Positions 1 to 64,000 of a DNA stretch of 64,000 bases are shown here, piece by piece. The notes under the pieces were generated by a model. The model saw only the letters and a program-made list of their open reading frames with translations. It did no database searches and was not told where the DNA came from. The DNA comes from Alphaproteobacteria bacterium. GTDB lineage: Bacteria; Pseudomonadota; Alphaproteobacteria; Ferrovibrionales; Ferrovibrionaceae. Where the stretch lies: contig JAFKFH010000009.1 of the NCBI GenBank assembly GCA_017307375.1, positions 186,001 to 250,000 on the forward strand, written 5' to 3'. Each line of letters opens with the position of its first letter. Position 1 is the stretch's first letter. The position numbers and the translations under genes are program-made.

Positions 1-315
1 GCGCTGCCCTTCGCCGGCCGCATCGACCCCTACAAGCCGATCAGCGACACCGCCTTGCCCCACTATCTGCCGCGTCGCGGCCAGGCGCATGGCCTGGTGC
101 CCCCGGTGGTGGTGCCGGTGAAGCTCGGCCATGTCGAGGCGGCGCGCCGAATCAAGGAGCGGGTCGGCGACGCGTGGACGGCGGACCGGTTCCGCATGCT
201 GACCGACCGCTTTCCGGACGGCGTACCGGAAGACGCGATCGACATGCTCACCGCCGAGGTCACCGGGCCGGAACGGGTCGGCCGGCCGGCGCTGGCCCTG
301 GTCAAGAGCGCGTGA
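1..315 (+). CDS. Mu-like transposase (A protein), C-terminal end only
   Basis: The window opens inside this gene, and the last 104 codons are visible in frame 1, ending at TGA 313-315. The visible part contains a short motif, residues LPHYLPRRGQ, followed by a small helical tail. It would follow the DDE catalytic core and barrel domain of a MuA-type transposase, which are not visible. The assignment rests mainly on position: it sits 7 bp upstream of a MuB-type ATPase, as A precedes B in Mu. In Mu, the C-terminal part of A contacts B. The protein assignment from this fragment alone would be weak. Confidence 0.6.
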   Translation, partial: ALPFAGRIDPYKPISDTALPHYLPRRGQAHGLVPPVVVPVKLGHVEAARRIKERVGDAWTADRFRMLTDRFPDGVPEDAIDMLTAEVTGPERVGRPALALVKSA

Positions 316-322
316 GGGCATC

Positions 323-1543
323 GTGCTGCAGCTCAAAGCCATCCTGCAGGCCCGCGGCATCGAACAGGTAAGGCTGGCGCGCCATCTCGGCCTGTCGAAA
401 TCGGCAGTCGCCCAGCTCGTCAACCACGGCCTGTGGCCGCGCCGCATCAACACATGCGGCCTGCGGTCGCGGATCGGGAAGTTCCTCGCCGAAAACGACG
501 TGACGGCGGCGGAAATCGCGGTGGCGTTCGAGGACCAGCCCCAGGTCCAGGAAGCCGCCCCTATCGAGAAGGCGGGGCCGCCGGTCGCAACGGCGACCCC
601 GCCGGAAGTCCCAGGAAAACCTGAAACTCACGAGGACACCATGTTACTGCGCAAACAGACGCTCAATCAATCGGCCCGCAAGCATTTCGGCCTGTTCCGC
701 GATCCGTTCGCCGACGACGTGCAGAGCCGCGACGACATGTTCGTGTCGGCCGATATCCGCTACGTCCGCGAGGCGATGTTCCAGGTGGCCCGGCATGGCG
801 GCTTCCTCGCCGTCGTCGGCGAAAGCGGCGCGGGCAAGACGACGCTGGTCCGCGATCTCGAAGACCGCCTGGTCGCCGAGAACCACCCGGTATCGCTGGT
901 CCGGCCCTATGTGCTGGCCATGGAAGACAACGACGTCCGCGGCAAGACGTTGAAGAGCACCCATATCGCCGAGGCGATCCTGGCCACCGTGGCACCACAG
1001 GAAAAGGCCAAGCGCAGCCCGGAGGCGCGGTTCCGCCAGTTGCACCAGGCCCTCAAGGCCAGCCATGAGGCGGGCTATCGCCATTGCCTGCTGATCGACG
1101 AGGCGCACTCGCTGCCGATCCCGACGCTCAAGCACCTCAAGCGGTTCCACGAGTTGGAGATCGGCTTTACCAAGCTCTTGTCGATCATCCTGGTCGGCCA
1201 GCCCGAGCTGAAGGCGAAGCTGTCCGAGCGCAACCAGGACGTCCGCGAGGTGGTGCAGCGGATCGAGGTGGTCGAACTGGCGCCGCTCGACGGCGGGCGC
1301 CTCGACGACTACTTGCGCCATCGCTTCGAGCGGGCCGGCAAGGCGATTTCCGGGGTGGTCGACGCGTCGGCGGTAGACGCCATTCGCGACCGCCTGACTG
1401 TCGCGGCGCGCGGCAGGGACCGGGCCGAGGCGATATCGCTGCTGCACCCGCTCGCGGTCGGCAACCTGCTTACCGCCGCCATGAACTTCGCGGCCGGGCT
1501 GGGGGTGCCGATGGTCAATGCCGACGTCGTGCGCGGGGTGTGA
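323..1543 (+). CDS. MuB-like AAA+ ATPase, transposition target-DNA activator
   Basis: This 406-residue protein starts at GTG 323. Its N-terminal 60 or so residues look like a lambda-repressor-type helix-turn-helix (around 'LARHLGLSKSAVAQLV'), as in MuB. A linker of about 50 residues follows, then an AAA ATPase core with Walker A GESGAGKTT at residues 166-174 and Walker B LLIDEAH at 256-262. MuB binds DNA as an ATP-dependent filament, delivers target DNA to the transposase and protects the element from self-insertion. The gene lies 7 bp after the transposase stop and 2 bp before the next gene, so it is part of one early operon. The ExeA/TniB-type AAA family is the main alternative label. Confidence 0.85.
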   Translation: MLQLKAILQARGIEQVRLARHLGLSKSAVAQLVNHGLWPRRINTCGLRSRIGKFLAENDVTAAEIAVAFEDQPQVQEAAPIEKAGPPVATATPPEVPGKPETHEDTMLLRKQTLNQSARKHFGLFRDPFADDVQSRDDMFVSADIRYVREAMFQVARHGGFLAVVGESGAGKTTLVRDLEDRLVAENHPVSLVRPYVLAMEDNDVRGKTLKSTHIAEAILATVAPQEKAKRSPEARFRQLHQALKASHEAGYRHCLLIDEAHSLPIPTLKHLKRFHELEIGFTKLLSIILVGQPELKAKLSERNQDVREVVQRIEVVELAPLDGGRLDDYLRHRFERAGKAISGVVDASAVDAIRDRLTVAARGRDRAEAISLLHPLAVGNLLTAAMNFAAGLGVPMVNADVVRGV

Positions 1544-1545
1544 CG

Positions 1546-1794
1546 ATGTTGAGCGCCGATCTTGCTCACCTTGCCAACCAGCTCGATCACTTCCGCCGGC
1601 TCGGCGTGCGGCTCGGGCCGGACGCACTCGGCCCTTTCGCGCGGGCGATCGAGAAGGCGGCCGACGAAGCCCGGGCGATGGAAGCCGGCATCGTGCCGGC
1701 CGGCGCCCGGCCCGTGTTCGGCGAAAAGGTGGTGCCGCTTCGTCGGCCGGCGGCCGGGGTAAGGCCCTCGGCCCCTGGGGGGGACGCAGCATGA
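1546..1794 (+). CDS. Small hypothetical protein of the Mu-like early operon
   Basis: An 82-residue reading frame starts at ATG 1546, 2 bp after the ATPase stop, and its stop codon overlaps the next start (ATGA, 1791-1794). I do not recognise it. It is predicted helical in its first 50 residues (heptad-like Leu, Ile and Ala), with a basic, proline-rich tail. Tight packing on both sides supports it as a real gene. Small genes between B and gam are usual in Mu-like phages and mostly have no known role. Confidence 0.6.
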   Translation: MLSADLAHLANQLDHFRRLGVRLGPDALGPFARAIEKAADEARAMEAGIVPAGARPVFGEKVVPLRRPAAGVRPSAPGGDAA

Positions 1795-2345
1795 AACCCT
1801 GGTCTCCTTTCCCCGACCTGGTCGAGCTGGTTGCCGTCCGTCATCAGGTCTCGGCGGCAAGCCTGCTCGGCCGGCCGCGCGATGCGAAGCTCGTGCGGGC
1901 GCGCTGGGAGTTGGTATGGCTCGCCACCAGGTTGACGGGCGAAAGCGTCACCAGCGTGGCGCGGCGCATGGGGCGCGATCACACGACGTTGCTGCATGGT
2001 CTCGACCGCTTGCGCCATCGCCTGCGGACCAACCGGGACTATGCGGCGGATCTCGCGCAGTTCGAGGAGGAAGTGGGCGATGCGCTGCTGTTGCCGCCGG
2101 TCGATTTCGGCCCGGTAACGAAGGCACGCCGCCGCCTCGCCGCGCAGGCCGCCGCCGCGACAACCGTCATGCTCGACCGGATCATCGCGGCGATGGCCAC
2201 CGACCCGCTCGACACGATCGCCCGCATCAACCGCGCGCTCGACCCGGAAGGCCGTGCCCATGCGCCTCGACCTGCTCGCCCTGTCCAGCACCATAACGGC
2301 GCCGCCGACCCGGCGGCGCCCGTGTCGTCTCGTCACGCTGTTTAG
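1791..2345 (+). CDS. DnaA domain IV-like DNA-binding protein in a Mu-like early operon
   Basis: This 184-residue protein starts at ATG 1791, overlapping the upstream stop. Residues of about 8-78 resemble the C-terminal DnaA-box-binding domain of DnaA: a helical region resembling 'VAxxxxVSxxxLL', then a WELVWLATRLTG helix and the signature stretch GRDHTTLLHGLDRLR at roughly residues 60-74. The AAA+ domain of DnaA is absent. The remaining 100 residues are Ala/Arg-rich with a Pro-rich tail. The DHTT signature contacts DnaA boxes in DnaA itself. In this element the protein could bind DnaA-box-like sites in the element or the host, but no function has been shown by the sequence. Confidence 0.75.
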   Translation: MKPWSPFPDLVELVAVRHQVSAASLLGRPRDAKLVRARWELVWLATRLTGESVTSVARRMGRDHTTLLHGLDRLRHRLRTNRDYAADLAQFEEEVGDALLLPPVDFGPVTKARRRLAAQAAAATTVMLDRIIAAMATDPLDTIARINRALDPEGRAHAPRPARPVQHHNGAADPAAPVSSRHAV

Positions 2346-2357
2346 GAGGATACTGAA

Positions 2358-2936
2358 ATGGCTCGCAAACCCAGGCTGAAGGCGGTTGCCCAGGCGGTGC
2401 CGCAGACGCGCGAGGAGGCCGACCGCCTGCTTGGCGAGATCGGCGCCCTGACGCGCGAGGTCGAGCGCATTGAAGCCGACTTGACCGACACCATCGCGCT
2501 GGCAAAGGAGTCGGCGAAGGAGAAGGCCGCGCCGCTGGCCGACGCGCTCAAGTCGAAGTTCGCGGCCCTGACCGCCTGGGCCGAGTCGAACAAGTCCGAG
2601 CTGCTGCAGGGCAAGCGGCGCAGCCTCACCATGACGCAAGGCATGATCGGTTGGCGCTGGGGCAATCCGGCGGTGAAGGTCGGGCGTGGGCAGGACGAGG
2701 CCGTCGTATCGACGTTCAGCCGTCTCGGCCTGTCGGACCTGCTCCGTGTCGAAACCTCGCTCGATCGCGAAGCGATCCTCAAGCGGCCCGAGGCGATCGA
2801 AGGGATCGCCGGCATCAGCATCGAGCAGGTCGAAAGCTTCTTCGCCAAGCCGCTGGACGTGAAGGTCGAGCAGACCGCGACGGTGGTCAAGCTGACCGGC
2901 CGCGAGGCCGCGCGCGGCCAGGCCGACGCCGCTTAA
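2358..2936 (+). CDS. gam: Mu Gam-like host-nuclease inhibitor
   Basis: This 192-residue protein matches the Mu Gam family in layout. An N-terminal coiled coil at about residues 15-75 is followed by the beta-rich conserved core with the 'G..GWRWGNP' turn at about residue 97, then the 'GISIEQVESFFAKP' segment at about residue 152. Gam dimers encircle and protect free DNA ends from exonucleases such as RecBCD and are homologous to eukaryotic Ku. A Shine-Dalgarno AGGAGG at 2344-2349 lies about 8 bp before ATG 2358. The length fits the family (about 170-195 residues). Confidence 0.88.
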   Translation: MARKPRLKAVAQAVPQTREEADRLLGEIGALTREVERIEADLTDTIALAKESAKEKAAPLADALKSKFAALTAWAESNKSELLQGKRRSLTMTQGMIGWRWGNPAVKVGRGQDEAVVSTFSRLGLSDLLRVETSLDREAILKRPEAIEGIAGISIEQVESFFAKPLDVKVEQTATVVKLTGREAARGQADAA

Positions 2937-2947
2937 GGGGGGCAACG

Positions 2948-3265
2948 ATGTCTCGCGACCGCCGCCTTCTTCTTCAGTTGGTGTTCGCTGCGCTGCCGTA
3001 TCTGCGCCGCGGGTTGGTGCCGGTCGGCGAGACCAAGCGGCATGAAACGCTGCGCCTGGCTGTGCGGGCGGCAGTGCTGGCGGTTGACGGCCGCTATAGC
3101 GATCCGCTCCTGCCGGCCTCGCCCACCGGCCCCGAGCTGGCGCAAGCATGGCTCGTAAGCGTCCTCGGCGCCTGTGACGCGCTCGGCCTGCCCCGGTCGG
3201 AGATCGTCGCCATCGTCAACGATCACGCCCGCCTGCCGGCGCCTCGCGAGAGGGCCGCATCGTGA
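2948..3265 (+). CDS. Hypothetical protein of the Mu-like early operon
   Basis: A 105-residue frame starts at ATG 2948, 11 bp after gam, preceded by the purine-rich AAGGGGGGCAACG. Its stop overlaps the GTG start of gemA (GTGA, 3262-3265). The sequence is mostly helical, with Leu/Val-rich segments but no clear membrane span. I do not recognise a family. Operon position and coupling support that it is translated. Confidence 0.6.
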   Translation: MSRDRRLLLQLVFAALPYLRRGLVPVGETKRHETLRLAVRAAVLAVDGRYSDPLLPASPTGPELAQAWLVSVLGACDALGLPRSEIVAIVNDHARLPAPRERAAS

Positions 3266-3687
3266 CCGTGGCCCGCGCCGACGCCGAACGCACCCGCCTG
3301 ATCCGCCTGGTTCATGTCGCCAAGCGCGATCTGGCAATGGACGACGCCGACTATCGCGCCCTGCTGGCGCGCATTGGAAAGGCCGAAAGCTCGGCCGATC
3401 TCGGCATTCCAGCCCTGCGCAAGGTTTTGGATCACATGAAGCGGGCCGGGTTCCAAGTCCGGCCGAAGGCGCCCGGCGGGCGCGCCAAGGCCGACGATGG
3501 TCAATCGCGGAAGATCCGGGCGCTGTGGCTCGACCTGCATGGCCGGGGTGCCGTCCGCGACCCGTCCGAGGCGGCGCTGGGCGCCTTCGTCAGGCGGATG
3601 ACCGGCGTCGAGGCGCTGCAGTGGCTTGATTCGGCGAAGAGCAGCAAGGTTATCGAGGAGCTGAAGAAATGGCGCAACCGCCTGTGA
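3262..3687 (+). CDS. gemA: GemA-like regulatory protein (Mu gp16 family, DUF1018)
   Basis: This 141-residue protein starts at GTG 3262, overlapping the previous stop. The N-terminal part has the 'LIRLVHVAKRDLAMDDADYRALLARI' type helix pair found in GemA proteins. The C-terminal half (about residues 80-141) has the conserved 'IRALWLDLHGRGAVRDPSE' and 'FVRRMTG' segments. In Mu, GemA modulates host gene expression and DNA supercoiling, but its mechanism is poorly known. It overlaps the start of mor by 19 bp, a typical Mu-like arrangement. Confidence 0.85.
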   Translation: MTVARADAERTRLIRLVHVAKRDLAMDDADYRALLARIGKAESSADLGIPALRKVLDHMKRAGFQVRPKAPGGRAKADDGQSRKIRALWLDLHGRGAVRDPSEAALGAFVRRMTGVEALQWLDSAKSSKVIEELKKWRNRL

Positions 3688-4049
3688 AGCGCGGCGAGTT
3701 CCGGTCGAAGGGACCGGAGCTGCTGATCGACCTGGCCGAGCACATCGCGGACGCGCTGGCGGAAATGGCGCCCGTCGACCAGCCGCGCGCGGCGCAGATC
3801 GGCCGCGAGATCGCCGAGCGGATGGCCGGCGTCTGGGGCGGGCAGAACATCTATTTCCCGATGGGGATGTCGATGCGCCTGTCGCAGCGCGACCGCCAGA
3901 TTTATGATAAGTTCACCGGCGCCAATCATTCCGAGCTGGCGCGCGAGTACGGCGTGTCGATCCAATGGATCTACAAGATCGTCAAGGCCGTCCACCGGGA
4001 GGAGATCGCGATGCGCCAGCACGATCTTTTTCCCGGGCAGGAATGCTGA
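3669..4049 (+). CDS. mor: Mor-like middle operon transcription activator
   Basis: This 126-residue protein has the Mor/C family layout: a dimerisation region at about residues 15-75 with the 'GGQNIYFPMG' turn, then a helix-turn-helix at about 88-112 ('SELAREYGVSIQWIYKIVKA'). In Mu, Mor activates the middle promoter just downstream, which drives C and then the late genes. Here only about 130 bp separate its stop from the element boundary, so the usual target promoter and regulon are missing from this side. The frame overlaps gemA by 19 bp. Confidence 0.88.
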   Translation: MAQPPVKRGEFRSKGPELLIDLAEHIADALAEMAPVDQPRAAQIGREIAERMAGVWGGQNIYFPMGMSMRLSQRDRQIYDKFTGANHSELAREYGVSIQWIYKIVKAVHREEIAMRQHDLFPGQEC

Positions 4050-4104
4050 AATGGGCGACGATGCGGGCGGGGCCGGTTATTTTCTCAGGCCGAAACACAT
4101 TTTC

Positions 4105-4154
4105 AACGGGCCGCCCGTTAAGTCCCACTTAGACCGCCCTCGTCCCACCAATTA

Positions 4155-4182
<28 letters not shown>
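4105..4182. repeat. Candidate right-end recognition region of the Mu-like element
   Basis: Between mor and the disrupted kinase lie two direct copies of GTCCCAC at 4122-4128 and 4142-4148, exactly 20 bp apart, about two helical turns. Next to them is a short inverted repeat AACGGG/CCCGTT at 4105-4119. Repeated transposase-binding sites near the terminus are expected for Mu-like elements. The opposite end is outside the window, so the match between ends cannot be tested here. Confidence 0.4.
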
Positions 4183-6086
<1,904 letters not shown>

Positions 6087-6182
6087 AACAAACTCCGTCC
6101 GCTACTAGGAACGCCATCCTGGGATTATGCGGCTATCGGTCTTCAGACTGGGTATGTTTATGTCAAATTCTATGAATCACGA

Positions 6183-6214
6183 ATGCCGGCCGGGGAGCAT
6201 TCCCCGGCCGGCAT
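6183..6214 (-). terminator. Hairpin after the chemoreceptor gene
   Basis: A perfect 14-bp stem (6183-6196 with 6201-6214) and a GCAT loop begin about 20 bp after the stop of the minus-strand chemoreceptor. There is no strong T run after the stem, so it may be a weak or Rho-assisted terminator, or protect the mRNA end. Confidence 0.55.
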
Positions 6215-6234
6215 CGGATCGTCGCACCCGGCGT

Positions 6235-8109
6235 TCAGCCGGCGCGGACCTGGGCCAGGAAGTTGCCGACCTCGCCGCGCAGGCGCTCGGCCAGGGCCGA
6301 CAGTTCGCCCGAGGCCGTGAGGACCTGGTTGGCGGCGGCCCCCGCCTCGCCCGCCGAGCGGTTGACGCTGGTGACGCTCGACGACGCTTCCTGGGTGCCG
6401 GAGGCCGCCTGCTCGACATTGCGGGCGATCTCGTTGGTCGCCGCCCCCTGCTCCTCCACCGCCGAGGCGATCGAGCCGTTGATCTCGCTGATCTGATTGA
6501 TCGTGCCGCCGATGGTCCGGATGGCCTCGACCGCCTTGCGCGTCGCTTCCTGCACCTCGCCGATCTGCTGGCCGATCTCCTCGGTGGCCTTGGTCGTCTG
6601 GTTGGCCAGCGACTTGACCTCGGAGGCGACGACGGCGAAGCCCTTGCCGGCCTCGCCGGCGCGGGCCGCCTCGATCGTCGCATTCAGCGCCAGCAGGTTG
6701 GTCTGGCCGGCGATGTTGGTGATCAGCGCCACCACCGCCCCGATCTTGTCGGCCGCCGCCGACAGGCCCTGGACGATCGCGTCGGTCGCCTGCGCCTGGT
6801 CGACCGCGCCGACGGCGATGCGGCTGGCGCTCGACACCTGGGTCGAGATCTCGCGGATCGACGCGGCCAGTTCCTCCGACGCCGACGCCACGGTCTGCAC
6901 GTTGGCCGCCGCCTGCTCGGTCGCCGCGGCCGCGGTCAGCGATTGCTGCGTCGTCGAATTGGCGATGCCGGTCATCGAGCCTGCCGTCGACTGCATCTCG
7001 GTCGCCGCCGCGGCCACGGCGTTAACCACACCACCTACCGCCGCCTCGAAATCGTCGGCCATCTTGCGCAACGCCGCCTTGCGCTGCTGCTCGGCCTCGA
7101 TCCGGGCCCGCTCCTGCTCGGCCTGGCGCTCGGCGGCCTGGCGGCGCTCGGCCTCCTCGGCGTCGTGGCGGCGCTTCTCCTCGGCCCGGCGCTCGGCTTC
7201 CTCGCGCTGGCGCCGCTCCTCGGCCTGCGCCCGCTCGCGGGCTTCCTCGTCACGCTGGCGCTGGGCCTCGCGGACACGGTTTTCCTCCGCTTCAGCGGCG
7301 AGCCGCCGCGCCTCGATGCCGTTCTGCTTGAAGACTTCGACGCTGCGCGCCATCAGCCCGACTTCGTCGGCACGCTCGGCGCCATCGACCGCGACATCGA
7401 GCTTGCCTTGCGCCAGGTCGGTCATCGTGGCCGACAGCCGGCGCAGCGGCATGGCGATGCCGGAGCGGACGATGAACAGGGCCAGCGGCAGCACCAGCAC
7501 CAGCGCCACGCCGGCGGTGATCCACAACAGGTTCCGGTCGGAGGCGGCAGCGACCGAAGCCTCGCGAGCACGCCGGCCCGATGCCTCCTGCACCTCGTCG
7601 ACCAGGGCGGCAATCTTCTTGCGCAGTTGGGCCAACTTCGGGCCGACCTCTTCCTGGGTGATCTTGATCGCCCGGGCGTTGCTCTCGGCGGTGTTGGTCA
7701 GCGAGAGCTTGATTACTTCATTGTCTTCGCGGGCAATGGCCTTGACGTCGGCCAGGAATTCGTTGAAGCGGCTGGCCACCGCCGGCTCGGCCAGCTTGGC
7801 GACCGCAGCGCTGCGCGTGTCCAGTTCGGTCAGGTTGGCCCGCAGCTCGGCTATCGCCGCCTGCATTCTGGCCTGATCGGTCTCCGCCGCGATCTGATAG
7901 TTCAGGCGCAGGATGTCGCCGATGCGGGCGTTGGAGCGCGCCATCTGCAGCAGCGCCGGATCCTGGCGCTCGACCAGGTCGCGATATTCGGTATCGAGAC
8001 GCTCCAGCTTCATGGCGGCAAACCACACCAGGCCTGCAGCCACCAAGGCGAGCAGCAGTACCGGCAGCAATCCCTTCCAGCCGATACCCAAGTTGTTGAG
8101 AAGTCGCAT
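6235..8109 (-). CDS. Methyl-accepting chemotaxis protein with a long charged helix after HAMP
   Basis: A transmembrane chemoreceptor of 624 residues. A membrane segment at residues 5-27 is followed by a four-helix-type periplasmic domain, a second span at about 190-210 and HAMP. About 75 residues very rich in Glu, Arg, Gln and Ala come next, then the cytoplasmic signalling domain with the conserved hairpin tip [20 protein letters not shown]. It would signal to CheA/CheW, none of which is in the window. I place the start at ATG 8109 because GGGAG sits 7 bp upstream; the ATG at 8115 overlaps that Shine-Dalgarno. The charged insert resembles a single alpha-helix spacer and is unusual at this position. 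No ligand can be inferred. Confidence 0.92.
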
Positions 8110-8591
8110 CGTCATCTCCCAAAGGAAAAGGGGCCTGTTCGCTAGGAGATTCGACGATATGCCCTTAGTATATATATCAGGGTAAGTATGGACTTTTTTT
8201 TGTAATTTTTCATGTATATGGGGTCACATATATTTCAAACATCGTCATTATATAGAAGCGGCACAGAGTACCGACGGAAAGGTTTGACGCCAAAATAGTT
8301 TTGGCTTCCGATTTTAAGTCTATAGGGCAGATCAAATTTCATTTTACATCGACTGGATTGATGATAAAAAAATCGTTTTATTGTGTTATCTTGCAGCGCG
8401 CTTAGAGTGGCTCACATCGCGCAAACCGCGAAACTGACGCCACTGTAATAAAATCAGGTTACAATTACTGAGGACTCGATACGAAAGGATCAGAAAAAGG
8501 GCTCTACATTCGGATTACGCAATGATCGACCGCGTAGATCATTTACCGGAGCCGATTTCCGGCGAAGTATAACAAGAAGGAGATACTGACT
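8110..8591. promoter_or_regulatory. AT-rich divergent intergenic region between two chemoreceptor genes
   Basis: About 480 bp with a base composition far more AT-rich than its surroundings, including runs of T and A and the strings TATATATAT and TTTTTTTTG. It must contain the promoters of both divergent chemoreceptor genes. A perfect palindrome CCAAAA-TAG-TTTTGG lies at 8290-8304, directly after TTGACG (8284-8289). I found no convincing -10 or flagellar-type promoter with standard spacing, and no open frame that looks coding. Confidence 0.5.
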
Positions 8592-10607
8592 ATGCCGTTC
8601 GGTGGAAATCTGGGGCTGATGCCTTCCGCCTATGCCCGCGAGCTCGAAGCGGTTGCCCAGGCGCTCGACAAGTCGCAGGCGATCATCGAGTTCGAAATGG
8701 ACGGGTCGGTGCGCTCGGCCAACCAGAATTTTCTGGCGCTGATGGGCTATCGGCTCGAGGACATCGTCGGCAAGCATCACCGCCTGTTCGTGCCGGCCGA
8801 CGTCGCGGCCGGCGATGGCTATCGCCAGTTCTGGGCCGCGCTCAGCCGCGGCGAATATCAGACGGGCGAATTCAAGCGACTGGCCAAGGACGGCCGCGAG
8901 GTCTGGATCCAGGGTTCCTACAATCCAGTGTTCAGCGCCGACGGCAAGCCGGTCACGATCGTCAAACATGCCAGCGACGTGACGCAGACCAAGCTGGCCG
9001 CGGCCGATGCGGCCGGCCAGATCTCGGCGATCGGCAAGTCCCAGGCCGTGATCGAATTCAACATGGACGGCACGGTGATCCGCGCCAATCAATTGTTCCT
9101 CGACGCGCTGGGCTACCGCGCCGAGGAGATTGTCGGTCGCCATCACCGGATGTTCGTCGAGCCGGCCTATGCCGGCAGCGCCGAATACCGCCAGTTCTGG
9201 GAGACGCTGGGGCGCGGCGAGTACCAGGCGGCCGAGTACAAGCGCCTGGGCAAGGGCGGCCGCGAAGTCTGGATCCAGGCTACCTATAACCCGATCCTCG
9301 ATCTCAACGGCCGGCCGTTCAAGGTCGTCAAATACGCGACCGACGTCACCGCGGCAAAGCTGCAGGCGGCCGACAACGCCGGCCAGCTCGCCGCGATCGG
9401 CAAGTCGCAGGCCGTGATCGAATTCGACATGGACGGCACGATCATCGGGGCGAACCAGAACTTCCTGGACGTGATGGGCTACCGGCTCGACGAGATCAAG
9501 GGGCGGCAGCATCGCCTGTTCGTCGACCCCGCCTTCGCGGCCAGCGACGACTATCGACGCTTCTGGGACGCGCTGAAGCGCGGCGAATACTTTTCCGCCG
9601 AATACCGCCGCATCGGCAAGGGCGGAAAGGAAATCTGGATCCAGGGTTCCTATAACCCGATCCTCGACCTGAACGGCCGGCCGTTCAAGGTCGTCAAATA
9701 TGCGACCGACATCACCGCCGCCAAGCAGGAGATCGCCCGCAAGCTGCGCCAGGCCGAGGAGATGGAGCGGCTGGTCCGCGACTACGACGCGGTGATGCAG
9801 AAGGTGATGGCGGGCCTGGGTGCGGCCGGCGACCGGATGACGACGGTGGCGGCGGCGATCAGCGCCTCGGCGGTCCAGACCAATGCCGAGTCGGCCAATG
9901 TCTCGACGGCGGCCCAGCAGACCGACAGCAACCTGCAGACCGTGGCCTCCGCCAGCGAAGAGCTTTCCTCGTCGATCCACGAGATCGCCCGCCAGATCTC
10001 CAATTCGACCTCGATGGCCGGCGCCGCGGTCGAGCAGGGCGACGAGGCGGAGGGCCGCATCCGGCGCCTGGACGAGATGGCGCGGTCGATCGGCACGGTG
10101 GTCGAACTGATCCGGACGATCGCCGGCCAGACCAACCTGCTGGCGCTGAACGCGACGATCGAGGCGGCGCGCGCCGGCGAGGCCGGCAAGGGCTTTGCCG
10201 TCGTCGCCTCCGAGGTCAAGAGCCTGGCGAACCAGACCGCGAAGGCGACCGAGGAGATCGGCGGGCTGATCAACGGCATCCAGGAAAGTGTCGGCGGCGC
10301 CGTCGACATCATCGGGGCGATCCGGTCGACGATCGGGCGGCTGAGCGACGCATCGGTCGCGGTTGCCGCCGCGGTCGAGGAACAGGCGGCGGCGACGCAG
10401 GAAATCGCCGGCAACGTGACGACCGCGGCCGACGCGGTGGCCCTGGTCTCGCGCTCCAGCGTCGAGGTGCTCGGTGCGGCAAAACGCGCGGCGGTGGCCG
10501 CCGACGACGTCCAGTCGGCATCGGCCGACATCGCGGCGGCCAGCGCCTCGCTGCGGACCGAAGTGACGGGATTCCTGGCCGCCATCAAGCGGGTCGGCGC
10601 CGGGTGA
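8592..10607 (+). CDS. Soluble chemoreceptor with three tandem PAS domains
   Basis: A 671-residue protein with no membrane segment. Three PAS domains start at residues 24, 146 and 268 with an exact 122-residue (366-bp) period, each containing the 'SQA.IEF.MDG' start and 'EVWIQ..YNP' strand typical of Aer-like PAS folds. PAS2 and PAS3 are nearly identical around '[13 protein letters not shown]'. A methyl-accepting signalling domain follows from about residue 400, with the [20 protein letters not shown] tip. Such proteins usually sense redox, oxygen or small ligands in the cytoplasm; no cofactor-binding residue is decisive here. AAGGAGA lies 9 bp before ATG 8592. It is divergent from the other chemoreceptor. 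Confidence 0.92.
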
Positions 10608-10738
10608 GGACCGCAAGCACCGATCGGCCATAGGACAGAGGCGCGGTCCGGGATTTCCCGGCGCCCCGCCAATGTCTGCTTGCGCGCCCAGGCCATCACG
10701 CTAGGTTACGCAAAACCGGCGGGGTTGCAGAGTTGGGC

Positions 10739-12766
10739 ATGGCGCAAGACGAGGAAACCCCGGCCCCCGGGGCGATAAGGGGCGAGGCCGGCGATGACGT
10801 CGAGCGCTACCGTGCGCTGGTGCGGTCGACCTCGGACTTCATCTATCGGGCCTCGGCCGACTGGCACGAACTGCGCGTGATCGAAGGCGGCCGCGCGATG
10901 GCCGCCCTGCCGGCGCCCGGGGCCGGCTGGATCGAGACCCATATCCTGCCGGAGGAACGCGCGCTGGTGCAGGCGCGGATCCGCGCCGCGATCGAGGCCC
11001 GCGCGGCCTTCCAGATGGAGCACCGGATCCGGCGGGCCGACGGCAGCGTCGGCTATGTGTTTTCCCGCGCCATTCCGCTGCTGGACGAGGGCGGCGGGAT
11101 CAGCGAATGGTTCGGCACCGCCAACGACATCACCGAACAGGTCCTGGCGCGCGACGCGCTGGCCGGCAGCGAGGCGCGCTACCGCGCCCTGTTCGAGGCG
11201 ATCGACGACGGTTTCTGCATCATCGAGTTCTTCGACGGACCGCATGGTCCGCTGAGCGACTATGTCCATGTCGAAGCCAACCAGGGCTACGAGCGCCAGA
11301 CCGGCATTCCCGACATCGTCGGGCAGACGGTGCGCGGCCTCGCCCCGGCCGAGGCGGACGGCTGGGTCGAGCTCTACGGCGGCGTGCTGCGCACGGGCCT
11401 GGCGATCCGCTTCGAACGCTATTTCGAGAAGGTCGGCCGTCATATCGAGGTATCGGCAACCCGCGTCGAACCGCCCGGCCGGCGCCAGGTGGCGGTGCTG
11501 TTTCGCAACATCTCGGCCCGCAAGGAGGCCGAGGCGGCACAGCGCGCGCTGAACGAAACCCTCGAACAGCGCGTCGCCGAACGGACCCAGGAATTGGTGA
11601 AGGCCGAGGCGCTGCTGCGCCAGTCGCAGAAGATGGAGGCGGTCGGGCAACTGACCGGCGGCATCGCCCATGACTTCAACAATCTGCTGTCGGGCATTTC
11701 CGGCGCGCTGGAACTGACGGCGGCCCGGATCGCCCAGGGGCGATTCACCGAGGTCGACCGCTATATCGTCGCCGCCCAGGGCGCGGCCAAGCGGGCGGCC
11801 GCGCTGACCCACCGGCTGCTCGCCTTCTCGCGCCAGCAGACGCTGGATCCGCGGGCGATCAACGTCAACAAGCTGGTCGCCGGCCTGCTGGAACTGGTGC
11901 AGCGGACCGTCGGGCCGGGCATCCGGGTCGACATGGTCGGCGGCATCAATCTGTGGCCGACGCTGGTCGACCCCTCGCAGCTCGAGAGCGCGCTGCTCAA
12001 CCTCTGCATCAACGCCCGCGACGCGATGCCCGAGGGCGGCAGGATCACGATCGAGACCAACAACCGCTGGATCGATCGCGAAGGGGCCGGGCTGCTCGAC
12101 ATGCAGGAGGGGCAGTACGTTTCGCTGTGCGTGTCCGACACGGGAACCGGGATGCCCCCCGACGTGGTGGAGAAAGCTTTCGATCCCTTCTTCACCACCA
12201 AGCCGATCGGCCAGGGCACGGGCCTCGGCCTGTCGATGATCTACGGCTTCGCCAAGCAGTCGGGCGGACATGTGCGGATCTATTCCGAGGTCGGCAAGGG
12301 CACGATGGTGTGCATCTACCTGCCCCGCCATCGCGGCGAAGTCGAGGAGGAGGAGACGGAGCCCCGCACGCCGGCCAGCACCCCGGCAGGGCAAGGCGAC
12401 GTCGTGCTGCTGGTCGACGACGAGCCGAGCGTGCGCCTGCTGGTGATGGACCTGCTGCAGGAACTGGGTTACGCCGCGATCGAGGCGGGCGACAGCGCCG
12501 AAGGCCTGCGGATCCTGCGGTCGGACGCCCGCATCGACCTGGTCGTCACCGATGTCGGCCTGCCTGGCGGCATGAACGGCCGCCAGATGATCGACGTCGC
12601 ACGCAGCGTGCGCCCCGGCCTGAAGGCGCTGTTCATCACCGGCTTCGCCGAGAATGCGCTGCTGAACAACGGCCAGCTGGAACCCGGCATGTCGGTGCTG
12701 ACCAAACCCTTCGCGATGGATGTGCTGGCCGCGCGCATCCGCGACCTGCTGGCGCGGCGGCCGTGA
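10739..12766 (+). CDS. PAS-containing hybrid histidine kinase with C-terminal receiver
   Basis: A 675-residue cytoplasmic protein. PAS domains occupy about residues 25-130 and 145-265, followed by a coiled coil, then a phospho-acceptor region [11 protein letters not shown] (His311). The ATPase domain has the N box [10 protein letters not shown] (about 424) and [27 protein letters not shown], and a receiver from about 555 has its phospho-acceptor Asp at about 605 in [10 protein letters not shown]. The HDFNN type is common in NtrB-like and hybrid kinases that pair with an internal receiver. TTG 10733 is an alternative start. The stop overlaps the start of the HD hydrolase gene (GTGA), so the two are co-translated. 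No output domain is attached. Confidence 0.9.
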
Positions 12767-13404
12767 CCCGGCCGCGCATTCCCGGCCACGAGGATGCGCC
12801 CGAGGCGTCGGCCCGGATGCATTCGGGGCGCTGGGTCAATCTCTACGATCCCTCGCCGCTCGACATCGAGCTGGCCGACTGGGTGCGCGGCTGTTCGCGG
12901 GTCGACCGCTGGGGCGGGCAATCGATCCCCGAACACGGCTGGAACGACCTGTGCCACATGATGCTGGTCGAACGCATCCTGGTGAACCGCGTCTGGCGCA
13001 AGGCGCCGCGCGAAGCCCGGCTGTGGGCGCTGATGCACGACCTGCACGAGGGTGGCGGGCTGGGCGATATCGCCACCCCCTACGGCCGGGTGCTGAAGGC
13101 CGCCGGCCTCGACGAGCTCAAGCAGCGGCTCGACCGCGCCTTGCGCCTCGCCGCGGGGCTGACCGCCACCCCGGATGCCGAGACCGTGGCGACGATCAAG
13201 CGGGCAGACCAGATCGCCGCGGTCAGCGAGGGCGTGCGGCTCGCCGGCTGGCCCGAGGCGGTGGCGCGCAGCCGGATCGGCCGCGGCTATGACGGCCCGC
13301 TGTGGCGCGGCCCGCTGCAGCCGCTGGATCAGGCGCAGGCGCGGCTGGCCTGGACCAAGCGGTTCCTGCTGCTGGGTGGCCGGGGCCTGGCCATGCCGGC
13401 GTGA
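12763..13404 (+). CDS. HD-domain phosphohydrolase, YfbR-like
   Basis: This 213-residue protein starts at GTG 12763, overlapping the kinase stop. The HD metal-binding signature can be read as His in 'LCHMMLVERIL', HD in 'ALMHDLHEGGGLGDIATP', and Asp in 'IKRADQIAAVSEG', spaced as in small HD phosphohydrolases (5'-nucleotidase YfbR-like). These enzymes hydrolyse nucleoside monophosphates or related phosphates. Its stop overlaps the next start (13401-13404). The place between a kinase and a membrane protein does not fix the substrate. Confidence 0.75.
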   Translation: MTRPRIPGHEDAPEASARMHSGRWVNLYDPSPLDIELADWVRGCSRVDRWGGQSIPEHGWNDLCHMMLVERILVNRVWRKAPREARLWALMHDLHEGGGLGDIATPYGRVLKAAGLDELKQRLDRALRLAAGLTATPDAETVATIKRADQIAAVSEGVRLAGWPEAVARSRIGRGYDGPLWRGPLQPLDQAQARLAWTKRFLLLGGRGLAMPA

Positions 13405-13844
13405 CCGATATCGGCACCTGCCTCGGGCTGTTGCTGGTCAGCTTTCTTGCCGCCACGCTGCTGCCGCTGCAGTCGGAAGCGGCGCTGGTCGGGGCGATCG
13501 CCCTGGATACCCTGCCGATCGCGCTGCTGGTCGCGGTGGCAAGCCTGGGCAACGTGCTCGGCTCGATCGTCAACTGGCTCTTGGGCCGCTATGTCGACCG
13601 ATTCCGCGAGCGGCGCTGGTTTCCCGTCGGGCCCGCCATGCTGGAACGCGCGCGGCGCTGGTACGGGCGCTATGGCCGCTGGAGCCTGCTGGCCAGCTGG
13701 CTGCCGGTGATCGGCGACCCGCTGACCCTGGTGGCCGGGGTGATGCGGGAACCGCTGGGGCGCTTCGTCCTGATCGTCGCGATGGCCAAGACCTTGCGCT
13801 ACATCTTCGTGGCCGCCGCGGCCCGCGGCCTGCTCGCGCTCTGA
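13401..13844 (+). CDS. YqaA/DedA-like small inner-membrane protein
   Basis: A 147-residue membrane protein starting at GTG 13401 with GTGA overlap. Hydrophobic spans at about residues 5-22, 25-55 and 90-140 flank the loop 'LGNVLGSIVNWLLGRYVDRF' and the conserved 'GRWSLLASWLPVIGDPLTLVAGVMR' segment typical of YqaA proteins, short relatives of the DedA lipid-transport family. The role is probably membrane homeostasis. It is the third gene of a coupled unit with the hybrid kinase and the HD hydrolase. Confidence 0.8.
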   Translation: MTDIGTCLGLLLVSFLAATLLPLQSEAALVGAIALDTLPIALLVAVASLGNVLGSIVNWLLGRYVDRFRERRWFPVGPAMLERARRWYGRYGRWSLLASWLPVIGDPLTLVAGVMREPLGRFVLIVAMAKTLRYIFVAAAARGLLAL

Positions 13845-13888
13845 CGACAACTTATTGTTGTCGAATATATTTGCCGCGGCAACAATAA
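13845..13888 (+). promoter_or_regulatory. Two mutually exclusive hairpins ahead of the amine oxidase gene
   Basis: CGACAAC (13845-13851) can pair with GTTGTCG (13857-13863). Alternatively TTATTGTTG (13852-13860) can pair with CAACAATAA (13880-13888). The two stems share bases and cannot form together. The region is AT-rich and lies between the YqaA stop and the oxidase start at 13933. It could be the end of the upstream operon, an operator or an attenuator. Confidence 0.4.
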
Positions 13889-13932
13889 AGTGATATTGCT
13901 TCGACTCTCATAAGTTGCATGTGGAGAGAGCG

Positions 13933-15909
13933 ATGCGCCCCGGATTCGAATTCCGCGTTCCCCATGTCGCCAATCCCACGGCCAATCCGTGGCTGCCCGA
14001 CTACCCGAACCCCGCGGACCTGCGGTTCAACTACTACAAGCTGATGAACGATGCCGGGGCCGTCGGGCAGCCGATCGCCCAGGCGCCGTCGGCGCTCAAC
14101 GCGCCGGTGGTCGCCGTGATCGGCGGGGGCGCGGCCGGCATGACCGCGGCGCGCGAGCTGTGGCGGGCCGGCTACAAGGTCATGATCTTCGAAGCGTCCA
14201 GCCGGATCAGCGGCCGGTTGTACACCGAAACCGCCGGCCCGGGGCTGACCGCCTATGAATTCGGGGCGATGCGCATGCCGTTCTTCAACGGCAGTGCCGG
14301 CACCGCGGCGCAGTCGACCAACTGCCTGCTGGCCTATTACCTGAACCAGGACCAGAACTACCCCGCCACGTCGAACGCGACATACGCCGACCTGGCCGAC
14401 TTTCCCAATCCGGGCAAGACCCCGGGCGGCACCGGCATCTACATGAACAACGGGGCCGGACCCAACGATGTCTACACTAGCCCGACCCTGATCGACTGGC
14501 CCGACAACGGCTTGCCGGCCAATGCCGACCTGCAGGCCATCGCCACCAAGGTCGACAATTTCATCACGCTGTTCACGACCTACGTCGCCTCGGCCTATAC
14601 CGGGTCGGACTGGGACACCGTCTGGCAGGAAATCGCGCAGAACTACGACAAGATGTCGTTCAGCGACCTCGTCTTCACCCCGGCGGTGACGACACCCGGA
14701 CCGAACAGCTGGCTGGGCGGCTTCGGCATGACCGACTACGAATCCAGCCTGTTCTACACGATCGGCGCCGGCGACGGCAGCTGGGGCGCCTTCTACGCGG
14801 TGGGGGCGATGTGGTTCATCCGCTGCGTGATGTTCGGATTCAATTCCGATCTGCAGCTGGTGTCCGGCCTGAACGACGCCAGCACGCTGCCCCACTACAA
14901 CGACGCCGGCGTCACCGACAACAACGGCAATCCGCTGACCCCGCCGCTGTTCCGCGGCATCCAGTCGCTGTCGGAGCTGCTGTTCTACCTGCCGCCGCCG
15001 GGTGCCGGCCAGTCGCTCTACGACGCGACCAAGGCCACGACCCTCGCGGCACCCAAGATCCACGTCAACGCGCCGGTGACCAGGATCCAGAAGGTGACCG
15101 TCAACAACGTCACCGGCCTGCAGATCCATGCCGGCAACAGCGGCACTCCGACCTTCGTCCACTATGCCATCGTCACGGCCCCGATCTGGGCCACGCAGCT
15201 GTCGATCGAGTTCGACGGATTCAGCAACGCCAACGACCTGCCGTGGCAGGTGACGACGGCAATGGCCGAGCAGCATCTGATCGCCAGTTGCAAGGTCTTC
15301 CTGCCGCTGACCCAGGCCTACTGGCAGGACGGGGCCAGCGCGATACCGCAGATCCTGGTGACCGATACCTTCGTCCAGGACGCCTACGGGCTGAGCTGGA
15401 GCGGCCAGCAGAACGATGCCGCCATCCTGGCCAGCTACACCTGGGAGGACGACGCGCTGAAACTGCTGGCGATGAACGATCAGGCGGTGATCCAGGCGGT
15501 GACCGCCAAGCTGAACGACATCACCACGTCGACCCTGAACAACTCCTTCGCGCAGTATGTCGACACGTCGCGGCAAGGCCAGGTCTTCCAGTGGACGATG
15601 CAGCCGACCTATCACGGGTGCGCCAAGCTCTACCGCCAGCGCAATTGGGAGCAGTGCTATGCGCTGATGACCTACAACCAGACCTACGCGGCGTCCTCGC
15701 ATCTCTACTTCGCCGGCGAATCCTACGGCACCGAGGGCGGCTGGACCGAACCGGCCTTGCGCATGGCCCTCGACGCGGTGATGAACCTCGTCAACAATTC
15801 GGGCGGCAGCTTCACCAATGCCGGCTTCAGCTTCGCCAACGATTATCCGGGCTTCATGACCGGCTTCACTCCGGACGAAAACTACCCCCAGAACAACGCC
15901 ACGGCGTGA
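13933..15909 (+). CDS. Flavin amine oxidase, L-amino-acid oxidase/monooxygenase type
   Basis: A 658-residue flavoprotein. The FAD-binding GxGxxG is at about residues 62-67 (VIGGGAAGMTAARELW) with the 'FEASSRISGR' continuation, and the C-terminal flavin contact is 'YFAGESYGTEGGWTEPALR'. The family oxidises amines or amino acids to imines with H2O2 release, or acts as a monooxygenase. The length and N-terminal extension resemble tryptophan or phenylalanine 2-monooxygenases and bacterial L-amino-acid oxidases. Asn/Thr/Gly are abundant and there is no Sec or Tat signal at the N-terminus. I chose ATG 13933 because GGAGAG lies 5 bp upstream. Its stop overlaps the start of the first of two glycosyltransferase genes. 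The substrate is unknown. Confidence 0.85.
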   Translation: MRPGFEFRVPHVANPTANPWLPDYPNPADLRFNYYKLMNDAGAVGQPIAQAPSALNAPVVAVIGGGAAGMTAARELWRAGYKVMIFEASSRISGRLYTETAGPGLTAYEFGAMRMPFFNGSAGTAAQSTNCLLAYYLNQDQNYPATSNATYADLADFPNPGKTPGGTGIYMNNGAGPNDVYTSPTLIDWPDNGLPANADLQAIATKVDNFITLFTTYVASAYTGSDWDTVWQEIAQNYDKMSFSDLVFTPAVTTPGPNSWLGGFGMTDYESSLFYTIGAGDGSWGAFYAVGAMWFIRCVMFGFNSDLQLVSGLNDASTLPHYNDAGVTDNNGNPLTPPLFRGIQSLSELLFYLPPPGAGQSLYDATKATTLAAPKIHVNAPVTRIQKVTVNNVTGLQIHAGNSGTPTFVHYAIVTAPIWATQLSIEFDGFSNANDLPWQVTTAMAEQHLIASCKVFLPLTQAYWQDGASAIPQILVTDTFVQDAYGLSWSGQQNDAAILASYTWEDDALKLLAMNDQAVIQAVTAKLNDITTSTLNNSFAQYVDTSRQGQVFQWTMQPTYHGCAKLYRQRNWEQCYALMTYNQTYAASSHLYFAGESYGTEGGWTEPALRMALDAVMNLVNNSGGSFTNAGFSFANDYPGFMTGFTPDENYPQNNATA

Positions 15910-17600
15910 GCAGCGGCATGACGGCCCCGCCGAACTGCGCGATCCACTACATTCCCGAAGCCTACCAGGGCGACAAGCGGGGTGTTGTGGGCCGCCAGTC
16001 GGCCGGGGCCGGGTTCCTCGACGCCCTGATCCGTCACGGTGGCGTCGATCGGCTGTACGGCGTCACCAACGACGCACGCCATGCCGCCGAATTTCGCGCC
16101 CGCATCGGCGCCGTCGACCCGGCCATGGCGGCGACCGTGCTGGATCCGTTCGACGCGCCGGCCATCGGCCGGGCCGGCTGCCTGTTCACCCCCGGGCCGC
16201 TGATCGCCGAAAGCGCCTGGATGCGGCGTTTCGGCGGCGAACGCAGCTACAGCCTGTGCGGCATCACCCATTCGGTCGCGACCGAGCGGGTGATCCGCAG
16301 CATCCGCGACGTGATGGTGGCGCCGACACAATGCTGGGACGCGCTGATCTGCACGTCGCAGGCGGCGCGTGCCGTCATCGGGCGCATCCTCGAGGTATGG
16401 ACCGACTATCTGGCAAGCCGGGGCTTCGCCGTGGGCCCCCAGCCGGTCCGGTTGCCGGTGATCCCGCTGGGGGTCCATGTCGACGACTTCGTGCGCGACG
16501 CGGCGGCGGCCGAGCGGGGCGCCGCGCTCCGGCAACGGCTGGGGGTCGAGCCCGACGACGTCGTGCTGCTGCATTTCGGGCGGCTCGATTTCCGGTCGAA
16601 GTCGCATCCGACGCCGTTGTTTCGCGCCGTCGACCTGGCGCGCCATCGCCATCGCCGCTCGCGGTTGCATCTGCTGATGGTCGGCCAGTTCGCCGACGCG
16701 CTGAACGCCCACGAGTTCCGCGTCGCCCAGCATCTCTACTGCCCGTCCGTCCCGGTACACTGGATCGATGGCGCGGATACCGAGCTGGCGCGGGCCGGCT
16801 GGACCGCGGCGGACATCTTCGTCTCGCTGTCGGACAATGTGCAGGAAAGCTTCGGCATGACCCCGGTCGAAGCGATGGCAGCCGGGCTGCCCGCCGTGGT
16901 CAGCGACTGGAACGGCTATCGCGAAACCGTCGTCGACGGCGAGACCGGCATCCGGATACCTACCATGTCGGCACCGGCCGGCGCCGGTATCGACCTCGCC
17001 GACGACCATGCCCAGCACCGCTTCGACCACTTCACGCTGATCGCCCATACCGCGCAGTCGACCGCCGTCGACATCGACGCCTGCGCCGAGGCGATTGCCC
17101 GGCTGGCCGGGGATGCGGCCTTGCGCCGCCGGATGGGGGAGGCCGGACGGCGACGCGCCGATACCATCTATGACTGGCGCCACATCATCGCGGCCTATCA
17201 GGCGCTGTGGCAGGACCTGGCAGCCAGCAGAAGCCGCGCGGCCGCGCTGGGCGAGCGCCGGGCCGGCCAGCACACCGTGCACCCCGACTATCCCGATCTG
17301 TTCGCGCTGTTCGCCGGCCATGCCGGCGCCCTGCTCGACGACGACATGATCGTCGGCTGGGCCGATGCCGACGCACCCTACGGGGTGCGGCGCAGCCGCC
17401 TGCTGCAGATCGACCTGTTTTCCGACCCCGTCACGCTCGATCAGCCGGCCATCGACCGGCTGGTCGACAGCCTGGCGGCGGGTCCGCGCCGGGTCGGCGA
17501 CGTCGCGGCCGATATCGGTCCCGCCGACCGCGCGCGGCTGCAACGCAGCCTGCTGCGGCTCTACAAGTTCGGCATCCTCAGGATCGGCAGCCGGCCATGA
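15906..17600 (+). CDS. Family 4-type glycosyltransferase with an extra C-terminal domain
   Basis: A 564-residue protein starting at GTG 15906, overlapping the oxidase stop; ATG 15918 is an alternative. The C-terminal half of the GT-B fold is clear: 'VLLHFGRLDF', 'LLMVGQF' and the nucleotide-sugar-binding 'SFGMTPVEAMAAGLPAVVSDWNGYRETVVDGETG' region (about residues 317-350). The tail from about 450 to 564 is not part of GT4 enzymes; its last 45 residues ('VGDVAADIGPADRARLQRSLLRLYKFGIL') look like a winged-helix fold. The stop overlaps the next glycosyltransferase start. Acceptor and sugar are unknown. Confidence 0.8.
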   Translation: MSSGMTAPPNCAIHYIPEAYQGDKRGVVGRQSAGAGFLDALIRHGGVDRLYGVTNDARHAAEFRARIGAVDPAMAATVLDPFDAPAIGRAGCLFTPGPLIAESAWMRRFGGERSYSLCGITHSVATERVIRSIRDVMVAPTQCWDALICTSQAARAVIGRILEVWTDYLASRGFAVGPQPVRLPVIPLGVHVDDFVRDAAAAERGAALRQRLGVEPDDVVLLHFGRLDFRSKSHPTPLFRAVDLARHRHRRSRLHLLMVGQFADALNAHEFRVAQHLYCPSVPVHWIDGADTELARAGWTAADIFVSLSDNVQESFGMTPVEAMAAGLPAVVSDWNGYRETVVDGETGIRIPTMSAPAGAGIDLADDHAQHRFDHFTLIAHTAQSTAVDIDACAEAIARLAGDAALRRRMGEAGRRRADTIYDWRHIIAAYQALWQDLAASRSRAAALGERRAGQHTVHPDYPDLFALFAGHAGALLDDDMIVGWADADAPYGVRRSRLLQIDLFSDPVTLDQPAIDRLVDSLAAGPRRVGDVAADIGPADRARLQRSLLRLYKFGILRIGSRP

Positions 17601-18607
17601 AGATCTGCTTCATCCTGGCGACCTATCAAAGCCACCGGCGCGCCGGGCTCGACTATCGGCGCGCCCTGGCCGCGGCCGGCGCGACGCTGGTCGAGGAGCC
17701 CGACAACGCCGACGTGGTCGTCATCCACGACGAACCCCAGACGTTGCTTGGCTATTACCGGGTCTATCCCGGCCTGCGACACCACCGCGTCATCGCCTAC
17801 ACGGTGTGGGAGCCGAGCTGCCTGAACGACGATCGCCGCCGCTGGCTCGGCCTGGTCGACGAGATCTGGACGGCATCGACCTTCTGCCGCGACATCCATG
17901 CCGGGCTGGGCAAGCCGGTGACCGTGATTCCGCATATCGTGGCGCCGGCCACGGTCGACGAGGCGGCGGACGCCCGGCTACGTGCCAGCCTTGGCCTGAC
18001 GGAAGGCGACTTCCTGTTCTACACGATCAGCCGGCAGGAGGAGCGCAAGAACCTCGAGGCGTCGCTACGGGCCTTTCATGCGGCCTTCCCCGACGGGCCG
18101 GCGCGATACATCGTCAAGACGCCGCTGCCCCTGCCGCCGGCGCTCGCCGGCCTGCCCGGGGTGGTCAACGTGACCGCGCGCCTCGACGACGACGAGATCG
18201 CCGCACTGCACCGCATCGGCCACTGCTATGTCAGCGCCCATTGCGCCGAAGGCTGGGGGCTGCCGCTCAGCGACGCGATGGCCCACGGCAGGCTGGTGAT
18301 CGCCACCGGCTACGGCGGCAACATGGATTTCATGGACGAAGGCAACTCGATGCCCGTCCGCTATCGCCTGGAACCGATTCGCCGGCCCGAGACGCGGGTT
18401 CGCTTCGGCTTCGCCCCCGACTCGACCGAGGCCCGGTGGGCCTATGTCGACGAGGATCACCTGGCCGCACGGATGGGGGGCGCCTTTGCCGACTGGGCGG
18501 TACGCGGTCCGATGCGCGACGCCGCCCGGCAGGCGATGACCCGCTATGACGAGGACACGATAGGCCGGCGCATGGTCGACCGGCTGCGGACGATCACCGG
18601 CATCTGA
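17597..18607 (+). CDS. GT4-like glycosyltransferase, last gene of the oxidase operon
   Basis: A 336-residue protein starting at ATG 17597, overlapping the previous stop. The GT-B C-terminal half is recognisable: 'FLFYTISRQEERKNLEASLRAF' (about residues 140-160) and 'SAHCAEGWGLPLSDAMAHGRLVIATGYGGNMDF' (about 215-245), with the Glu/Gly loop that binds the nucleotide sugar. The N-terminal half is short. Together with the two genes before it this makes a three-gene unit in which every junction overlaps by 4 bp, so the products are probably made in fixed ratio. Whether the glycan is put on the oxidase or on something else cannot be seen. Confidence 0.8.
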   Translation: MKICFILATYQSHRRAGLDYRRALAAAGATLVEEPDNADVVVIHDEPQTLLGYYRVYPGLRHHRVIAYTVWEPSCLNDDRRRWLGLVDEIWTASTFCRDIHAGLGKPVTVIPHIVAPATVDEAADARLRASLGLTEGDFLFYTISRQEERKNLEASLRAFHAAFPDGPARYIVKTPLPLPPALAGLPGVVNVTARLDDDEIAALHRIGHCYVSAHCAEGWGLPLSDAMAHGRLVIATGYGGNMDFMDEGNSMPVRYRLEPIRRPETRVRFGFAPDSTEARWAYVDEDHLAARMGGAFADWAVRGPMRDAARQAMTRYDEDTIGRRMVDRLRTITGI

Positions 18608-18635
18608 AGGAATATAAGCTTGGGATCGCCGGCGG

Positions 18636-18664
18636 TTGCACGGGCGTGGCAGCGGCGCTATAAC
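18636..18664 (+). promoter_or_regulatory. Sigma-70-type promoter for the chromate resistance operon
   Basis: TTGCAC at 18636-18641 and TATAAC at 18659-18664 are separated by 17 bp, close to consensus. Transcription would start near 18671, leaving a leader of almost 90 nt before chrB. I found no known riboswitch in that leader. Confidence 0.55.
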
Positions 18665-18757
18665 GGCGGCGTCGGGGTAACGCAGGCTCCCGGCTGATCG
18701 AAGGCGGGCGACCGTCCAAGCTCTGCTCGAACTCGCACGACCCGAGGTTTGAGCATC

Positions 18758-19552
18758 ATGGACGCTACCGCCGTCTCCCCCCGCAGTCTTTACGCCATGA
18801 TCGGACGCGCCGACGCACCGCTGATCATCGATGTCCGGCGCCGGCCCGCCTTTGCCGCCGATCCCCGCCTGATCGTCGGCGCGGAACGATGCCCGCCCGA
18901 GGATGTCGCAGCCTCGGCCGATGCCCTGGCGGCCGACGGCCCGATCATCGTCTATTGCGTCCACGGCCACGCCGTCAGCCAGGGCGTGGCGGCGGCACTA
19001 CGCGCCGCCGGGCGGCAGGCCGCGATCCTCGAAGGCGGCATCGCCGCCTGGACGGCCTGCGGCCTGCCGACGCGCCGGCACGACACCGGGGCGAACGGCC
19101 CTTGGGTGACGCGCGAGCGCCCCAAGGTCGACCGCATCGCCTGTCCGTGGCTGATCCGCCGCTTCATCGATCGCCGGGCAGAAATCGTCTATGTGCCGGC
19201 AGCCGAGGTGCCGGCCGTCGCCGCCCGGCTCGGCGGCACGGCCTACGACATTCCCGATGTCGAATTCTCGCACCACGGCCCGGCCTGCAGTTTCGATGCC
19301 TTCATCCGGATCTTCGCGATTGCCGATCCCGCGCTCGACCATCTGGCGCGCATCGTGCGCGGGGCGGATACCGGGGACCTGGGGCTGACGCCGCAATCGG
19401 CCGGGCTGCTGGCCTTCTCGCTCGGCCTGTCGGCCGGTTTTCCCGATGACCACGCAATGCTGGAACACGGCATGACCTTCTACGACGCCCTCTACGCCTG
19501 GTGCCGCGACGGCCGGGCGGAAACCCACGGCTGGCCGCCGGTGCGGGCATGA
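18758..19552 (+). CDS. chrB: Rhodanese-ChrB fusion, chromate resistance protein
   Basis: A 264-residue protein. Residues 1-105 are a rhodanese domain with the active-site loop CVHGHA (Cys at about residue 68) and the 'GGIAAW' end. Residues of about 118-260 are the ChrB C-terminal domain ('KVDRIACPWLIRRFID', 'FSHHGPACSFDAFI'). ChrB proteins act as chromate-responsive regulators or accessory factors for ChrA; in the rhodanese form a role in sulfur or chromate reduction is suggested. GAGG at 18744-18747 precedes ATG 18758 by 10 bp. The stop overlaps chrA (ATGA), so the two are coupled. Confidence 0.85.
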   Translation: MDATAVSPRSLYAMIGRADAPLIIDVRRRPAFAADPRLIVGAERCPPEDVAASADALAADGPIIVYCVHGHAVSQGVAAALRAAGRQAAILEGGIAAWTACGLPTRRHDTGANGPWVTRERPKVDRIACPWLIRRFIDRRAEIVYVPAAEVPAVAARLGGTAYDIPDVEFSHHGPACSFDAFIRIFAIADPALDHLARIVRGADTGDLGLTPQSAGLLAFSLGLSAGFPDDHAMLEHGMTFYDALYAWCRDGRAETHGWPPVRA

Positions 19553-20895
19553 GACACGGGGTTTCCTGGCGCGAGGCGCTGATCACCTGGGGCCGCGTCG
19601 CCCTGCTCTCCTTCGGCGGGCCGGCCGGCCAGATCGCGGTGATGCATCGCATCGTCGTCGAGGAAAAGCGGTGGATCGGCGAAAGCCGTTTCCTGCACGC
19701 CCTGAACTACTGCATGCTGCTGCCCGGGCCGGAGGCACAGCAACTGGCCGTCTATATCGGCTGGCTGATGCACCGCACGCTCGGCGGCCTGGTCGCCGGC
19801 ATCCTGTTCGTGCTGCCCGGCGCCGCCGCGATCATGGCGCTCAGCATCGTCTATGCCGTCTACGGCGCGGTCGGTGCGGTGCAGGCCCTGTTCTTCGGGC
19901 TGAAGGCCGCGGTGCTCGCCGTCGTCGTCGAGGCGGTGCTCCGCATCGGGCGGCGCGCGCTGCGCAACCGCACCATGGTCGCCCTGGCCGCGGCCGCCTT
20001 CCTCGCCATCTTCGTGGTGGGCGTGCCGTTTCCCTGGATCATCGTCGCCGCGGGTCTTGCCGGCTATCTCGGCCATCGCCTGGGCCTGGCCGGGTTTCAG
20101 CCGGCGGGCGCGCATGGCCCTTCTGCCGGGCATGGCCTTGCCGAAGGCCAGTCGCGGCTGGGCGAGGCGACACCCGAGCATTGCCGACCGTCGGGCCGCC
20201 GGCTCGCCCTGGTGCTGGCGATTGCGCTGCCGCTGTGGCTGGTGCCGGTGGCGGTGGCACTGGGCACCGGCAGCGTCTTTGCCGATATCGGCCTGTTCTT
20301 CTCCAAGATGGCCGTCGTCACCTTCGGCGGCGCCTATGCCGTGCTGGCCTATGTCGCGCAAGAAGCGGTGCAGGCGTATGGCTGGCTGCGGCCCGGCGAA
20401 ATGCTCGATGGGCTGGGCATGGCCGAGACCACGCCGGGACCGCTGATCATGGTGCTGCAGTTCGTCGGCTTCATGGCGGCGTTCCGCACGCCCGGCGCGC
20501 TCGATCCGCTGGTGGCCGGCATCCTCGGCGGCCTGATGACCACCTGGGTCACCTTCGTTCCCTGCTTCATGTTCATCTTCGCCGGCGGCCCCTATATCGA
20601 GGCATTGCGCGGCAACCGGGCACTCGGCGCCGCGTTATCGGCAATCACCGCCGCGGTGGTCGGGATCATTCTCAATCTCGCGGTCTGGTTCGCCCTGCAC
20701 ACGATGTTCGGCGAGGTGGCGGCGGTACCCCACCTGGCGCTCGAACTGCCGGTATGGTCGAGCCTGGATCCCTGGGCCCTGGCCCTGGCGGCGGGTGCGA
20801 TGCTGGCGCTGTTCCGGCTGCGGCTGGGGCTGATCGCGACACTGGCCCTGTGCGCCGCGGCCGGTGTCGCGCTACATCTGCTGGGATTGCGGTAA
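19549..20895 (+). CDS. chrA: Chromate transporter ChrA
   Basis: A 448-residue inner-membrane protein with two homologous CHR halves. The first begins with 'SWREALITWGRVALLSFGGPAGQIAVMHR', a conserved CHR motif, and contains 'LPGPEAQQLAVYIGW'. The second starts near residue 240 with 'FSKMAVVTFGGAYAVLAYVAQEAV' and 'AETTPGPLIMVLQFVGF'. ChrA uses the proton-motive force to export chromate, keeping it out of sulfate-using pathways. About ten to twelve membrane spans are visible, with a cytoplasmic loop at about 180-220. The gene is coupled to chrB and followed 16 bp later by a gene for a secreted protein. Confidence 0.92.
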   Translation: MRHGVSWREALITWGRVALLSFGGPAGQIAVMHRIVVEEKRWIGESRFLHALNYCMLLPGPEAQQLAVYIGWLMHRTLGGLVAGILFVLPGAAAIMALSIVYAVYGAVGAVQALFFGLKAAVLAVVVEAVLRIGRRALRNRTMVALAAAAFLAIFVVGVPFPWIIVAAGLAGYLGHRLGLAGFQPAGAHGPSAGHGLAEGQSRLGEATPEHCRPSGRRLALVLAIALPLWLVPVAVALGTGSVFADIGLFFSKMAVVTFGGAYAVLAYVAQEAVQAYGWLRPGEMLDGLGMAETTPGPLIMVLQFVGFMAAFRTPGALDPLVAGILGGLMTTWVTFVPCFMFIFAGGPYIEALRGNRALGAALSAITAAVVGIILNLAVWFALHTMFGEVAAVPHLALELPVWSSLDPWALALAAGAMLALFRLRLGLIATLALCAAAGVALHLLGLR

Positions 20896-20911
20896 ACGAC
20901 GGAGGTCATCG

Positions 20912-21607
20912 ATGTTGCGTCTGGTTCTTGCCCTGCTGCTGTTCGCCGGCCCGGCCCTCGCCGAAACCCATCCGGACTGGGCGGCGCCCGCCGGATCGGG
21001 CAGCCCGCCGGACCGGGTCATCGTCCAGGACTTTGCGATAGCCCCGGAGGATGTGAAGCTCGACGACGGGGTCGTCGCCTCGATCCGGCGCGAACGCCCG
21101 CGGCTGCTGGGCATGCTGAACAACCAGCCGTCGACCGACGAACAGCAGCTGGGCATCGCCCGCTCGATCGCCGACGTGTTCGCCATCGATCTGGTCGAGG
21201 CATTGCAGGCCAGAAGCCTGCGCGCCAGCCGGGCCGGCGTCGCCCCGGCGACGACGCCCGCCACGCTGTTCGTGCAGGGGCATTTCACCGCGCTCGACGA
21301 GGGCTCGAAGGCGCAGCGGCTGGCCGTCGGCTTCGGCGTCGGGGCCAGCCGGGTCGATGCCGAGGTGCAGCTGATCCAGAACGGCGCGGTGCTGGCCCAG
21401 TTTGCCATCGAGGCCACGTCGGGGCACAAGCCGGGCTCGCTGGCCGCCCTGGCGCGCGGCCCGGCGGCGCTGGCGGCCGCCGGCGGGGTGCGCGCGGTGC
21501 TGGAGCAGACCAATCCGACCCTGGCCAAGGATGTCAAGGCGGCGGCCGGCAAGGTGGCCGACCGGATCGCGGCCACCGGCCAGGCGCAGGGCTGGCTGAA
21601 ACCCTGA
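20912..21607 (+). CDS. Secreted DUF4410-like protein of unknown function
   Basis: A 231-residue protein with a clear signal peptide (LRLVLALLLFAGPALA, cleavage near residue 18). The mature part has 'VIVQDFAIAPEDVKLD' near its start and 'QRLAVGFGVGASRVDAEVQLIQNG' in the middle, which match the DUF4410 pattern of periplasmic or lipoprotein-like proteins. It lacks a lipobox. The function is unknown. GGAGG at 20901-20905 precedes the start by 6 bp. It follows chrA closely and may be co-transcribed, but nothing links it to chromate. Confidence 0.7.
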   Translation: MLRLVLALLLFAGPALAETHPDWAAPAGSGSPPDRVIVQDFAIAPEDVKLDDGVVASIRRERPRLLGMLNNQPSTDEQQLGIARSIADVFAIDLVEALQARSLRASRAGVAPATTPATLFVQGHFTALDEGSKAQRLAVGFGVGASRVDAEVQLIQNGAVLAQFAIEATSGHKPGSLAALARGPAALAAAGGVRAVLEQTNPTLAKDVKAAAGKVADRIAATGQAQGWLKP

Positions 21608-21615
21608 CCTTTGCG

Positions 21616-21645
21616 CTTCACATTCCCGCGGACCCATGGTAGAGA
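21616..21645 (+). promoter_or_regulatory. Possible promoter of rpsU
   Basis: CTTCAC at 21616-21621 and TAGAGA at 21640-21645 are separated by 18 bp in the 134-bp gap ahead of rpsU. The match to consensus is moderate and would give a leader of roughly 90 nt. Confidence 0.35.
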
Positions 21646-21741
21646 ACCGGCCTTCGGCCAGCATCGGACACGGGCGGAAACGCCCATGCATGCGGCCGTC
21701 CCGGTGCAACCAGGAAGATTTCGGAAGGTAGGCGGCAAGCC

Positions 21742-21948
21742 GTGCAGGTACTCGTTCGCGACAATAACGTCGACCAGGCGCTCAAGGCCCTCAAGAAGAA
21801 GATGCAGCGTGAAGGCATCTTCCGTGAAATGAAGCTTCGCGGCCATTACGAGAAGCCGTCGGAGAAGCGCGCCCGTGAAAAGGCCGAAGCTGTCCGCCGC
21901 GCCCGCAAGCTGGCCCGCAAGCGCGCCCAGCGCGAAGGCGCCGCCTAA
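21742..21948 (+). CDS. rpsU: Small ribosomal subunit protein bS21
   Basis: A 68-residue, strongly basic protein that is the normal alphaproteobacterial S21: '[27 protein letters not shown]' start, then '[14 protein letters not shown]' and a helical Lys/Arg-rich tail. S21 sits near the platform of the 30S subunit and helps initiation. The start is GTG 21742. It stands alone, with its own terminator 30 bp downstream. Confidence 0.97.
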
Positions 21949-21978
21949 GCCTTCTGTCGACATTCGCACCGGCCTGTG

Positions 21979-22008
21979 AGCCGCCTGGGCCTTGCTCAGG
22001 CGGCTTTT
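21979..22008 (+). terminator. Rho-independent terminator of rpsU
   Basis: The stem AGCCGCCTG pairs with CAGGCGGCT around a short loop and is followed by TTTT (22005-22008). It lies 30 bp after the rpsU stop. Confidence 0.85.
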
Positions 22009-22038
22009 GGTGTTTTCCGAAGCCGAAAAGTGCTGCCG

Positions 22039-22060
22039 CCCCGAGTCGGGCGACTCGGGG
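22039..22060 (-). terminator. Hairpin after the MFS gene
   Basis: A 9-bp perfect stem CCCCGAGTC/GACTCGGGG with a four-base loop lies about 20 bp beyond the stop of the minus-strand MFS gene. A T run follows only after about 9 bases on the minus strand, so termination strength is uncertain. Confidence 0.5.
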
Positions 22061-22081
22061 GACAGGGATCAGGCGAGACGG

Positions 22082-23275
22082 CTATTCGGCCGCGCCGGTC
22101 GCGAGTTGCGGCGCCACTTCCTCGCGCCGCAGCGGGAACATCAGCGCCGCCAGGAAGATGATCAGGCCGCCCGCCGCCAGCACCATGAAGGTCGTGGCGA
22201 AGCCCCCGGTCTTCTCGTGCAGCCCGGCGACCATCGGCACCGCGGTCGCAGCCGCGGCAAACGACATGAAGTAGCGCACCGAAAAGGCCCGGGCGCGCCA
22301 TTCGTCGGCGGTATAGCGAGCGATCATCGCATCGTTGACGGTGACCTGGCCGAAGATCGCGACCATCAGCGGCACCGTCAGCCAGACCACCGCCCAGCCT
22401 TCGGCAGTCGCCGCGAAATAAAGGCAAGGCGCCTGCAGGATCGCCAGCGGCACGAAGACCGTCTTCAACGGCACGCGGTCGATCACCGAGCCGATCGAGG
22501 CCTGGGCCAGCGCGCCGGCGAGGTAGACGAGGCTGGCGATGGCGCCGACGCCGAACGGCTGGTCGGCAAAGCTGGGCAGGCGCTCGTCGAGCAGCTTCGG
22601 CAACGCGACGGTGGCGGCATTGAACACCACCCCGCCGGCGATGGTGACGACGGCCAGCACGGCGAAGGCCCGGATCATCACCGCCCGCGGCGGCAGCGCC
22701 ACCTGCACCTTGCGCACCACCTTGGCGCCCTCGACGTCGTGCACCAGCAGGACATAGGCGATGCCGGCGGCGATCGCGGCCAGACCCGGCACGATGAAGG
22801 CCGCCCGCCAGCCGAAGGCCTGGGTAATCGCCCCGGTGATCAGCGCGGCCCCGGCGACCCCCAGATTGCCGCAGACGCCATTGAAGCCGATGGTGCGGCC
22901 AAGCTTGGCCGCGCTCGCCACCAGCAGCGCCCCGCCGACCGGGTGATAGATCGCGGCAAACAGCCCGACCAGGGTCAGCGATACGGCAAACATCGGCGCG
23001 CTGGTCGACAGCCCGGCCAGGATGCAGGCCGCCCCGGTGCCGATGAAGAAGACCGTCATCATGTGTCGCCGGCTCCACCGGTCGCCGAGCCAACCGGCCG
23101 GCAGCGAGCCGGCACCGAAGGCGATGAACCCGCCGATCGACAGCGACAGGATTTCGCCATAGCCGAGGCCGAACACCCCGGCCATGCCGAGCACCGCGGT
23201 GGGCAGGATCAGCATGACCAGGTGATCGAGCGTATGCGCGATATTGATGAAGGTGATGATGCGCCTGGCGGTCAT
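22082..23275 (-). CDS. MFS transporter, probable drug or metabolite exporter
   Basis: A 397-residue, 12-span major facilitator protein. The cytoplasmic loop 2-3 motif is visible in 'LPAGWLGDRWSRRHMM', and a second copy-like motif 'SIGSVIDRVPLKTVF' lies in the second half. Overall layout resembles Fsr/NimT-like exporters. I place the start at ATG 23275 with GGGAG 10 bp upstream; a longer frame continues to 23446 but overlaps the divergent regulator. The divergent AraC-type gene is the likely local regulator, an arrangement like nimR-nimT of E. coli. Substrate unknown. Confidence 0.85.
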   Translation of the reverse strand: MTARRIITFINIAHTLDHLVMLILPTAVLGMAGVFGLGYGEILSLSIGGFIAFGAGSLPAGWLGDRWSRRHMMTVFFIGTGAACILAGLSTSAPMFAVSLTLVGLFAAIYHPVGGALLVASAAKLGRTIGFNGVCGNLGVAGAALITGAITQAFGWRAAFIVPGLAAIAAGIAYVLLVHDVEGAKVVRKVQVALPPRAVMIRAFAVLAVVTIAGGVVFNAATVALPKLLDERLPSFADQPFGVGAIASLVYLAGALAQASIGSVIDRVPLKTVFVPLAILQAPCLYFAATAEGWAVVWLTVPLMVAIFGQVTVNDAMIARYTADEWRARAFSVRYFMSFAAAATAVPMVAGLHEKTGGFATTFMVLAAGGLIIFLAALMFPLRREEVAPQLATGAAE

Positions 23276-23310
23276 TCCCGGACTCTCCCTTGAGACCGGG
23301 CCAGGGTAAT

Positions 23311-24147
23311 ATGTCCGCCGCAAGCCGTCTTGCCATTGATCATCGCGAATCGGACATGCCGCAACGCCCACAAAATACCGTCGAACTGGAACCGGTGATG
23401 GATGCCCTGCCCCGCGCCGTCGCCGCGCTGGCCAACCATTACGCACCGGGCCACCACATCACCCCGCATACCCATCGCCATGCCCAGTTGCTCTATGCCA
23501 CCTCGGGCGTCATGCGCGTCGGCACGGCCGACGGGGCCTGGGTGGTGCCGCCGCTGCGGGCCGTCTGGCTGCCGGCCGGCGTCGAGCACGAGGTGATCGT
23601 GCGCGGCGCGCTGACCATGCGTTCGGTTCTGGTGACCGGCCCGGCCGCGGCGACCATGCCGGCGACCGCACGGGTGATCGAGGTTTCGCCGCTGTTGCGG
23701 GCGCTGATCCTGGCCGCGATCGAGGATCCGCTGGACGGCCCCCAGTCGCCGCGCCAGGCCCATGTCTCGGCGCTGCTGCTGGACGAGATCGCCGCGGCCG
23801 GCCAGCATCGGCTGTATCTGCCGATGCCGCGCGACATCAGGCTGCGACGGCTGTGCGAGGGCCTGCTCGACCGGCCGGAGGACGCCGCCGGCCTCGATGA
23901 CTGGGCCGATCGGGCCGGGGCATCGACCCGGACGCTGGCGCGGCTGTTCCGGGCCGAGACCGGCCTGTCCTTCACCGCCTGGCGCCAGCAGGCCCGGCTG
24001 ATCGAGGCGGTCGCGCGGCTGGCCGAGGGCGAGCCGGTCGAACGGCTGGCGCCGAGCCTGGGCTATCGCAGCCCGTCGGCGTTCACCGCGATGTTCCGGC
24101 GGGTCCTCGGCCAGCCGCCGACAAAATACGTCGGGACCGCTGGCTGA
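23311..24147 (+). CDS. AraC-family regulator with N-terminal cupin
   Basis: A regulator of 278 residues if started at ATG 23311, or 263 residues from ATG 23356; neither has a strong Shine-Dalgarno. The N-terminal half is a cupin sensor ('HHITPHTHRHAQLLYATSGVMRV', 'WLPAGVEHEV'), and the C-terminal 100 residues carry two helix-turn-helices ('LDDWADRAGASTRTLARLFRAETG' and 'LGYRSPSAFTAMFRRVLGQPP'). It is divergent from the MFS gene, 35 bp or 80 bp from its start depending on which start is used, and probably controls it and itself. The layout matches NimR/YdeO-like exporters' regulators. Confidence 0.85.
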   Translation: MSAASRLAIDHRESDMPQRPQNTVELEPVMDALPRAVAALANHYAPGHHITPHTHRHAQLLYATSGVMRVGTADGAWVVPPLRAVWLPAGVEHEVIVRGALTMRSVLVTGPAAATMPATARVIEVSPLLRALILAAIEDPLDGPQSPRQAHVSALLLDEIAAAGQHRLYLPMPRDIRLRRLCEGLLDRPEDAAGLDDWADRAGASTRTLARLFRAETGLSFTAWRQQARLIEAVARLAEGEPVERLAPSLGYRSPSAFTAMFRRVLGQPPTKYVGTAG

Positions 24148-24148
24148 C

Positions 24149-25150
24149 CTATCCCTTCCAGGCCGGGCCGGTCACCAGCACCTTGCCGCCGCGCGCCTCG
24201 CGGGCGGCATGGGCCAGGGCCTCGTGGATCCGGGCCAGCGGGTAGGTCGCGGCGACCGGGACCTTGATGACCCCCTTGGCGATCAGCCCGATCAGGCGGC
24301 CGAACACTTCCTGCATCTCCTGCGGCTTGGCCGACATGAACCAGTGCTGCAGCCAGAAGCCGCGCAAGGCGACGTTGCGGAACACCACCTCGCGCGCGTC
24401 GAGCCGGAACGGCTCGCCCGACAGCAGGCCGTAGCTGACCACGGTGCCGCCGTCGTCGAGACTGGCGCCGATCCGCGCCGTGGCCTCGCCGCCGACCGCG
24501 TCGATGCCGAGCTTCAGCACGCCGTCGCCGATCGCGGCGCGGACACGCTGGGCCAGGTCCGGCCCGTCGACCAGCACGACGTCGGCGCCCAGCGCGGTCA
24601 GTTCGCCGGCCAGTTCGGCACGACGCACGACGTTGACCGTCTTCAGGCCGAGCGACTTGGCCAGGACGATGACGTTGTGGCCGACACCCGAATTCGCGGC
24701 GTTCTGGATCACCCAGCCGCCGGCCTCGGGCTTGACGTAGTCGTTCAGCATCAGCCAGGCGGTCGGCGGGTTGACGCCGAACATCGCCAGTTGCAGCGGA
24801 TCGGCGCCTTCGGGCAGCGCGAACAGCCGGGCAGCCTTGGCCACGATCGTCTCGCGCCAGTTGCCGCTGGATCCGAACAGGATCTGCACCCGGTCGCCGA
24901 CCTTGAGATGGGTCACGCCCTCGCCCACCGCAGTGACCTTGCCGGTCCCCTCGCTGCCGGCCATCACCGGCAGGGCGGGCGGCTTGGCGCCATACCGCCC
25001 CTCGAACTGCAGCAAGGTGGCGGGATTGATCGGGCTGGCCTCGAGATCGACCAGCACCTCGCCGGCACCGGGCGCCTCGGGCGCCGGCAGGTCGATCAGC
25101 TCGGCGACTTCGTGGGCCGGACCGAAGGTGGAATAGCGGACTGCTTTCAC
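24149..25150 (-). CDS. Zinc-independent MDR dehydrogenase, enoyl-ACP/CoA reductase or quinone reductase type
   Basis: A 333-residue medium-chain dehydrogenase/reductase. The N-terminal GroES-like domain (about residues 1-125) lacks the catalytic Zn ligands. The NADP(H)-binding part begins at about 150 with 'VIQNAANSGVGHNVIVLAKSLGLKTVNVVRR', which is the motif of the trans-2-enoyl reductase (ETR/MECR) branch. The family reduces enoyl thioesters or quinones with NADPH. The stop is 2 bp from the end of the convergent AraC gene. The pnt terminator lies just upstream, so it has its own transcription start or low readthrough. Confidence 0.8.
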   Translation of the reverse strand: MKAVRYSTFGPAHEVAELIDLPAPEAPGAGEVLVDLEASPINPATLLQFEGRYGAKPPALPVMAGSEGTGKVTAVGEGVTHLKVGDRVQILFGSSGNWRETIVAKAARLFALPEGADPLQLAMFGVNPPTAWLMLNDYVKPEAGGWVIQNAANSGVGHNVIVLAKSLGLKTVNVVRRAELAGELTALGADVVLVDGPDLAQRVRAAIGDGVLKLGIDAVGGEATARIGASLDDGGTVVSYGLLSGEPFRLDAREVVFRNVALRGFWLQHWFMSAKPQEMQEVFGRLIGLIAKGVIKVPVAATYPLARIHEALAHAAREARGGKVLVTGPAWKG

Positions 25151-25167
25151 GGGGTTTCCTCCCTGAA

Positions 25168-25199
25168 GAAAAACGGCGGGGCATCGCTGCCCCGCCGTT
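25168..25199 (-). terminator. Strong intrinsic terminator of the pnt operon
   Basis: A perfect 12-bp GC-rich stem (25172-25183 with 25188-25199) and a four-base loop are followed on the minus strand by TTTTTC. It lies 24 bp after the pntB stop. Confidence 0.9.
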
Positions 25200-25222
25200 G
25201 GACTGCGTCGTCGGCAAAAGCC

Positions 25223-26620
25223 TCAGATGGCCTTGACGATATCGTCGACCATCTTCTTGGCGTCGGCCAGCAGCATCATCGTGTTGTCCTTGTAGAACAG
25301 CTCGTTGTCGATGCCGGCATAACCCGAGCCCATCGAGCGCTTGATGAACAGCACCGTCTTGGCGCGGTCGACGTCGAGGATCGGCATGCCGAAGATCGGG
25401 CTTTTCGGATCGTCGCGCGCCGCCGGGTTGGTCACGTCGTTGGCGCCGATGACGAAGGCGACGTCGGCCTGGGTGAACTCGGAGTTGATCTCCTCCAGCT
25501 CGAACACCTCGTCATAGGGCACGTTGGCTTCGGCCAGCAGCACGTTCATGTGACCGGGCATGCGGCCGGCGACGGGATGGATCGCGTATTTGACCTCGAC
25601 CCCCTCGGCCTTCAGCTTGTCGGCCATCTCGCGCAGCGCATGCTGGGCCTGGGCCACCGCCATGCCGTAGCCCGGCACGATGATGACCTTGCCCGCGTTC
25701 TTCATGATGAAGGCCGCATCGTCGGCCGAGCCGGCCTTGTAGGGCCGGTCGACCTTGCCGCCGCCCGCCGCGGCGGCGCCGGCATCGCCGCCGAACCCGC
25801 CGAGGATGACGTTGAAGAACGACCGGTTCATGCCCTTGCACATGATGTAGGACAGGATCGCGCCGGACGAGCCGACCAGCGCGCCGGTGATGATCAGCGC
25901 GTTGTTCTCCAGCGTGAAGCCGATGCCCGACGCCGCCCAGCCGGAATAGCTGTTCAGCATCGACACCACCACCGGCATGTCGGCGCCGCCGATCGGGATG
26001 ATGATCAGGACCCCGATCAGGAAGGCCAGCGCCGTCATGCCCCAGAAGATGGTCTTCGACGACGGGTCGACGGCGAAGGCGACCATCAGCCCGACGATGA
26101 CGAGGCCGATGATCAGGTTGACGAGATGCTGGCCCTTGAAGGTCACCGGGCTGCCGGACACCAGGCCCTGCAGCTTGGTGAAGGCGATGATCGAACCGGA
26201 GAAGGTGATCGCGCCGATGACGATGCCGAGCGCCATTTCGACGCGGCTGGCTACTTTGAGTTGGCCCGCGGCATCGACGATGCCGTAGGCGGCGGGATTG
26301 TAGTAGGCGGCGGCCGCCACCAGCACGGCGGCGAGGCCGACCAGGCTGTGGAAGGCCGCGACCAGCTGCGGCATCGCCGTCATCTCGATCTTGCGCGCGA
26401 TCACGGCGCCGGCGATGCCGCCGACCGCGAGGAAGATGATGATCGGCAGGTAGGCATGCACACCCGGCGCCGCGATCGTCGTGACGATCGCGATCGCCAT
26501 GCCAATCATGCCCATGGTGTTGCCGCGCCGGCTCGTCGCCGGGCTGGACAGCCCGCGCAGGGCCAGGATGAACAGGACAGACGAGACGAGATAGAGGAAG
26601 GCCGCGAGATTAACCGACAT
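25223..26620 (-). CDS. pntB: NAD(P) transhydrogenase subunit beta
   Basis: A 465-residue protein with nine or so membrane spans (residues about 1-270) followed by the soluble NADP(H)-binding domain III. The latter shows 'VIIVPGYGMAVAQAQHALREMADKL' and 'VAGRMPGHMNVLLAEANVPYDEVFELEEIN', 'FVIGANDVTNPAARDDPKSPIFGMPILDV', all diagnostic. With the alpha subunits it couples proton entry to NADPH formation from NADH. It is the last gene of a four-gene operon and is followed by a strong terminator. Confidence 0.96.
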   Translation of the reverse strand: MSVNLAAFLYLVSSVLFILALRGLSSPATSRRGNTMGMIGMAIAIVTTIAAPGVHAYLPIIIFLAVGGIAGAVIARKIEMTAMPQLVAAFHSLVGLAAVLVAAAAYYNPAAYGIVDAAGQLKVASRVEMALGIVIGAITFSGSIIAFTKLQGLVSGSPVTFKGQHLVNLIIGLVIVGLMVAFAVDPSSKTIFWGMTALAFLIGVLIIIPIGGADMPVVVSMLNSYSGWAASGIGFTLENNALIITGALVGSSGAILSYIMCKGMNRSFFNVILGGFGGDAGAAAAGGGKVDRPYKAGSADDAAFIMKNAGKVIIVPGYGMAVAQAQHALREMADKLKAEGVEVKYAIHPVAGRMPGHMNVLLAEANVPYDEVFELEEINSEFTQADVAFVIGANDVTNPAARDDPKSPIFGMPILDVDRAKTVLFIKRSMGSGYAGIDNELFYKDNTMMLLADAKKMVDDIVKAI

Positions 26621-26629
26621 CGCGCGCCC

Positions 26630-26932
26630 TCACTTTTCTTTTTTCTTGTACATGGCAAGCATTCGCTGGGTCACCAGGAAGCCGCCGAAGATGTTGACCG
26701 CGACCAGCGCCACGGCGACCAGGCCGAAGATCTTGGACAAGGTCCACTCGCCCTCCGGCCCGGCGGCGATCAGCGCGCCGACGACGATGACCGACGAGAT
26801 CGCGTTGGTGACGGCCATCAGGGGCGTGTGCAGCGCCGGGGTGACGCTCCAGACCACGTAGTAGCCGACGAAGATCGCCAGGACGAAGATCGCGAGGCGG
26901 AAGACGAAGGGATCGACTGCGAGCGCTTCCAT
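26630..26932 (-). CDS. pntAB: NAD(P) transhydrogenase subunit alpha part 2 (membrane)
   Basis: A 100-residue membrane protein with three spans ('FVFRLAIFVLAIFVGYYVVWSV', 'ISSVIVVGALIAAG', 'IFGLVAVALVAVNIFGGFLVTQRML'), the separate domain II fragment that in E. coli is fused to the alpha subunit. Split subunits are normal in alphaproteobacteria such as Rhodospirillum. Its ATG overlaps the stop of the previous gene by one base and it ends 9 bp before pntB. Confidence 0.94.
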   Translation of the reverse strand: MEALAVDPFVFRLAIFVLAIFVGYYVVWSVTPALHTPLMAVTNAISSVIVVGALIAAGPEGEWTLSKIFGLVAVALVAVNIFGGFLVTQRMLAMYKKKEK

Positions 26933-28089
26933 CAGGCGGCCCCATCCTTGAGCTGCGGGTTGACGATCTGGCCGTCGCGGGTCAGCGCGATGCCCTTGAT
27001 GATTTCGTCGTCCCAGTCGACCTTCAGTTCCTTCGACGTCTTGTCGATCATCAGGCCGAGCAGGTTGAGCAGGTTCTTGGCGTAGAGCGCCGAGGTGTCG
27101 ACCGCCAGGCGGCTCGGGTTGTTCAGATGGCCGACGATGGTGACCCCGTCGACGTCGACGACCTTGCCGGGCTGGGTCAGTTCGCAGTTGCCGCCGGCCT
27201 CGGCGGCGAGGTCGACGATCACCGAGCCCGGCTTCATCGAGCGCACCATCTCGGCCGAGACCAGGCGCGGCGCGGGCCGGCCGGGGATCAGGGCGGTGGT
27301 GATGACGATGTCCTGCTTCTTGATCGTGTCGGCGATCAGCGCGGCCTGCTTGGCCTTGTAGGCGTCCGACATTTCCTTGGCGTAGCCGCCGGCGGTCTGG
27401 GCCTGGCGCGACTCTTCGTCGTCGACCCAGACGAACTTGCCGCCGAGGCTCTCGACCTGCTCCTTGGTCGCCGGGCGCACGTCGGTCGCCGAGACCACGG
27501 CGCCGAGGCGGCGGGCGGTGGCGATCGCCTGCAGGCCGGCGACGCCGACGCCCATGATGAAGACCCGCGCCGGCGCCACGGTGCCGGCGGCGGTCATCAT
27601 CATCGGCATGGCGCGGCCGTAATGCTCGGTCGCGTCGAGCACGGACTTGTAGCCGGCGAGATTGGCCTGGCTGGACAGCACGTCCATCGACTGGGCGCGG
27701 GTGATGCGCGGGATCAGCTCCATCGCCATCGCATTGACGCCGGCCGCGGCATAGGCCTTGACCTGGTCCTTGCGCTGATAGGGCTGCAGGATCGCCAGCA
27801 GGAAGGCACCGCGCTTGAGCAGCGCCAGTTCGTCCGGCCCGCCCTCTTCCGGCGTCAGCGGCGCCCGCACCTTGAGCACGAGGTCGGCATCGCCGAGCGC
27901 CGCGGCGGCGTCCGGCGCAATCTGCGCGCCGGCCTCGACGAACTGGCTGTCGGGGATCGAGGCGCCGAGGCCGGCGCCGGTCTCGACGACGACGGTCTGG
28001 CCCAGGCCGACAAGCTTCTTCACCGTTTCGGGTGTCGCGGCGACGCGCCGTTCCCCGTCCCGGCGTTCCTTCGGGATCGCGATTTTCAT
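26932..28089 (-). CDS. pntAA: NAD(P) transhydrogenase subunit alpha part 1 (NAD-binding)
   Basis: A 385-residue soluble domain I. The start at ATG 28089 gives the conserved 'MKIAIPKERRDGERRVAATPETV'. The NAD(H)-binding Rossmann motif is 'VFIMGVGVAGLQAIATARRLGAVV' (about residues 168-190), and the mobile loop region 'GGYAKEMSDAYKAKQ' is present. It belongs to the alanine dehydrogenase/PNT fold family, but neighbours fix it as PntAA. It lies 17 bp after the oxidase subunit IV gene. Confidence 0.95.
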   Translation of the reverse strand: MKIAIPKERRDGERRVAATPETVKKLVGLGQTVVVETGAGLGASIPDSQFVEAGAQIAPDAAAALGDADLVLKVRAPLTPEEGGPDELALLKRGAFLLAILQPYQRKDQVKAYAAAGVNAMAMELIPRITRAQSMDVLSSQANLAGYKSVLDATEHYGRAMPMMMTAAGTVAPARVFIMGVGVAGLQAIATARRLGAVVSATDVRPATKEQVESLGGKFVWVDDEESRQAQTAGGYAKEMSDAYKAKQAALIADTIKKQDIVITTALIPGRPAPRLVSAEMVRSMKPGSVIVDLAAEAGGNCELTQPGKVVDVDGVTIVGHLNNPSRLAVDTSALYAKNLLNLLGLMIDKTSKELKVDWDDEIIKGIALTRDGQIVNPQLKDGAA

Positions 28090-28106
28090 GATCGGTACCG
28101 GACCCC

Positions 28107-28271
28107 TTACATCGGGCGGGGCGGGCTGTGCAGCAGGAACGCCGCCATCAGCGCCAGGATCACGACGATGATGCCGATGGTCCACCAGGACAGAGTGATG
28201 AAGCCCGACCACGTCTTCTGATGGGCTTTGATGTCCATCGCGCCCTTGTTGGCGGTCTCGGTAGTGGCCAT
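28107..28271 (-). CDS. aa3-type cytochrome c oxidase subunit IV, short
   Basis: A 54-residue protein running from ATG 28271 to TAA 28107, easily missed because of its size. It has a polar head ending in 'MDIKAHQKTWSGFITLSWW' and one membrane span 'IGIIVVILALMAAFLLH', the pattern of the small bacterial subunit IV of aa3 oxidases. AGGGGG lies 6 bp upstream of the ATG. It is the first gene of the pnt operon, a linkage often seen in alphaproteobacteria. The main oxidase subunits are not in the window. Confidence 0.85.
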   Translation of the reverse strand: MATTETANKGAMDIKAHQKTWSGFITLSWWTIGIIVVILALMAAFLLHSPPRPM

Positions 28272-28322
28272 GACATTCCCCCTAATTTCTCTGTGGAAGG
28301 CAATACGATTACAAGGCGTTCG

Positions 28323-28350
28323 TTAATAGCAAAACAATGTTGCGGTGCAA
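28323..28350 (-). promoter_or_regulatory. Probable promoter of the coxIV-pnt operon
   Basis: On the minus strand TTGCAC (28350-28345) and TATTAA (28328-28323) are spaced by 16 bp. Transcription would start near 28316, about 45 nt before the first gene. Confidence 0.45.
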
Positions 28351-28369
28351 AGCGGACATATACCGGCGG

Positions 28370-28822
28370 TCAGCGCCCTTCGCCGACCGCGCGGACCAGG
28401 AGATCGGCCCCGTCGCGCCCGAACACTTCGACCCGTGTGCCGGCCGGCAGGTCGGGGCCGGCAACCGGCCAGGTGGTCCCCTCGATCTCGGCACGGCCGC
28501 GCCCGTTATGCAGCGCGGTGACGAGCGTGCCGTGACGGCCGAGCAGCCGGTCGGCACCCTGGTTCAGATGGGCCGCGGCATCGGCCGCCTGCCGGCGGCG
28601 CCACAGCGACAGGCCGAGGCTGAGGGCGAGGGCGGCGAGGAAAACCAGCCCCTGTCCCTGCCAGGCGAGGTCGGAAACGCCCCAGGCGACAAGACCGGTG
28701 GCGAGCGCGGCAAGACCAAGCCACAGCAGATAGGCGCCCGGCAGCACCAGTTCCGCCAGCATCAGCACGACGCCGAGCGCCATCCAGTGCCAGGGCTCGA
28801 CCTGGCCCAGGAAGCCGGTCAC
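28370..28822 (-). CDS. NfeD-family membrane protein
   Basis: A 150-residue protein. Two to three membrane spans fill residues of about 8-75 ('ALGVVLMLAELVLPGAYLLWLGLAALATGLVAW'), followed by a soluble OB-fold-like domain from about 85 ('RLLGRHGTLVTALHNGRGRAEIEGTTWPVAGPDLPAGTRVEVF'), as in the short NfeD proteins that lack the protease part. They act with SPFH proteins in membrane microdomains. Its ATG overlaps the stop of the upstream slipin gene (ATGA), the usual pairing. Confidence 0.9.
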   Translation of the reverse strand: MTGFLGQVEPWHWMALGVVLMLAELVLPGAYLLWLGLAALATGLVAWGVSDLAWQGQGLVFLAALALSLGLSLWRRRQAADAAAHLNQGADRLLGRHGTLVTALHNGRGRAEIEGTTWPVAGPDLPAGTRVEVFGRDGADLLVRAVGEGR

Positions 28823-29751
28823 GGCGCCTTGCCGCGCTGGGCGGCTTCCTTGACCAGGTCAGTTATGCCCGACAGGGCACCGAGCACGCCGGTCGCCTCG
28901 ACCGGCAGCATCAGCACCTTCTGGTTGGGCGACTGGGCGAAGGCCTGCAACGCGTCGATATAGCGGGTGGCGACGAAATAATTGACCGCGGCAATGTCGC
29001 CCGAGGCGATCGAGGCCGAGACCGCGCGCGTCGCCTCCGCCTCCGCCGCGGCCTGGCGCTCGCGCGCCTCGGCCTCGCGAAAGGCGGCTTCGCGCTTGCC
29101 CTCGGCCTCGAGAATGGCGGCCTGCTTCTCGCCCTCGGCGCGCAGGATCGCCGACTGCTTGGCACCTTCGGCCGCCAGGATGTCGGCGCGCTTCTCGCGC
29201 TCGGCCGTCATCTGCTTGGCCATCGCCGCCAGCAGGTTGGCCGGCGGCTGGATGTTCGACAATTCGATCCGGCTGACCTTGACGCCCCAGGGCGACGTCG
29301 CCTGGTCGATCACCGTCAACAGGCGCTGGTTGATCTGGTCGCGCTGCGACAGCACCTCGTCGAGGTCGAGCGAACCGATCACCGAACGCACGTTGGTCAT
29401 GGCAAGGCTGGCCAGCGCCAGTTCCAGGTTCTGCACCTCGTAGGCGGCCTTGGCCGCGTCGAGCACCTGGTAGAAGACGACGCCGTCGACCATCACCGTC
29501 GCGTTGTCGCGCGTGATCACCTCCTGGCTCGGCACGTTCAACACCACTTCCATGACGTTGAGCTTGTGGCCGATCCGCTCGACGAACGGCAGGATCAGGT
29601 TCAGCCCCGGCTTCAGCGTCCGAGTATAGCGCCCCAGCCGCTCGACCGTCCATTCCTGGCCCTGCCCCACGGTCTTGACGCCGGCCATGACCAGCGCGAC
29701 ACCGAGAACCAGAAGGGCGATGACGACGGTGGATTGCGGATCGATGGTCAC
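28819..29751 (-). CDS. SPFH/band 7 protein, slipin or QmcA type
   Basis: A 310-residue protein with an N-terminal membrane segment (about residues 8-27), the band 7 domain ('GQEWTVERLGRYTRTLKPGLNLILPFVERI', 'SQEVITRDNATVMVDGVVFYQV') and a long Ala/Glu-rich coiled coil from about 180 to 250. SPFH proteins form ring- or cage-like membrane scaffolds and recruit partners such as NfeD. The start is GTG 29751, with GGGAGG 8 bp upstream. That Shine-Dalgarno is inside a hairpin arm, which may affect translation. Confidence 0.92.
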   Translation of the reverse strand: MTIDPQSTVVIALLVLGVALVMAGVKTVGQGQEWTVERLGRYTRTLKPGLNLILPFVERIGHKLNVMEVVLNVPSQEVITRDNATVMVDGVVFYQVLDAAKAAYEVQNLELALASLAMTNVRSVIGSLDLDEVLSQRDQINQRLLTVIDQATSPWGVKVSRIELSNIQPPANLLAAMAKQMTAEREKRADILAAEGAKQSAILRAEGEKQAAILEAEGKREAAFREAEARERQAAAEAEATRAVSASIASGDIAAVNYFVATRYIDALQAFAQSPNQKVLMLPVEATGVLGALSGITDLVKEAAQRGKAP

Positions 29752-29755
29752 TGAA

Positions 29756-29799
29756 ACCCTCCCGATGATTGCAGACGATTTCTACATCATCGGGAGGGT
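29756..29799 (-). promoter_or_regulatory. 14-bp hairpin that covers the slipin ribosome-binding site
   Basis: Arms 29756-29769 and 29786-29799 are perfectly complementary, around a 16-base loop. On the minus strand the second arm contains GGGAGGG, the Shine-Dalgarno of the slipin GTG at 29751. It also lies 17 bp after the stop of the upstream LPMO gene, so it could instead be a terminator, with TTTC after the stem. Confidence 0.6.
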
Positions 29800-29815
29800 C
29801 ACGCGATAGCGGGGC

Positions 29816-30949
29816 TTACACTGCCTGCCAGAGGGCGGGGCTGGACGACGGCGTCCAGTTGGCACCGACCCAGGCGGTGTGGGGCTGCAGGCATTTATAG
29901 CTGCGGCCCTGCCAGGTCACGACCTGGCCGAGGGCATAGGCGACGCCCTCGCGCCATTCGCTCGCGCTCGGCGGCGTCACCGGACCGGGAATGTCGATGT
30001 CGATGTTGTAGGTGTAGCCGGGATAGGCCTGGTTGCGATAGACGCGGTTCCCCGTCGCCGACTTGACCGGGGTGATCGTCGCGGTGCCGCTGGCGGTCGA
30101 CAGGACGCCGATCCGGAACACCGGCGAAGCGGCATTGACGGTGGCGGCAAGCGTGGCCGGCCAATTGGCGGCCTTGCCCGTGTCGGCGGTCAGCGCGACG
30201 CTGTAGGTCGCCGCGTCGCCGCCGTTCGGGTCGAAGACGCGCAGCTTGGCGGTCGAACCGGCCGGCAGGTCGGTCTGGGCATTGACCTGGTTCACCTCTT
30301 CCCAGGTCACGGCCGCCGGCGGCGGCGCCGGATCGTCGGAGAAGCGGACGTCCGAGCAGGCATAGAAGGCTTCCGGGCTGTCGGAACGCTGCCACACCGC
30401 ATAGATGACGTGCTGACCGGTCCGGCCGGCCGGCAGCGGCACGGTCATCCGGTAGCGCTGGCCATCACGGACCGGATTGCCGACCGAGGCAAATTTCTCG
30501 AGGTCGCCCCATTTCAGGCTGGACGCCGGATTCCAGCCGCTGCGGGTGACGTAAAGATCGAAAGACTTCACCGCATGCGGTGCCGTCGCATAGAAGACGA
30601 AGGTGAAGTTGCCCCCGGCATCGGGAACGATCGGCGTGGTCGTCCAGTCGGCGCGGGCCTGGTTGAAGCCGCGATACTTGTCGCGCCCCCCGGCGCAGAG
30701 CGTCCCATCCGGCACCAGCGCCTGATGCTGGCCATTGGCCGCGCCCTGGTTGACTTCGTTCCAGTCGTAGAACGGCTGGGTGCCGCCGATCGCCTTGGCA
30801 TCCTTGCAGGCGGCGGTTTTCGGGTTCTCCGGCCCCTCCTTGTAGCAGGCATAGACCCGGCTGATCGGCAGCTCCATGGTGCCGTGGGCCGACAGGGCGG
30901 CGGGCACGAGCATTGCCCCCAGCCCCAGCGCGATTGCGAGTGATTTCAT
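29816..30949 (-). CDS. Secreted AA10 lytic polysaccharide monooxygenase with C-terminal chitin-binding module
   Basis: A 377-residue secreted protein. A signal peptide ends at Ala21, so His22 (HGTMELPISR) becomes the N-terminal residue, as the copper histidine brace requires. A second ligand His is probably in 'NGQHQALVPDGTLC'. 'GQHVIYAVWQRSDSPEAFYACSDV' closes the AA10 core at about residue 205. A GbpA-like beta domain follows (about 215-320), and the end (about 330-377, 'WREGVAYALGQVVTWQGRSYKCLQPHTA') is a CBM5/12-type module. Such enzymes cleave crystalline chitin or cellulose oxidatively. The start ATG 30949 has GGGGAT upstream; a longer frame exists but would destroy the signal peptide. 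Confidence 0.92.
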   Translation of the reverse strand: MKSLAIALGLGAMLVPAALSAHGTMELPISRVYACYKEGPENPKTAACKDAKAIGGTQPFYDWNEVNQGAANGQHQALVPDGTLCAGGRDKYRGFNQARADWTTTPIVPDAGGNFTFVFYATAPHAVKSFDLYVTRSGWNPASSLKWGDLEKFASVGNPVRDGQRYRMTVPLPAGRTGQHVIYAVWQRSDSPEAFYACSDVRFSDDPAPPPAAVTWEEVNQVNAQTDLPAGSTAKLRVFDPNGGDAATYSVALTADTGKAANWPATLAATVNAASPVFRIGVLSTASGTATITPVKSATGNRVYRNQAYPGYTYNIDIDIPGPVTPPSASEWREGVAYALGQVVTWQGRSYKCLQPHTAWVGANWTPSSSPALWQAV

Positions 30950-31234
30950 TGCTGATCCCCCATTGGATGTTCCAGTGGCAGCAACGACGATATGTCTGGT
31001 TCCAAAGTCTGGAAAATAAAAGGATGATAAAAACCCAAATATGTCACAAGTATCCGAAGACAAATGTCCGAAAAATTTCTTACATCATCCGTAAATAGAG
31101 AAACATTTACTCAATTCGAAACGATAGGTATCTTGTTACGCTGAGGTCATGAGTATTTACGATTCGCTACAAGGTCCTGCCATCGCGGCGGTGTAGAAGT
31201 CGCATACCAAGCTGAACGGGCGCCAAGCCGATCC

Positions 31235-32863
31235 ATGCACCAGAAGCTCACCCGGTTCCTCTCGCTGGCTTTTGCCAGTGCCGACGTGCTGCTCGAGATC
31301 GAGCCGGACGGCTGCATCGGCTTTGCCGTGGGTGCGGCCCAGTGCCTGCTGCACCGGAGCGAGGAAAGCCTGCCCGGCATGGCCTGGACCGGCCTGTTCG
31401 AGCCGGGCGACCGACCGCTGGTGCTGCGGCTGGCCGAGCAGCTCGCCGGCGGATACCGGGCTGGCCCCATCCTCGTGCGCCTCGCCGACGGAACGGCCGA
31501 GCAGCCCCGTTTCGCGACGCTGAGCCTGTTCCGCCAGCCCAACGACGGAAAACTTTCCTGCGGCCTGTCTGCCGTGCCCGCGGCGATCGCGGAAGAGGCG
31601 TCGGCGCGCCGCCGCGAGGTGCAGTCGCAGCTGCTGGACCAGCACAGCTTCGGCGATGCCGTCGATCAGCTCGGCCGACGCGCGGCCGGCTATGGCCAGT
31701 CGATGACGCTGTCCCTGCTGGAAGTGCCCGGCCTGGGCAACCACGCCAATGCCACGGCCGATGAACTGGTCGCCAGCATCGGTGCGATCCTGCGCACGGC
31801 ATCGGTCGACGGCACGGCCGCCGGCCGGCTGGGCGACGATCGCTTCGGGCTGGTCCACCAGCCCGATGGCGCGCGGCTGGGCGAGGCCATCGCCGCCATC
31901 GTCGCCCGCGGCCAGCAGGCGGGCATGGATCTCGCGGTGCAGCGCCAGTCGCTGTCGCTCGACGATCCGATGCTCGACGAGGAGAAGCGGCTCAAGGCCG
32001 TGCGCTTCGTGATCAACCGCTTCGTCGCCCAGGGCGTCGCGGCCGATGCGCCGCAGAACCTGGCGCAAGCGTTCGAGACCATGGTCACCGACACGCTCAA
32101 CCAGATCAACAGCCTCAGCGCGACGATGCGCGACGATGCCTTCGGCCTCCTCTACCAGCCGATCGTCTCGATCGCCGAGGGCACGCTGCACCATTTCGAA
32201 GTGCTCGCCCGCTTCGAGCCCGATCGCAGCCCGTTCGAGAAGATCCAGTTCGCCGAGCAGGTCGGGCTGATCGAAAGCTTCGACCTGCTGGTCTGCAAGC
32301 GCGCGGCGCGCGTCATCCAGGCCGCACCCAGGCCGGTGGCGCTGGCCGTCAACATCTCCGGACGATCGCTGTCGAGCGGTATCTTCGTCGACGCGCTGCT
32401 GGCACTGCTGGCGGCCAACAACGACATCGCGCCGTCGCTGCTGCTCGAGGTGACCGAAAGCGCCGAGCTCGAGGATCTCACGCGGGCCGATCACATCATC
32501 CAGGCAATCCGGCGCCAGGGCTTCGCCGTCTGCCTCGACGATTTCGGCGCCGGCGCTTCGTCGTTCCGCTATCTGCAGGCGCTGACCGTCGATCACGTCA
32601 AGCTCGATGGCGCCTATGTCAGCCGCATCGGCCAGTCGCGTCGCGACGATGCGCTGCTCAAGAGCATGATCGGGCTTTGCCATGATCTCGGCGTGGAGAC
32701 CATCGCCGAAATGGTCGAGACGGCTGCGCAGGAGAAGGCGCTGAGCCGGCTCGGCGTCACCTACGGCCAGGGCTGGTACTACGGCCGGCCGACGCCGCAG
32801 CCGGTCTGGTCACCGCAAAGGGCGGCGGCACGGCGGCGCGGCGAAACCGTCGAGTGGCGCTGA
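31235..32863 (+). CDS. EAL-domain cyclic-di-GMP phosphodiesterase with a degenerate middle domain
   Basis: A 542-residue cytoplasmic protein. The first 120 residues look PAS-like and the middle (about 130-290) resembles a worn GGDEF domain without its active-site motif. The C-terminal EAL domain (from about 300) keeps the catalytic residues: 'FEVLARFE' for EAL, 'NISG', 'EVTES', 'CLDDFGAGASS', 'VKLDG', 'EMVE' and 'QGWYYGRP'. It is therefore probably an active phosphodiesterase that lowers cyclic-di-GMP. There is no good Shine-Dalgarno before ATG 31235. The 285 bp between it and the LPMO gene are AT-rich and hold both divergent promoters; I see no clear motif there. Confidence 0.88.
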   Translation: MHQKLTRFLSLAFASADVLLEIEPDGCIGFAVGAAQCLLHRSEESLPGMAWTGLFEPGDRPLVLRLAEQLAGGYRAGPILVRLADGTAEQPRFATLSLFRQPNDGKLSCGLSAVPAAIAEEASARRREVQSQLLDQHSFGDAVDQLGRRAAGYGQSMTLSLLEVPGLGNHANATADELVASIGAILRTASVDGTAAGRLGDDRFGLVHQPDGARLGEAIAAIVARGQQAGMDLAVQRQSLSLDDPMLDEEKRLKAVRFVINRFVAQGVAADAPQNLAQAFETMVTDTLNQINSLSATMRDDAFGLLYQPIVSIAEGTLHHFEVLARFEPDRSPFEKIQFAEQVGLIESFDLLVCKRAARVIQAAPRPVALAVNISGRSLSSGIFVDALLALLAANNDIAPSLLLEVTESAELEDLTRADHIIQAIRRQGFAVCLDDFGAGASSFRYLQALTVDHVKLDGAYVSRIGQSRRDDALLKSMIGLCHDLGVETIAEMVETAAQEKALSRLGVTYGQGWYYGRPTPQPVWSPQRAAARRRGETVEWR

Positions 32864-32867
32864 GGCG

Positions 32868-34217
32868 CTACGGCGCGGCGGGCAACCCCGCCACCGCCAG
32901 GGCGGCAGCCTGGCGCTCGGCCAGCGCCGCTTCGTCGAAACGGTCGATCAGGTCGTGGAACAGCCGGTGCCAGTTGATCTCGGCCTTAAGCCGCAGGAAG
33001 ACGCCGCCCAGGCCGATCGCCGCGCGATCCATGAAGACGAACTCGCGCGGCGGGGTGACGCCGCCATGCTCGCGCAGTTTCTGGTGGACGGTCTCGGCCA
33101 CCTCGCGGCCATAGAGACCGGTCTGTTCCAGTTCCTGGATTCGCCGCGGGCGATCCTCGAGAAGCGGGGCGTAGAGGAACGAGGCCCAGAGATTGAGGGT
33201 CTCGATCATCTCGGCCGACAGGCCCTTGAACCCCCAGGTCTCGTAGGCATGCACGGCAAGATCGCGATCGTCGCGGGCAATCGCGTGATAGAGGTCGATC
33301 ACGCCGCGGACGAAGCGCGCCGGGAATATGCGGATGCAGCCGAAATCGAGCAGATTGATCGACTGGTCGGGCCGCGCGGCGTAATTGCCGAGATGGGGAT
33401 CGCCGTGGATGACGCCGTACTCGTAGAACGGCACATACCAGGCGCGGAACAGGTTCATGGCGATCCGGTTGCGGATTTCCTGCGGCTCGTCCTCGACCTG
33501 GGCGAGCGAGCGGCCGTCCAGCCAGGTCATCGTCAGGAGGCGCGAGGTCGACAAGGCCGGGATCAGCTCGGGCACATGCACACCCGCCTCGTCCCTGAGC
33601 ATATGGGCATAGAGCCGCATGTGCCGGGCCTCGAGCGCGTAGTCGAGCTCCTCGCGCAGGCGGTCGGCGATCTCGGCATGGACGTGGCTGGTATCGATCG
33701 CGGCATCGTAGCGGCGGTAGATCGAAAAGATCAGGCGCAGCTGCTTGAGGTCGGCCTCGACCGCGGAGGCCATGTCGGGATATTGCAGCTTGACCGCGAG
33801 CAGCCGTTCGTCGCCCTTGGCCACTGCCTGATGGACCTGCCCCAGCGACGCCGCGGCGATCGCCTCCTTGTCGAAACGCTCGAAGCGGCTGCGCCAGGCC
33901 GGGCCCAGCTCGCTCATCATCCGGCGCTGGACGAAGGCCCATCCCATCGCCGGGGCATTGGCCTGCAGCTGGCTCAGCTCCTGCACGTATTCCTTGGGCA
34001 GGGCGTCGGGGATGGTCGACATGATCTGCGCGACCTTCATCAGCGGGCCCTTCAGACCGCCGAGAGCCCGCTTCAGTTCGCTGGCATGCTGCCCGCGGTC
34101 GACCTTGACGCCGAGATAGCGCTCGGCCCCCAGCCGGGCCGCGAGGCCGCCGACGGCGGCCCCGACCCGGGCGTAGCGGCGGACGCGGCCGCCCAGGCTG
34201 TCGTCTTCGTCGCTCAA
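32868..34217 (-). CDS. ABC1/UbiB-type atypical kinase
   Basis: A 449-residue member of the ABC1/ADCK/UbiB family. Visible are the Ala-rich loop 'IAAASLGQVHQA', the ATP-anchoring Lys in 'LAVKLQYPDM', 'EELDYALEA', the catalytic 'GVIHGDPHLGNY' and the metal-binding 'LLDFGC'. The diagnostic KxGQ motif is present as KVAQ ('PLMKVAQIMS'), with Gly replaced by Ala. UbiB-type proteins assist ubiquinone synthesis or lipid transport. I start it at TTG 34217, whose TTGA overlaps the stop of pepF; upstream frame continues only inside pepF. Confidence 0.85.
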   Translation of the reverse strand: MSDEDDSLGGRVRRYARVGAAVGGLAARLGAERYLGVKVDRGQHASELKRALGGLKGPLMKVAQIMSTIPDALPKEYVQELSQLQANAPAMGWAFVQRRMMSELGPAWRSRFERFDKEAIAAASLGQVHQAVAKGDERLLAVKLQYPDMASAVEADLKQLRLIFSIYRRYDAAIDTSHVHAEIADRLREELDYALEARHMRLYAHMLRDEAGVHVPELIPALSTSRLLTMTWLDGRSLAQVEDEPQEIRNRIAMNLFRAWYVPFYEYGVIHGDPHLGNYAARPDQSINLLDFGCIRIFPARFVRGVIDLYHAIARDDRDLAVHAYETWGFKGLSAEMIETLNLWASFLYAPLLEDRPRRIQELEQTGLYGREVAETVHQKLREHGGVTPPREFVFMDRAAIGLGGVFLRLKAEINWHRLFHDLIDRFDEAALAERQAAALAVAGLPAAP

Positions 34218-35998
34218 GGCTGCTCCAGCTCGTCGATGAACCGCCCGATCAGGTCGAGGCCCTTGGACCAGAAGGCCGGGTCGGTGGCGTCGAGACCGAA
34301 CGGGGCCAGCAGTTCCTTGTGCCGCAGGGTGCCGCCCGCCCGCAGCATGGCGAAATACTTTTCGGCAAACCCGTCGGGCTGGGCCTCGTAGGCGGCGTAC
34401 AGCGCGTTCACCAGGCAATCGCCGAAGGCATAGGCGTAGACGTAGAACGGCGCGTGGATGAAGTGCGAGATGTAGCACCAGTAATGGCGATAGGTGTCGT
34501 CGAACGAGAAGGCATCGCCGAGGCTTTCGGTCTGCACCGCCAGCCAGTGGGCGTCGAGATCCTCGACCGACAGCTCACCCTCGGCGCGGGCGGCATGGAC
34601 ACGGCGCTCGAATTCGTAGAACGCGGTCTGGCGCACCACGGTGTTCAGCATGTCCTCGACCTTGCGCGCCAGCATGATGCGGCGCTCGGTCCCCGAGGTC
34701 TGGGCCAGCAGGGCGCGGAACGTCAGCTGTTCGCCGAACACCGACGCGGTCTCGGCAAGCGTCAGCGGGGTGTCGCACATCAGCGCACCCTGTTCGGCCG
34801 CCAGCACCTGGTGGACGCCGTGGCCCAGTTCATGGGCGAGCGTCATCACGTCGCGCAGCCGGCCCTGGTAGTTCAGCAGCAGATAGGGATGTGCGCTCGG
34901 CACCGTCGGATGGGCGAAGGCGCCGCCGGCCTTGCCCGGCCGGGCCGGCACGTCGATCCAGTTCTTCTCGAAGAACTGCCGGCCGAGATCGGCCAGGCGC
35001 GGCGAAAACCGGCCATAGGCGTCCAGCACGGTCTGCTCGGCCTCGCGCCAGGGTACGCTGCGCTCGTCGGCCTCGGGCAATGGTGCGTTGCGGTCGTAAT
35101 GGGCGAGCTTGTCGAGGCCGAGCCATTTGGCCTTCAGGCGATAGTAGCGATGCGACAGCCGCGGATAGCTGTCGCGCACCGCGGCGGCCAGAGCGGCCAC
35201 GGTTTCTTCCTCGACGAAATTGGCGAGATGGCGGCTGGCCGCCGGCGTCGGGAACTTGCGCCACTTGTCCTCGACCGCCTTGTCCTTGACGATCGTGTTC
35301 ATGACCAGGGCGATCGTGCGCACGTCGTGGTCGAAGACGTGGTCGAGCGCGACCGCGGTCTCGGCGCGCAGGACGCGGTCGGGTTCGGACAGATTGGCCA
35401 GCGCCTGCTCCAGGCTCAGCTCCTGCCCGCGCAGCGGCACGCGCCAGCCCGCCAACATTTCGTCGTAGAGGCGAACCCAGGCGGCCGAACCGGTCACCGA
35501 CTTGTCGAGCAGCAGCGCCTCGAGATCGTCGCCGAGCTGATGGGGACGGAACGACCGCACGTCGCGCAGGAACGGCTCGTAATGGCGCAGGCCGGACGAG
35601 GCTTCGTACTTCGCCGCGAGATCGGCATCCTCGATCCGGTTCAGTTCCAGCGCAAAGAACAACAGCGCCGAATAGACCTCGTTCAGCGCTTCGCGCGTGG
35701 TCTGGGCAAAGCGGCCGCGGGCGGCGTCTGTCAGGTCCTCGGCATGGTAGAGCCCGGCATAGGAGCCGATGCGGCCGAGCCGGTCCTGCTGGCGTTCGTA
35801 GTCGGCGATCGCGGCGGCCAGCGCATCGCCGTCGAGTTCGCCGATGCGGCCCTTGTAGCGGGCCGCGTAGGCCTCGGCCTCGGCCTTGGCCGCGGCGATA
35901 TCGGCCTTCAGCGCCGGGGCGTCGGGGCCGGCATAGAGATCAGTCAGGTTCCAGGTCGGCAGGGGGCCGAGATCCTCGGCCGCGATGTTTCCGGTCAT
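34214..35998 (-). CDS. pepF: Oligoendopeptidase F-type M3 metallopeptidase
   Basis: A 594-residue zinc peptidase with the catalytic motif 'LAHELGHGVHQVLA' (HELGH) near residue 390. The helical N-terminal part begins 'LPTWNLTDLYAGPDAPALKADI', characteristic of the PepF clade of family M3B. It cleaves short peptides in the cytoplasm. Start at ATG 35998; the frame extends further upstream but without family similarity. The stop overlaps the ABC1 kinase start, so they are co-translated. Confidence 0.93.
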   Translation of the reverse strand: MTGNIAAEDLGPLPTWNLTDLYAGPDAPALKADIAAAKAEAEAYAARYKGRIGELDGDALAAAIADYERQQDRLGRIGSYAGLYHAEDLTDAARGRFAQTTREALNEVYSALLFFALELNRIEDADLAAKYEASSGLRHYEPFLRDVRSFRPHQLGDDLEALLLDKSVTGSAAWVRLYDEMLAGWRVPLRGQELSLEQALANLSEPDRVLRAETAVALDHVFDHDVRTIALVMNTIVKDKAVEDKWRKFPTPAASRHLANFVEEETVAALAAAVRDSYPRLSHRYYRLKAKWLGLDKLAHYDRNAPLPEADERSVPWREAEQTVLDAYGRFSPRLADLGRQFFEKNWIDVPARPGKAGGAFAHPTVPSAHPYLLLNYQGRLRDVMTLAHELGHGVHQVLAAEQGALMCDTPLTLAETASVFGEQLTFRALLAQTSGTERRIMLARKVEDMLNTVVRQTAFYEFERRVHAARAEGELSVEDLDAHWLAVQTESLGDAFSFDDTYRHYWCYISHFIHAPFYVYAYAFGDCLVNALYAAYEAQPDGFAEKYFAMLRAGGTLRHKELLAPFGLDATDPAFWSKGLDLIGRFIDELEQP

Positions 35999-36042
35999 TC
36001 TCTCGGGCTCCTCGGGGCACACGCCCCTATAGATAGGGCGCG

Positions 36043-36474
36043 TCAGGCGATCAGGAAGTGGGCATGGGCGGCGGCGACCGGTTTTGCGCGGTCTTCCTGC
36101 CAGGCTTCGACCCGGACATTGGCGACGCGACGGCCGTGCTTGGTGACGCTGCCGCGGGCAAACGTCAGGATCGGCCGGGCCGAGCGCAGGTAGTCGATGG
36201 TGATGTTGATCGTCTTGGGCAGGATCTCGGCTTCCGAGGTCATGATCAGCTCGACGATCGCCGCCGATTCGAGCAAGGCGCCGACGACGCCGCCGTGCAG
36301 CGCCGGCAATCGCGGATTGCCGATCAGCCGGGGATCTTCCGGCAGCTGGCAGAACGAGCCCTCGGCATCGCGCCCGACCTGCAGCCCGAGGAAGCGGAAA
36401 TAGGGAATGGCCGAGACGACATGGGTGGCATCGCCGGTCTCCTTGGCCCGCCGCACGGCGTCGAGCAGCGTCAT
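36043..36474 (-). CDS. PaaI-type hotdog thioesterase, second copy
   Basis: A 143-residue single-hotdog protein with the conserved 'LHGGVVGALLESAAIVEL' helix start (about residues 61-78) and the 'TINITIDYLRSARP' strand. These hydrolyse acyl- or aryl-CoA thioesters. Start ATG 36474 overlaps the stop of the neighbouring homologue. Here the HGG motif is kept but the usual Asp after it is Glu ('LLESA'), which differs from the sister gene. Confidence 0.82.
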   Translation of the reverse strand: MTLLDAVRRAKETGDATHVVSAIPYFRFLGLQVGRDAEGSFCQLPEDPRLIGNPRLPALHGGVVGALLESAAIVELIMTSEAEILPKTINITIDYLRSARPILTFARGSVTKHGRRVANVRVEAWQEDRAKPVAAAHAHFLIA

Positions 36475-36986
36475 TGCGGCACCTTGGCATTCCTCGGGAA
36501 CGGCACTTCGCCGGACGAACCGAGCATGAAAGTGGACGCGCAGGTGGCGATCAGGTCGTCGGGTGTTCCCTCGTGATGGGCCCGGGCGCGCAGGAAGGCG
36601 ATCGAGCGCGTCACCTTGTAGCATTCGGCCACCGCCAGCACGTCGAGCCCGGCAGTGGCGGGCTTGAGGTAGTCGATGCGCAGGTCGAGGGTCGCGATCG
36701 GCAGCAGCCGGCCCATCGCCATGAACACGGCAATACCGCAGACGCTGTCGATCAGCGTGGTGATCACCCCGCCATGCAGCGTGCCGGTCTCGGGATCGCC
36801 GATGAAGTCTTCGCGATAGGGCAGTCGCAGCGTGGCGGCGTTGCGCCCGGCGGTGACGAACTGCACGCCGAGCGCGCCATAATGCGGAATGCCCCCGGAA
36901 ACGATCGCCTGGATGATGGCGGGGTCGAGACCGTCGGGATCGAAGCTGCCGGGGGGCGGCGTGTCGGACATCGGCCGCTGCCTCAT
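36471..36986 (-). CDS. PaaI-type hotdog thioesterase, first copy
   Basis: A 171-residue protein with the hotdog motif 'TGTLHGGVITTLIDSVCGIAVF' (HGG plus Asp) and 'TLDLRIDYLKPA'. I use ATG 36986, which overlaps the stop of the epimerase gene (ATGA); ATG 36971 is an alternative that drops five residues. Together with the following gene it forms a tandem of related thioesterases, perhaps acting as a heteromer on acyl-CoA. Confidence 0.82.
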   Translation of the reverse strand: MRQRPMSDTPPPGSFDPDGLDPAIIQAIVSGGIPHYGALGVQFVTAGRNAATLRLPYREDFIGDPETGTLHGGVITTLIDSVCGIAVFMAMGRLLPIATLDLRIDYLKPATAGLDVLAVAECYKVTRSIAFLRARAHHEGTPDDLIATCASTFMLGSSGEVPFPRNAKVPQ

Positions 36987-37963
36987 GCCATGTAGTAGTC
37001 GCGATACCATTGCACGAAACGCGGAATCCCGACATCGATCGGCGTCGATGGCTGGAAGCCGAGGTCCTGCTGGATCGCATCGATGTCGGCGGCCGAGGCC
37101 CGCACGTCGCCCGGCTGCATCGGCATCAGGTTGCGCCGGGCCGTCTTGCCCAGCGTCTGTTCCAGCACCGTCACCATCCGCTCAAGCGGTTCGGGACGGT
37201 GATTGCCGATATTGTAGAGCCGCGCTGGCGCCGCCTTGCCGTCATCGCCCGGCGGATGGTCGAGCACGGCGATCACCCCGGCGACGATGTCGTCGATATA
37301 GGTGAAATCGCGGCTCATCTCGCCGCCGTTGTAGAGGTCGATCGGCCGGTCTTCCAGGATCGCCTTGGTGAACAGGAACAGCGCCATGTCGGGCCGGCCC
37401 CAGGGCCCGTAGACGGTGAAGAAGCGCAGGCCAGTCTGGGGCAGGCGGTAGAGATGGGCGTAGGAATGCGAGATCAGTTCGTCGGCCCGCTTGGTCGCGG
37501 CATAGAGCGAGACCGGCTGGTCGACCCGGTCCTCGACCGAGAACGGCAGCTTCTCGTTGCCGCCATAGACCGACGACGACGAGGCATAGACGAAATGCCG
37601 GGTCTTCAGCGCCCGCGCCAGTTCCAGCATCACCGTATGGCCCAGCACGTTCGACTGGATATAGGCAAACGGGTTGGTCAGCGAATAGCGCACGCCGGCC
37701 TGGGCGGCGAGATGGATGATCCGGTCGATGCCGGGATGGCTGGCGCCGAGGCCGAGAATGGCGTCGCGATCGGAAATGTCGGCCTCGACGAACGTGAACG
37801 CGCCGAACGCACCGAGCCGCGCCAGGCGGGCGCGCTTCAGCCGGACGTCGTAATAATCGTTGACGTTGTCGACCCCGACCACCCGCTCACCCCGCGCCAG
37901 CAGCGCGGTGGCCACGTGATAGCCGATGAAGCCGGCAACGCCGGTGACGAGAACCGTCATCAC
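36983..37963 (-). CDS. UDP-glucuronate 4-epimerase-type NAD-dependent epimerase
   Basis: A 326-residue extended SDR. The cofactor motif is 'TGVAGFIGYHVATALLARGERVVGVDNVNDYYD', the catalytic 'SSSSVYGG' and YAATK (Tyr-x3-Lys, about residue 148) follow, and 'FTVYGPWGRPDMA' binds the UDP-sugar. This combination is that of the UDP-glucuronate 4-epimerase (LspL/CapI) branch, which makes UDP-galacturonate for surface polysaccharides. It is the first gene of a three-gene unit with two thioesterases, an odd pairing that may simply reflect overlap. Confidence 0.88.
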   Translation of the reverse strand: MMTVLVTGVAGFIGYHVATALLARGERVVGVDNVNDYYDVRLKRARLARLGAFGAFTFVEADISDRDAILGLGASHPGIDRIIHLAAQAGVRYSLTNPFAYIQSNVLGHTVMLELARALKTRHFVYASSSSVYGGNEKLPFSVEDRVDQPVSLYAATKRADELISHSYAHLYRLPQTGLRFFTVYGPWGRPDMALFLFTKAILEDRPIDLYNGGEMSRDFTYIDDIVAGVIAVLDHPPGDDGKAAPARLYNIGNHRPEPLERMVTVLEQTLGKTARRNLMPMQPGDVRASAADIDAIQQDLGFQPSTPIDVGIPRFVQWYRDYYMA

Positions 37964-38185
37964 CCCTCCAAATCTCTCAGGCGCGCGGGAAGATAGACCG
38001 GACCGGCCGCCCCGTCACCACCTGACATCCGCCACCTCCCGATGGTGTGAGATTTAAGCGATTCTGCCGGTTTCGACGGCAAACGGGCAAGGTTGCGCAA
38101 CATCCTTGTCGTTTTGCCAGACAAGTAGAAACAGAATATCACAAGAAGAAGAAAAAATGAAAAAAGGTCAACACTACTTACCTAA

Positions 38186-38214
38186 TTGACATTGATCAGT
38201 CGCCGCCCTAGTGT
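38186..38214 (+). promoter_or_regulatory. Sigma-70-type promoter of the indolepyruvate oxidoreductase gene
   Basis: TTGACA at 38186-38191 and TAGTGT at 38209-38214 are spaced by exactly 17 bp in an AT-rich stretch. Transcription would start near 38221, giving a leader of about 28 nt with GGGAGG at 38231-38236. Confidence 0.55.
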
Positions 38215-38248
38215 TGCTACAAGTCGATATGGGAGGACAGAGCCAGCC

Positions 38249-41200
38249 ATGACGCTCGCCAATGTAACGCTCGACGACAAATACGCGCTCGACAAGGGCC
38301 GGGTGTTCCTGACCGGCACGCAGGCCTTGGTCCGCCTGCCGCTGATGCAGCGTCAACGCGATCTGGCCGACGGGCTGAACACTGCCGGCTTCATCTCCGG
38401 TTACCGCGGCTCACCGCTTGGCATGTTCGACCAGTCGCTGTGGAAGGCGAAGAAGTTCCTCAAGGAGAGCCATATCCACTTTCAGCCCGGGCTGAACGAG
38501 GATCTGGCCGCGACCTCGGTCTGGGGCAGCCAGCAGCTCAATCTTTTCCCCCAGGCACGCTACGACGGCGTGTTCTCGATGTGGTACGGCAAGGGCCCGG
38601 GCGTCGACCGCTCGATGGACGTGATCCGCCATGCCAATGCCGCCGGCACGTCCAGGCATGGTGGCGTGCTGCTGCTGATCGGCGACGACCACGCCGCGGC
38701 CTCGTCGACCGTGCCGCACCAGAACGAACACAACATGATGTCGGTCATGGTGCCGATGCTGAACCCGGCCAGCGTCCAGGAATATCTGGATTACGGCCTG
38801 CTCGGCTGGGCGATGAGCCGGTTTTCCGGCTGCTGGGTCGCGTTCAAGTGCCAGACCGAAACCGTCGAGAGCTCGGCGTCGGTCCATGTCGACCCGTCGC
38901 GGCTGCAGATCATCCTGCCGGAGATCGAGATTCCCACCGGCGGCCTCAATATCCGCTGGCCCGACGCGGTGCTCGAGGCGGAAGACCGGCTGCAGCGCCA
39001 CAAGGTCTATGCGGCGTTGGAATTTGCCCGCGCCAACAAGCTCGACCGCATCGTCATCGACGCGCCCAAGCCCAGGCTCGGCATCATCACCACGGGCAAG
39101 TCCTATCTCGACGTCCGCCAGGCGTTCGACGATCTGGGAATCGACGACAAGCTGGCCGCCGAGATCGGCATCCGGCTCTACAAGGTCGGCATGGTCTGGC
39201 CGCTGGAGCGCGAGGGCGCCCGCCACTTCGCCGAAGGGCTCGAGGAAGTCCTGGTCGTCGAGGAGAAGCGGGCGGTCATCGAGAACCAGCTGAAGGAACA
39301 GCTCTACAACTGGCGCGAGGACGTGCGCCCCCGCGTCGTCGGCAAGTTCGACGAGAACCGGGCGTGGCTGTTGCCGGCATCCGGGGAGCTGACGCCGTCG
39401 ATCGTCGCCCGCGTCATTGCCGCGCGGATCCGCCGCTTCTACAATTCGGCCCGCATCGAGGAACGGCTGGAGCTGATCGAGGCCAAGGAACGCGCGCTGA
39501 GCACCGCGACCGCGAGCGTGCCGCGCATTCCCTATTTCTGCTCGGGCTGTCCGCACAACACCTCGACCAAGGTGCCGGAGGGAAGCCGGGCGGTCGCCGG
39601 CATCGGCTGCCACTACATGGCGGTATGGATGGACCGCTCGACCGCGACCTTCACCCAGATGGGCGGCGAAGGCACCCCGTGGATCGGTCAGGCGCCGTTC
39701 ACCGACGAGAAGCACGTCTTCACCAATCTCGGCGACGGCACCTACTATCACTCCGGCCTGCTGGCGATCCGCGCCGCGGTCGCCTCCGGCGTCAACATCA
39801 CCTACAAGATTCTCTACAACGACGCCGTCGCGATGACCGGCGGCCAGCACCATGACGGTCCGCTGACCCCGCGCGACATCGCCTTCCAGGTTCATGCCGA
39901 AGGGGTGAAGAAGATGGTCGTCGTCACCGACGAGCCGGACAAGTACCCGGTCGGCTACGACTGGCCGGCCGGCGTCACGGTCCATCATCGCGACGAACTG
40001 GACCGGCTGCAGCGTGAATTCCGCGAGGTCGAGGGCTGCACCGTCATCATCTACGACCAGACCTGTGCGGCCGAAAAACGCCGCCGGCGCAAGCGCGGCA
40101 CCTTCCCCGACCCGGACAAGCGCCTGTTCATCAACGAACTGGTCTGCGAAGGCTGCGGCGATTGCGGCGTTGCCTCGAACTGCGTCGCCGTCGAACCCGC
40201 CGAGACCGAGTTCGGCCGCAAGCGCCGGATCAACCAGTCGAGCTGCAACAAGGACTTCTCCTGCGCCAACGGCTTCTGCCCGAGCTTCGTGTCGGTCGAG
40301 GGCGGGCGGCTGAAGCGGGCCAAGGTCGCGCGCAACAAGGAAGCCGCCAACGATCCGTTCGCCGCGCTGACCCCGCCGGCCCTGCCCGCGCTGGACGAGC
40401 CCTACAACATTCTGATCACCGGCGTCGGCGGCACCGGTGTCGTGACCATCGGCGCGGTGCTCGGCATGGCCGCGCATATGGAAGGCAAGGGCGTCACCGT
40501 TCTCGACCAGACCGGCCTGGCGCAGAAGAACGGCGCGGTCATCTCGCATTTCCGCGTGGCCGCCAATCCGGAAGACATCCATGCCGTGCGCATCGCCACC
40601 GCCGATGCCAACCTGCTGCTCGGCTGCGACATGCTGGTCGCCGGCTCGAACGACGCGCTGTCGCGGCTGCGCTCGGGGCAGACGCATGCCGTCATCAACA
40701 GCCACCTGACCCCGACCGCCGCCTTCACCCGCGCCCCCGACATGAACTTCCGCGAGCGCGAGACGCTCGAGGCGATCCGGCGCGGGGCCGGCGACAACCT
40801 GTCGGAATTCCTCGATGCGACCCGCATCGCCACCGCGCTGATGGGCGATGCCATCGCCTCGAACATGTTCCTGCTGGGTCATGCCTTCCAGCGCGGCCTG
40901 ATCCCGATCTCGGGCGAGGCGATCGAGAAGGCGATCGAGCTGAACGGCGCAGCGGTCGAATCGAACAAGCGGGCCTTCGCCTGGGGTCGGCTTAATGCGG
41001 TCGACCCGCGTGCGGTCGAGGCCGCGGCCAAGCCGCAGATGCCGGCCGAGCGGGAGCCGGTCGCCCAGACGGTCGACGATATCGTCGCCAAGCGGATGGC
41101 CTTCCTGACCGACTACCAGGACGCCGCCTATGCACGCCGTTACGCCGACCTGGTGGCCAGGATGCGCAGTGCCGAGGAAACCCGCGCGCCCGGCTCGGAC

Positions 41201-41731
41201 AAGCTGGCCGAGGCGGTGGCGCGCTACGCCTTCAAGCTGATGGCCTACAAGGACGAATACGAGGTCGCCCGGCTCTACACCTCGGGCGATTTCAAGAAGG
41301 CGCTCGACGCGCAGTTCGAGGGTGATTACCGGCTGAAGTTCCATCTCGCCCCGCCGGCCTTCGCCCCGCGCGACCCGGTGTCGGGCAAGCTGAAGAAGAT
41401 CCAGCTGGGCGGCTGGACGATGACCGCGTTCAAGGCACTGGCCAAGATGAAGCGGCTGCGCGGTACCGGTCTCGACATCTTCGGCCGGACCGAGGAACGG
41501 CAGACCGAGCGCCGGTTGATCGATGACTACGTCGCGCTGGTCGACGAAATCGCCCGCACGGTCACGCCGGCGACCGCGAACCTCGCCGTGGCGCTCCTCA
41601 AGCTGCCCGAGGAGATACGGGGCTACGGCCATGTCAAGGAAGCGAACCTGAAGAAGGCCGAGGCACGCAAGGCCGAGTTGCTGGCCGCCTATCGCACTGG
41701 TGGTGCGCCGGCCGCGCAGGCTGCCGAATAG
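38249..41731 (+). CDS. Fused indolepyruvate:ferredoxin oxidoreductase (alpha-gamma fusion)
   Basis: A 1160-residue enzyme of the 2-oxoacid:ferredoxin oxidoreductase family in which IorA-like and IorB-like parts are one chain. The N-terminal pyrimidine domain starts with 'VFLTGTQALVRLPLMQRQRDLADGLNTAGF'. The TPP-binding region is around 'HVFTNLGDGTYYHSG' and 'YNDAVAMTGGQ'. A Cys-rich ferredoxin-like insert follows ('CEGCGDCGVASNC' and 'SSCNKDFSCANGFCPSF', about residues 633-685), and the gamma domain is 'ILITGVGGTGVVTIGAVLGMAAH' (about 717). It decarboxylates aryl-pyruvates to acyl-CoA, reducing ferredoxin. Aerobic bacteria use it in aromatic amino acid breakdown. Confidence 0.93.
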   Translation: MTLANVTLDDKYALDKGRVFLTGTQALVRLPLMQRQRDLADGLNTAGFISGYRGSPLGMFDQSLWKAKKFLKESHIHFQPGLNEDLAATSVWGSQQLNLFPQARYDGVFSMWYGKGPGVDRSMDVIRHANAAGTSRHGGVLLLIGDDHAAASSTVPHQNEHNMMSVMVPMLNPASVQEYLDYGLLGWAMSRFSGCWVAFKCQTETVESSASVHVDPSRLQIILPEIEIPTGGLNIRWPDAVLEAEDRLQRHKVYAALEFARANKLDRIVIDAPKPRLGIITTGKSYLDVRQAFDDLGIDDKLAAEIGIRLYKVGMVWPLEREGARHFAEGLEEVLVVEEKRAVIENQLKEQLYNWREDVRPRVVGKFDENRAWLLPASGELTPSIVARVIAARIRRFYNSARIEERLELIEAKERALSTATASVPRIPYFCSGCPHNTSTKVPEGSRAVAGIGCHYMAVWMDRSTATFTQMGGEGTPWIGQAPFTDEKHVFTNLGDGTYYHSGLLAIRAAVASGVNITYKILYNDAVAMTGGQHHDGPLTPRDIAFQVHAEGVKKMVVVTDEPDKYPVGYDWPAGVTVHHRDELDRLQREFREVEGCTVIIYDQTCAAEKRRRRKRGTFPDPDKRLFINELVCEGCGDCGVASNCVAVEPAETEFGRKRRINQSSCNKDFSCANGFCPSFVSVEGGRLKRAKVARNKEAANDPFAALTPPALPALDEPYNILITGVGGTGVVTIGAVLGMAAHMEGKGVTVLDQTGLAQKNGAVISHFRVAANPEDIHAVRIATADANLLLGCDMLVAGSNDALSRLRSGQTHAVINSHLTPTAAFTRAPDMNFRERETLEAIRRGAGDNLSEFLDATRIATALMGDAIASNMFLLGHAFQRGLIPISGEAIEKAIELNGAAVESNKRAFAWGRLNAVDPRAVEAAAKPQMPAEREPVAQTVDDIVAKRMAFLTDYQDAAYARRYADLVARMRSAEETRAPGSDKLAEAVARYAFKLMAYKDEYEVARLYTSGDFKKALDAQFEGDYRLKFHLAPPAFAPRDPVSGKLKKIQLGGWTMTAFKALAKMKRLRGTGLDIFGRTEERQTERRLIDDYVALVDEIARTVTPATANLAVALLKLPEEIRGYGHVKEANLKKAEARKAELLAAYRTGGAPAAQAAE

Positions 41732-41745
41732 CTGACGATATTCCT

Positions 41746-41771
41746 GCCGCGGGATCCGGCGATCCCGCGGC
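41746..41771 (+). terminator. Hairpin after the oxidoreductase gene
   Basis: An 11-bp perfect stem (41746-41756 with 41761-41771) with a four-base loop lies 15 bp after the stop. No T run follows, so termination is plausible but not certain. Confidence 0.5.
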
Positions 41772-41922
41772 CGCTGTCATCGATGAGAAAATAAGCCGTC
41801 ATCTGTCCGTCATCGAACTGCCTTCATAAAAATTTCACCTGACTTCGGCTTTTGCCTACAACATATAGTGGCCCTGTGGATTACGGACCCGGACAAGTTC
41901 GTCTGGTACAGGAGCCGCGCCG

Positions 41923-42795
41923 ATGACGATGACGCTGCGCCCGCATCGCTACCGGGCGATCTGGATTTCCGACGTCCATCTCGGTACCCGTGGCTGCAAG
42001 GCCTATTTCCTGCTCGATTTCCTGCGCGCCACGCACAGCGACGCGCTCTACCTGGTCGGCGACATCGTCGATGGCTGGCGCCTGAAGAAGTCGTGGTACT
42101 GGCACCAGTCGCATAACGACGTGGTCCAGAAGATCCTGCGCAAGGCGCGCAAGGGCACGCGGGTCGTCTACATCCCCGGCAACCACGACGAGGCGCTTCG
42201 CGACTATACCGCGCTGCAGTTCGGCGGAATCGAGGTGATGGCCGAGGCCATTCACGAGACAGTCGACGGCAGGCGCCTGCTGGTCATTCACGGCGACCAG
42301 TTCGACGGTGTCATGCGCTATGCCAAGTGGCTCGCCTTCCTGGGCGACGCCGCCTACACGATGGCGCTGGCGCTGAACACCTGGTTCAACCACGCCCGCC
42401 TCAAGCTGGGCCTGCCCTACTGGTCGCTGTCGGCCTATCTGAAGCACCGGGTCAAGAACGCGGTCGCCTATGTCTCGGAATTCGAGACCGTGGTCGCGGC
42501 CGAGGCGCGGCGGCGGCGGGTCGACGGGGTGGTCTGCGGCCATATCCATCATCCGGAAATCCGCGAGATCGACGGCATCCTCTATTGCAACGACGGCGAC
42601 TGGGTCGAAAGCTGCTCGGCCCTGGTCGAGCATCTCGACGGCCGGCTGGAAATCCTGCGCTGGGCCGACATCCGCGGCACCGTGCCGATCGGCAACCTGT
42701 CCTTTCCAGGAACCGACACCGACCACCATGACGAACCCGACCTGTTGCCGCTGCCCGAGCCGGCCAACAGCGTCGACCTGCCGCGACCAGCATGA
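41923..42795 (+). CDS. LpxH-like metallophosphoesterase
   Basis: A 290-residue calcineurin-like phosphoesterase. All metal motifs are visible: 'WISDVHLGTRGCKAYFLLDFLR' (DxH), 'LVGDIVDGW' (GDxxD), 'IPGNHDE' (GNHD), 'VIHGDQFD' and 'VCGHIHHPEI' (GHxH). It belongs to the branch often named UDP-2,3-diacylglucosamine diphosphatase, but alphaproteobacteria usually use LpxI for lipid A, so the substrate is open. The start at ATG 41923 lies after a 191-bp gap. Its end overlaps the following glycosyltransferase start by 4 bp (42792-42795), a conserved pairing. Confidence 0.9.
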   Translation: MTMTLRPHRYRAIWISDVHLGTRGCKAYFLLDFLRATHSDALYLVGDIVDGWRLKKSWYWHQSHNDVVQKILRKARKGTRVVYIPGNHDEALRDYTALQFGGIEVMAEAIHETVDGRRLLVIHGDQFDGVMRYAKWLAFLGDAAYTMALALNTWFNHARLKLGLPYWSLSAYLKHRVKNAVAYVSEFETVVAAEARRRRVDGVVCGHIHHPEIREIDGILYCNDGDWVESCSALVEHLDGRLEILRWADIRGTVPIGNLSFPGTDTDHHDEPDLLPLPEPANSVDLPRPA

Positions 42796-43811
42796 ACATC
42801 GTCATCGTCAGCGACGCCTGGGCGCCGCAGGTCAACGGCGTGGTCCGCACGCTGGAGGCGATGACCCGCGAGCTGCGCGACCTCGGCCACCGGGTCGAGG
42901 TGATCGGGCCGGCCGAATTCCCGACGATGCCGATGCCGAGCTACCCGGAGATCCGCCTGGCGCTGCTGCCCTATCGCCGGCTGACCAGGCGGATCGAGGC
43001 GATGCAGCCCTGCGCCATCCATATCGCGACCGAAGGGCCGCTGGGGCATGCCGCGCGGCGCTATTGCCGGCGCCGCGGCCTGCCGTTCACCACCGCGGTG
43101 CACACGCTGTTCCCCGAGTACATTCACGCCCGCATCCGCCTGCCCGTTCGTCTATCCTATGCCTATATGCGCTGGTTCCATCGCCCCGCGACACGGGTGA
43201 TGGTGGCGACCGACACGGTCGAGCGCCAGTTGCATGGCCGCGGCTTCGGCCGGCTGACACGATGGACCCGGGGGGTCGACACCTCGCTCTATCGGCCCCG
43301 GCCGGACGAACGCGACTTCCTTGGGCTGCCACGCCCGATCTGGCTCTATGTCGGCCGGGTCGCGGTCGAGAAGAACATCGATGCCTTCCTGTCGCTCGAC
43401 CTGCCGGGTTCGAAGCTGGTGGTCGGTGACGGACCGCAGCGCGCGGCGCTGCAACGGCGCTTTCCCCACGCCCACTTCGTCGGGGCCAAGTTCGGCGACG
43501 ACCTGGCGCGTCACTATGCCGCCGCCGACACCTTCGTCTTTCCCAGCCGAACCGACACCTTCGGCCTCGTCGTGCTGGAGGCGCTGGCCTGCGGCCTGCC
43601 GGTGGCGGCATACCCGGTCCAGGGGCCGCGCGACCTGCTCGAAGGCAGCGGCGTCGGTGTCCTCGACGAGGATCTCGGCCGTGCCGCCCGCGCCGCGCTG
43701 CAGATCCCGCGCGAGGCCTGCGTCGCCTTCGCCGACAGCCGCGGCTGGCGCCGTTCGGCCGAGCAGTTCCTCGAAGCGCTGGCGCCGTTCGAGACCGACT
43801 GGGCCAGCTGA
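42792..43811 (+). CDS. GT4 glycosyltransferase coupled to the LpxH-like gene
   Basis: A 339-residue GT-B glycosyltransferase: 'IVIVSDAWAPQVNGVVRTLEAMTRELRDLGHRVEVIGP' at the N-terminus, 'WLYVGRVAVEKNIDAFLSLDLPGSKLVVGDGPQ' in the middle and 'FVFPSRTDTFGLVVLEALACGLPVAAYPVQGP' for the nucleotide sugar. This pattern is that of alpha-mannosyl- or glucosyltransferases acting on glycolipids such as phosphatidylinositol or diacylglycerol. Translational coupling with a phosphoesterase suggests they act on one glycolipid pathway. Confidence 0.9.
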   Translation: MNIVIVSDAWAPQVNGVVRTLEAMTRELRDLGHRVEVIGPAEFPTMPMPSYPEIRLALLPYRRLTRRIEAMQPCAIHIATEGPLGHAARRYCRRRGLPFTTAVHTLFPEYIHARIRLPVRLSYAYMRWFHRPATRVMVATDTVERQLHGRGFGRLTRWTRGVDTSLYRPRPDERDFLGLPRPIWLYVGRVAVEKNIDAFLSLDLPGSKLVVGDGPQRAALQRRFPHAHFVGAKFGDDLARHYAAADTFVFPSRTDTFGLVVLEALACGLPVAAYPVQGPRDLLEGSGVGVLDEDLGRAARAALQIPREACVAFADSRGWRRSAEQFLEALAPFETDWAS

Positions 43812-43813
43812 CG

Positions 43814-43845
43814 AAAAATCCCCGCCCCAGGGAATCGGGGCGGGG
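43814..43845. terminator. Bidirectional terminator between convergent genes
   Basis: The stem CCCCGCCCC (43820-43828)/GGGGCGGGG (43837-43845) lies between the plus-strand glycosyltransferase and the minus-strand binding-protein gene. The AAAAA at 43814-43818 gives a T run for minus-strand transcripts; plus-strand transcripts end with no T run. Confidence 0.75.
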
Positions 43846-43902
43846 CGGAAACCAGCCGGAAGGATGACCGCGCCGATGGGGACGGGCCAAGGGCGGTCCC
43901 GA

Positions 43903-44994
43903 TCAGTCCGCAATCGCCTCGGCCCGGTCGCCGATCCAGCGATAGACCCTGTAGCCTGGCGAGCGGTTATCGCCCTTGGCATCGAAGGCGATATCACCGA
44001 CCACCGTCGGCACCGGCGTGGCACGCAGAGCGGCCGCGACCTTGGCGGCGGCGTCGCTGCCGGCGCGCCGCAGCCCTTCCGCCAGTACCTGAATCTGGGC
44101 GTAGGCGTAGAGCGTATAGCCTTCGGCCGCCATGCCGCGGTCACGCAGACGCCGCACCGCGTCGGCTGCAGACGGGATCTGCGTCGCATCGGGCGGGAAG
44201 GTGAAATAGATCCGGTCGACCAGCGGCCCGACGATGGCCGGCAGGTCGGCATTCTGCAGACCGTCGCCACCGACCATGACAAGGTCGAGGCCGGCGGCAT
44301 CGGCCTGGCGCAGGATCAGGCCCGCCTCGGCGTGGTAGCCGCCGAAGAACAGCACCTTGACCTTGGCCGCCTTCAGATGGCTGACCAGGGCGGTATAATC
44401 CTTCTCGCCGGCGTTTACCGCACCGGCGAACACGATCGGCTGGCCGGCCGCCGCCAGATCCTGCCTGACCAGCCTTGCCAGCCCCGCGCCGAACGGGCTC
44501 TTGTCGTCCAGCACCGCCGTGGCTTGGCCCGGGAAGCGCCTTGTGATGAACGCGGCCGCGATCGGCCCCTGCTGATCGTCGCGGCCGGTCAGGCGGAACA
44601 GATAGGGCAGGCCGCGTTCGGTAATCTGCGGGCTGGTCGAGACCGTCAACTCGACGATACCGGCCTCGGCGTAGACATCGGAGGCCGGCAGGGTCGAACC
44701 GGAGCAGAAATGACCCGCGACGAGCCTGATGCCCGATGCCGCGACGCGATGGGCAACCGCCACTGCCTGCCGAGGTTCGCAGGCGTCGTCCTCGAGCACG
44801 ATCTTGACCGATTGGCCGGCGACTCCGCCGGCCTCGTTGATCGCGGCGGCGGCGGCCTCCGCGCCGTCACGCAGTTGCACGCCATAGGCCGCAAGCGGCC
44901 CGCTCATCGGCCCGGCCACGGCGATACGAATTTCGGCGCGGGCGACCGGTGCCGCCAGCACGGCGGCAGCCATCAGCATGATCCTTATCTTCAT
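43903..44994 (-). CDS. Periplasmic branched-chain amino acid-type binding protein
   Basis: A 363-residue LivJ-like type I periplasmic-binding protein with a signal peptide (cleavage after 'PVARA', residue about 20). The mature protein begins 'EIRIAVAGPMSGPLAAYGVQLRDGAEAAAAAIN', the family signature, and continues with 'IVLEDDACEPRQAVAVAHRV'. No Liv permease or ATPase genes accompany it, so it is an orphan or its partners are elsewhere. It directly follows the ornithine cyclodeaminase family gene (11 bp), suggesting amino acid scavenging. Confidence 0.9.
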   Translation of the reverse strand: MKIRIMLMAAAVLAAPVARAEIRIAVAGPMSGPLAAYGVQLRDGAEAAAAAINEAGGVAGQSVKIVLEDDACEPRQAVAVAHRVAASGIRLVAGHFCSGSTLPASDVYAEAGIVELTVSTSPQITERGLPYLFRLTGRDDQQGPIAAAFITRRFPGQATAVLDDKSPFGAGLARLVRQDLAAAGQPIVFAGAVNAGEKDYTALVSHLKAAKVKVLFFGGYHAEAGLILRQADAAGLDLVMVGGDGLQNADLPAIVGPLVDRIYFTFPPDATQIPSAADAVRRLRDRGMAAEGYTLYAYAQIQVLAEGLRRAGSDAAAKVAAALRATPVPTVVGDIAFDAKGDNRSPGYRVYRWIGDRAEAIAD

Positions 44995-45005
44995 GGCGCG
45001 CCCCT

Positions 45006-46004
45006 TCAGAACCCGACCGTCCGGCCGATGCCGCGGGCACAGGCGGTCGCGTAGGCGATCTCGGCGGCGACCATGTCCTCCATGGCGATGCCCATCGCCT
45101 TGTAGACGGTGATCTGCTCGGCGGAGACGCGGCCCGGCCTGCGGCCGGTCAGCATCTCGCCCAGCGTGATCCCGCTATCGGGTGCAAGTCCGACCAGTTC
45201 GGCGCAGCCGACCGGCGTCGGCTGGAAGGCATCGGCCGTCTCGACGTAGAGCGCATGCCGACGCGGCAGGTCGAACGGCAACTCGCCGCGCGGCGGCGCA
45301 TAGCCGACCGATGAGACATGCGTACCGGGTTTGAGCCATGCCGGTTCGATGACGGGTTCATGGGCATGGCTGGCCAGGCAGACCACGTCCGACCCGCGCA
45401 CCGCCGCCTCGACATCGCGGACCGCGACGGCACGCGGATGAAGGCTTGCCAGCCGCTCGGCATCCTCGAAACGCAGCGAGGCAACCCGGATTTCGGCAAA
45501 ATCGCGAACCAGCGGCAGCAGGCCGAGATGCTCGCGCCCCTGTACCCCTGCTCCGATCAGCGTGGCGATGCGCGCATCGGGCCGCGCCAGTTCGCGCACC
45601 GACAGCACGGCCGAAGCAGCCGTGCGGATGCCGGTGATGTGGGTGCCGTCCATCACGCAGACCGGCAGACCGGTGTCCGCCGCAAACAGGGTGATCATGG
45701 CAAGGTGGTTCGGCCGATCGAGGCCGAGATTGCCTTCGAAGACGTTGACGACCTTGACCATGATATGCCGGCCCGGTCCCCAGGCTGGCATGGCCAGCGA
45801 GAACCCCTTGCCCGGCACGGTGATCTCCGGCCGCGCCGGGCTCTGGATCAGGCCGTCGGCCATGGCCCGGAAACCGTCGGCCAGGCCGTCGAGCAGCGCT
45901 CCCGGCTCGATGGTGCGGGCCACCTCGGTCTCGCTGAGGGTGAGAACCGCGATCTCGCCCTTGACGATCTCGGCGGCGCTGCGAATGGTCGGCATCGCTG
46001 TCAT
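45006..46004 (-). CDS. Ornithine cyclodeaminase/mu-crystallin family enzyme
   Basis: A 332-residue NAD(P)-binding protein with the conserved 'AMPAWGPGRHIMVKVVNVFEGN', 'DGTHITGIRTAASAVLSVRELARP' and the nucleotide motif 'ATLIGAGVQGREHLGLLPLV' (about residues 145-165). Members are ornithine cyclodeaminases, alanine or other imino-acid reductases; the exact substrate cannot be read. GGGGA lies 8 bp before ATG 46004. The likely operon partner is the amino acid-binding protein downstream, and the divergent LysR gene is the likely regulator. Confidence 0.88.
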   Translation of the reverse strand: MTAMPTIRSAAEIVKGEIAVLTLSETEVARTIEPGALLDGLADGFRAMADGLIQSPARPEITVPGKGFSLAMPAWGPGRHIMVKVVNVFEGNLGLDRPNHLAMITLFAADTGLPVCVMDGTHITGIRTAASAVLSVRELARPDARIATLIGAGVQGREHLGLLPLVRDFAEIRVASLRFEDAERLASLHPRAVAVRDVEAAVRGSDVVCLASHAHEPVIEPAWLKPGTHVSSVGYAPPRGELPFDLPRRHALYVETADAFQPTPVGCAELVGLAPDSGITLGEMLTGRRPGRVSAEQITVYKAMGIAMEDMVAAEIAYATACARGIGRTVGF

Positions 46005-46104
46005 GGCATATCCCCTGGATTGGTGCTGCCATGTTTCTAGGTACTGGGATGCCCCCTGGACAAATCAGTTTCCGTCTCTGTCCATAACATGAAATTATGC
46101 TTCC

Positions 46105-47004
46105 ATGCCCCGTCGCCGCATGCCATCGCTGTCTGCCCTGCGCTGTTTCGAAGCCCTCGGTCGGCATCTGAGCTTCACCCGAGCCGGCACGGAGCTCGGC
46201 ATCACCCAGGCCGCGGTCAGCCGCCAGATCAAGGCGCTGGAAGAAGACCTAGCCGTCCGGCTGGTTACCCGGGGGGCCGGCGGCAACAGCCTGACGGCCG
46301 CCGGGGAGATCCTGTTCGGCGGCGTCCATCGCGCCTTCGGCACCATCGAGGACACGGTCCAGCGGATCACCGGATCGGGCGAGCGCGAGATCCTCAATGT
46401 CAGCCTCGCGCCCTATTTCTCGGCCTGCTGGCTGACGCCGCGGCTGATGGCTTTCGTGCAGCGCCACCAGAATATCGATCTCAGGCTGCACCACTCCTAT
46501 CAGCCGGCCGACCATCGCCGCGAAGGTATCGAGATCGGCATCAACTGGGGGGCCGGGGCCTGGCCGGGGGTAGTCAAGGAAAAGATCCTCGATGGTGGCT
46601 TGACGCCGGTGGCCGCACCCGGCCTGCTGTCGCATCTCGACCTCGGCGGCGATCCGGCACGCCTGCTGGCCGCCACGCTGCTCTACGAATTCGACATCGG
46701 CGACTGGCGGCTCTGGTTCGCGGAGATGGGCCATGCCATGCCGACCGAGGCACGCGCCTTGCGGCTCAGCGACAGCCACGCCTTGCGCAGGGCGGCGATC
46801 GACGGCCACGGCATTGCCCTGTTCTGCCACGGCCTGGTGCAGGCCGACCTGGCGGCGGGGCTGCTGGTCCAGCCCTTCGGCCATGTCGTCCACACCGGCT
46901 ACGACTACTACCTCAACTATGCCGAGGATGCCGAGTTGACGGCCAAGGCAAAGGCATTCCGCCACTGGATCCTGGACGAGGTGGCGCGGGCACCGCTGGC
47001 CTAG
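46105..47004 (+). CDS. LysR-type regulator, GcvA-like
   Basis: A 299-residue regulator with the winged helix 'SALRCFEALGRHLSFTRAGTELGITQAAVSRQIKALEEDLAVRLVTR' at residues of about 8-55 and a LysR co-inducer domain after residue 90. The N-terminus is typical for the GcvA branch. It is divergent from the cyclodeaminase/binding-protein pair with 100 bp between, so it probably controls them and itself. The intergenic gap contains no palindrome I can name confidently. Confidence 0.9.
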   Translation: MPRRRMPSLSALRCFEALGRHLSFTRAGTELGITQAAVSRQIKALEEDLAVRLVTRGAGGNSLTAAGEILFGGVHRAFGTIEDTVQRITGSGEREILNVSLAPYFSACWLTPRLMAFVQRHQNIDLRLHHSYQPADHRREGIEIGINWGAGAWPGVVKEKILDGGLTPVAAPGLLSHLDLGGDPARLLAATLLYEFDIGDWRLWFAEMGHAMPTEARALRLSDSHALRRAAIDGHGIALFCHGLVQADLAAGLLVQPFGHVVHTGYDYYLNYAEDAELTAKAKAFRHWILDEVARAPLA

Positions 47005-47091
47005 CCTTTCGGGGATGGCGCTGGCCCCGGCATCGGCATAAACACAACCCCATGATCGCTCACACGCCAGCCTGCGGGGCCGCCGAACGTC

Positions 47092-48555
47092 ATGGAGCAT
47101 GAGGGCCGGGCCATCCGGGGTGTCCGCCTCGCCCTGCTGAGCAATATTGCCGGCGTGGTCCTGCAGACGTTGATCATGGCCGTGCTGGCGCGGCTGGTCA
47201 CTGCGGTGGACTACGGTCTGCTGGCGGGCGCGCTGGTTGTCATGCGCCTGGCCCAGCACCTGCTTTCCTCCGGCCCGGAGCGCGCTGTCCTGTTGCTGTC
47301 CGAGCCGAGCTCGCAGTTGCTGAGCGCAGCCTTCTGGGCCTTGACCGCGACCGGCACCGCCGGGGCGCTGCTGATCGCGGCGGGGGCGGGGCTGGCCGCA
47401 GTGGCCGGGGTCGACGCCTCGTACGCGGCGACCGTCGCCGCGTTGGCGCCGCTGCTGCCTTTAACGACCGCTTCCGTCGTGCTGCGGGTCGCGCTGCGCC
47501 GGCATTTCGCGTTCGGCCGGCTGGGGCTGGCCGACATCGGGGCCCAGTTGATCGGGGGCGGGCTCGTCGCAGTCGCGGTCATCGCCGGCGCTCCGGGCGT
47601 GACGGCGCTGGTCGTCGGCCAGCTGGCCACGAGCCTGCTGCAGACCATGCTCTACGCCGCCTTTGCCTTGGGTGGCGGCTATGTCAGCCTCACCCGCCTC
47701 CCCGCGCAGTGGTGGCCGTTGCTGCGACCGATGCTGACGGCCAGCCTGTCGATCTCCCGCACCTCGTTCCTGGAAGTCTTGCACAGCCAGTTGCCGGCGG
47801 CGCTGATCGGCGCCCTGCTCGGGCGATCGCCCCTCGGCCTCTACAACCGCGCCACCGCCCTCGTCCAGGTGCCGATCGAAGTCGTCGTCACCTCGGTCAC
47901 GCGGGTGCGCATCGGCACCATCGTCTTGCTTCGCGAGGACATGATCGCCTTGCGCGCAGCCTGCCACGAATTGATCGAAATGGTCGCGGCTCTCGCCCTA
48001 CCGCTCTGTTGTGGCGCAGCCGTCGCCGCGCCGGTATTGACCGCCACGGTGCTTGGACCAGACTGGCTGGCGGCCGTTCCGGCGGTGCGCTGGACCGTCG
48101 CCTTCGTCACCTTCTCCGTGCTGCTCCATGTGGTCGGCACCATCAACGAGGGATTGCTCCGGCTCGATGAGCGATTCCGGCTTCAAGTGGTGGCGATCAT
48201 CGCCAGCACTGCCGGCCTGGTGCTCGGCACCCTTGCTGGCGGCCTGACCGGCGCGCTGGCCGGGTTGACGGCGAGTTGGGCCTTGTTTCTGGCGCTGCAT
48301 CTGCGGCTTGCCGCGCGAAGCCTCCGGCTGCCGATAGCCGGCCTGCTCGCGAAGCTGCTGCCCGGAACGGTCGCCGGGATTGGCTGCGCCATCGCGGCCG
48401 AGGCAGTATTGATCCTGCTGGCGGGCCAGCCGGAGCCGATCCGGCTGGCAGCCGCAATCCTGATTTGCGCCGCCGTGACCGTTGCCACCTACACGATCTT
48501 CTTTCGATCCCTGTGGCGCCAGCTGTTGCGCTATGTCGGCGTCGGTGACCGATGA
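47092..48555 (+). CDS. Polysaccharide flippase, Wzx-type (MOP superfamily)
   Basis: A 487-residue membrane protein with about 12-14 hydrophobic spans. 'LLSNIAGVVLQTLIMAVLARLVTAVDYGLLAGALVV' at the N-terminus, 'ALLGRSPLGLYNRATALVQVPIEVV' in the middle and the overall layout match lipopolysaccharide or exopolysaccharide flippases. It moves lipid-linked glycans across the inner membrane. It stands alone here, with no polymerase or glycosyltransferase next to it. Confidence 0.85.
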   Translation: MEHEGRAIRGVRLALLSNIAGVVLQTLIMAVLARLVTAVDYGLLAGALVVMRLAQHLLSSGPERAVLLLSEPSSQLLSAAFWALTATGTAGALLIAAGAGLAAVAGVDASYAATVAALAPLLPLTTASVVLRVALRRHFAFGRLGLADIGAQLIGGGLVAVAVIAGAPGVTALVVGQLATSLLQTMLYAAFALGGGYVSLTRLPAQWWPLLRPMLTASLSISRTSFLEVLHSQLPAALIGALLGRSPLGLYNRATALVQVPIEVVVTSVTRVRIGTIVLLREDMIALRAACHELIEMVAALALPLCCGAAVAAPVLTATVLGPDWLAAVPAVRWTVAFVTFSVLLHVVGTINEGLLRLDERFRLQVVAIIASTAGLVLGTLAGGLTGALAGLTASWALFLALHLRLAARSLRLPIAGLLAKLLPGTVAGIGCAIAAEAVLILLAGQPEPIRLAAAILICAAVTVATYTIFFRSLWRQLLRYVGVGDR

Positions 48556-48677
48556 AACCGGATCGTTTCCGCCGGCAGGATTGAGCGATTCGGCATGGAA
48601 GTTGAGCGCCACAGGCGCGACCGCCTGCCGCTCACATGCCAGAATCGGGCATTCGTTCGACGATCCGCGAGGCAGAG

Positions 48678-49517
48678 ATGACGTTCGGCGGCGACAGCAG
48701 CCCGATTCGCCTGGGTTCCGGTCCGCGCACCATGCTGATACGACCGGGCGTCGGCGCCGCCGGCCATATCGTGCAGCGATCGGACCTGACATCGCACCGC
48801 CTCGTCGTGGAACAGGCGACCCTGATCCTGGTCGAGGAAGGGCAGAAGCGCATCACCTGGTCGGGCGGGACGACCGCGGCCAGGCCCGGCGAGACGCTGT
48901 CGCTGCAGCCCGGGGAAATCGTCGATATCGCCAACACGCCCGGTCCGGCCGGCTGCTACCGGGCGCTGTGGATCGTCTGGTCGCCGGCGATGATCGATGC
49001 CGGTGGCCGGCAGCCCGGGCCCGCGGTCGCAGCGCATGCCGGCCTCGGCGGCGATTTTCTGGCGGCCTACCATCGTGCCTTCGATGCCCTCGACGAGGCC
49101 TGCAAGCTGCCGGCCAGCATCGCGGTCAGCCGGCTTGGCGAAATCCTGCTGTGGCTGGCCGAGAGGGGATTTCACTTTCGCCCCCCTGCGCCACCATCGG
49201 TCGGCCAGCAGGTCCGGCATCTGCTGTCAGCCGACCCGTCGGCCGACTGGTCGATGCAGCGCATGGCCCGGGCGACCGCCACCAGCATCCCGACCTTGCG
49301 ACGGCGGCTGGCGGCCGAGGGCGTCGCCTTCCGCGACCTGATCCAGGATGTCCGCATGTCGCATGCCCTGGCACTGCTGCAGAATACCGACGAGCCGGTG
49401 CTGCATGTCGCCCTGGCGGCCGGCTATGCCTCGGCCTCGCGCTTCGCCGCCCGCTTTCGTGCCCGTTTCGGCTATCTGCCGACCGATATCCGCGGCCAGA
49501 ACCGCGGCCGCCCCTGA
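48678..49517 (+). CDS. AraC-family regulator
   Basis: A 279-residue regulator if started at ATG 48678 with GAGG about 8 bp upstream; ATG 48636 is also in frame. The N-terminal part is a beta-rich sensing domain without a clear cupin metal site, and the C-terminal 95 residues carry the AraC DNA-binding domain ('WSMQRMARATATSIPTLRRRLAAEG', 'VALAAGYASASRFAARFRARFGYLPTDIR'). It lies 17 bp before the GST gene and is likely to share its transcript. Confidence 0.85.
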   Translation: MTFGGDSSPIRLGSGPRTMLIRPGVGAAGHIVQRSDLTSHRLVVEQATLILVEEGQKRITWSGGTTAARPGETLSLQPGEIVDIANTPGPAGCYRALWIVWSPAMIDAGGRQPGPAVAAHAGLGGDFLAAYHRAFDALDEACKLPASIAVSRLGEILLWLAERGFHFRPPAPPSVGQQVRHLLSADPSADWSMQRMARATATSIPTLRRRLAAEGVAFRDLIQDVRMSHALALLQNTDEPVLHVALAAGYASASRFAARFRARFGYLPTDIRGQNRGRP

Positions 49518-49534
49518 CGCAAAAGGAGAACTTC

Positions 49535-50176
49535 ATGCTGAAGATCCATCACCTCGGCCACTCGCAGTCGGAGCGTATCGTCTGGCTCTGCGAGGAACTC
49601 GGGGTGCCCTACGAACTGGTGAAACACACCCGTGATGCCGTCACCCGCCTGTCCCCGCCCGAACTGAAGGCACTGCACCCGCTGGGCGCCGCGCCGCTGA
49701 TCGAGACCGAGGGCAGGCTGATGGCGGAATCGGCGGCGATCGTGGCGTTCCTCCTGGCACGATACGGCCAGGGACGGCTGGAATATGGTCCTGACCATCC
49801 GGATTTCGCCGACTACCTCTACTGGTTCCACTTCGCCAACGGCAACCTGCAGCCGGTAATGGGGCGATCGATGGTCGTCGCGCGCTGTGGCCTGGCGGCC
49901 GATCACCCGATGCAGGTATCGGTCCAGGGCCGGCTCGACAAGGTTCTGGCGCTGATCGAGGCGCGCCTGGCCGACAACGCCTATCTTGCCGGCAAGGATT
50001 TCACCGCCGCCGACGTGATGAGCGTTTTTTCGCTGACCACGATGCGCCTGTTCCACCCGGTGGATCTGGCACCCTATCCGAACATCCTGGCCTACCTGCA
50101 ACGCATCGCCGCGCGGCCAGGCTATCAGCGCGCCATGGCCAAGGGCGATCCCGACCTCAAGCCGCTGCTGACCTGA
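49535..50176 (+). CDS. Glutathione S-transferase
   Basis: A 213-residue GST with an N-terminal thioredoxin-like domain ('LKIHHLGHSQSERIVWLCEELGVPYEL', 'LHPLGAAPLIETEGRLMAESAAIVAFLL') and an all-helical C-terminal domain. The catalytic residue is probably Ser in 'SQSERI', as in bacterial theta- or beta-like forms. It conjugates or reduces with glutathione; the substrate is unknown. AAGGAGAA precedes ATG 49535. It follows an AraC regulator gene. Confidence 0.9.
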   Translation: MLKIHHLGHSQSERIVWLCEELGVPYELVKHTRDAVTRLSPPELKALHPLGAAPLIETEGRLMAESAAIVAFLLARYGQGRLEYGPDHPDFADYLYWFHFANGNLQPVMGRSMVVARCGLAADHPMQVSVQGRLDKVLALIEARLADNAYLAGKDFTAADVMSVFSLTTMRLFHPVDLAPYPNILAYLQRIAARPGYQRAMAKGDPDLKPLLT

Positions 50177-50185
50177 GGCGGGCCG

Positions 50186-50220
50186 GCCGCCGCTCCGGCC
50201 ATCCGGGCCGTAGCGGCGGC
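50186..50220. terminator. Hairpin between convergent GST and CYTH-CHAD genes
   Basis: GCCGCCGCT (50186-50194) pairs with AGCGGCGGC (50212-50220) across a 17-base loop, in the 48-bp gap between two converging stop codons. There is no T run on either strand. Confidence 0.45.
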
Positions 50221-50224
50221 ACCT

Positions 50225-51772
50225 TCAGGAGTGCCTGTCGGAAGTCTCGTCGGCTTCCGGGACCGACCAGTAGGGCTTCAGGTCGTCGAAGGCTGCCCAG
50301 GCTTCAGGCAGCCGGCTCAGATGATCGTGGGTCAGCGCGGCATACCAGCCGTCGACCACGGCAGCGGCCTTGGCATTCGACGCGCTGCGCTCCTTGGCCG
50401 CCTTGGCCATCAGCCCTTCGCCGACCGCGGCATCGTTGAGCACGCCCAGCACGTCCTGCAGGCCCGACAGCGCGGCCAACTGCTTGCGGACGGCCTTCTT
50501 CGGATAAAGCGCACGGAAGAATTCGGCCGCATAGCGCATCGTCTTCGCGCGGATGCGGACGCGATGGAGGTCTTCGGCCGCCAACTCGGCGTGGCGACGG
50601 CCGAGCTTGCGCAGCTTCTTGCGGCGGGTATGCAGCAAGGCCCCGGCAAAATCCTCGATGGGTGCAGCCGCCGCCTGGGGCCAATCCTCGCGTTCAAGCC
50701 ACAGCAGGAGGTCGAGGATCAGCTGGTTGTAGCGCGCCTCGCCCAGCGCCGTGCGGACCGCGACATAGGCCTCGTCGCGCTTGCGCCGGCAGGATTGGAC
50801 CAGCCGGGCAAGATCCTTGTCGTCGGCGCGGCGGGCCATCAGCGGCGCCATGATGTCGCCCAGGAAGACGTCCCAGTCGCGGGCCGGGCCGAGTTCACCG
50901 GCCAGCCAGCCGAGCTCGGCAGTCAGCCGCTCGGCCTCCTTGTCGCCCTCGAAAACCGGCGCGAACAGTTTGAAGGCCGACCGCAGGCGGCGCAAGGCCA
51001 CGCGCGTCTGATGCACTCCTTCGGGATCCTCGCCCGCGCGCGCGGCCCATTCGGCACCGAGCAAATGGCGCAGGCATTCGCGCGCGATGGTGGCGAAGGC
51101 CTGGGCGACGGTCTGTCCTTCCTCCAGCGGCGGGGTATCCGCATGCGCGACTTCCGGCCTGGTGCCATCGACCAGCGCATAGCCGCGCGCCGATTTCGGC
51201 GTCGGATCGAAGCGGAACGGCACGGTATCGGCCAGGCGGCGCGCCAGCTGATAGACCGCGGTGCGATCGCCGTGCTTCAGTTCGAGCTCGGCTTCCGAAA
51301 TCGCCGCCCTGGCGTCTTCGCGATGCACATTGCCGGTATCGAGGGCCAGTTCGATCATCGCCTGGCCGAAGCCGATCATCGTCGCGGTGCGGCGGACATC
51401 GGTGGTGAACTGCGGAACCAGCGGCCCTTCCGCCAGGGCCCGCGCCACCTTGTCGGGCAGCGGTATCGGCCGCAGCAGATCAGGCTCCGGGACCGGTCCG
51501 GGAACCTCGAATTCCCATTCGTGGCGCGACAGCGCGGCGATCGTGCCGTCGGCGGTCAACTTGAGGGTCTGGACATGGCGGCGCCCGATCTTGCGCACGC
51601 GCAAGGTCGCCCCCAGGCTGCGCAGGGCCTGGTCAGGGGTATCGTAATAGGTGCCGACGAGACGTTTCGTGGTCGACCCAGCCAGGAACGGCTGGATCAG
51701 CGGATGCGCCTTCAGCGCCTTGAGCCCGGCGCTGGTCAGCGCCAGCTTGAGCTCGAATTCGATGGATGACAT
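50225..51772 (-). CDS. CYTH-CHAD protein, inorganic triphosphatase type
   Basis: A 515-residue protein. Residues 1-200 are a CYTH domain, starting with the signature 'EFELKLALTS' and 'RLVGTYYDTPDQALRSLGATLRVRKIG', which hydrolyses triphosphates in a tunnel of acidic and basic residues. From about residue 225 a CHAD domain follows: 'VHQTRVALRRLRSAFKLFAPVF' and 'LHRVRIRAKTMRYAAEFFRALYP' with its conserved His and basic residues, known to bind polyphosphate granules. It is divergent from PPK2, 107 bp away. Confidence 0.93.
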   Translation of the reverse strand: MSSIEFELKLALTSAGLKALKAHPLIQPFLAGSTTKRLVGTYYDTPDQALRSLGATLRVRKIGRRHVQTLKLTADGTIAALSRHEWEFEVPGPVPEPDLLRPIPLPDKVARALAEGPLVPQFTTDVRRTATMIGFGQAMIELALDTGNVHREDARAAISEAELELKHGDRTAVYQLARRLADTVPFRFDPTPKSARGYALVDGTRPEVAHADTPPLEEGQTVAQAFATIARECLRHLLGAEWAARAGEDPEGVHQTRVALRRLRSAFKLFAPVFEGDKEAERLTAELGWLAGELGPARDWDVFLGDIMAPLMARRADDKDLARLVQSCRRKRDEAYVAVRTALGEARYNQLILDLLLWLEREDWPQAAAAPIEDFAGALLHTRRKKLRKLGRRHAELAAEDLHRVRIRAKTMRYAAEFFRALYPKKAVRKQLAALSGLQDVLGVLNDAAVGEGLMAKAAKERSASNAKAAAVVDGWYAALTHDHLSRLPEAWAAFDDLKPYWSVPEADETSDRHS

Positions 51773-51879
51773 GAAGTCCGTGGGTTGCGAGAAGCCGTGA
51801 CGACTAGTGTTGCACCGCCGGTGAGTTGTCGACTTAACTTACCCGTCGGACAGATCGTGTGTCAAACCAAGGGGACAAA

Positions 51880-52695
51880 ATGGCCAAGCTGCACGCCCAG
51901 AGGCTGAAGGACGTCAACCCGAAAGCGGGCAAGACCAGCAAGGACGAGGCCGAGGCCCGCCTGGCCGAGTTGCACGATCGCTTTCTGACCATCCAGCAAG
52001 CCTTCATCGCCCAGCGCCAGCGCGCCCTGGTGGTGCTCGAAGGGTGGGATGCCTCGGGCAAGGGCGGGCTGATCCGGCGGCTGACCGCGCCGTTCGATCC
52101 GCGGGTCTCGAAAGTCTGGCCGATCGGGGCACCGACCGCGCAGGAGCAGGAAATTCACTATCTCTACCGCTTCTGGGATCGCCTGCCCGGCCCCGGCACC
52201 ATCGCCGTGTTCGACCGGTCGTGGTATGGCCGGGTCCTGGTCGAGCGGGTCGAGGAGTTGGTCGCCCAGAAAGCGTGGAAGCGCGCCTATGGCGAGATCA
52301 ACGAGTTCGAGCGTATGCTGGCCGACGACGGCGTCCGCATCATCAAGCTGTTCCTGCATATTTCCAAGGAGGAGCAGTTGCGGCGCTTCGAGGAGCGGCT
52401 GACCGTGCCCTACAAGCGCTGGAAGATCACGCTGGAGGATTTCCGCAACCGGTCGCGCTGGAAGGATTACGAGAAGGCCGTCGACGCGATGCTGGAGAAG
52501 ACCTCGACCAAACATGCGCCCTGGCATGTGCTGCCGGCCGACAACAAGCACCATGCCAGGGTCGTCGGACTGACGCTGATTGCCGACCGCATGTCCGAAG
52601 GCCTCGACCTGTCGCCGCCCGACCTGTCGCCGGAATTGCGTGCCGAAGCCGCGCGCCTCGGCCGGTCCGACCCGGCGGCAAAGACCCTGGACTGA
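51880..52695 (+). CDS. ppk2: Polyphosphate kinase 2
   Basis: A 271-residue PPK2-family kinase: Walker A 'LEGWDASGKGGLIRRL' (about residues 50-65), 'DRSWYGRVLVERVEEL' (Walker B-type lid region) and 'FEERLTVPYKRWKIT'. PPK2 uses polyphosphate to phosphorylate nucleotides, or the reverse; the class cannot be fixed by eye. I prefer ATG 51880 because AAGGGGAC lies just upstream; GTG 51859 would add seven residues. It sits divergent from CYTH-CHAD and 34 bp before a CobW-type gene. Confidence 0.93.
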   Translation: MAKLHAQRLKDVNPKAGKTSKDEAEARLAELHDRFLTIQQAFIAQRQRALVVLEGWDASGKGGLIRRLTAPFDPRVSKVWPIGAPTAQEQEIHYLYRFWDRLPGPGTIAVFDRSWYGRVLVERVEELVAQKAWKRAYGEINEFERMLADDGVRIIKLFLHISKEEQLRRFEERLTVPYKRWKITLEDFRNRSRWKDYEKAVDAMLEKTSTKHAPWHVLPADNKHHARVVGLTLIADRMSEGLDLSPPDLSPELRAEAARLGRSDPAAKTLD

Positions 52696-52729
52696 GATTG
52701 CCCCGGATTGAGTAGGAAGGATCACGAAG

Positions 52730-53854
52730 ATGACGACGACTGAGGAACGCCTGCCGGTCTCCGTCCTGACCGGCTTCCTCGGCAGCGGCAAGACGACGCT
52801 GTTGAATCGCCTGCTGCAGCATCCCGACATGGCCGACACCGCGGTGGTGGTCAACGAATTCGGCGAAATCGGCATCGACCATGCCCTGATCGCCAAGGCT
52901 GACGAATCGACGGTCCTGCTGAACTCGGGCTGCCTGTGCTGCACCGTGCGCAACGACCTGGTCGATACGTTGCGCGACCTGTTCATCAAGCGGGTCAAGG
53001 GCGAGGTGCCGGAGTTCAGGCGCATCGTGGTCGAGACCACGGGTCTCGCCGATCCCGCGCCGATCCTGCATACGCTGATGCAGGACCCGCTGATCTCCAG
53101 CCGCTATCGGCTGGACGGGGTGATCACCACGGTCGACGGGGTCAACGGCGCCGGGACGCTGGATCGCCAGGTCGAGGCGGTCAAGCAGGCGGCTGTCGCC
53201 GACCGCGTGCTGCTGACCAAGTCCGACATCGCCGACCCGGCTGCCGTCGCCGCGCTCCGCGCCCGGCTGGCGCAGCTCAATCCCGGGGCGCCGCTGTTCC
53301 TAACCGTCGACGGCGGCATCGAGCCGGCCAAGCTGTTCGACGCCGGTCTCTACAACCCGGCGACCAAGACGGCCGACGTCCGTGCCTGGCTGAACGCCGA
53401 GGCCTACGAACCGCATGGCCATGATCACGATCACGGTCATCATGATCACGACCATGGCCACCACCATGATCACGGCCATGGGCATGATCATCAGAACCCG
53501 CATGACGTGAACCGGCACGACGACCGGATCGGTTCCTTCTGCCTGACCTTCGACGAGCCGTTCGACTGGAACCAGCTGGCCACCTGGCTCGATCTGCTGG
53601 CCGCCTATCGCGGCGACGACCTGCTGCGCGTCAAGGGCATCGTCAATGTCAGCGGCCTCGACAACCCGGTGGTGGTGCACGGCGTGCAGCACATCTTCCA
53701 CCCGCCGGCGACCCTGCCGGGCTGGCCCGACGACGATCGCCGCTCGCGCATCGTGTTCATCACCCGCGACCTGTCGCGCGAGCTGATCGAGCAGACCTTC
53801 ACCGCCATGTACCAGACGATGAAGGACGCCAAGGAGAAGACGGACGCGGCCTAG
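52730..53854 (+). CDS. CobW/COG0523-type GTPase metallochaperone with a His-rich linker
   Basis: A 374-residue G3E GTPase. Motifs: Walker A 'GFLGSGKTT' (residues about 15-23), 'VVNEFGEIGIDHAL', the metal-binding 'GCLCCTV' (CxCC, about residue 67), 'TTGLADPAPI', 'LTKSD'. A roughly 30-residue stretch around 227-255 is almost only His, Asp and Gly, before the CobW C-terminal domain ('GIVNVSG', 'VVHGVQHIFHPPATLPGWP'). Such proteins deliver Zn or other metals under scarcity. No Zur box is evident upstream. It ends in a 4-bp overlap with a convergent GNAT gene. Confidence 0.92.
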   Translation: MTTTEERLPVSVLTGFLGSGKTTLLNRLLQHPDMADTAVVVNEFGEIGIDHALIAKADESTVLLNSGCLCCTVRNDLVDTLRDLFIKRVKGEVPEFRRIVVETTGLADPAPILHTLMQDPLISSRYRLDGVITTVDGVNGAGTLDRQVEAVKQAAVADRVLLTKSDIADPAAVAALRARLAQLNPGAPLFLTVDGGIEPAKLFDAGLYNPATKTADVRAWLNAEAYEPHGHDHDHGHHDHDHGHHHDHGHGHDHQNPHDVNRHDDRIGSFCLTFDEPFDWNQLATWLDLLAAYRGDDLLRVKGIVNVSGLDNPVVVHGVQHIFHPPATLPGWPDDDRRSRIVFITRDLSRELIEQTFTAMYQTMKDAKEKTDAA

Positions 53855-54438
53855 AGATCGCGCAGCCAGAACTGCATCGGTTTTGCGCTCTGGCTGGTCT
53901 CGTCCAGGTCCTGCCACGCGAACGTGGTGGTCATGCCCGGTTCCGGCCGATATCCCCGCTTGCGCCAGAAATCGTCGAGCGGGCGATACCCGGCCGGACG
54001 GCGCGGATGATCGGCCGGCCGCTGCACCGCGCAGAAAGCGGCAACTGCGGCGCCGCAGCGGCGCGCCCGGGCCTCGCGCCCGTCGAAGAACCCATGCCCG
54101 ATGCCGCGGCCGCGATAGGCCGACAGCAGGATCGATTCGCCGAAGTAGAAGATGCGGCCGAGATCCATGCCGCGCGCCAGGAACGGCGCCTTGACGTCGT
54201 CGGTCTCGTCGGCAAGCGGCAGGGCGGTGGCGGCGCCGACAACCTCGGTGCCGTCGAGGGCGGCGACCACCACGGCCTCGGGTGCGTCGATATAGGTCTG
54301 CAGGTAACCGCGCTCATAGGCGAAATCGCCGTCGTAGAGATAGGGAAAGTCGCGGAACACGGCGATGCGCAGGCGCGCCAGCGCGTCGCGGTTCACGGCA
54401 ATGGCATCGCCAGACCAGGTTTCGAGGCGGATGGTCAC
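53851..54438 (-). CDS. GNAT N-acetyltransferase in an ABC importer operon
   Basis: A 195-residue protein with the GNAT core 'VVVAALDGTEVVGAATALPL' (beta 2-4) and the acetyl-CoA loop 'AYRGRGIGHGFFDGREARAR' (R/Q-x-x-G-x-G/A, about residue 109). The substrate is unknown. Its ATG 54438 overlaps the stop of the ABC ATPase gene, so it is co-translated with the transporter; it may modify the imported compound. Confidence 0.85.
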   Translation of the reverse strand: MTIRLETWSGDAIAVNRDALARLRIAVFRDFPYLYDGDFAYERGYLQTYIDAPEAVVVAALDGTEVVGAATALPLADETDDVKAPFLARGMDLGRIFYFGESILLSAYRGRGIGHGFFDGREARARRCGAAVAAFCAVQRPADHPRRPAGYRPLDDFWRKRGYRPEPGMTTTFAWQDLDETSQSAKPMQFWLRDL

Positions 54439-55739
54439 GCCGCATCCTCGATCGTCAGCGCGGCATCCTCCTCCGAATAGGCGAACAGCTCGGCGTAGCG
54501 GCCCCAGTCGATCACCGCGCGCAAGGTGCGCTCGGCGTAGTCCTCGGTCATGTGATCTTCGAGCTCTTCCTTGAAGCGGCTGAACGGCGCACGATGATTG
54601 GCCCGTTCGTCCAGCACCCGCAGGATATGGGCGGCCAGCGGCAGGTGGCGCAGATGCTCGGCGAACAACCGCTTGCGGTCGTCGACCTCGGCATCGGCGA
54701 AGCGGCGGGCAGCCTCGGTCAGCACGACCTCACCTTCCGGCAGTTCGGCGAAGCGCAAGAGCTGCAGCGTCTCGATGACGGGGAAGATGTCGTCGATCTC
54801 GTAGGCGAGATCCTCGGCCAGCACCGAGATTTCGGCGCGGCCGTTATAGGGTGCCGCCGCCACCTCCTCGATCATGCCGGCCAGCAGGTTGGTCGAGATC
54901 CGCGGCAGCGGCGTGCCGATGGTCGCGACCGGCATGGCTTCGGCGCGACCGGCACGATGGCCGGGACGGCGCGTCATCAGGTCATAGATTTCGTCGACCA
55001 GTTCGCGGAAGGCCGGATCGAGGCGGTCGCGCGGATGCTTGAGGTCGACGCGCATTTCGTGGGCGACGCGGCCGGGGTTGGACGAGAAAATCAGGATGCG
55101 GTCGCAGAGCTGGACTGCTTCCTCGATGTTGTGGGTGACCATCAGGATCGACTTGATCGGCATGCGCCCCTCGACCCAGAGGTCGAGCAGATCGGTGCGC
55201 AGCGTCTCGGCGGTCAGCACGTCCAGGGCCGAGAACGGTTCGTCCATCAACAGGATCTGCGGCTGCACCACCAGTGCCCGGGCAAAGCCGACGCGCTGGC
55301 GCATGCCGCCGGAAACTTCCTTCGGATAGGCGGATTCGAACCCGTCCAGCCCGATCAGGTCGATGGCGGCCAGCGCGCGCTTGCGCCGCTCATCGGCCGG
55401 CACGCCCTGCGCTTCCAGGCCCAGCTCGACATTCTCAAGGATCGTCAGCCAGGGAAACAACGCGAATGACTGAAAGACCATCGCGATGCCGGCAGTCGGG
55501 CCGTTCAGCGGCTGGCCCCGATAGTTCGCCGTGCCGCCGGAGGGCCTGGCCAGGCCGGCGACGATCCGGAGCATCGTCGACTTGCCCGAGCCCGACCGGC
55601 CGAGCAACCCGACGATCTCGCCTTCGCGCAGGGTCAGGTCGACATCGTCGAGCACTACGTGCTCGCCGCCGCCGGCCTTGCGGAAGGCCTGGCGGACCGA
55701 ACGCAGTTCCAACAGATTCCCGGCGGTGGTCTGGGCCAT
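54435..55739 (-). CDS. NitT/TauT-type ABC importer ATPase with an extra C-terminal domain
   Basis: A 434-residue protein. Residues 1-260 are an ABC ATPase: Walker A 'GRSGSGKST' (about 41), 'FQSFALFPWLTILENV', signature 'VSGGMRQRVGFARAL', Walker B 'ILLMDEPFSALD'. About 170 further residues ('ETLQLLRFAELPEGEVVLTEAARRFADAEV' and more) form the AAA-associated C-terminal domain found in a subgroup of nitrate/sulfonate/bicarbonate ATPases, possibly a regulatory unit. It lies 10 bp after the permease gene. Confidence 0.9.
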   Translation of the reverse strand: MAQTTAGNLLELRSVRQAFRKAGGGEHVVLDDVDLTLREGEIVGLLGRSGSGKSTMLRIVAGLARPSGGTANYRGQPLNGPTAGIAMVFQSFALFPWLTILENVELGLEAQGVPADERRKRALAAIDLIGLDGFESAYPKEVSGGMRQRVGFARALVVQPQILLMDEPFSALDVLTAETLRTDLLDLWVEGRMPIKSILMVTHNIEEAVQLCDRILIFSSNPGRVAHEMRVDLKHPRDRLDPAFRELVDEIYDLMTRRPGHRAGRAEAMPVATIGTPLPRISTNLLAGMIEEVAAAPYNGRAEISVLAEDLAYEIDDIFPVIETLQLLRFAELPEGEVVLTEAARRFADAEVDDRKRLFAEHLRHLPLAAHILRVLDERANHRAPFSRFKEELEDHMTEDYAERTLRAVIDWGRYAELFAYSEEDAALTIEDAA

Positions 55740-55749
55740 GGCGGTTCCC

Positions 55750-57489
55750 TCAATCCAGGCGCAGTCGCCGCTCGGCGAAATTCAGCAGCGGGCGCCACAA
55801 GAGGCGGTTGAACAGAATGACGAAGATCGACATCACGGCGATGCCCAGCACGATGCGCGGGAAGTCGCCGGCGTCGGTCGCCTCGGCGATATAGGCGCCG
55901 AGACCATAGGCGGTCAGCTTGTCGTCGCCCCAGCTTGCCACCTCGGCGACGATCGCGGCATTCCATGACCCGCCGGAGGCGGTGATCGCACCGGTGACGT
56001 AGTAGGGAAAGATCCCCGGCAGCATGACCTTGCGCCACCAGGTCCAGCCGCCGAGCTGGAAATGCGCCGCCGCCTCGCGCAGGTCGGTCGGGAACACCGC
56101 GACGCCGGCGATGACGTTGAACAGGATGTACCACTGCGTCCCCAGGATCATCAGCGGCGCCAGCCAGATGTCGGGGTCGAGCTTCCAGTGGACGATGGCC
56201 ACCACGGCGACGGGGAAGACCAGATTGGCCGGAAATGCCGCCATGAACTGAGCGACCGGCTGGACTTTTTCCGCCCAGGCCGGGCGCAGGCCGATCCAGA
56301 CCCCGGCCGGCACCCAGACGACGGTCGCCAGCGCGATCAGGACGACGACGCGGGCGAGCGTCGCAAACCCCTTCATCAGTACGGCGCCGAGTTCGCCCAG
56401 GTCGATCTCGGTGGCGATGAACAAGGCGACCTGCCAGGCGGCCGCCGCAGCCAGCACGACCAGGATGACGTCCCAGATGCGGTCGATCCAGCCGCCCTCG
56501 GCCATCAGGGCCGAGGGGGCCGGCGGGCGCCCGCGCTGCAGCCGCCAGGGCAGCTTCGCCACCACGGCAAGCGTATCCCCGATCGGCCCCAGCGCGGTGT
56601 TGAGCAGGCGCGAGCGCGCGACCAGATCGAGCACCCAGGATTCGGACTTCGTCTGGCTCGGGGTCAGTTCGACGCGGAATTTCTCCGACCAAGCGACCAG
56701 CGGCCGGAACAGCAGTTGGTCGTAGAGCAGGATGACCACGAGCATGGCGAGGATCGCCCAGGCCACCGCGCCCAGGTCACGCTGGGCGATGGCCGCGGCC
56801 ACGTAGGAGCCGACGCCGGGCAGGGCCAGCGTCGTATCGCCGACCGAGATCGACTCGGAGGCGACGACGAAGAACCATCCCCCCGACATCGACATCATCA
56901 TGTTCCAGACCAGACCGGGCATGCCGAACGGGACTTCGAGCGTCCAGAAGCGCTGCCAGGCGGTCAGCCGGAAGCCGCGCGAGACTTCGACGAGGTCACG
57001 CGGCAGGGTCTTGAGCGACTGGTAGAACGAAAAGGCCATGTTCCAGGCCTGGCTGGTGAAGATCGCAAACACCGCCGCGCATTCGGCACCGAGCGCCGAA
57101 CCGGGAAAGAGCGACATGAAGAAGACGACGGTGAACGAGATATAGCCGAGGATCGGCACCGACTGGAGGATATCGAGCACCGGAACGATCACCTTCTCGG
57201 CCCGCCGGCTCTTGGCCGCCCAGGTCGCGATCGTGAAGGTGAAAAGCAGCGAGCAGGCCAGCGCCGCCAGCATGCGCAAGGTGGTGCGCAGGGCATAGCC
57301 CGGCAACGCGGCCGGATCGAGCGAGATCGGCGCGGCGGTGACGGCCGACAACGGCTCGGCCATCTGGCGCGCGGTCAGGCCGAGCACGACCAAGAGGCCG
57401 AAGATCAGTGGAAAAGCAATGACGTCCCACTTGTTGGGGACGAAACGGGGACCCGCCAGCGAGCCGACGGAACGGGGAGTTCTGCTCAT
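55750..57489 (-). CDS. Duplicated ABC importer permease (two permease domains in one chain)
   Basis: A 579-residue membrane protein in which two complete binding-protein-dependent permease domains are joined. Each half has its EAA-type loop, visible in 'LVEVSRGFRLTAWQRFWTLEVPFGMPGLVWNMMMS' (first) and 'LREAAAHFQLGGWTWWRKVMLPGIFPYYVTGAITA' (second). The chain would replace a permease dimer. No periplasmic binding protein is encoded in the operon. It starts at ATG 57489, divergent from the PA14 gene. Confidence 0.9.
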   Translation of the reverse strand: MSRTPRSVGSLAGPRFVPNKWDVIAFPLIFGLLVVLGLTARQMAEPLSAVTAAPISLDPAALPGYALRTTLRMLAALACSLLFTFTIATWAAKSRRAEKVIVPVLDILQSVPILGYISFTVVFFMSLFPGSALGAECAAVFAIFTSQAWNMAFSFYQSLKTLPRDLVEVSRGFRLTAWQRFWTLEVPFGMPGLVWNMMMSMSGGWFFVVASESISVGDTTLALPGVGSYVAAAIAQRDLGAVAWAILAMLVVILLYDQLLFRPLVAWSEKFRVELTPSQTKSESWVLDLVARSRLLNTALGPIGDTLAVVAKLPWRLQRGRPPAPSALMAEGGWIDRIWDVILVVLAAAAAWQVALFIATEIDLGELGAVLMKGFATLARVVVLIALATVVWVPAGVWIGLRPAWAEKVQPVAQFMAAFPANLVFPVAVVAIVHWKLDPDIWLAPLMILGTQWYILFNVIAGVAVFPTDLREAAAHFQLGGWTWWRKVMLPGIFPYYVTGAITASGGSWNAAIVAEVASWGDDKLTAYGLGAYIAEATDAGDFPRIVLGIAVMSIFVILFNRLLWRPLLNFAERRLRLD

Positions 57490-57513
57490 TCGTTAAGCCG
57501 CCCAAGCAGGCGT

Positions 57514-57594
57514 GCATTCGCCACAATGCCGCATTAGGATCGCCCCGTCGTTACCGGGCCGGCGCCGATGTCACCGGCCAAAAGCATTCGCCAC
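57514..57594. repeat. 11-bp direct repeats in a divergent promoter region
   Basis: GCATTCGCCAC occurs at 57514-57524 and again at 57584-57594, exactly 70 bp apart, in the 121-bp gap between the permease gene and the PA14 gene. It may be an operator pair for one or both. Confidence 0.4.
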
Positions 57595-57610
57595 CGGAAA
57601 GGTATGGCTC

Positions 57611-58219
57611 ATGAGCATTGCGCGTCGTTTCGTCAAGCCCGCACTCCTCGGTCTCGCTGTCTTCGGGCTCGTCGCGACCGGCCCCCGGGCATTCGCCCAG
57701 GAAACCGTCACCCTGCCCCAGCCCGCCGCCGTCGCCGACGGCGATCTGCAACCTGGACTGAGTGCGTTGTATTTTTATGAAGATTTTCGCGACATCGACA
57801 AGATGCCCACGAAGCCGGAGGCCCTGGCCAAGGGCGTCAAGGGCGAGAAACCGATCCTGAAGGTCGAGGGCAAGTCGCGGGAAGGCGAGCTGTTCAACGC
57901 GGGTTCGAACTCGCTCTACGGTATCCACATGACCGGCTTCATCAAGTTCGACAAGCCGGGCGAATGGATCATGGGCGCGATCTCGAATGACGGCGTCCGC
58001 GTCAAGGTGGCCGACAAGATCGTCGCAAACGACCCGGACGTGCATGTCGACCGCCCGACCCAGCCGGTCGTCGTCAAGGTTGCTGCGCCCGGGTGGTACC
58101 CGCTGCAGATCCAGTATTTCCAGCGCAAGTACACCGCCCAGCTGCAGCTGCTGTGGCAGCCGCCCGATGGCGCCGCGATGGTCGTCGTGCCGGCCGAGGC
58201 GCTTTCCCACAAGCCCTGA
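57611..58219 (+). CDS. Secreted PA14-domain protein
   Basis: A 202-residue protein with a signal peptide (membrane-like stretch at residues 8-27, cleavage near 'AFA', about 28). The mature part from about residue 43 is a PA14 domain: 'GLSALYFYEDFRDIDKMP', 'GFIKFDKPGEWIMGAISNDGVRVKVADKIVAND' and 'APGWYPLQIQYFQRKYTAQLQLLWQPPDG'. PA14 domains often bind carbohydrates through calcium, but binding Asp pairs are not clear here. It lies 166 bp before the ABC gene of the next operon and may be related to it. Confidence 0.85.
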   Translation: MSIARRFVKPALLGLAVFGLVATGPRAFAQETVTLPQPAAVADGDLQPGLSALYFYEDFRDIDKMPTKPEALAKGVKGEKPILKVEGKSREGELFNAGSNSLYGIHMTGFIKFDKPGEWIMGAISNDGVRVKVADKIVANDPDVHVDRPTQPVVVKVAAPGWYPLQIQYFQRKYTAQLQLLWQPPDGAAMVVVPAEALSHKP

Positions 58220-58385
58220 GGCCGCGAAGTCCTGAGGATTTCCGCCGGTCCCGCCATTGGCGAAGCGCGAAATGCACGGTCGTTTCGCGAATTGCCGACG
58301 GCGGCCGGCGAATCCGCCGGGGCCAGCCGCGACGATTCTCGCTAGACCGGTGTCCTGACCCGAGACCAGGGCGTGGAGGTTTGGC

Positions 58386-59105
58386 GTGACGGATTCTGTA
58401 AGAAATGAAGGGCCGGTGGTGCGGCTGGACCAGGTGGTCAAGGAATACCACATGGGCACCATCGTCGTACCGGCGGTGGCCGGCGTCTCGTTGACGCTGC
58501 AGGCAGCGCGTTTCAGCGTCATCGTCGGGCCATCGGGTTCGGGCAAGACCACGCTGCTGAACCTGATCGGGTGCATCGACGGAGCGACCAGGGGAACGGT
58601 CGAGGTTTGCGGCACGGATATCGCGACCCTGAATGACGACCGCCTGTCGGATTTCCGTGCCCGCCATATCGGCTTCATCTTCCAGAACTTCAACCTGATC
58701 CCGGTCCTGTCGGCGATCGAGAATGTCGAATACCCGCTGCTGCTGGCCGGCATCGCCAAGCGCGAGCGGCGGGCCCGGGCGATGGCGTTGCTCGATGCCG
58801 TGGGCCTTGCCGACCAGGCCCGTCGGCGTCCGAACGAAATGTCGGGCGGGCAGCGCCAGCGTGTCGCCATTGCCCGCGCCCTGGTCGCCGAACCCGATCT
58901 GGTGCTGGCCGACGAGCCGACCGCCAACCTCGACAGCCGCACCGGCGCCGCCATCATCGAGCTCATGCATGCGATGCAGGCCCGCGCCCGAACGAGCTTC
59001 GTGTTCTCGACCCACGATCCGGCGGTGATGGAACACGCCGACAGCATCTTCGCCATCCGGGACGGCCTGCTGGTCGAAAGCCGCGAGATCGGGGGGCGGG
59101 CATGA
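58386..59105 (+). CDS. LolD/MacB-type ABC ATPase
   Basis: A 239-residue ATPase starting at GTG 58386, with GGAGG 8 bp upstream. Motifs: Walker A 'GPSGSGKTT' (about 48), 'FIFQNFNLIPVLSAIENVEYPLL', signature 'MSGGQRQRVAIARAL', Walker B 'LVLADEPTANLD', H-loop 'STHD'. This pattern belongs to the family that works with FtsX-type permeases for lipoprotein, lipid or drug movement in the envelope. Its stop overlaps the permease start (ATGA). Confidence 0.93.
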   Translation: MTDSVRNEGPVVRLDQVVKEYHMGTIVVPAVAGVSLTLQAARFSVIVGPSGSGKTTLLNLIGCIDGATRGTVEVCGTDIATLNDDRLSDFRARHIGFIFQNFNLIPVLSAIENVEYPLLLAGIAKRERRARAMALLDAVGLADQARRRPNEMSGGQRQRVAIARALVAEPDLVLADEPTANLDSRTGAAIIELMHAMQARARTSFVFSTHDPAVMEHADSIFAIRDGLLVESREIGGRA

Positions 59106-60487
59106 ACACGCTGAGCCTTGCCTTCCGGAACATCTTCCGCAACGCCCGCCGGTCGATCATGACCATGATGGCGGTCGGCGTCGGCGCGCTGGCGATCCTG
59201 ATGTTCGGCGGCTTCGTGTCGGCGATCGTCCTGTCGTTCCAGACCTTCATCGTCCAGAACACCGGCCATCTGCATGTCTACAAGCGCGGCTATTTCGATT
59301 TCGGCGCCGGCAACCCTTCGGCCTACGGCATCGCCGATTACGCCAAGGTGATGCAGGCCATCGCCGACGACCCGGTGCTGAAGCCGATGGTCGCGGTCGC
59401 GACCCCGTCACTGACCCTGTTCGGCATCGCCGGCAACTTCGCCGCCAATACCTCGAAGACATTCTTCGGCACCGGCCTGGTTCCGTCCGATCGCGAACGG
59501 ATGCGGCGCTGGAACGCCTACGGGCTGCAGGGCCTGACCTGGCGGGAGAGCGCGATGCACGACGACGACCGCGACGGCGGGGTGATCGGCCTGGGCCTTG
59601 CGCGCATGCTGTCGCTGTGCGCAACGCTCAACGTCGCCAACTGCCCGACGCCCCCGGCAGCCGAAACCAGCGACAAGCCGGTCGATCAGGATATCGCCGC
59701 GCTGGCCGCAGCCGAGGCGCCGCAGGACAACGGCGCCGACCCGCGGCCCCGCATCGATCTGCTGGCGGCGACCGCCGGTGGCGCCCCCAACGTCGTCAAC
59801 CTGCGGGTGGCGCGTGCCGAGAACCAGGGCATCAAGGAACTCGACGACGCCTATGTCGCCATGCATCTCGACCTCGCCCAGCGGCTGGTCTTCGGCCGGG
59901 GGGAGCGCAAGGTGACGGCGCTGATCCTGCAGCTGCACCGGTCGGGCGATCTCAAGGCGGCGCAGGCCCGGCTGGAAACGATCTTCCGCGACCGCGGGCT
60001 CGACCTCGAGGTGCGCGACTTCAGCCAGCTGACCCCGATGTATCCGCAGGTGATCGGCATGTTCGGCACGATCTTCGGCTTCATCGCCGTCATCATGGGG
60101 GTGATCGTCCTGTTCACCATCGCCAATACCATGAGCATGAGCGTGATGGAGCGGATCAACGAGATCGGCACGCTGCGCGCGCTGGGCCAGCGCCGGTCCG
60201 GGGTGCGCCGGCAGTTCCTGGCCGAAGGCTTCCTGCTCGGGCTGTTCGGCGCGACGCTCGGTGTCGTCGCCGCGATCCTGGCGGCGCAGGCGATGAACCA
60301 TTCCGGCCTCAGCTGGACGCCGCCGGGCAATTCGGCGCCGGTGCCGCTGACCATCCTGCTGTTCCAGAGCCGGCTGCTGGTCCCGGCCGCCTGGATCTGC
60401 CTGACCGTGCTTGCCACCCTGTCGACCCTGTTCCCGGCCAACAAGGCGGCGCGGATGGTGGTCGTCGACGCCCTGCGCCATGTCTGA
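59102..60487 (+). CDS. FtsX-type ABC permease, LolE/MacB-like
   Basis: A 461-residue protein with one N-terminal span (about residues 20-45), a large periplasmic domain (about 50-310) and three C-terminal spans within the FtsX domain ('MFGTIFGFIAVIMGVIVLFTIANTMSMSVMERINEIGTLRALGQRR'). The periplasmic part contains a Pro/Asp-rich, probably loose stretch at about 185-220. It would move a periplasmic-facing lipid or lipoprotein towards the next gene's product. It is coupled to the ATPase gene. Confidence 0.92.
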   Translation: MNTLSLAFRNIFRNARRSIMTMMAVGVGALAILMFGGFVSAIVLSFQTFIVQNTGHLHVYKRGYFDFGAGNPSAYGIADYAKVMQAIADDPVLKPMVAVATPSLTLFGIAGNFAANTSKTFFGTGLVPSDRERMRRWNAYGLQGLTWRESAMHDDDRDGGVIGLGLARMLSLCATLNVANCPTPPAAETSDKPVDQDIAALAAAEAPQDNGADPRPRIDLLAATAGGAPNVVNLRVARAENQGIKELDDAYVAMHLDLAQRLVFGRGERKVTALILQLHRSGDLKAAQARLETIFRDRGLDLEVRDFSQLTPMYPQVIGMFGTIFGFIAVIMGVIVLFTIANTMSMSVMERINEIGTLRALGQRRSGVRRQFLAEGFLLGLFGATLGVVAAILAAQAMNHSGLSWTPPGNSAPVPLTILLFQSRLLVPAAWICLTVLATLSTLFPANKAARMVVVDALRHV

Positions 60488-60500
60488 GAGGAGAAAAGGA

Positions 60501-61274
60501 ATGCATCGCCGCAGCTTCGCCCTCCTCGGCCTCGCGCTGGCGCTGGCCCCGACCTTGGCATGGGCCCAGTCGGCACAGGAAATCCTTGCCGCGTCCGACC
60601 GCGTGCGCAATCCCGGCACACCGTTCAGCCTGACCAACGTGCTGACCGAATATCGCGGCGGCAAGCCGGGAGACCGCATGGTGCTGCAGGTCTATTCGAA
60701 GGAGGACACGGCGTCGGGCAAGTTCCGCAGCCTGGTGCGCTTCGTCGAACCGCCGCGGGACGAGAACAAGCTGATCCTGCAGGACGGCCTGATCATGTGG
60801 TTCTACGATCCGGAGGCAAAGAGCTCGATCCGCCTGTCCCCGCAACAGCGGCTGATGGGCCAGGCCTCGAACGGCGACGTCGTCACCGTCAATTTCGCCC
60901 GGGACTACAAGGCCAGCCTCGCCGGCGAGGAGACGATCGCCGATGCCGACCGCCAGAACCATGATTGCTGGCGCCTCGACATGACCGCATCGAGCGAGGG
61001 CACGACCTACGCCCGGATCGAGTACTGGGTGGCCAAGGCGACCGCGCGGCCGATCAAGGGCAAGTTCTATTCCGACAGCGGCCGGCTGCTGAAGACTGCC
61101 TATTATCGCCGCTACCAGGACATCATGGGTGGCCAGCGCCCGACCGAGACCCTGATCATCGACGGCATCGACACCCAGCTCGTCACCCGGATGCTCTATT
61201 CCGACTTCACCCCCCGCGAGATTCCGGAAAGCTGGTACCAGCGCGACTATCTGCCCCGTTTCCGGCCCGAATGA
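60501..61274 (+). CDS. LolA-like outer-membrane lipoprotein-sorting protein
   Basis: A 257-residue periplasmic protein with a signal peptide (cleavage after 'LAWA', about 22) and the COG2834-type fold: repeated beta strands starting with 'SAQEILAASDRVRNPG', 'GDRMVLQVYSKEDTASGKFRSLVRFVEP' and 'DCWRLDMTASSEGTTYARIEYWVAK'. These shells carry an acyl chain, as LolA and LolB do. GAGAGGAG lies upstream of ATG 60501. The stop overlaps the barrel gene start (ATGA). Most likely it shuttles lipid or lipoprotein from the FtsX-type transporter. Confidence 0.88.
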   Translation: MHRRSFALLGLALALAPTLAWAQSAQEILAASDRVRNPGTPFSLTNVLTEYRGGKPGDRMVLQVYSKEDTASGKFRSLVRFVEPPRDENKLILQDGLIMWFYDPEAKSSIRLSPQQRLMGQASNGDVVTVNFARDYKASLAGEETIADADRQNHDCWRLDMTASSEGTTYARIEYWVAKATARPIKGKFYSDSGRLLKTAYYRRYQDIMGGQRPTETLIIDGIDTQLVTRMLYSDFTPREIPESWYQRDYLPRFRPE

Positions 61275-62686
61275 GGGTTGCAGCCCTCGCCCTGGCCATC
61301 GTCCTGGCGGCAAGCCCCGCGCTTGCCGCCGGGGAAGATGCCGATCTCGATCTGATTCCCGATGCGGTGATGAATGCACCCGCCTCGGACCAGCCGGATT
61401 TCGTTGCCACGCGCAGCGGGCAGTTCCGCTGGCGCGCCTTTCTCGAGGCAGCGCCGGAAGCGGATTTTCCGCGGAGCAACCTCGTCGTGCCGCTGCCGCC
61501 GGGTTTCCAGCCGCATTGGCGCAACCGCCTGTCGGCCGACTTCCGCGGCGAATACCGCTTCGACCAGGACTGGTCGGCAACGATCGCCGAGCGGTTGAAC
61601 TTCCTGTCGAACCAGGGATCGGACCCGCAGGGGCGCGACATCGTCAACGACCTGCGCGAGGCCTATGTCAGCTGGCGCGGAGCGGGCGAAACCTTCGCCG
61701 ATGCCGGACGCATCAACCTGAAGAGCGGGGTGGCGCTGGGCTTCAACCCGACCGACTATTTCCGGACCAACGCCGTCGACATCTACGTCTCCAACGATCC
61801 GACGGTCCTGCGCGACAACCGGCTCGGCACGCTGATGGCCCGGGCCCAGATGGTTCGCGAGATCGGCGCAGTGACGCTCGCGGCCGCCCCCGGCCTGGGC
61901 TACGACCCCGGTGCCTGGTGGGCCGATGCCCGCTCGATCGGCCTGAACCTGCAGAATACCAATTATCACAGCCGGTTCCTGGCCAAGACGACGCTGAACT
62001 TCGATCGCGACGTGACGCCGGAAGTGCTTTTCTACAACGAAGGCGGCCAGACCCGGATAGGATTGAATGCCACCAAGGGCATCGGCGACGCAGTCGTCGC
62101 CTATGCCGAGTATTCCGGCGGCCGCGACCGGCCGCTGGCGGCCGACGCCCTGATCGAAGGCGTGCGGTACGGCCGGCTGCCCAATAATTCGGTCCCGGTC
62201 TATCCGACCTCGTTCGACCGACGCTTCATGAACCAGCTGGCCGCGGGCTTCGCCTATGCGCTGCCGCCCAAGCTCAGCCTGAACGTCGAATACCATTACA
62301 ACCAGGGGGGATTCTCGCAGGCCCAGTTCGACCGCTGGATCGCAACCGGCCAGGCGCTTGCCCCCTATGCCGCGCTGGGGGCGACCGGCCAGCTGTGGTG
62401 GCAGCGCCAGTTCGCGGTCAACCAGCTCGAACCGTTCATGCGCCACCAGATCTTCCTGCGCGCCAGCCTCGACAACATCTTCGTTCCGAACCTGAACATC
62501 TCCGGCGTCGCCTTCGTCTCGCCCTATGACGGCTCGTTCTCGTGGCAGGTGACGACCGACTACGCCGTCACCCCGCAGGTCTCGGTGGGCGCGCTGGTCG
62601 GCGCCAATGTCGGCGGGCCGAAGACGGTCTATGGCAGCCTGCCGCAGGGTGGCAGCATCATCGGCAAGTTCCGCGTCTACTTCTGA
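61271..62686 (+). CDS. Outer-membrane beta-barrel protein
   Basis: A 471-residue protein with a signal peptide (cleavage after 'ALAA', about 20). The rest is a succession of amphipathic beta strands ('RNRLSADFRGEYRFDQDWSATIAERLNFL', 'FYNEGGQTRIGLNATKGIGDAVVAYAEYSGGRD', 'LSLNVEYHYNQGGFS') ending in aromatic 'FRVYF', the outer-membrane insertion signal. It resembles DUF1302-like barrels. Last gene of the ATPase/permease/carrier operon; it overlaps the convergent GluQ-RS gene by 10 bp. Confidence 0.85.
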   Translation: MRVAALALAIVLAASPALAAGEDADLDLIPDAVMNAPASDQPDFVATRSGQFRWRAFLEAAPEADFPRSNLVVPLPPGFQPHWRNRLSADFRGEYRFDQDWSATIAERLNFLSNQGSDPQGRDIVNDLREAYVSWRGAGETFADAGRINLKSGVALGFNPTDYFRTNAVDIYVSNDPTVLRDNRLGTLMARAQMVREIGAVTLAAAPGLGYDPGAWWADARSIGLNLQNTNYHSRFLAKTTLNFDRDVTPEVLFYNEGGQTRIGLNATKGIGDAVVAYAEYSGGRDRPLAADALIEGVRYGRLPNNSVPVYPTSFDRRFMNQLAAGFAYALPPKLSLNVEYHYNQGGFSQAQFDRWIATGQALAPYAALGATGQLWWQRQFAVNQLEPFMRHQIFLRASLDNIFVPNLNISGVAFVSPYDGSFSWQVTTDYAVTPQVSVGALVGANVGGPKTVYGSLPQGGSIIGKFRVYF

Positions 62687-63522
62687 CCGAAGCCCGCCAT
62701 CGCACGCACCTCGGCCGGCGTCCGCCCGGCTTCGCGCAGCGTCCGCAAGGTCAGGGATCGATCCCGCTTGGCATAGCGCCGGCCGGTTTCGTCGGTCAGC
62801 AGCCGGTGATGGCGGTAGCGCGGCACCGGCAGATCGAGCAGCGCCTGCAGCAGGCGATGGACATGGGTCGCCGGGAACAGGTCGACGCCCCGGGTCACCA
62901 GGCTCACGCCCTGCAGCGCATCGTCGACGGTGACCGCCAGGTGATAGCTGGCCGGGGTCTCCTTGCGGGCCAGCACGACGTCGCCGAACACCTCCGGTTC
63001 GGCGCGCTGGACGCCGGCCGTTTCATCGATCCAGGTCAGTGCGCCGCCTGTCGCGGCCCGCGCCGCCGCGACGTCGAGGCGCCAGGCATGGGGGTCGCCG
63101 CCGGCGATCCGGCCCGCCGCCGCGGACCGGTCGAGATGGCGGCAGGTACCGGGATAGACCGGCCCGTCCGGCCCGTGCGGCGCGTGGCCGGACGCCGCGA
63201 TTTCGGCCGCGATCTGCTGGCGGGTGCAGAAACAGGGATAGACCAGGCCGAGCGACGCCAGCCGGTCGAGCGCCGCGCGGTAGTCGTCCATATGCTGGGA
63301 CTGGCGCCGTACCGGCCGCGGCCAGTCGAGGCCGAGCCAGGCAAGGTCCTCCGCGATGCCGGCAATGAACTCGGGCCGGCACCGCGTACCGTCGATATCC
63401 TCGATGCGCAGGAGGAACGTGCCCCCGGCCTCGCGGGCCGCAGCCTCGGCGATCAGCGCGGAATGAGCGTGGCCGAGGTGAAGGTAACCGGTGGGGCTCG
63501 GCGCGAAGCGGGTAATCGTCAT
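62677..63522 (-). CDS. gluQ: Glutamyl-queuosine tRNA(Asp) synthetase
   Basis: A 281-residue truncated GluRS: the catalytic domain only, without an anticodon-binding domain. Motifs: 'RFAPSPTGYLHLGHAHSALIAEAAAREAGG' (HIGH as HLGH) and KMSK as 'AKRDRSLTL'. The zinc-site cysteines are in 'CFCTRQQI' and 'YPGTC'. It attaches glutamate to queuosine at the wobble base of tRNA(Asp). I use ATG 63522; a longer frame runs upstream without similarity. It overlaps the barrel gene's end by 10 bp. Confidence 0.93.
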   Translation of the reverse strand: MTITRFAPSPTGYLHLGHAHSALIAEAAAREAGGTFLLRIEDIDGTRCRPEFIAGIAEDLAWLGLDWPRPVRRQSQHMDDYRAALDRLASLGLVYPCFCTRQQIAAEIAASGHAPHGPDGPVYPGTCRHLDRSAAAGRIAGGDPHAWRLDVAAARAATGGALTWIDETAGVQRAEPEVFGDVVLARKETPASYHLAVTVDDALQGVSLVTRGVDLFPATHVHRLLQALLDLPVPRYRHHRLLTDETGRRYAKRDRSLTLRTLREAGRTPAEVRAMAGFGQK

Positions 63523-63586
63523 GATGGCATCGAAGATACATGAGCGCGGCTGACAGGACACCTCCGCAGCAGTTAGGGTGATCGGC

Positions 63587-64000
63587 ATGAACAGCCCGAT
63601 TCTCCTCGACGGTCCCCGCGTCGCCCCGGCATCCGGCACGGCGACGCACCTGGTCGTGCTGGTCCATGGCTATGGCGCCGACGGCAGCGACCTCATCGGT
63701 CTGGCGCCCCACTGGCAGCGCCTGCTGCCGCAGGCCGCCTTCGTCGCACCGAACGCGCCGGAGCGGATCCCCGGCATGCCCTGGGGCTATCAGTGGTTTT
63801 CGCTGAGCGCCTATGACCCGGACATGCTGCGGCGCGATCCGGTCCTGGCGCCCGGCATCTATCAGGAAATGCGCGAGGGCGCGGCGCGCGCGGCGGCGCC
63901 GCTGGCCGCGTTCCTCGACGCCGAACTGGCGCGCCACCGGCTGGGGCCGGACCGGCTGGCGCTGGTCGGGTTCAGCCAGGGGACGATGATGGCGCTGCAG
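63587..64000 (+). CDS. Phospholipase/carboxylesterase-type alpha/beta hydrolase, 5' part
   Basis: The gene runs off the window; 138 codons are visible from ATG 63587. The sequence has 'HLVVLVHGYGADGSDLIGLAPHWQ' (oxyanion region) and the nucleophile elbow 'LVGFSQGTMM' (Ser in GFSQG). These are features of the family 2 carboxylesterases (YpfH-like, about 220 residues), so some 80 residues are outside. The Asp and His of the triad are not visible. It is divergent from gluQ with 64 bp between. Confidence 0.88.
   Translation, partial: MNSPILLDGPRVAPASGTATHLVVLVHGYGADGSDLIGLAPHWQRLLPQAAFVAPNAPERIPGMPWGYQWFSLSAYDPDMLRRDPVLAPGIYQEMREGAARAAAPLAAFLDAELARHRLGPDRLALVGFSQGTMMALQ

Follow-up and report, generated by a model that had tools for sequence, protein, structure and literature searches.

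A flavin amine oxidase gene joined to two glycosyltransferase genes forms a rare unit present in several bacteria

Why should a gene for a flavin amine oxidase stand directly beside genes for two glycosyltransferases, and do the three share a function? In the window (the whole 64,000-nucleotide stretch of alphaproteobacterial DNA analyzed here), the gene calls place OX, GT1 and GT2 on the same strand as one tight unit at positions 13933–18607 (Table 1). The preliminary description gave both junctions an overlap of 4 bp. This is exact for GT1/GT2 (ATGA, 17597–17600), whereas the OX/GT1 overlap (GTGA, 15906–15909) exists only with the GTG start of GT1 at 15906; the ATG start at 15918 leaves an 8-bp gap. 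The three other complete trios found in related genomes also have a 4-bp GT1/GT2 overlap (ATGA in one and GTGA in two, with a presumed GTG start in the GTGA cases), and their OX-GT1 gaps are 7, 10 and 34 bp, with 36 bp in a further genome, G005, given the starts picked by the gene finder. Co-directional, tightly spaced and found again in a few genomes, the trio is a real unit, as first described. The home-made gene finder misses or misplaces some genes (its first version missed the GT1 of the window, and GT1 is uncalled in 2 of the 20 loci picked for GT1), and neighborhood counts are therefore approximate.

Table 1. Positions of the OX-GT1-GT2 genes and their principal motifs in the window.
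Feature	Positions	Strand	Basis
OX, flavin amine-oxidase-family gene, 658 aa, probable L-amino-acid 2-monooxygenase/oxidase	13933..15909	+	PF01593; best solved relative 4iv9
FAD-binding (presumed) G-x-G-x-x-G loop of OX, residues 64-69	14122..14139	+	Pattern in 14/14 aligned rows
EFGAMRMP of OX, residues 109-116	14257..14280	+	Arg114 aligns with residue 98 of 4iv9 chain; Arg in 14/14 rows
GESYGTEGGWTEP, C-terminal motif of OX, residues 595-607	15715..15753	+	Sequence motif
GT1, GT4-type glycosyltransferase; start GTG 15906 or ATG 15918 (560 aa)	15906..17600	+	Pfam; fold neighbors
E-x7-E of GT1 (Glu310, Glu318)	16845..16871	+	Both Glu invariant, 12/12 aligned rows
C-terminal extension of GT1, about residues 441-560	17238..17597	+	Mostly helical in model; no Pfam match
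GT2, second GT4-type glycosyltransferase, 336 aa	17597..18607	+	PF00534 E 4.5e-9; 51-54% identity to four relatives

OX-GT1-GT2 is a rare unit, present in several bacteria. Seven genomes, the window's included, carry a close OX (at least 46% identity); the trio is complete in four of them, cut by a contig end in one and missing its glycosyltransferases in two. The latter are Variovorax and a MAG (46%), whose genomes hold no match to GT1 at E 1e-20 or to GT2 at E 1e-10, so the glycosyltransferases are not needed for the OX enzyme as such. A search for the same trio elsewhere, proposed earlier as a check, thus finds it conserved in a few genomes. The accompanying remark that no such system has been described agrees with a literature search, only partly aimed at the trio, that found no account of it and none of an oxidase paired with a glycosyltransferase. 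The OX scan yielded 80 retained loci, and the trio is present in three (11 further relatives of the scan lie outside the 80); the OX relatives among the loci listed comprise about 70 Pseudomonas loci and scattered other Pseudomonadota. OX is found at E 1e-50 in 2 of 385 genomes of the class, as against 48 of 385 for GT1 relatives at E 1e-40, and the wider GT1 family is accordingly rejected as a fixed partner of OX; GT2 at E 1e-40 finds only the window's own copy among 398 genomes of the phylum. In each of the OX, GT1 and GT2 trees, Aquibium groups with Salinarimonas and away from Mesorhizobium, a member of Aquibium's own family; with four taxa in common, a single split is all that the trees can share. 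This taxonomy-breaking grouping, common to all three gene trees, suggests that the three genes moved together.

OX matches Pfam Amino_oxidase above its cut-off (E 3.2e-27). Tryptophan 2-monooxygenase (IaaM; 4iv9) is its best solved relative in both sequence and fold (E 1.2e-24 in either comparison), and in a structure model of middling confidence (mean pLDDT 72.7, pTM 0.81) the second to fourth fold matches are all to entries for the L-amino acid oxidase/monooxygenase of Pseudomonas AIU 813 (3we0 and 5yb6 among them), although the structural alignment with this enzyme gives 17–18% identity to OX. All 14 aligned rows retain Arg114, Lys454 and the GGW/AGW motif, and the C-terminal motif listed in Table 1 presumably takes part in FAD/substrate binding. 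Arg98 of tryptophan 2-monooxygenase, the counterpart of Arg114, is taken here to bind the carboxylate. A title in the reference list of PMC4699246 names this arginine as an active-site residue. Given the invariant arginine of EFGAMRMP, and with tryptophan 2-monooxygenase and L-amino acid oxidases heading the solved relatives, OX looks like an enzyme acting on free L-amino acids; its sequence cannot separate oxidase from monooxygenase activity. The earlier claim of an amino acid oxidase is supported to the extent of this likeness, and an antimicrobial or nitrogen-scavenging role through H2O2 is neither supported nor excluded. A LodA-like quinone-cofactor oxidase is rejected, as the Pfam matches of OX are to amine-oxidase and nucleotide-binding families only.

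The genes around OX in its relatives point to a candidate reaction. In Variovorax, an ABC transporter, an amidase (PF01425) and an AMP-binding ligase directly precede OX, and in Mesorhizobium and Salinarimonas the trio shares a cluster with an amidase (68–69% identity), a ligase (63–65%), an ABC transporter, a flotillin, MarR and a binding protein resembling AmiC. In all three the transporter is of the urea/amide type and the ligase is an acyl-CoA ligase. Within the window the trio has neither an amidase nor a ligase nearby; the genome carries both on another contig, clustered with transporter, flotillin and AmiC-like genes. Across the seven genomes with a close OX, the amidase is clustered with OX in three, on another contig in three (window, Aquibium and G005) and unmatched in one. 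Matches to the Variovorax amidase at E 1e-204 or better occur in five of the six other genomes, as against 25 of 289 class-sample genomes, the window's own included, at E 1e-180; the MAG has no match at E 1e-60. The amidase is also carried by 24 class genomes where OX is not found at E 1e-50, which makes it independent of OX. The Pseudomonas-type loci mostly contain a nitrilase-family gene: among loci L014–L091 (mostly Pseudomonas), a CN_hydrolase homologue is present in 72 of 78 and an asparaginase homologue in 57 of 78, the comparison genes being those adjoining OX in L026 and L023.

Two known routes resemble this candidate one. IaaM is followed by the amidase IaaH as the next step, and an amidase gene is likewise clustered with OX in the three relatives. 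However, the trio adds two glycosyltransferases and the relatives' clusters a CoA ligase and an ABC transporter; plasmid iaaM genes align with 60% of OX at about 24% identity, and the amidase scores above the NF005565 cut-off and below that of indoleacetamide hydrolase (799 versus 545 bits and 211 versus 532 bits, respectively). On the strength of the iaaM identity and the hydrolase score, a plain indole-acetic-acid operon is rejected. Lysine 2-monooxygenase and 5-aminovaleramidase (DavB/DavA) also proceed from amino acid to amide to acid, and the Pseudomonas relatives of OX adjoin a nitrilase-family gene, although nothing points to lysine as the OX substrate. The genes found with OX in three genomes, for an amidase, an acyl-CoA ligase and an ABC transporter of amide/urea type, along with the nitrilase-family gene of the Pseudomonas-type loci, favor a monooxygenase that turns an amino acid into an amide over a weapon based on H2O2, and OX seems to take part in a breakdown route that leads from amino acid via amide to acid. 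This flavoenzyme family, hitherto 'amine oxidase', thereby gains a concrete candidate reaction, from amino acid to amide, with amidase and CoA ligase to follow.

Both glycosyltransferases carry a Glycos_transf_1 match, at E 6.2e-18 for GT1. GT1 is of GT4 type by this domain, by its fold neighbors and by Glu310 and Glu318, which we take to be the E-x7-E motif. It shares these three characters with MshA, BshA, PimB' and GlgM, and differs from them in its additional C-terminal extension and its pairing with GT2. The Glycos_transf_1 match of GT2 exceeds the cut-off in the window and in Azospirillum B510 and falls below it in Mesorhizobium, and in its E-x7-E the second Glu is replaced by Asp in four of five rows, with B510 keeping the Glu.

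The composition of OX sets it apart within the window. Among the 48 genes of at least 150 aa called there by the gene finder, OX has the highest Asn (7.1%) and Thr (8.8%) and the lowest Lys+Arg (4.1%); of the initially reported richness in Asn, Thr and Gly, the first two hold, and Gly (8.5%) is ordinary, with 24 of the 48 genes lower. The reported lack of a signal peptide is borne out by a peak 15-residue hydropathy of 0.65 within the first 60 residues. The Variovorax OX, which has no accompanying glycosyltransferases, is already rich in Asn and Thr, and composition also tracks OX phylogeny. Five OX linked to glycosyltransferases contain 7–10 NxS/T sequons and seven other OX contain 1–5; since the 7 of the window OX are close to a hand-worked expectation from its Asn and Ser/Thr content, sequon N-glycosylation is rejected. 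Accessory-Sec systems glycosylate serine-rich adhesins by means of GtfA/GtfB. OX has 5.9% Ser and, in the model, an enzyme fold, which places it outside that class, and no serine-rich repeat substrate adjoins the glycosyltransferase pair.

A second context for the pair exists on a plasmid of Azospirillum B510. There, the same two glycosyltransferases (60% and 54% identity) have no neighboring OX and adjoin a 437-aa protein with 14.6% Asn, 3.7% Lys+Arg and no signal peptide by eye, which suggests that the pair can serve another partner. Two plasmid relatives of this protein have no glycosyltransferase annotated alongside, which weakens the idea of partner swapping. Near the wider GT1 family, RTX-repeat genes are found in 6/20 loci versus 1/40 control stretches (Fisher one-sided p 0.004, uncorrected). 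In this comparison 3 of 19 GT1 genomes lack a control stretch, and independence does not hold for the six RTX loci: L129 and L147 share a genome, and L128 comes from the same genus. A broader test, for Lys/Arg-poor polar-rich or RTX genes near GT1, is not significant (7/20 versus 7/40, p 0.12). The composition of OX, its lack of a signal peptide and the Azospirillum pair beside another Asn-rich protein leave room for glycosylation of a neighboring protein; the two genomes with OX and no such glycosyltransferase point against OX being glycosylated. It is quite improbable that GT1/GT2 are a dedicated cytoplasmic pair modifying signal-less, Asn/Thr-rich, Lys/Arg-poor neighbors in general, namely OX, the Azospirillum protein and, for wider relatives, RTX-type proteins. 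If true, this would be a new kind of neighbor-directed bacterial protein glycosylation, and we know of no earlier case aimed at a metabolic flavoenzyme.

The reading preferred here, with a probability of about 0.45 and thus somewhat short of even odds, combines an amide-forming OX, an amidase and ligase acting downstream, and modification of OX by GT1/GT2. OX would be an FAD enzyme of the cytoplasm, in type a tryptophan 2-monooxygenase or L-amino-acid oxidase/monooxygenase, most likely converting one free L-amino acid to an amide one carbon shorter and CO2. The amidase would then release the carboxylic acid and ammonia, the acyl-CoA ligase would activate the acid, and the amide/urea-type ABC transporter would import a substrate, in an order of action that we infer. 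Judging from sequence, the modeled fold of GT1, synteny and the tree grouping, GT1 and GT2 are probably a cytoplasmic GT4-type sugar transferase pair that travels with OX. Their target may be the protein encoded alongside, OX itself, chosen because of its Asn/Thr-rich, Lys/Arg-poor make-up and the similar protein beside the same pair in Azospirillum; this is the weakest step of the proposal. Should the pair act on OX, the trio would be unusual in providing a metabolic enzyme with glycosyltransferases dedicated to it.

A rival reading in line with the preliminary description has OX act outside the cell or at its surface as an L-amino-acid oxidase that forms H2O2; GT1/GT2 would glycosylate it ahead of signal-less export, and it would serve competition or nitrogen scavenging. 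Its extreme composition without a Sec-type signal, the Asn-rich B510 protein and the RTX-repeat genes near the wider GT1 family are consistent with such a role. It is unlikely nonetheless: no export genes are recognized beside the trio in the window, the RTX loci are non-independent and the broader test fails, the sequon count follows from composition, the relatives of the B510 protein lack annotated glycosyltransferases, and the amidase and CoA ligase of the relatives suggest an internal pathway. The antimicrobial H2O2-forming FAD L-amino acid oxidases reviewed in PMC4699246 belong to the same fold family as OX, which differs from them in having no secretion or biofilm context seen and a context suggestive of an amide pathway.

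The pair might instead act on a small molecule derived from the OX product, such as the acid released by the amidase, to yield a glycoside. The tight gene order and the small-acceptor enzymes among the solved fold neighbors of the GT1 model, such as MshA and BshA, would suit this role, which is very doubtful given that the unit has no further tailoring gene, that the pair also occurs without an adjoining OX, and that several GT1 relatives adjoin RTX, TPR or polysaccharide genes (others lie among housekeeping genes). It is also conceivable, if rather unlikely, that the glycosyltransferases are ordinary surface or polysaccharide transferases sharing a cassette with OX and no common function. The GT1 family is common in the class, several members standing alone or in polysaccharide loci, and OX occurs without the pair, as does the pair without a neighboring OX. 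Against this, the grouping common to the three trees, the 4-bp GT1/GT2 overlap in all four complete trios and the closeness of GT1 to OX, while no proof of joint function, indicate joint transfer and transcription beyond chance neighborhood.

The flavin amine-oxidase-family gene (OX) is followed in the window by two GT4-type glycosyltransferase genes, GT1 and GT2, the last two overlapping by 4 bp. A preliminary description had all three genes overlapping by 4 bp; this holds for GT1/GT2, and for OX/GT1 solely if GT1 begins at its GTG codon. 5' of the trio lie genes for a VTT-domain protein and a hybrid histidine kinase. Directly 3' and on the same strand (18749-20895) follow genes for a rhodanese/ChrB-C protein and a chromate transporter.

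Coordinates of the trio and of a protein-coding gene beside a related glycosyltransferase pair
Feature	Location	Orientation or setting	Length
OX	window 13933-15909	co-directional with GT1 and GT2	658 aa
GT1	window 15906 (GTG) or 15918 (ATG) to 17600	co-directional with OX and GT2	
GT2	window 17597-18607	co-directional with OX and GT1	
Asn-rich protein	L123 12035-13345	Azospirillum sp. B510 plasmid pAB510e, adjoining GT pair	437 aa

The three-gene unit is real and rare. A pattern-based scan of a species-genome collection for OX yielded 91 relatives. Among the 80 loci retained, some of which have short flanks, both GT1 and GT2 are present in three, namely those of Aquibium, Mesorhizobium zhangyense and Salinarimonas rosea. 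These three, the window, G005 (a genome from the window's family), Variovorax boronicumulans and a Pseudomonadales MAG form the set of seven genomes with an OX of at least 46% identity. The trio does occur in other genomes: OX is followed by both glycosyltransferases in four of the seven, the window included. In G005, OX is followed by the start of GT1 and then the contig end. The genomes of Variovorax and the MAG give no match to GT1 (E 1e-20) or GT2 (E 1e-10) at any locus. Within a class sample of 385 genomes, OX is found at E 1e-50 in two, the window's own and one 40% relative with no GT1 or GT2 match within its 4,950-base locus. The surroundings of the trio differ: only one of the seven Mesorhizobium neighbour proteins compared is matched in the window, an ABC ATPase at the 26-30% identity of any ATPase. 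Next after OX in the MAG comes a protein of 2232 aa that combines kinase, AAA, GAF, histidine kinase and receiver domains (L079 9588-16283).

Gene trees suggest that the trio moved as one. The OX, GT1 and GT2 trees each pair Aquibium with Salinarimonas (supports 94/96, 100/100 and 100/100) and set Mesorhizobium apart, although Aquibium and Mesorhizobium belong to one family and Salinarimonas to another; this identical departure from taxonomy suggests joint movement, agreement being testable at one split among the four taxa common to the trees. The midpoint-rooted OX tree nests Variovorax among the trio bearers (supports 95/97 when G005 is left aside, 82/80 for the position of G005), suggesting that Variovorax lost the glycosyltransferases. 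In the GT1 and GT2 trees, Azospirillum sp. B510 is sister to the window (100/97 and 97/95). No OX adjoins the B510 pair, and among plasmid records, the replicons covered here, no match to OX spans 80% of the query.

OX matches Pfam Amino_oxidase (E 3.2e-27); no NCBIfam model reached cut-off for OX, GT1 or GT2 among the matches listed (for OX, the best 25 of 45). By sequence, the solved structure nearest to OX is that of tryptophan 2-monooxygenase (4iv9, E 1.2e-24), which is also the best fold match of a structure model built from a 14-row alignment (mean pLDDT 72.7, pTM 0.81), ahead of three Pseudomonas AIU 813 L-amino acid oxidase/monooxygenase entries. Four features are conserved in 14/14 rows: Lys454, YTWEDD, a C-terminal GGW/AGW motif and the EFGAMRMP Arg, whose counterpart in the 4iv9 chain is residue 98. 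With these residues, OX has the equipment required to act on a free alpha-amino acid.

The gene context of OX relatives points to the reaction. Upstream of the Variovorax OX (58% identity) lie genes for an ABC transporter of the urea/branched-chain type, a 504-aa amidase of PF01425 (nearest solved relative 3a1k, titled 'Amidase') and a 551-aa AMP-binding acyl-CoA ligase. Mesorhizobium and Salinarimonas encode a like transporter, amidase (68-69% identical to Variovorax) and ligase (63-65%), clustered with flotillin, AmiC-like binding protein and MarR genes; the trio is divergent from this cluster and shares its own strand with the MarR gene. The Aquibium trio, at a contig end, is adjoined by binding protein, flotillin, AmiC-like and MarR genes; its amidase and ligase end a different contig, as a break in the assembly could explain. 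The window's genome has the trio on contig C13 and, on C10, genes for the ligase, amidase, transporter, flotillin and AmiC-like protein. In G005, the contig with the amidase, transporter, AmiC-like and MarR genes is not the one with OX. The Variovorax amidase is matched at E 1e-204 or better in five of the six remaining close-OX genomes, against 25 of 289 class-sample genomes at E 1e-180 (the window's own among them). By record names, Variovorax and the MAG lie outside the sampled class, so that the sample serves as a background for the close-OX genomes other than these two. A flotillin-like gene stands between urea-type transporter and AmiC-like genes, clustered with amidase and CoA ligase, in several genomes (L013 4020-7681, PF15975; L166 16465-19317).

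Among 78 loci (L014-L091, mostly Pseudomonas with OX at 32-37%), 72 have a CN_hydrolase homologue and 57 an asparaginase-family homologue, the reference genes being those 3' of OX in L026 and L023, the two loci in which adjacency was read; some others are too short to show it. A homologue of a 410-aa protein without Pfam match, encoded upstream of OX in L023, also occurs in 72 of the 78.

In the tryptophan 2-monooxygenase/amidase pair IaaM/IaaH, an amino acid 2-monooxygenase is followed by an amide hydrolase. The same logic is established for lysine 2-monooxygenase and 5-aminovaleramidase (DavB/DavA). Given its gene context, OX would most likely be an amide-forming monooxygenase, a role better supported than the H2O2-forming oxidase, perhaps glycosylated by the GT pair, that was initially proposed. 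The balance between oxidase and monooxygenase activity within one enzyme can be moved by substrate or mutation, according to PMC4699246. OX adds a member to an enzyme kind that is already known; coupled to a GT4 pair, it represents a new variant. Among the titles and abstract openings retrieved from an open-access library, none describes an oxidase with two such glycosyltransferases; this scope leaves subscription journals largely outside, so that 'undescribed' is a weak claim.

Both glycosyltransferases match Pfam Glycos_transf_1 (GT1, E 6.2e-18; GT2, E 4.5e-9). The GT1 model (mean pLDDT 85.5) has GlgM, PimB', BshA and MshA among its fold neighbours, and a mostly helical C-terminal addition of ~120 residues has no Pfam match. 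It is conceivable that the pair acts on signal-less, polar proteins encoded nearby, with which OX composition, the B510 neighbour and RTX loci are compatible. As first described, OX is rich in Asn and Thr (highest among 48 window genes, with the lowest Lys+Arg, 4.1%) and lacks a signal peptide, its N-terminus having no hydrophobic stretch. Lys+Arg is 4.6-6.9% in GT-linked relatives (n=4), 7.5 and 7.7% in GT-less Variovorax and the MAG, and 8.5-11.2% in Pseudomonas (n=5), a gradient that parallels OX phylogeny too. On pAB510e, the GT pair is followed after 277 bp by a protein of 14.6% Asn and 3.7% Lys+Arg without Pfam match, which has weak relatives (~25%) on two other Azospirillum plasmids. 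RTX-repeat genes occur at 6/20 GT1-family loci versus 1/40 control stretches (p 0.004; p 0.12 in the other of the two tests). Of these six loci, two belong to a single genome and a third to the same genus, and 3/19 GT1 genomes have no control. One plasmid locus has a GT1 relative and a second glycosyltransferase flanked on one side by the gene of a 2166-aa calcium-binding protein and on the other by type I secretion genes. However, Variovorax and the MAG carry OX without the glycosyltransferases, no export gene is recognised within the trio unit, several GT1 relatives lie among housekeeping genes, and the relatives of the B510 protein have no annotated glycosyltransferases beside them. In another genome of the window's class, a GT1 relative has a 4-bp overlap with a different amine-oxidase-family gene, which is assigned to PF01593 at E 1e-49 and is not matched to OX by blastp at 1e-8 (L133 6977-9924).
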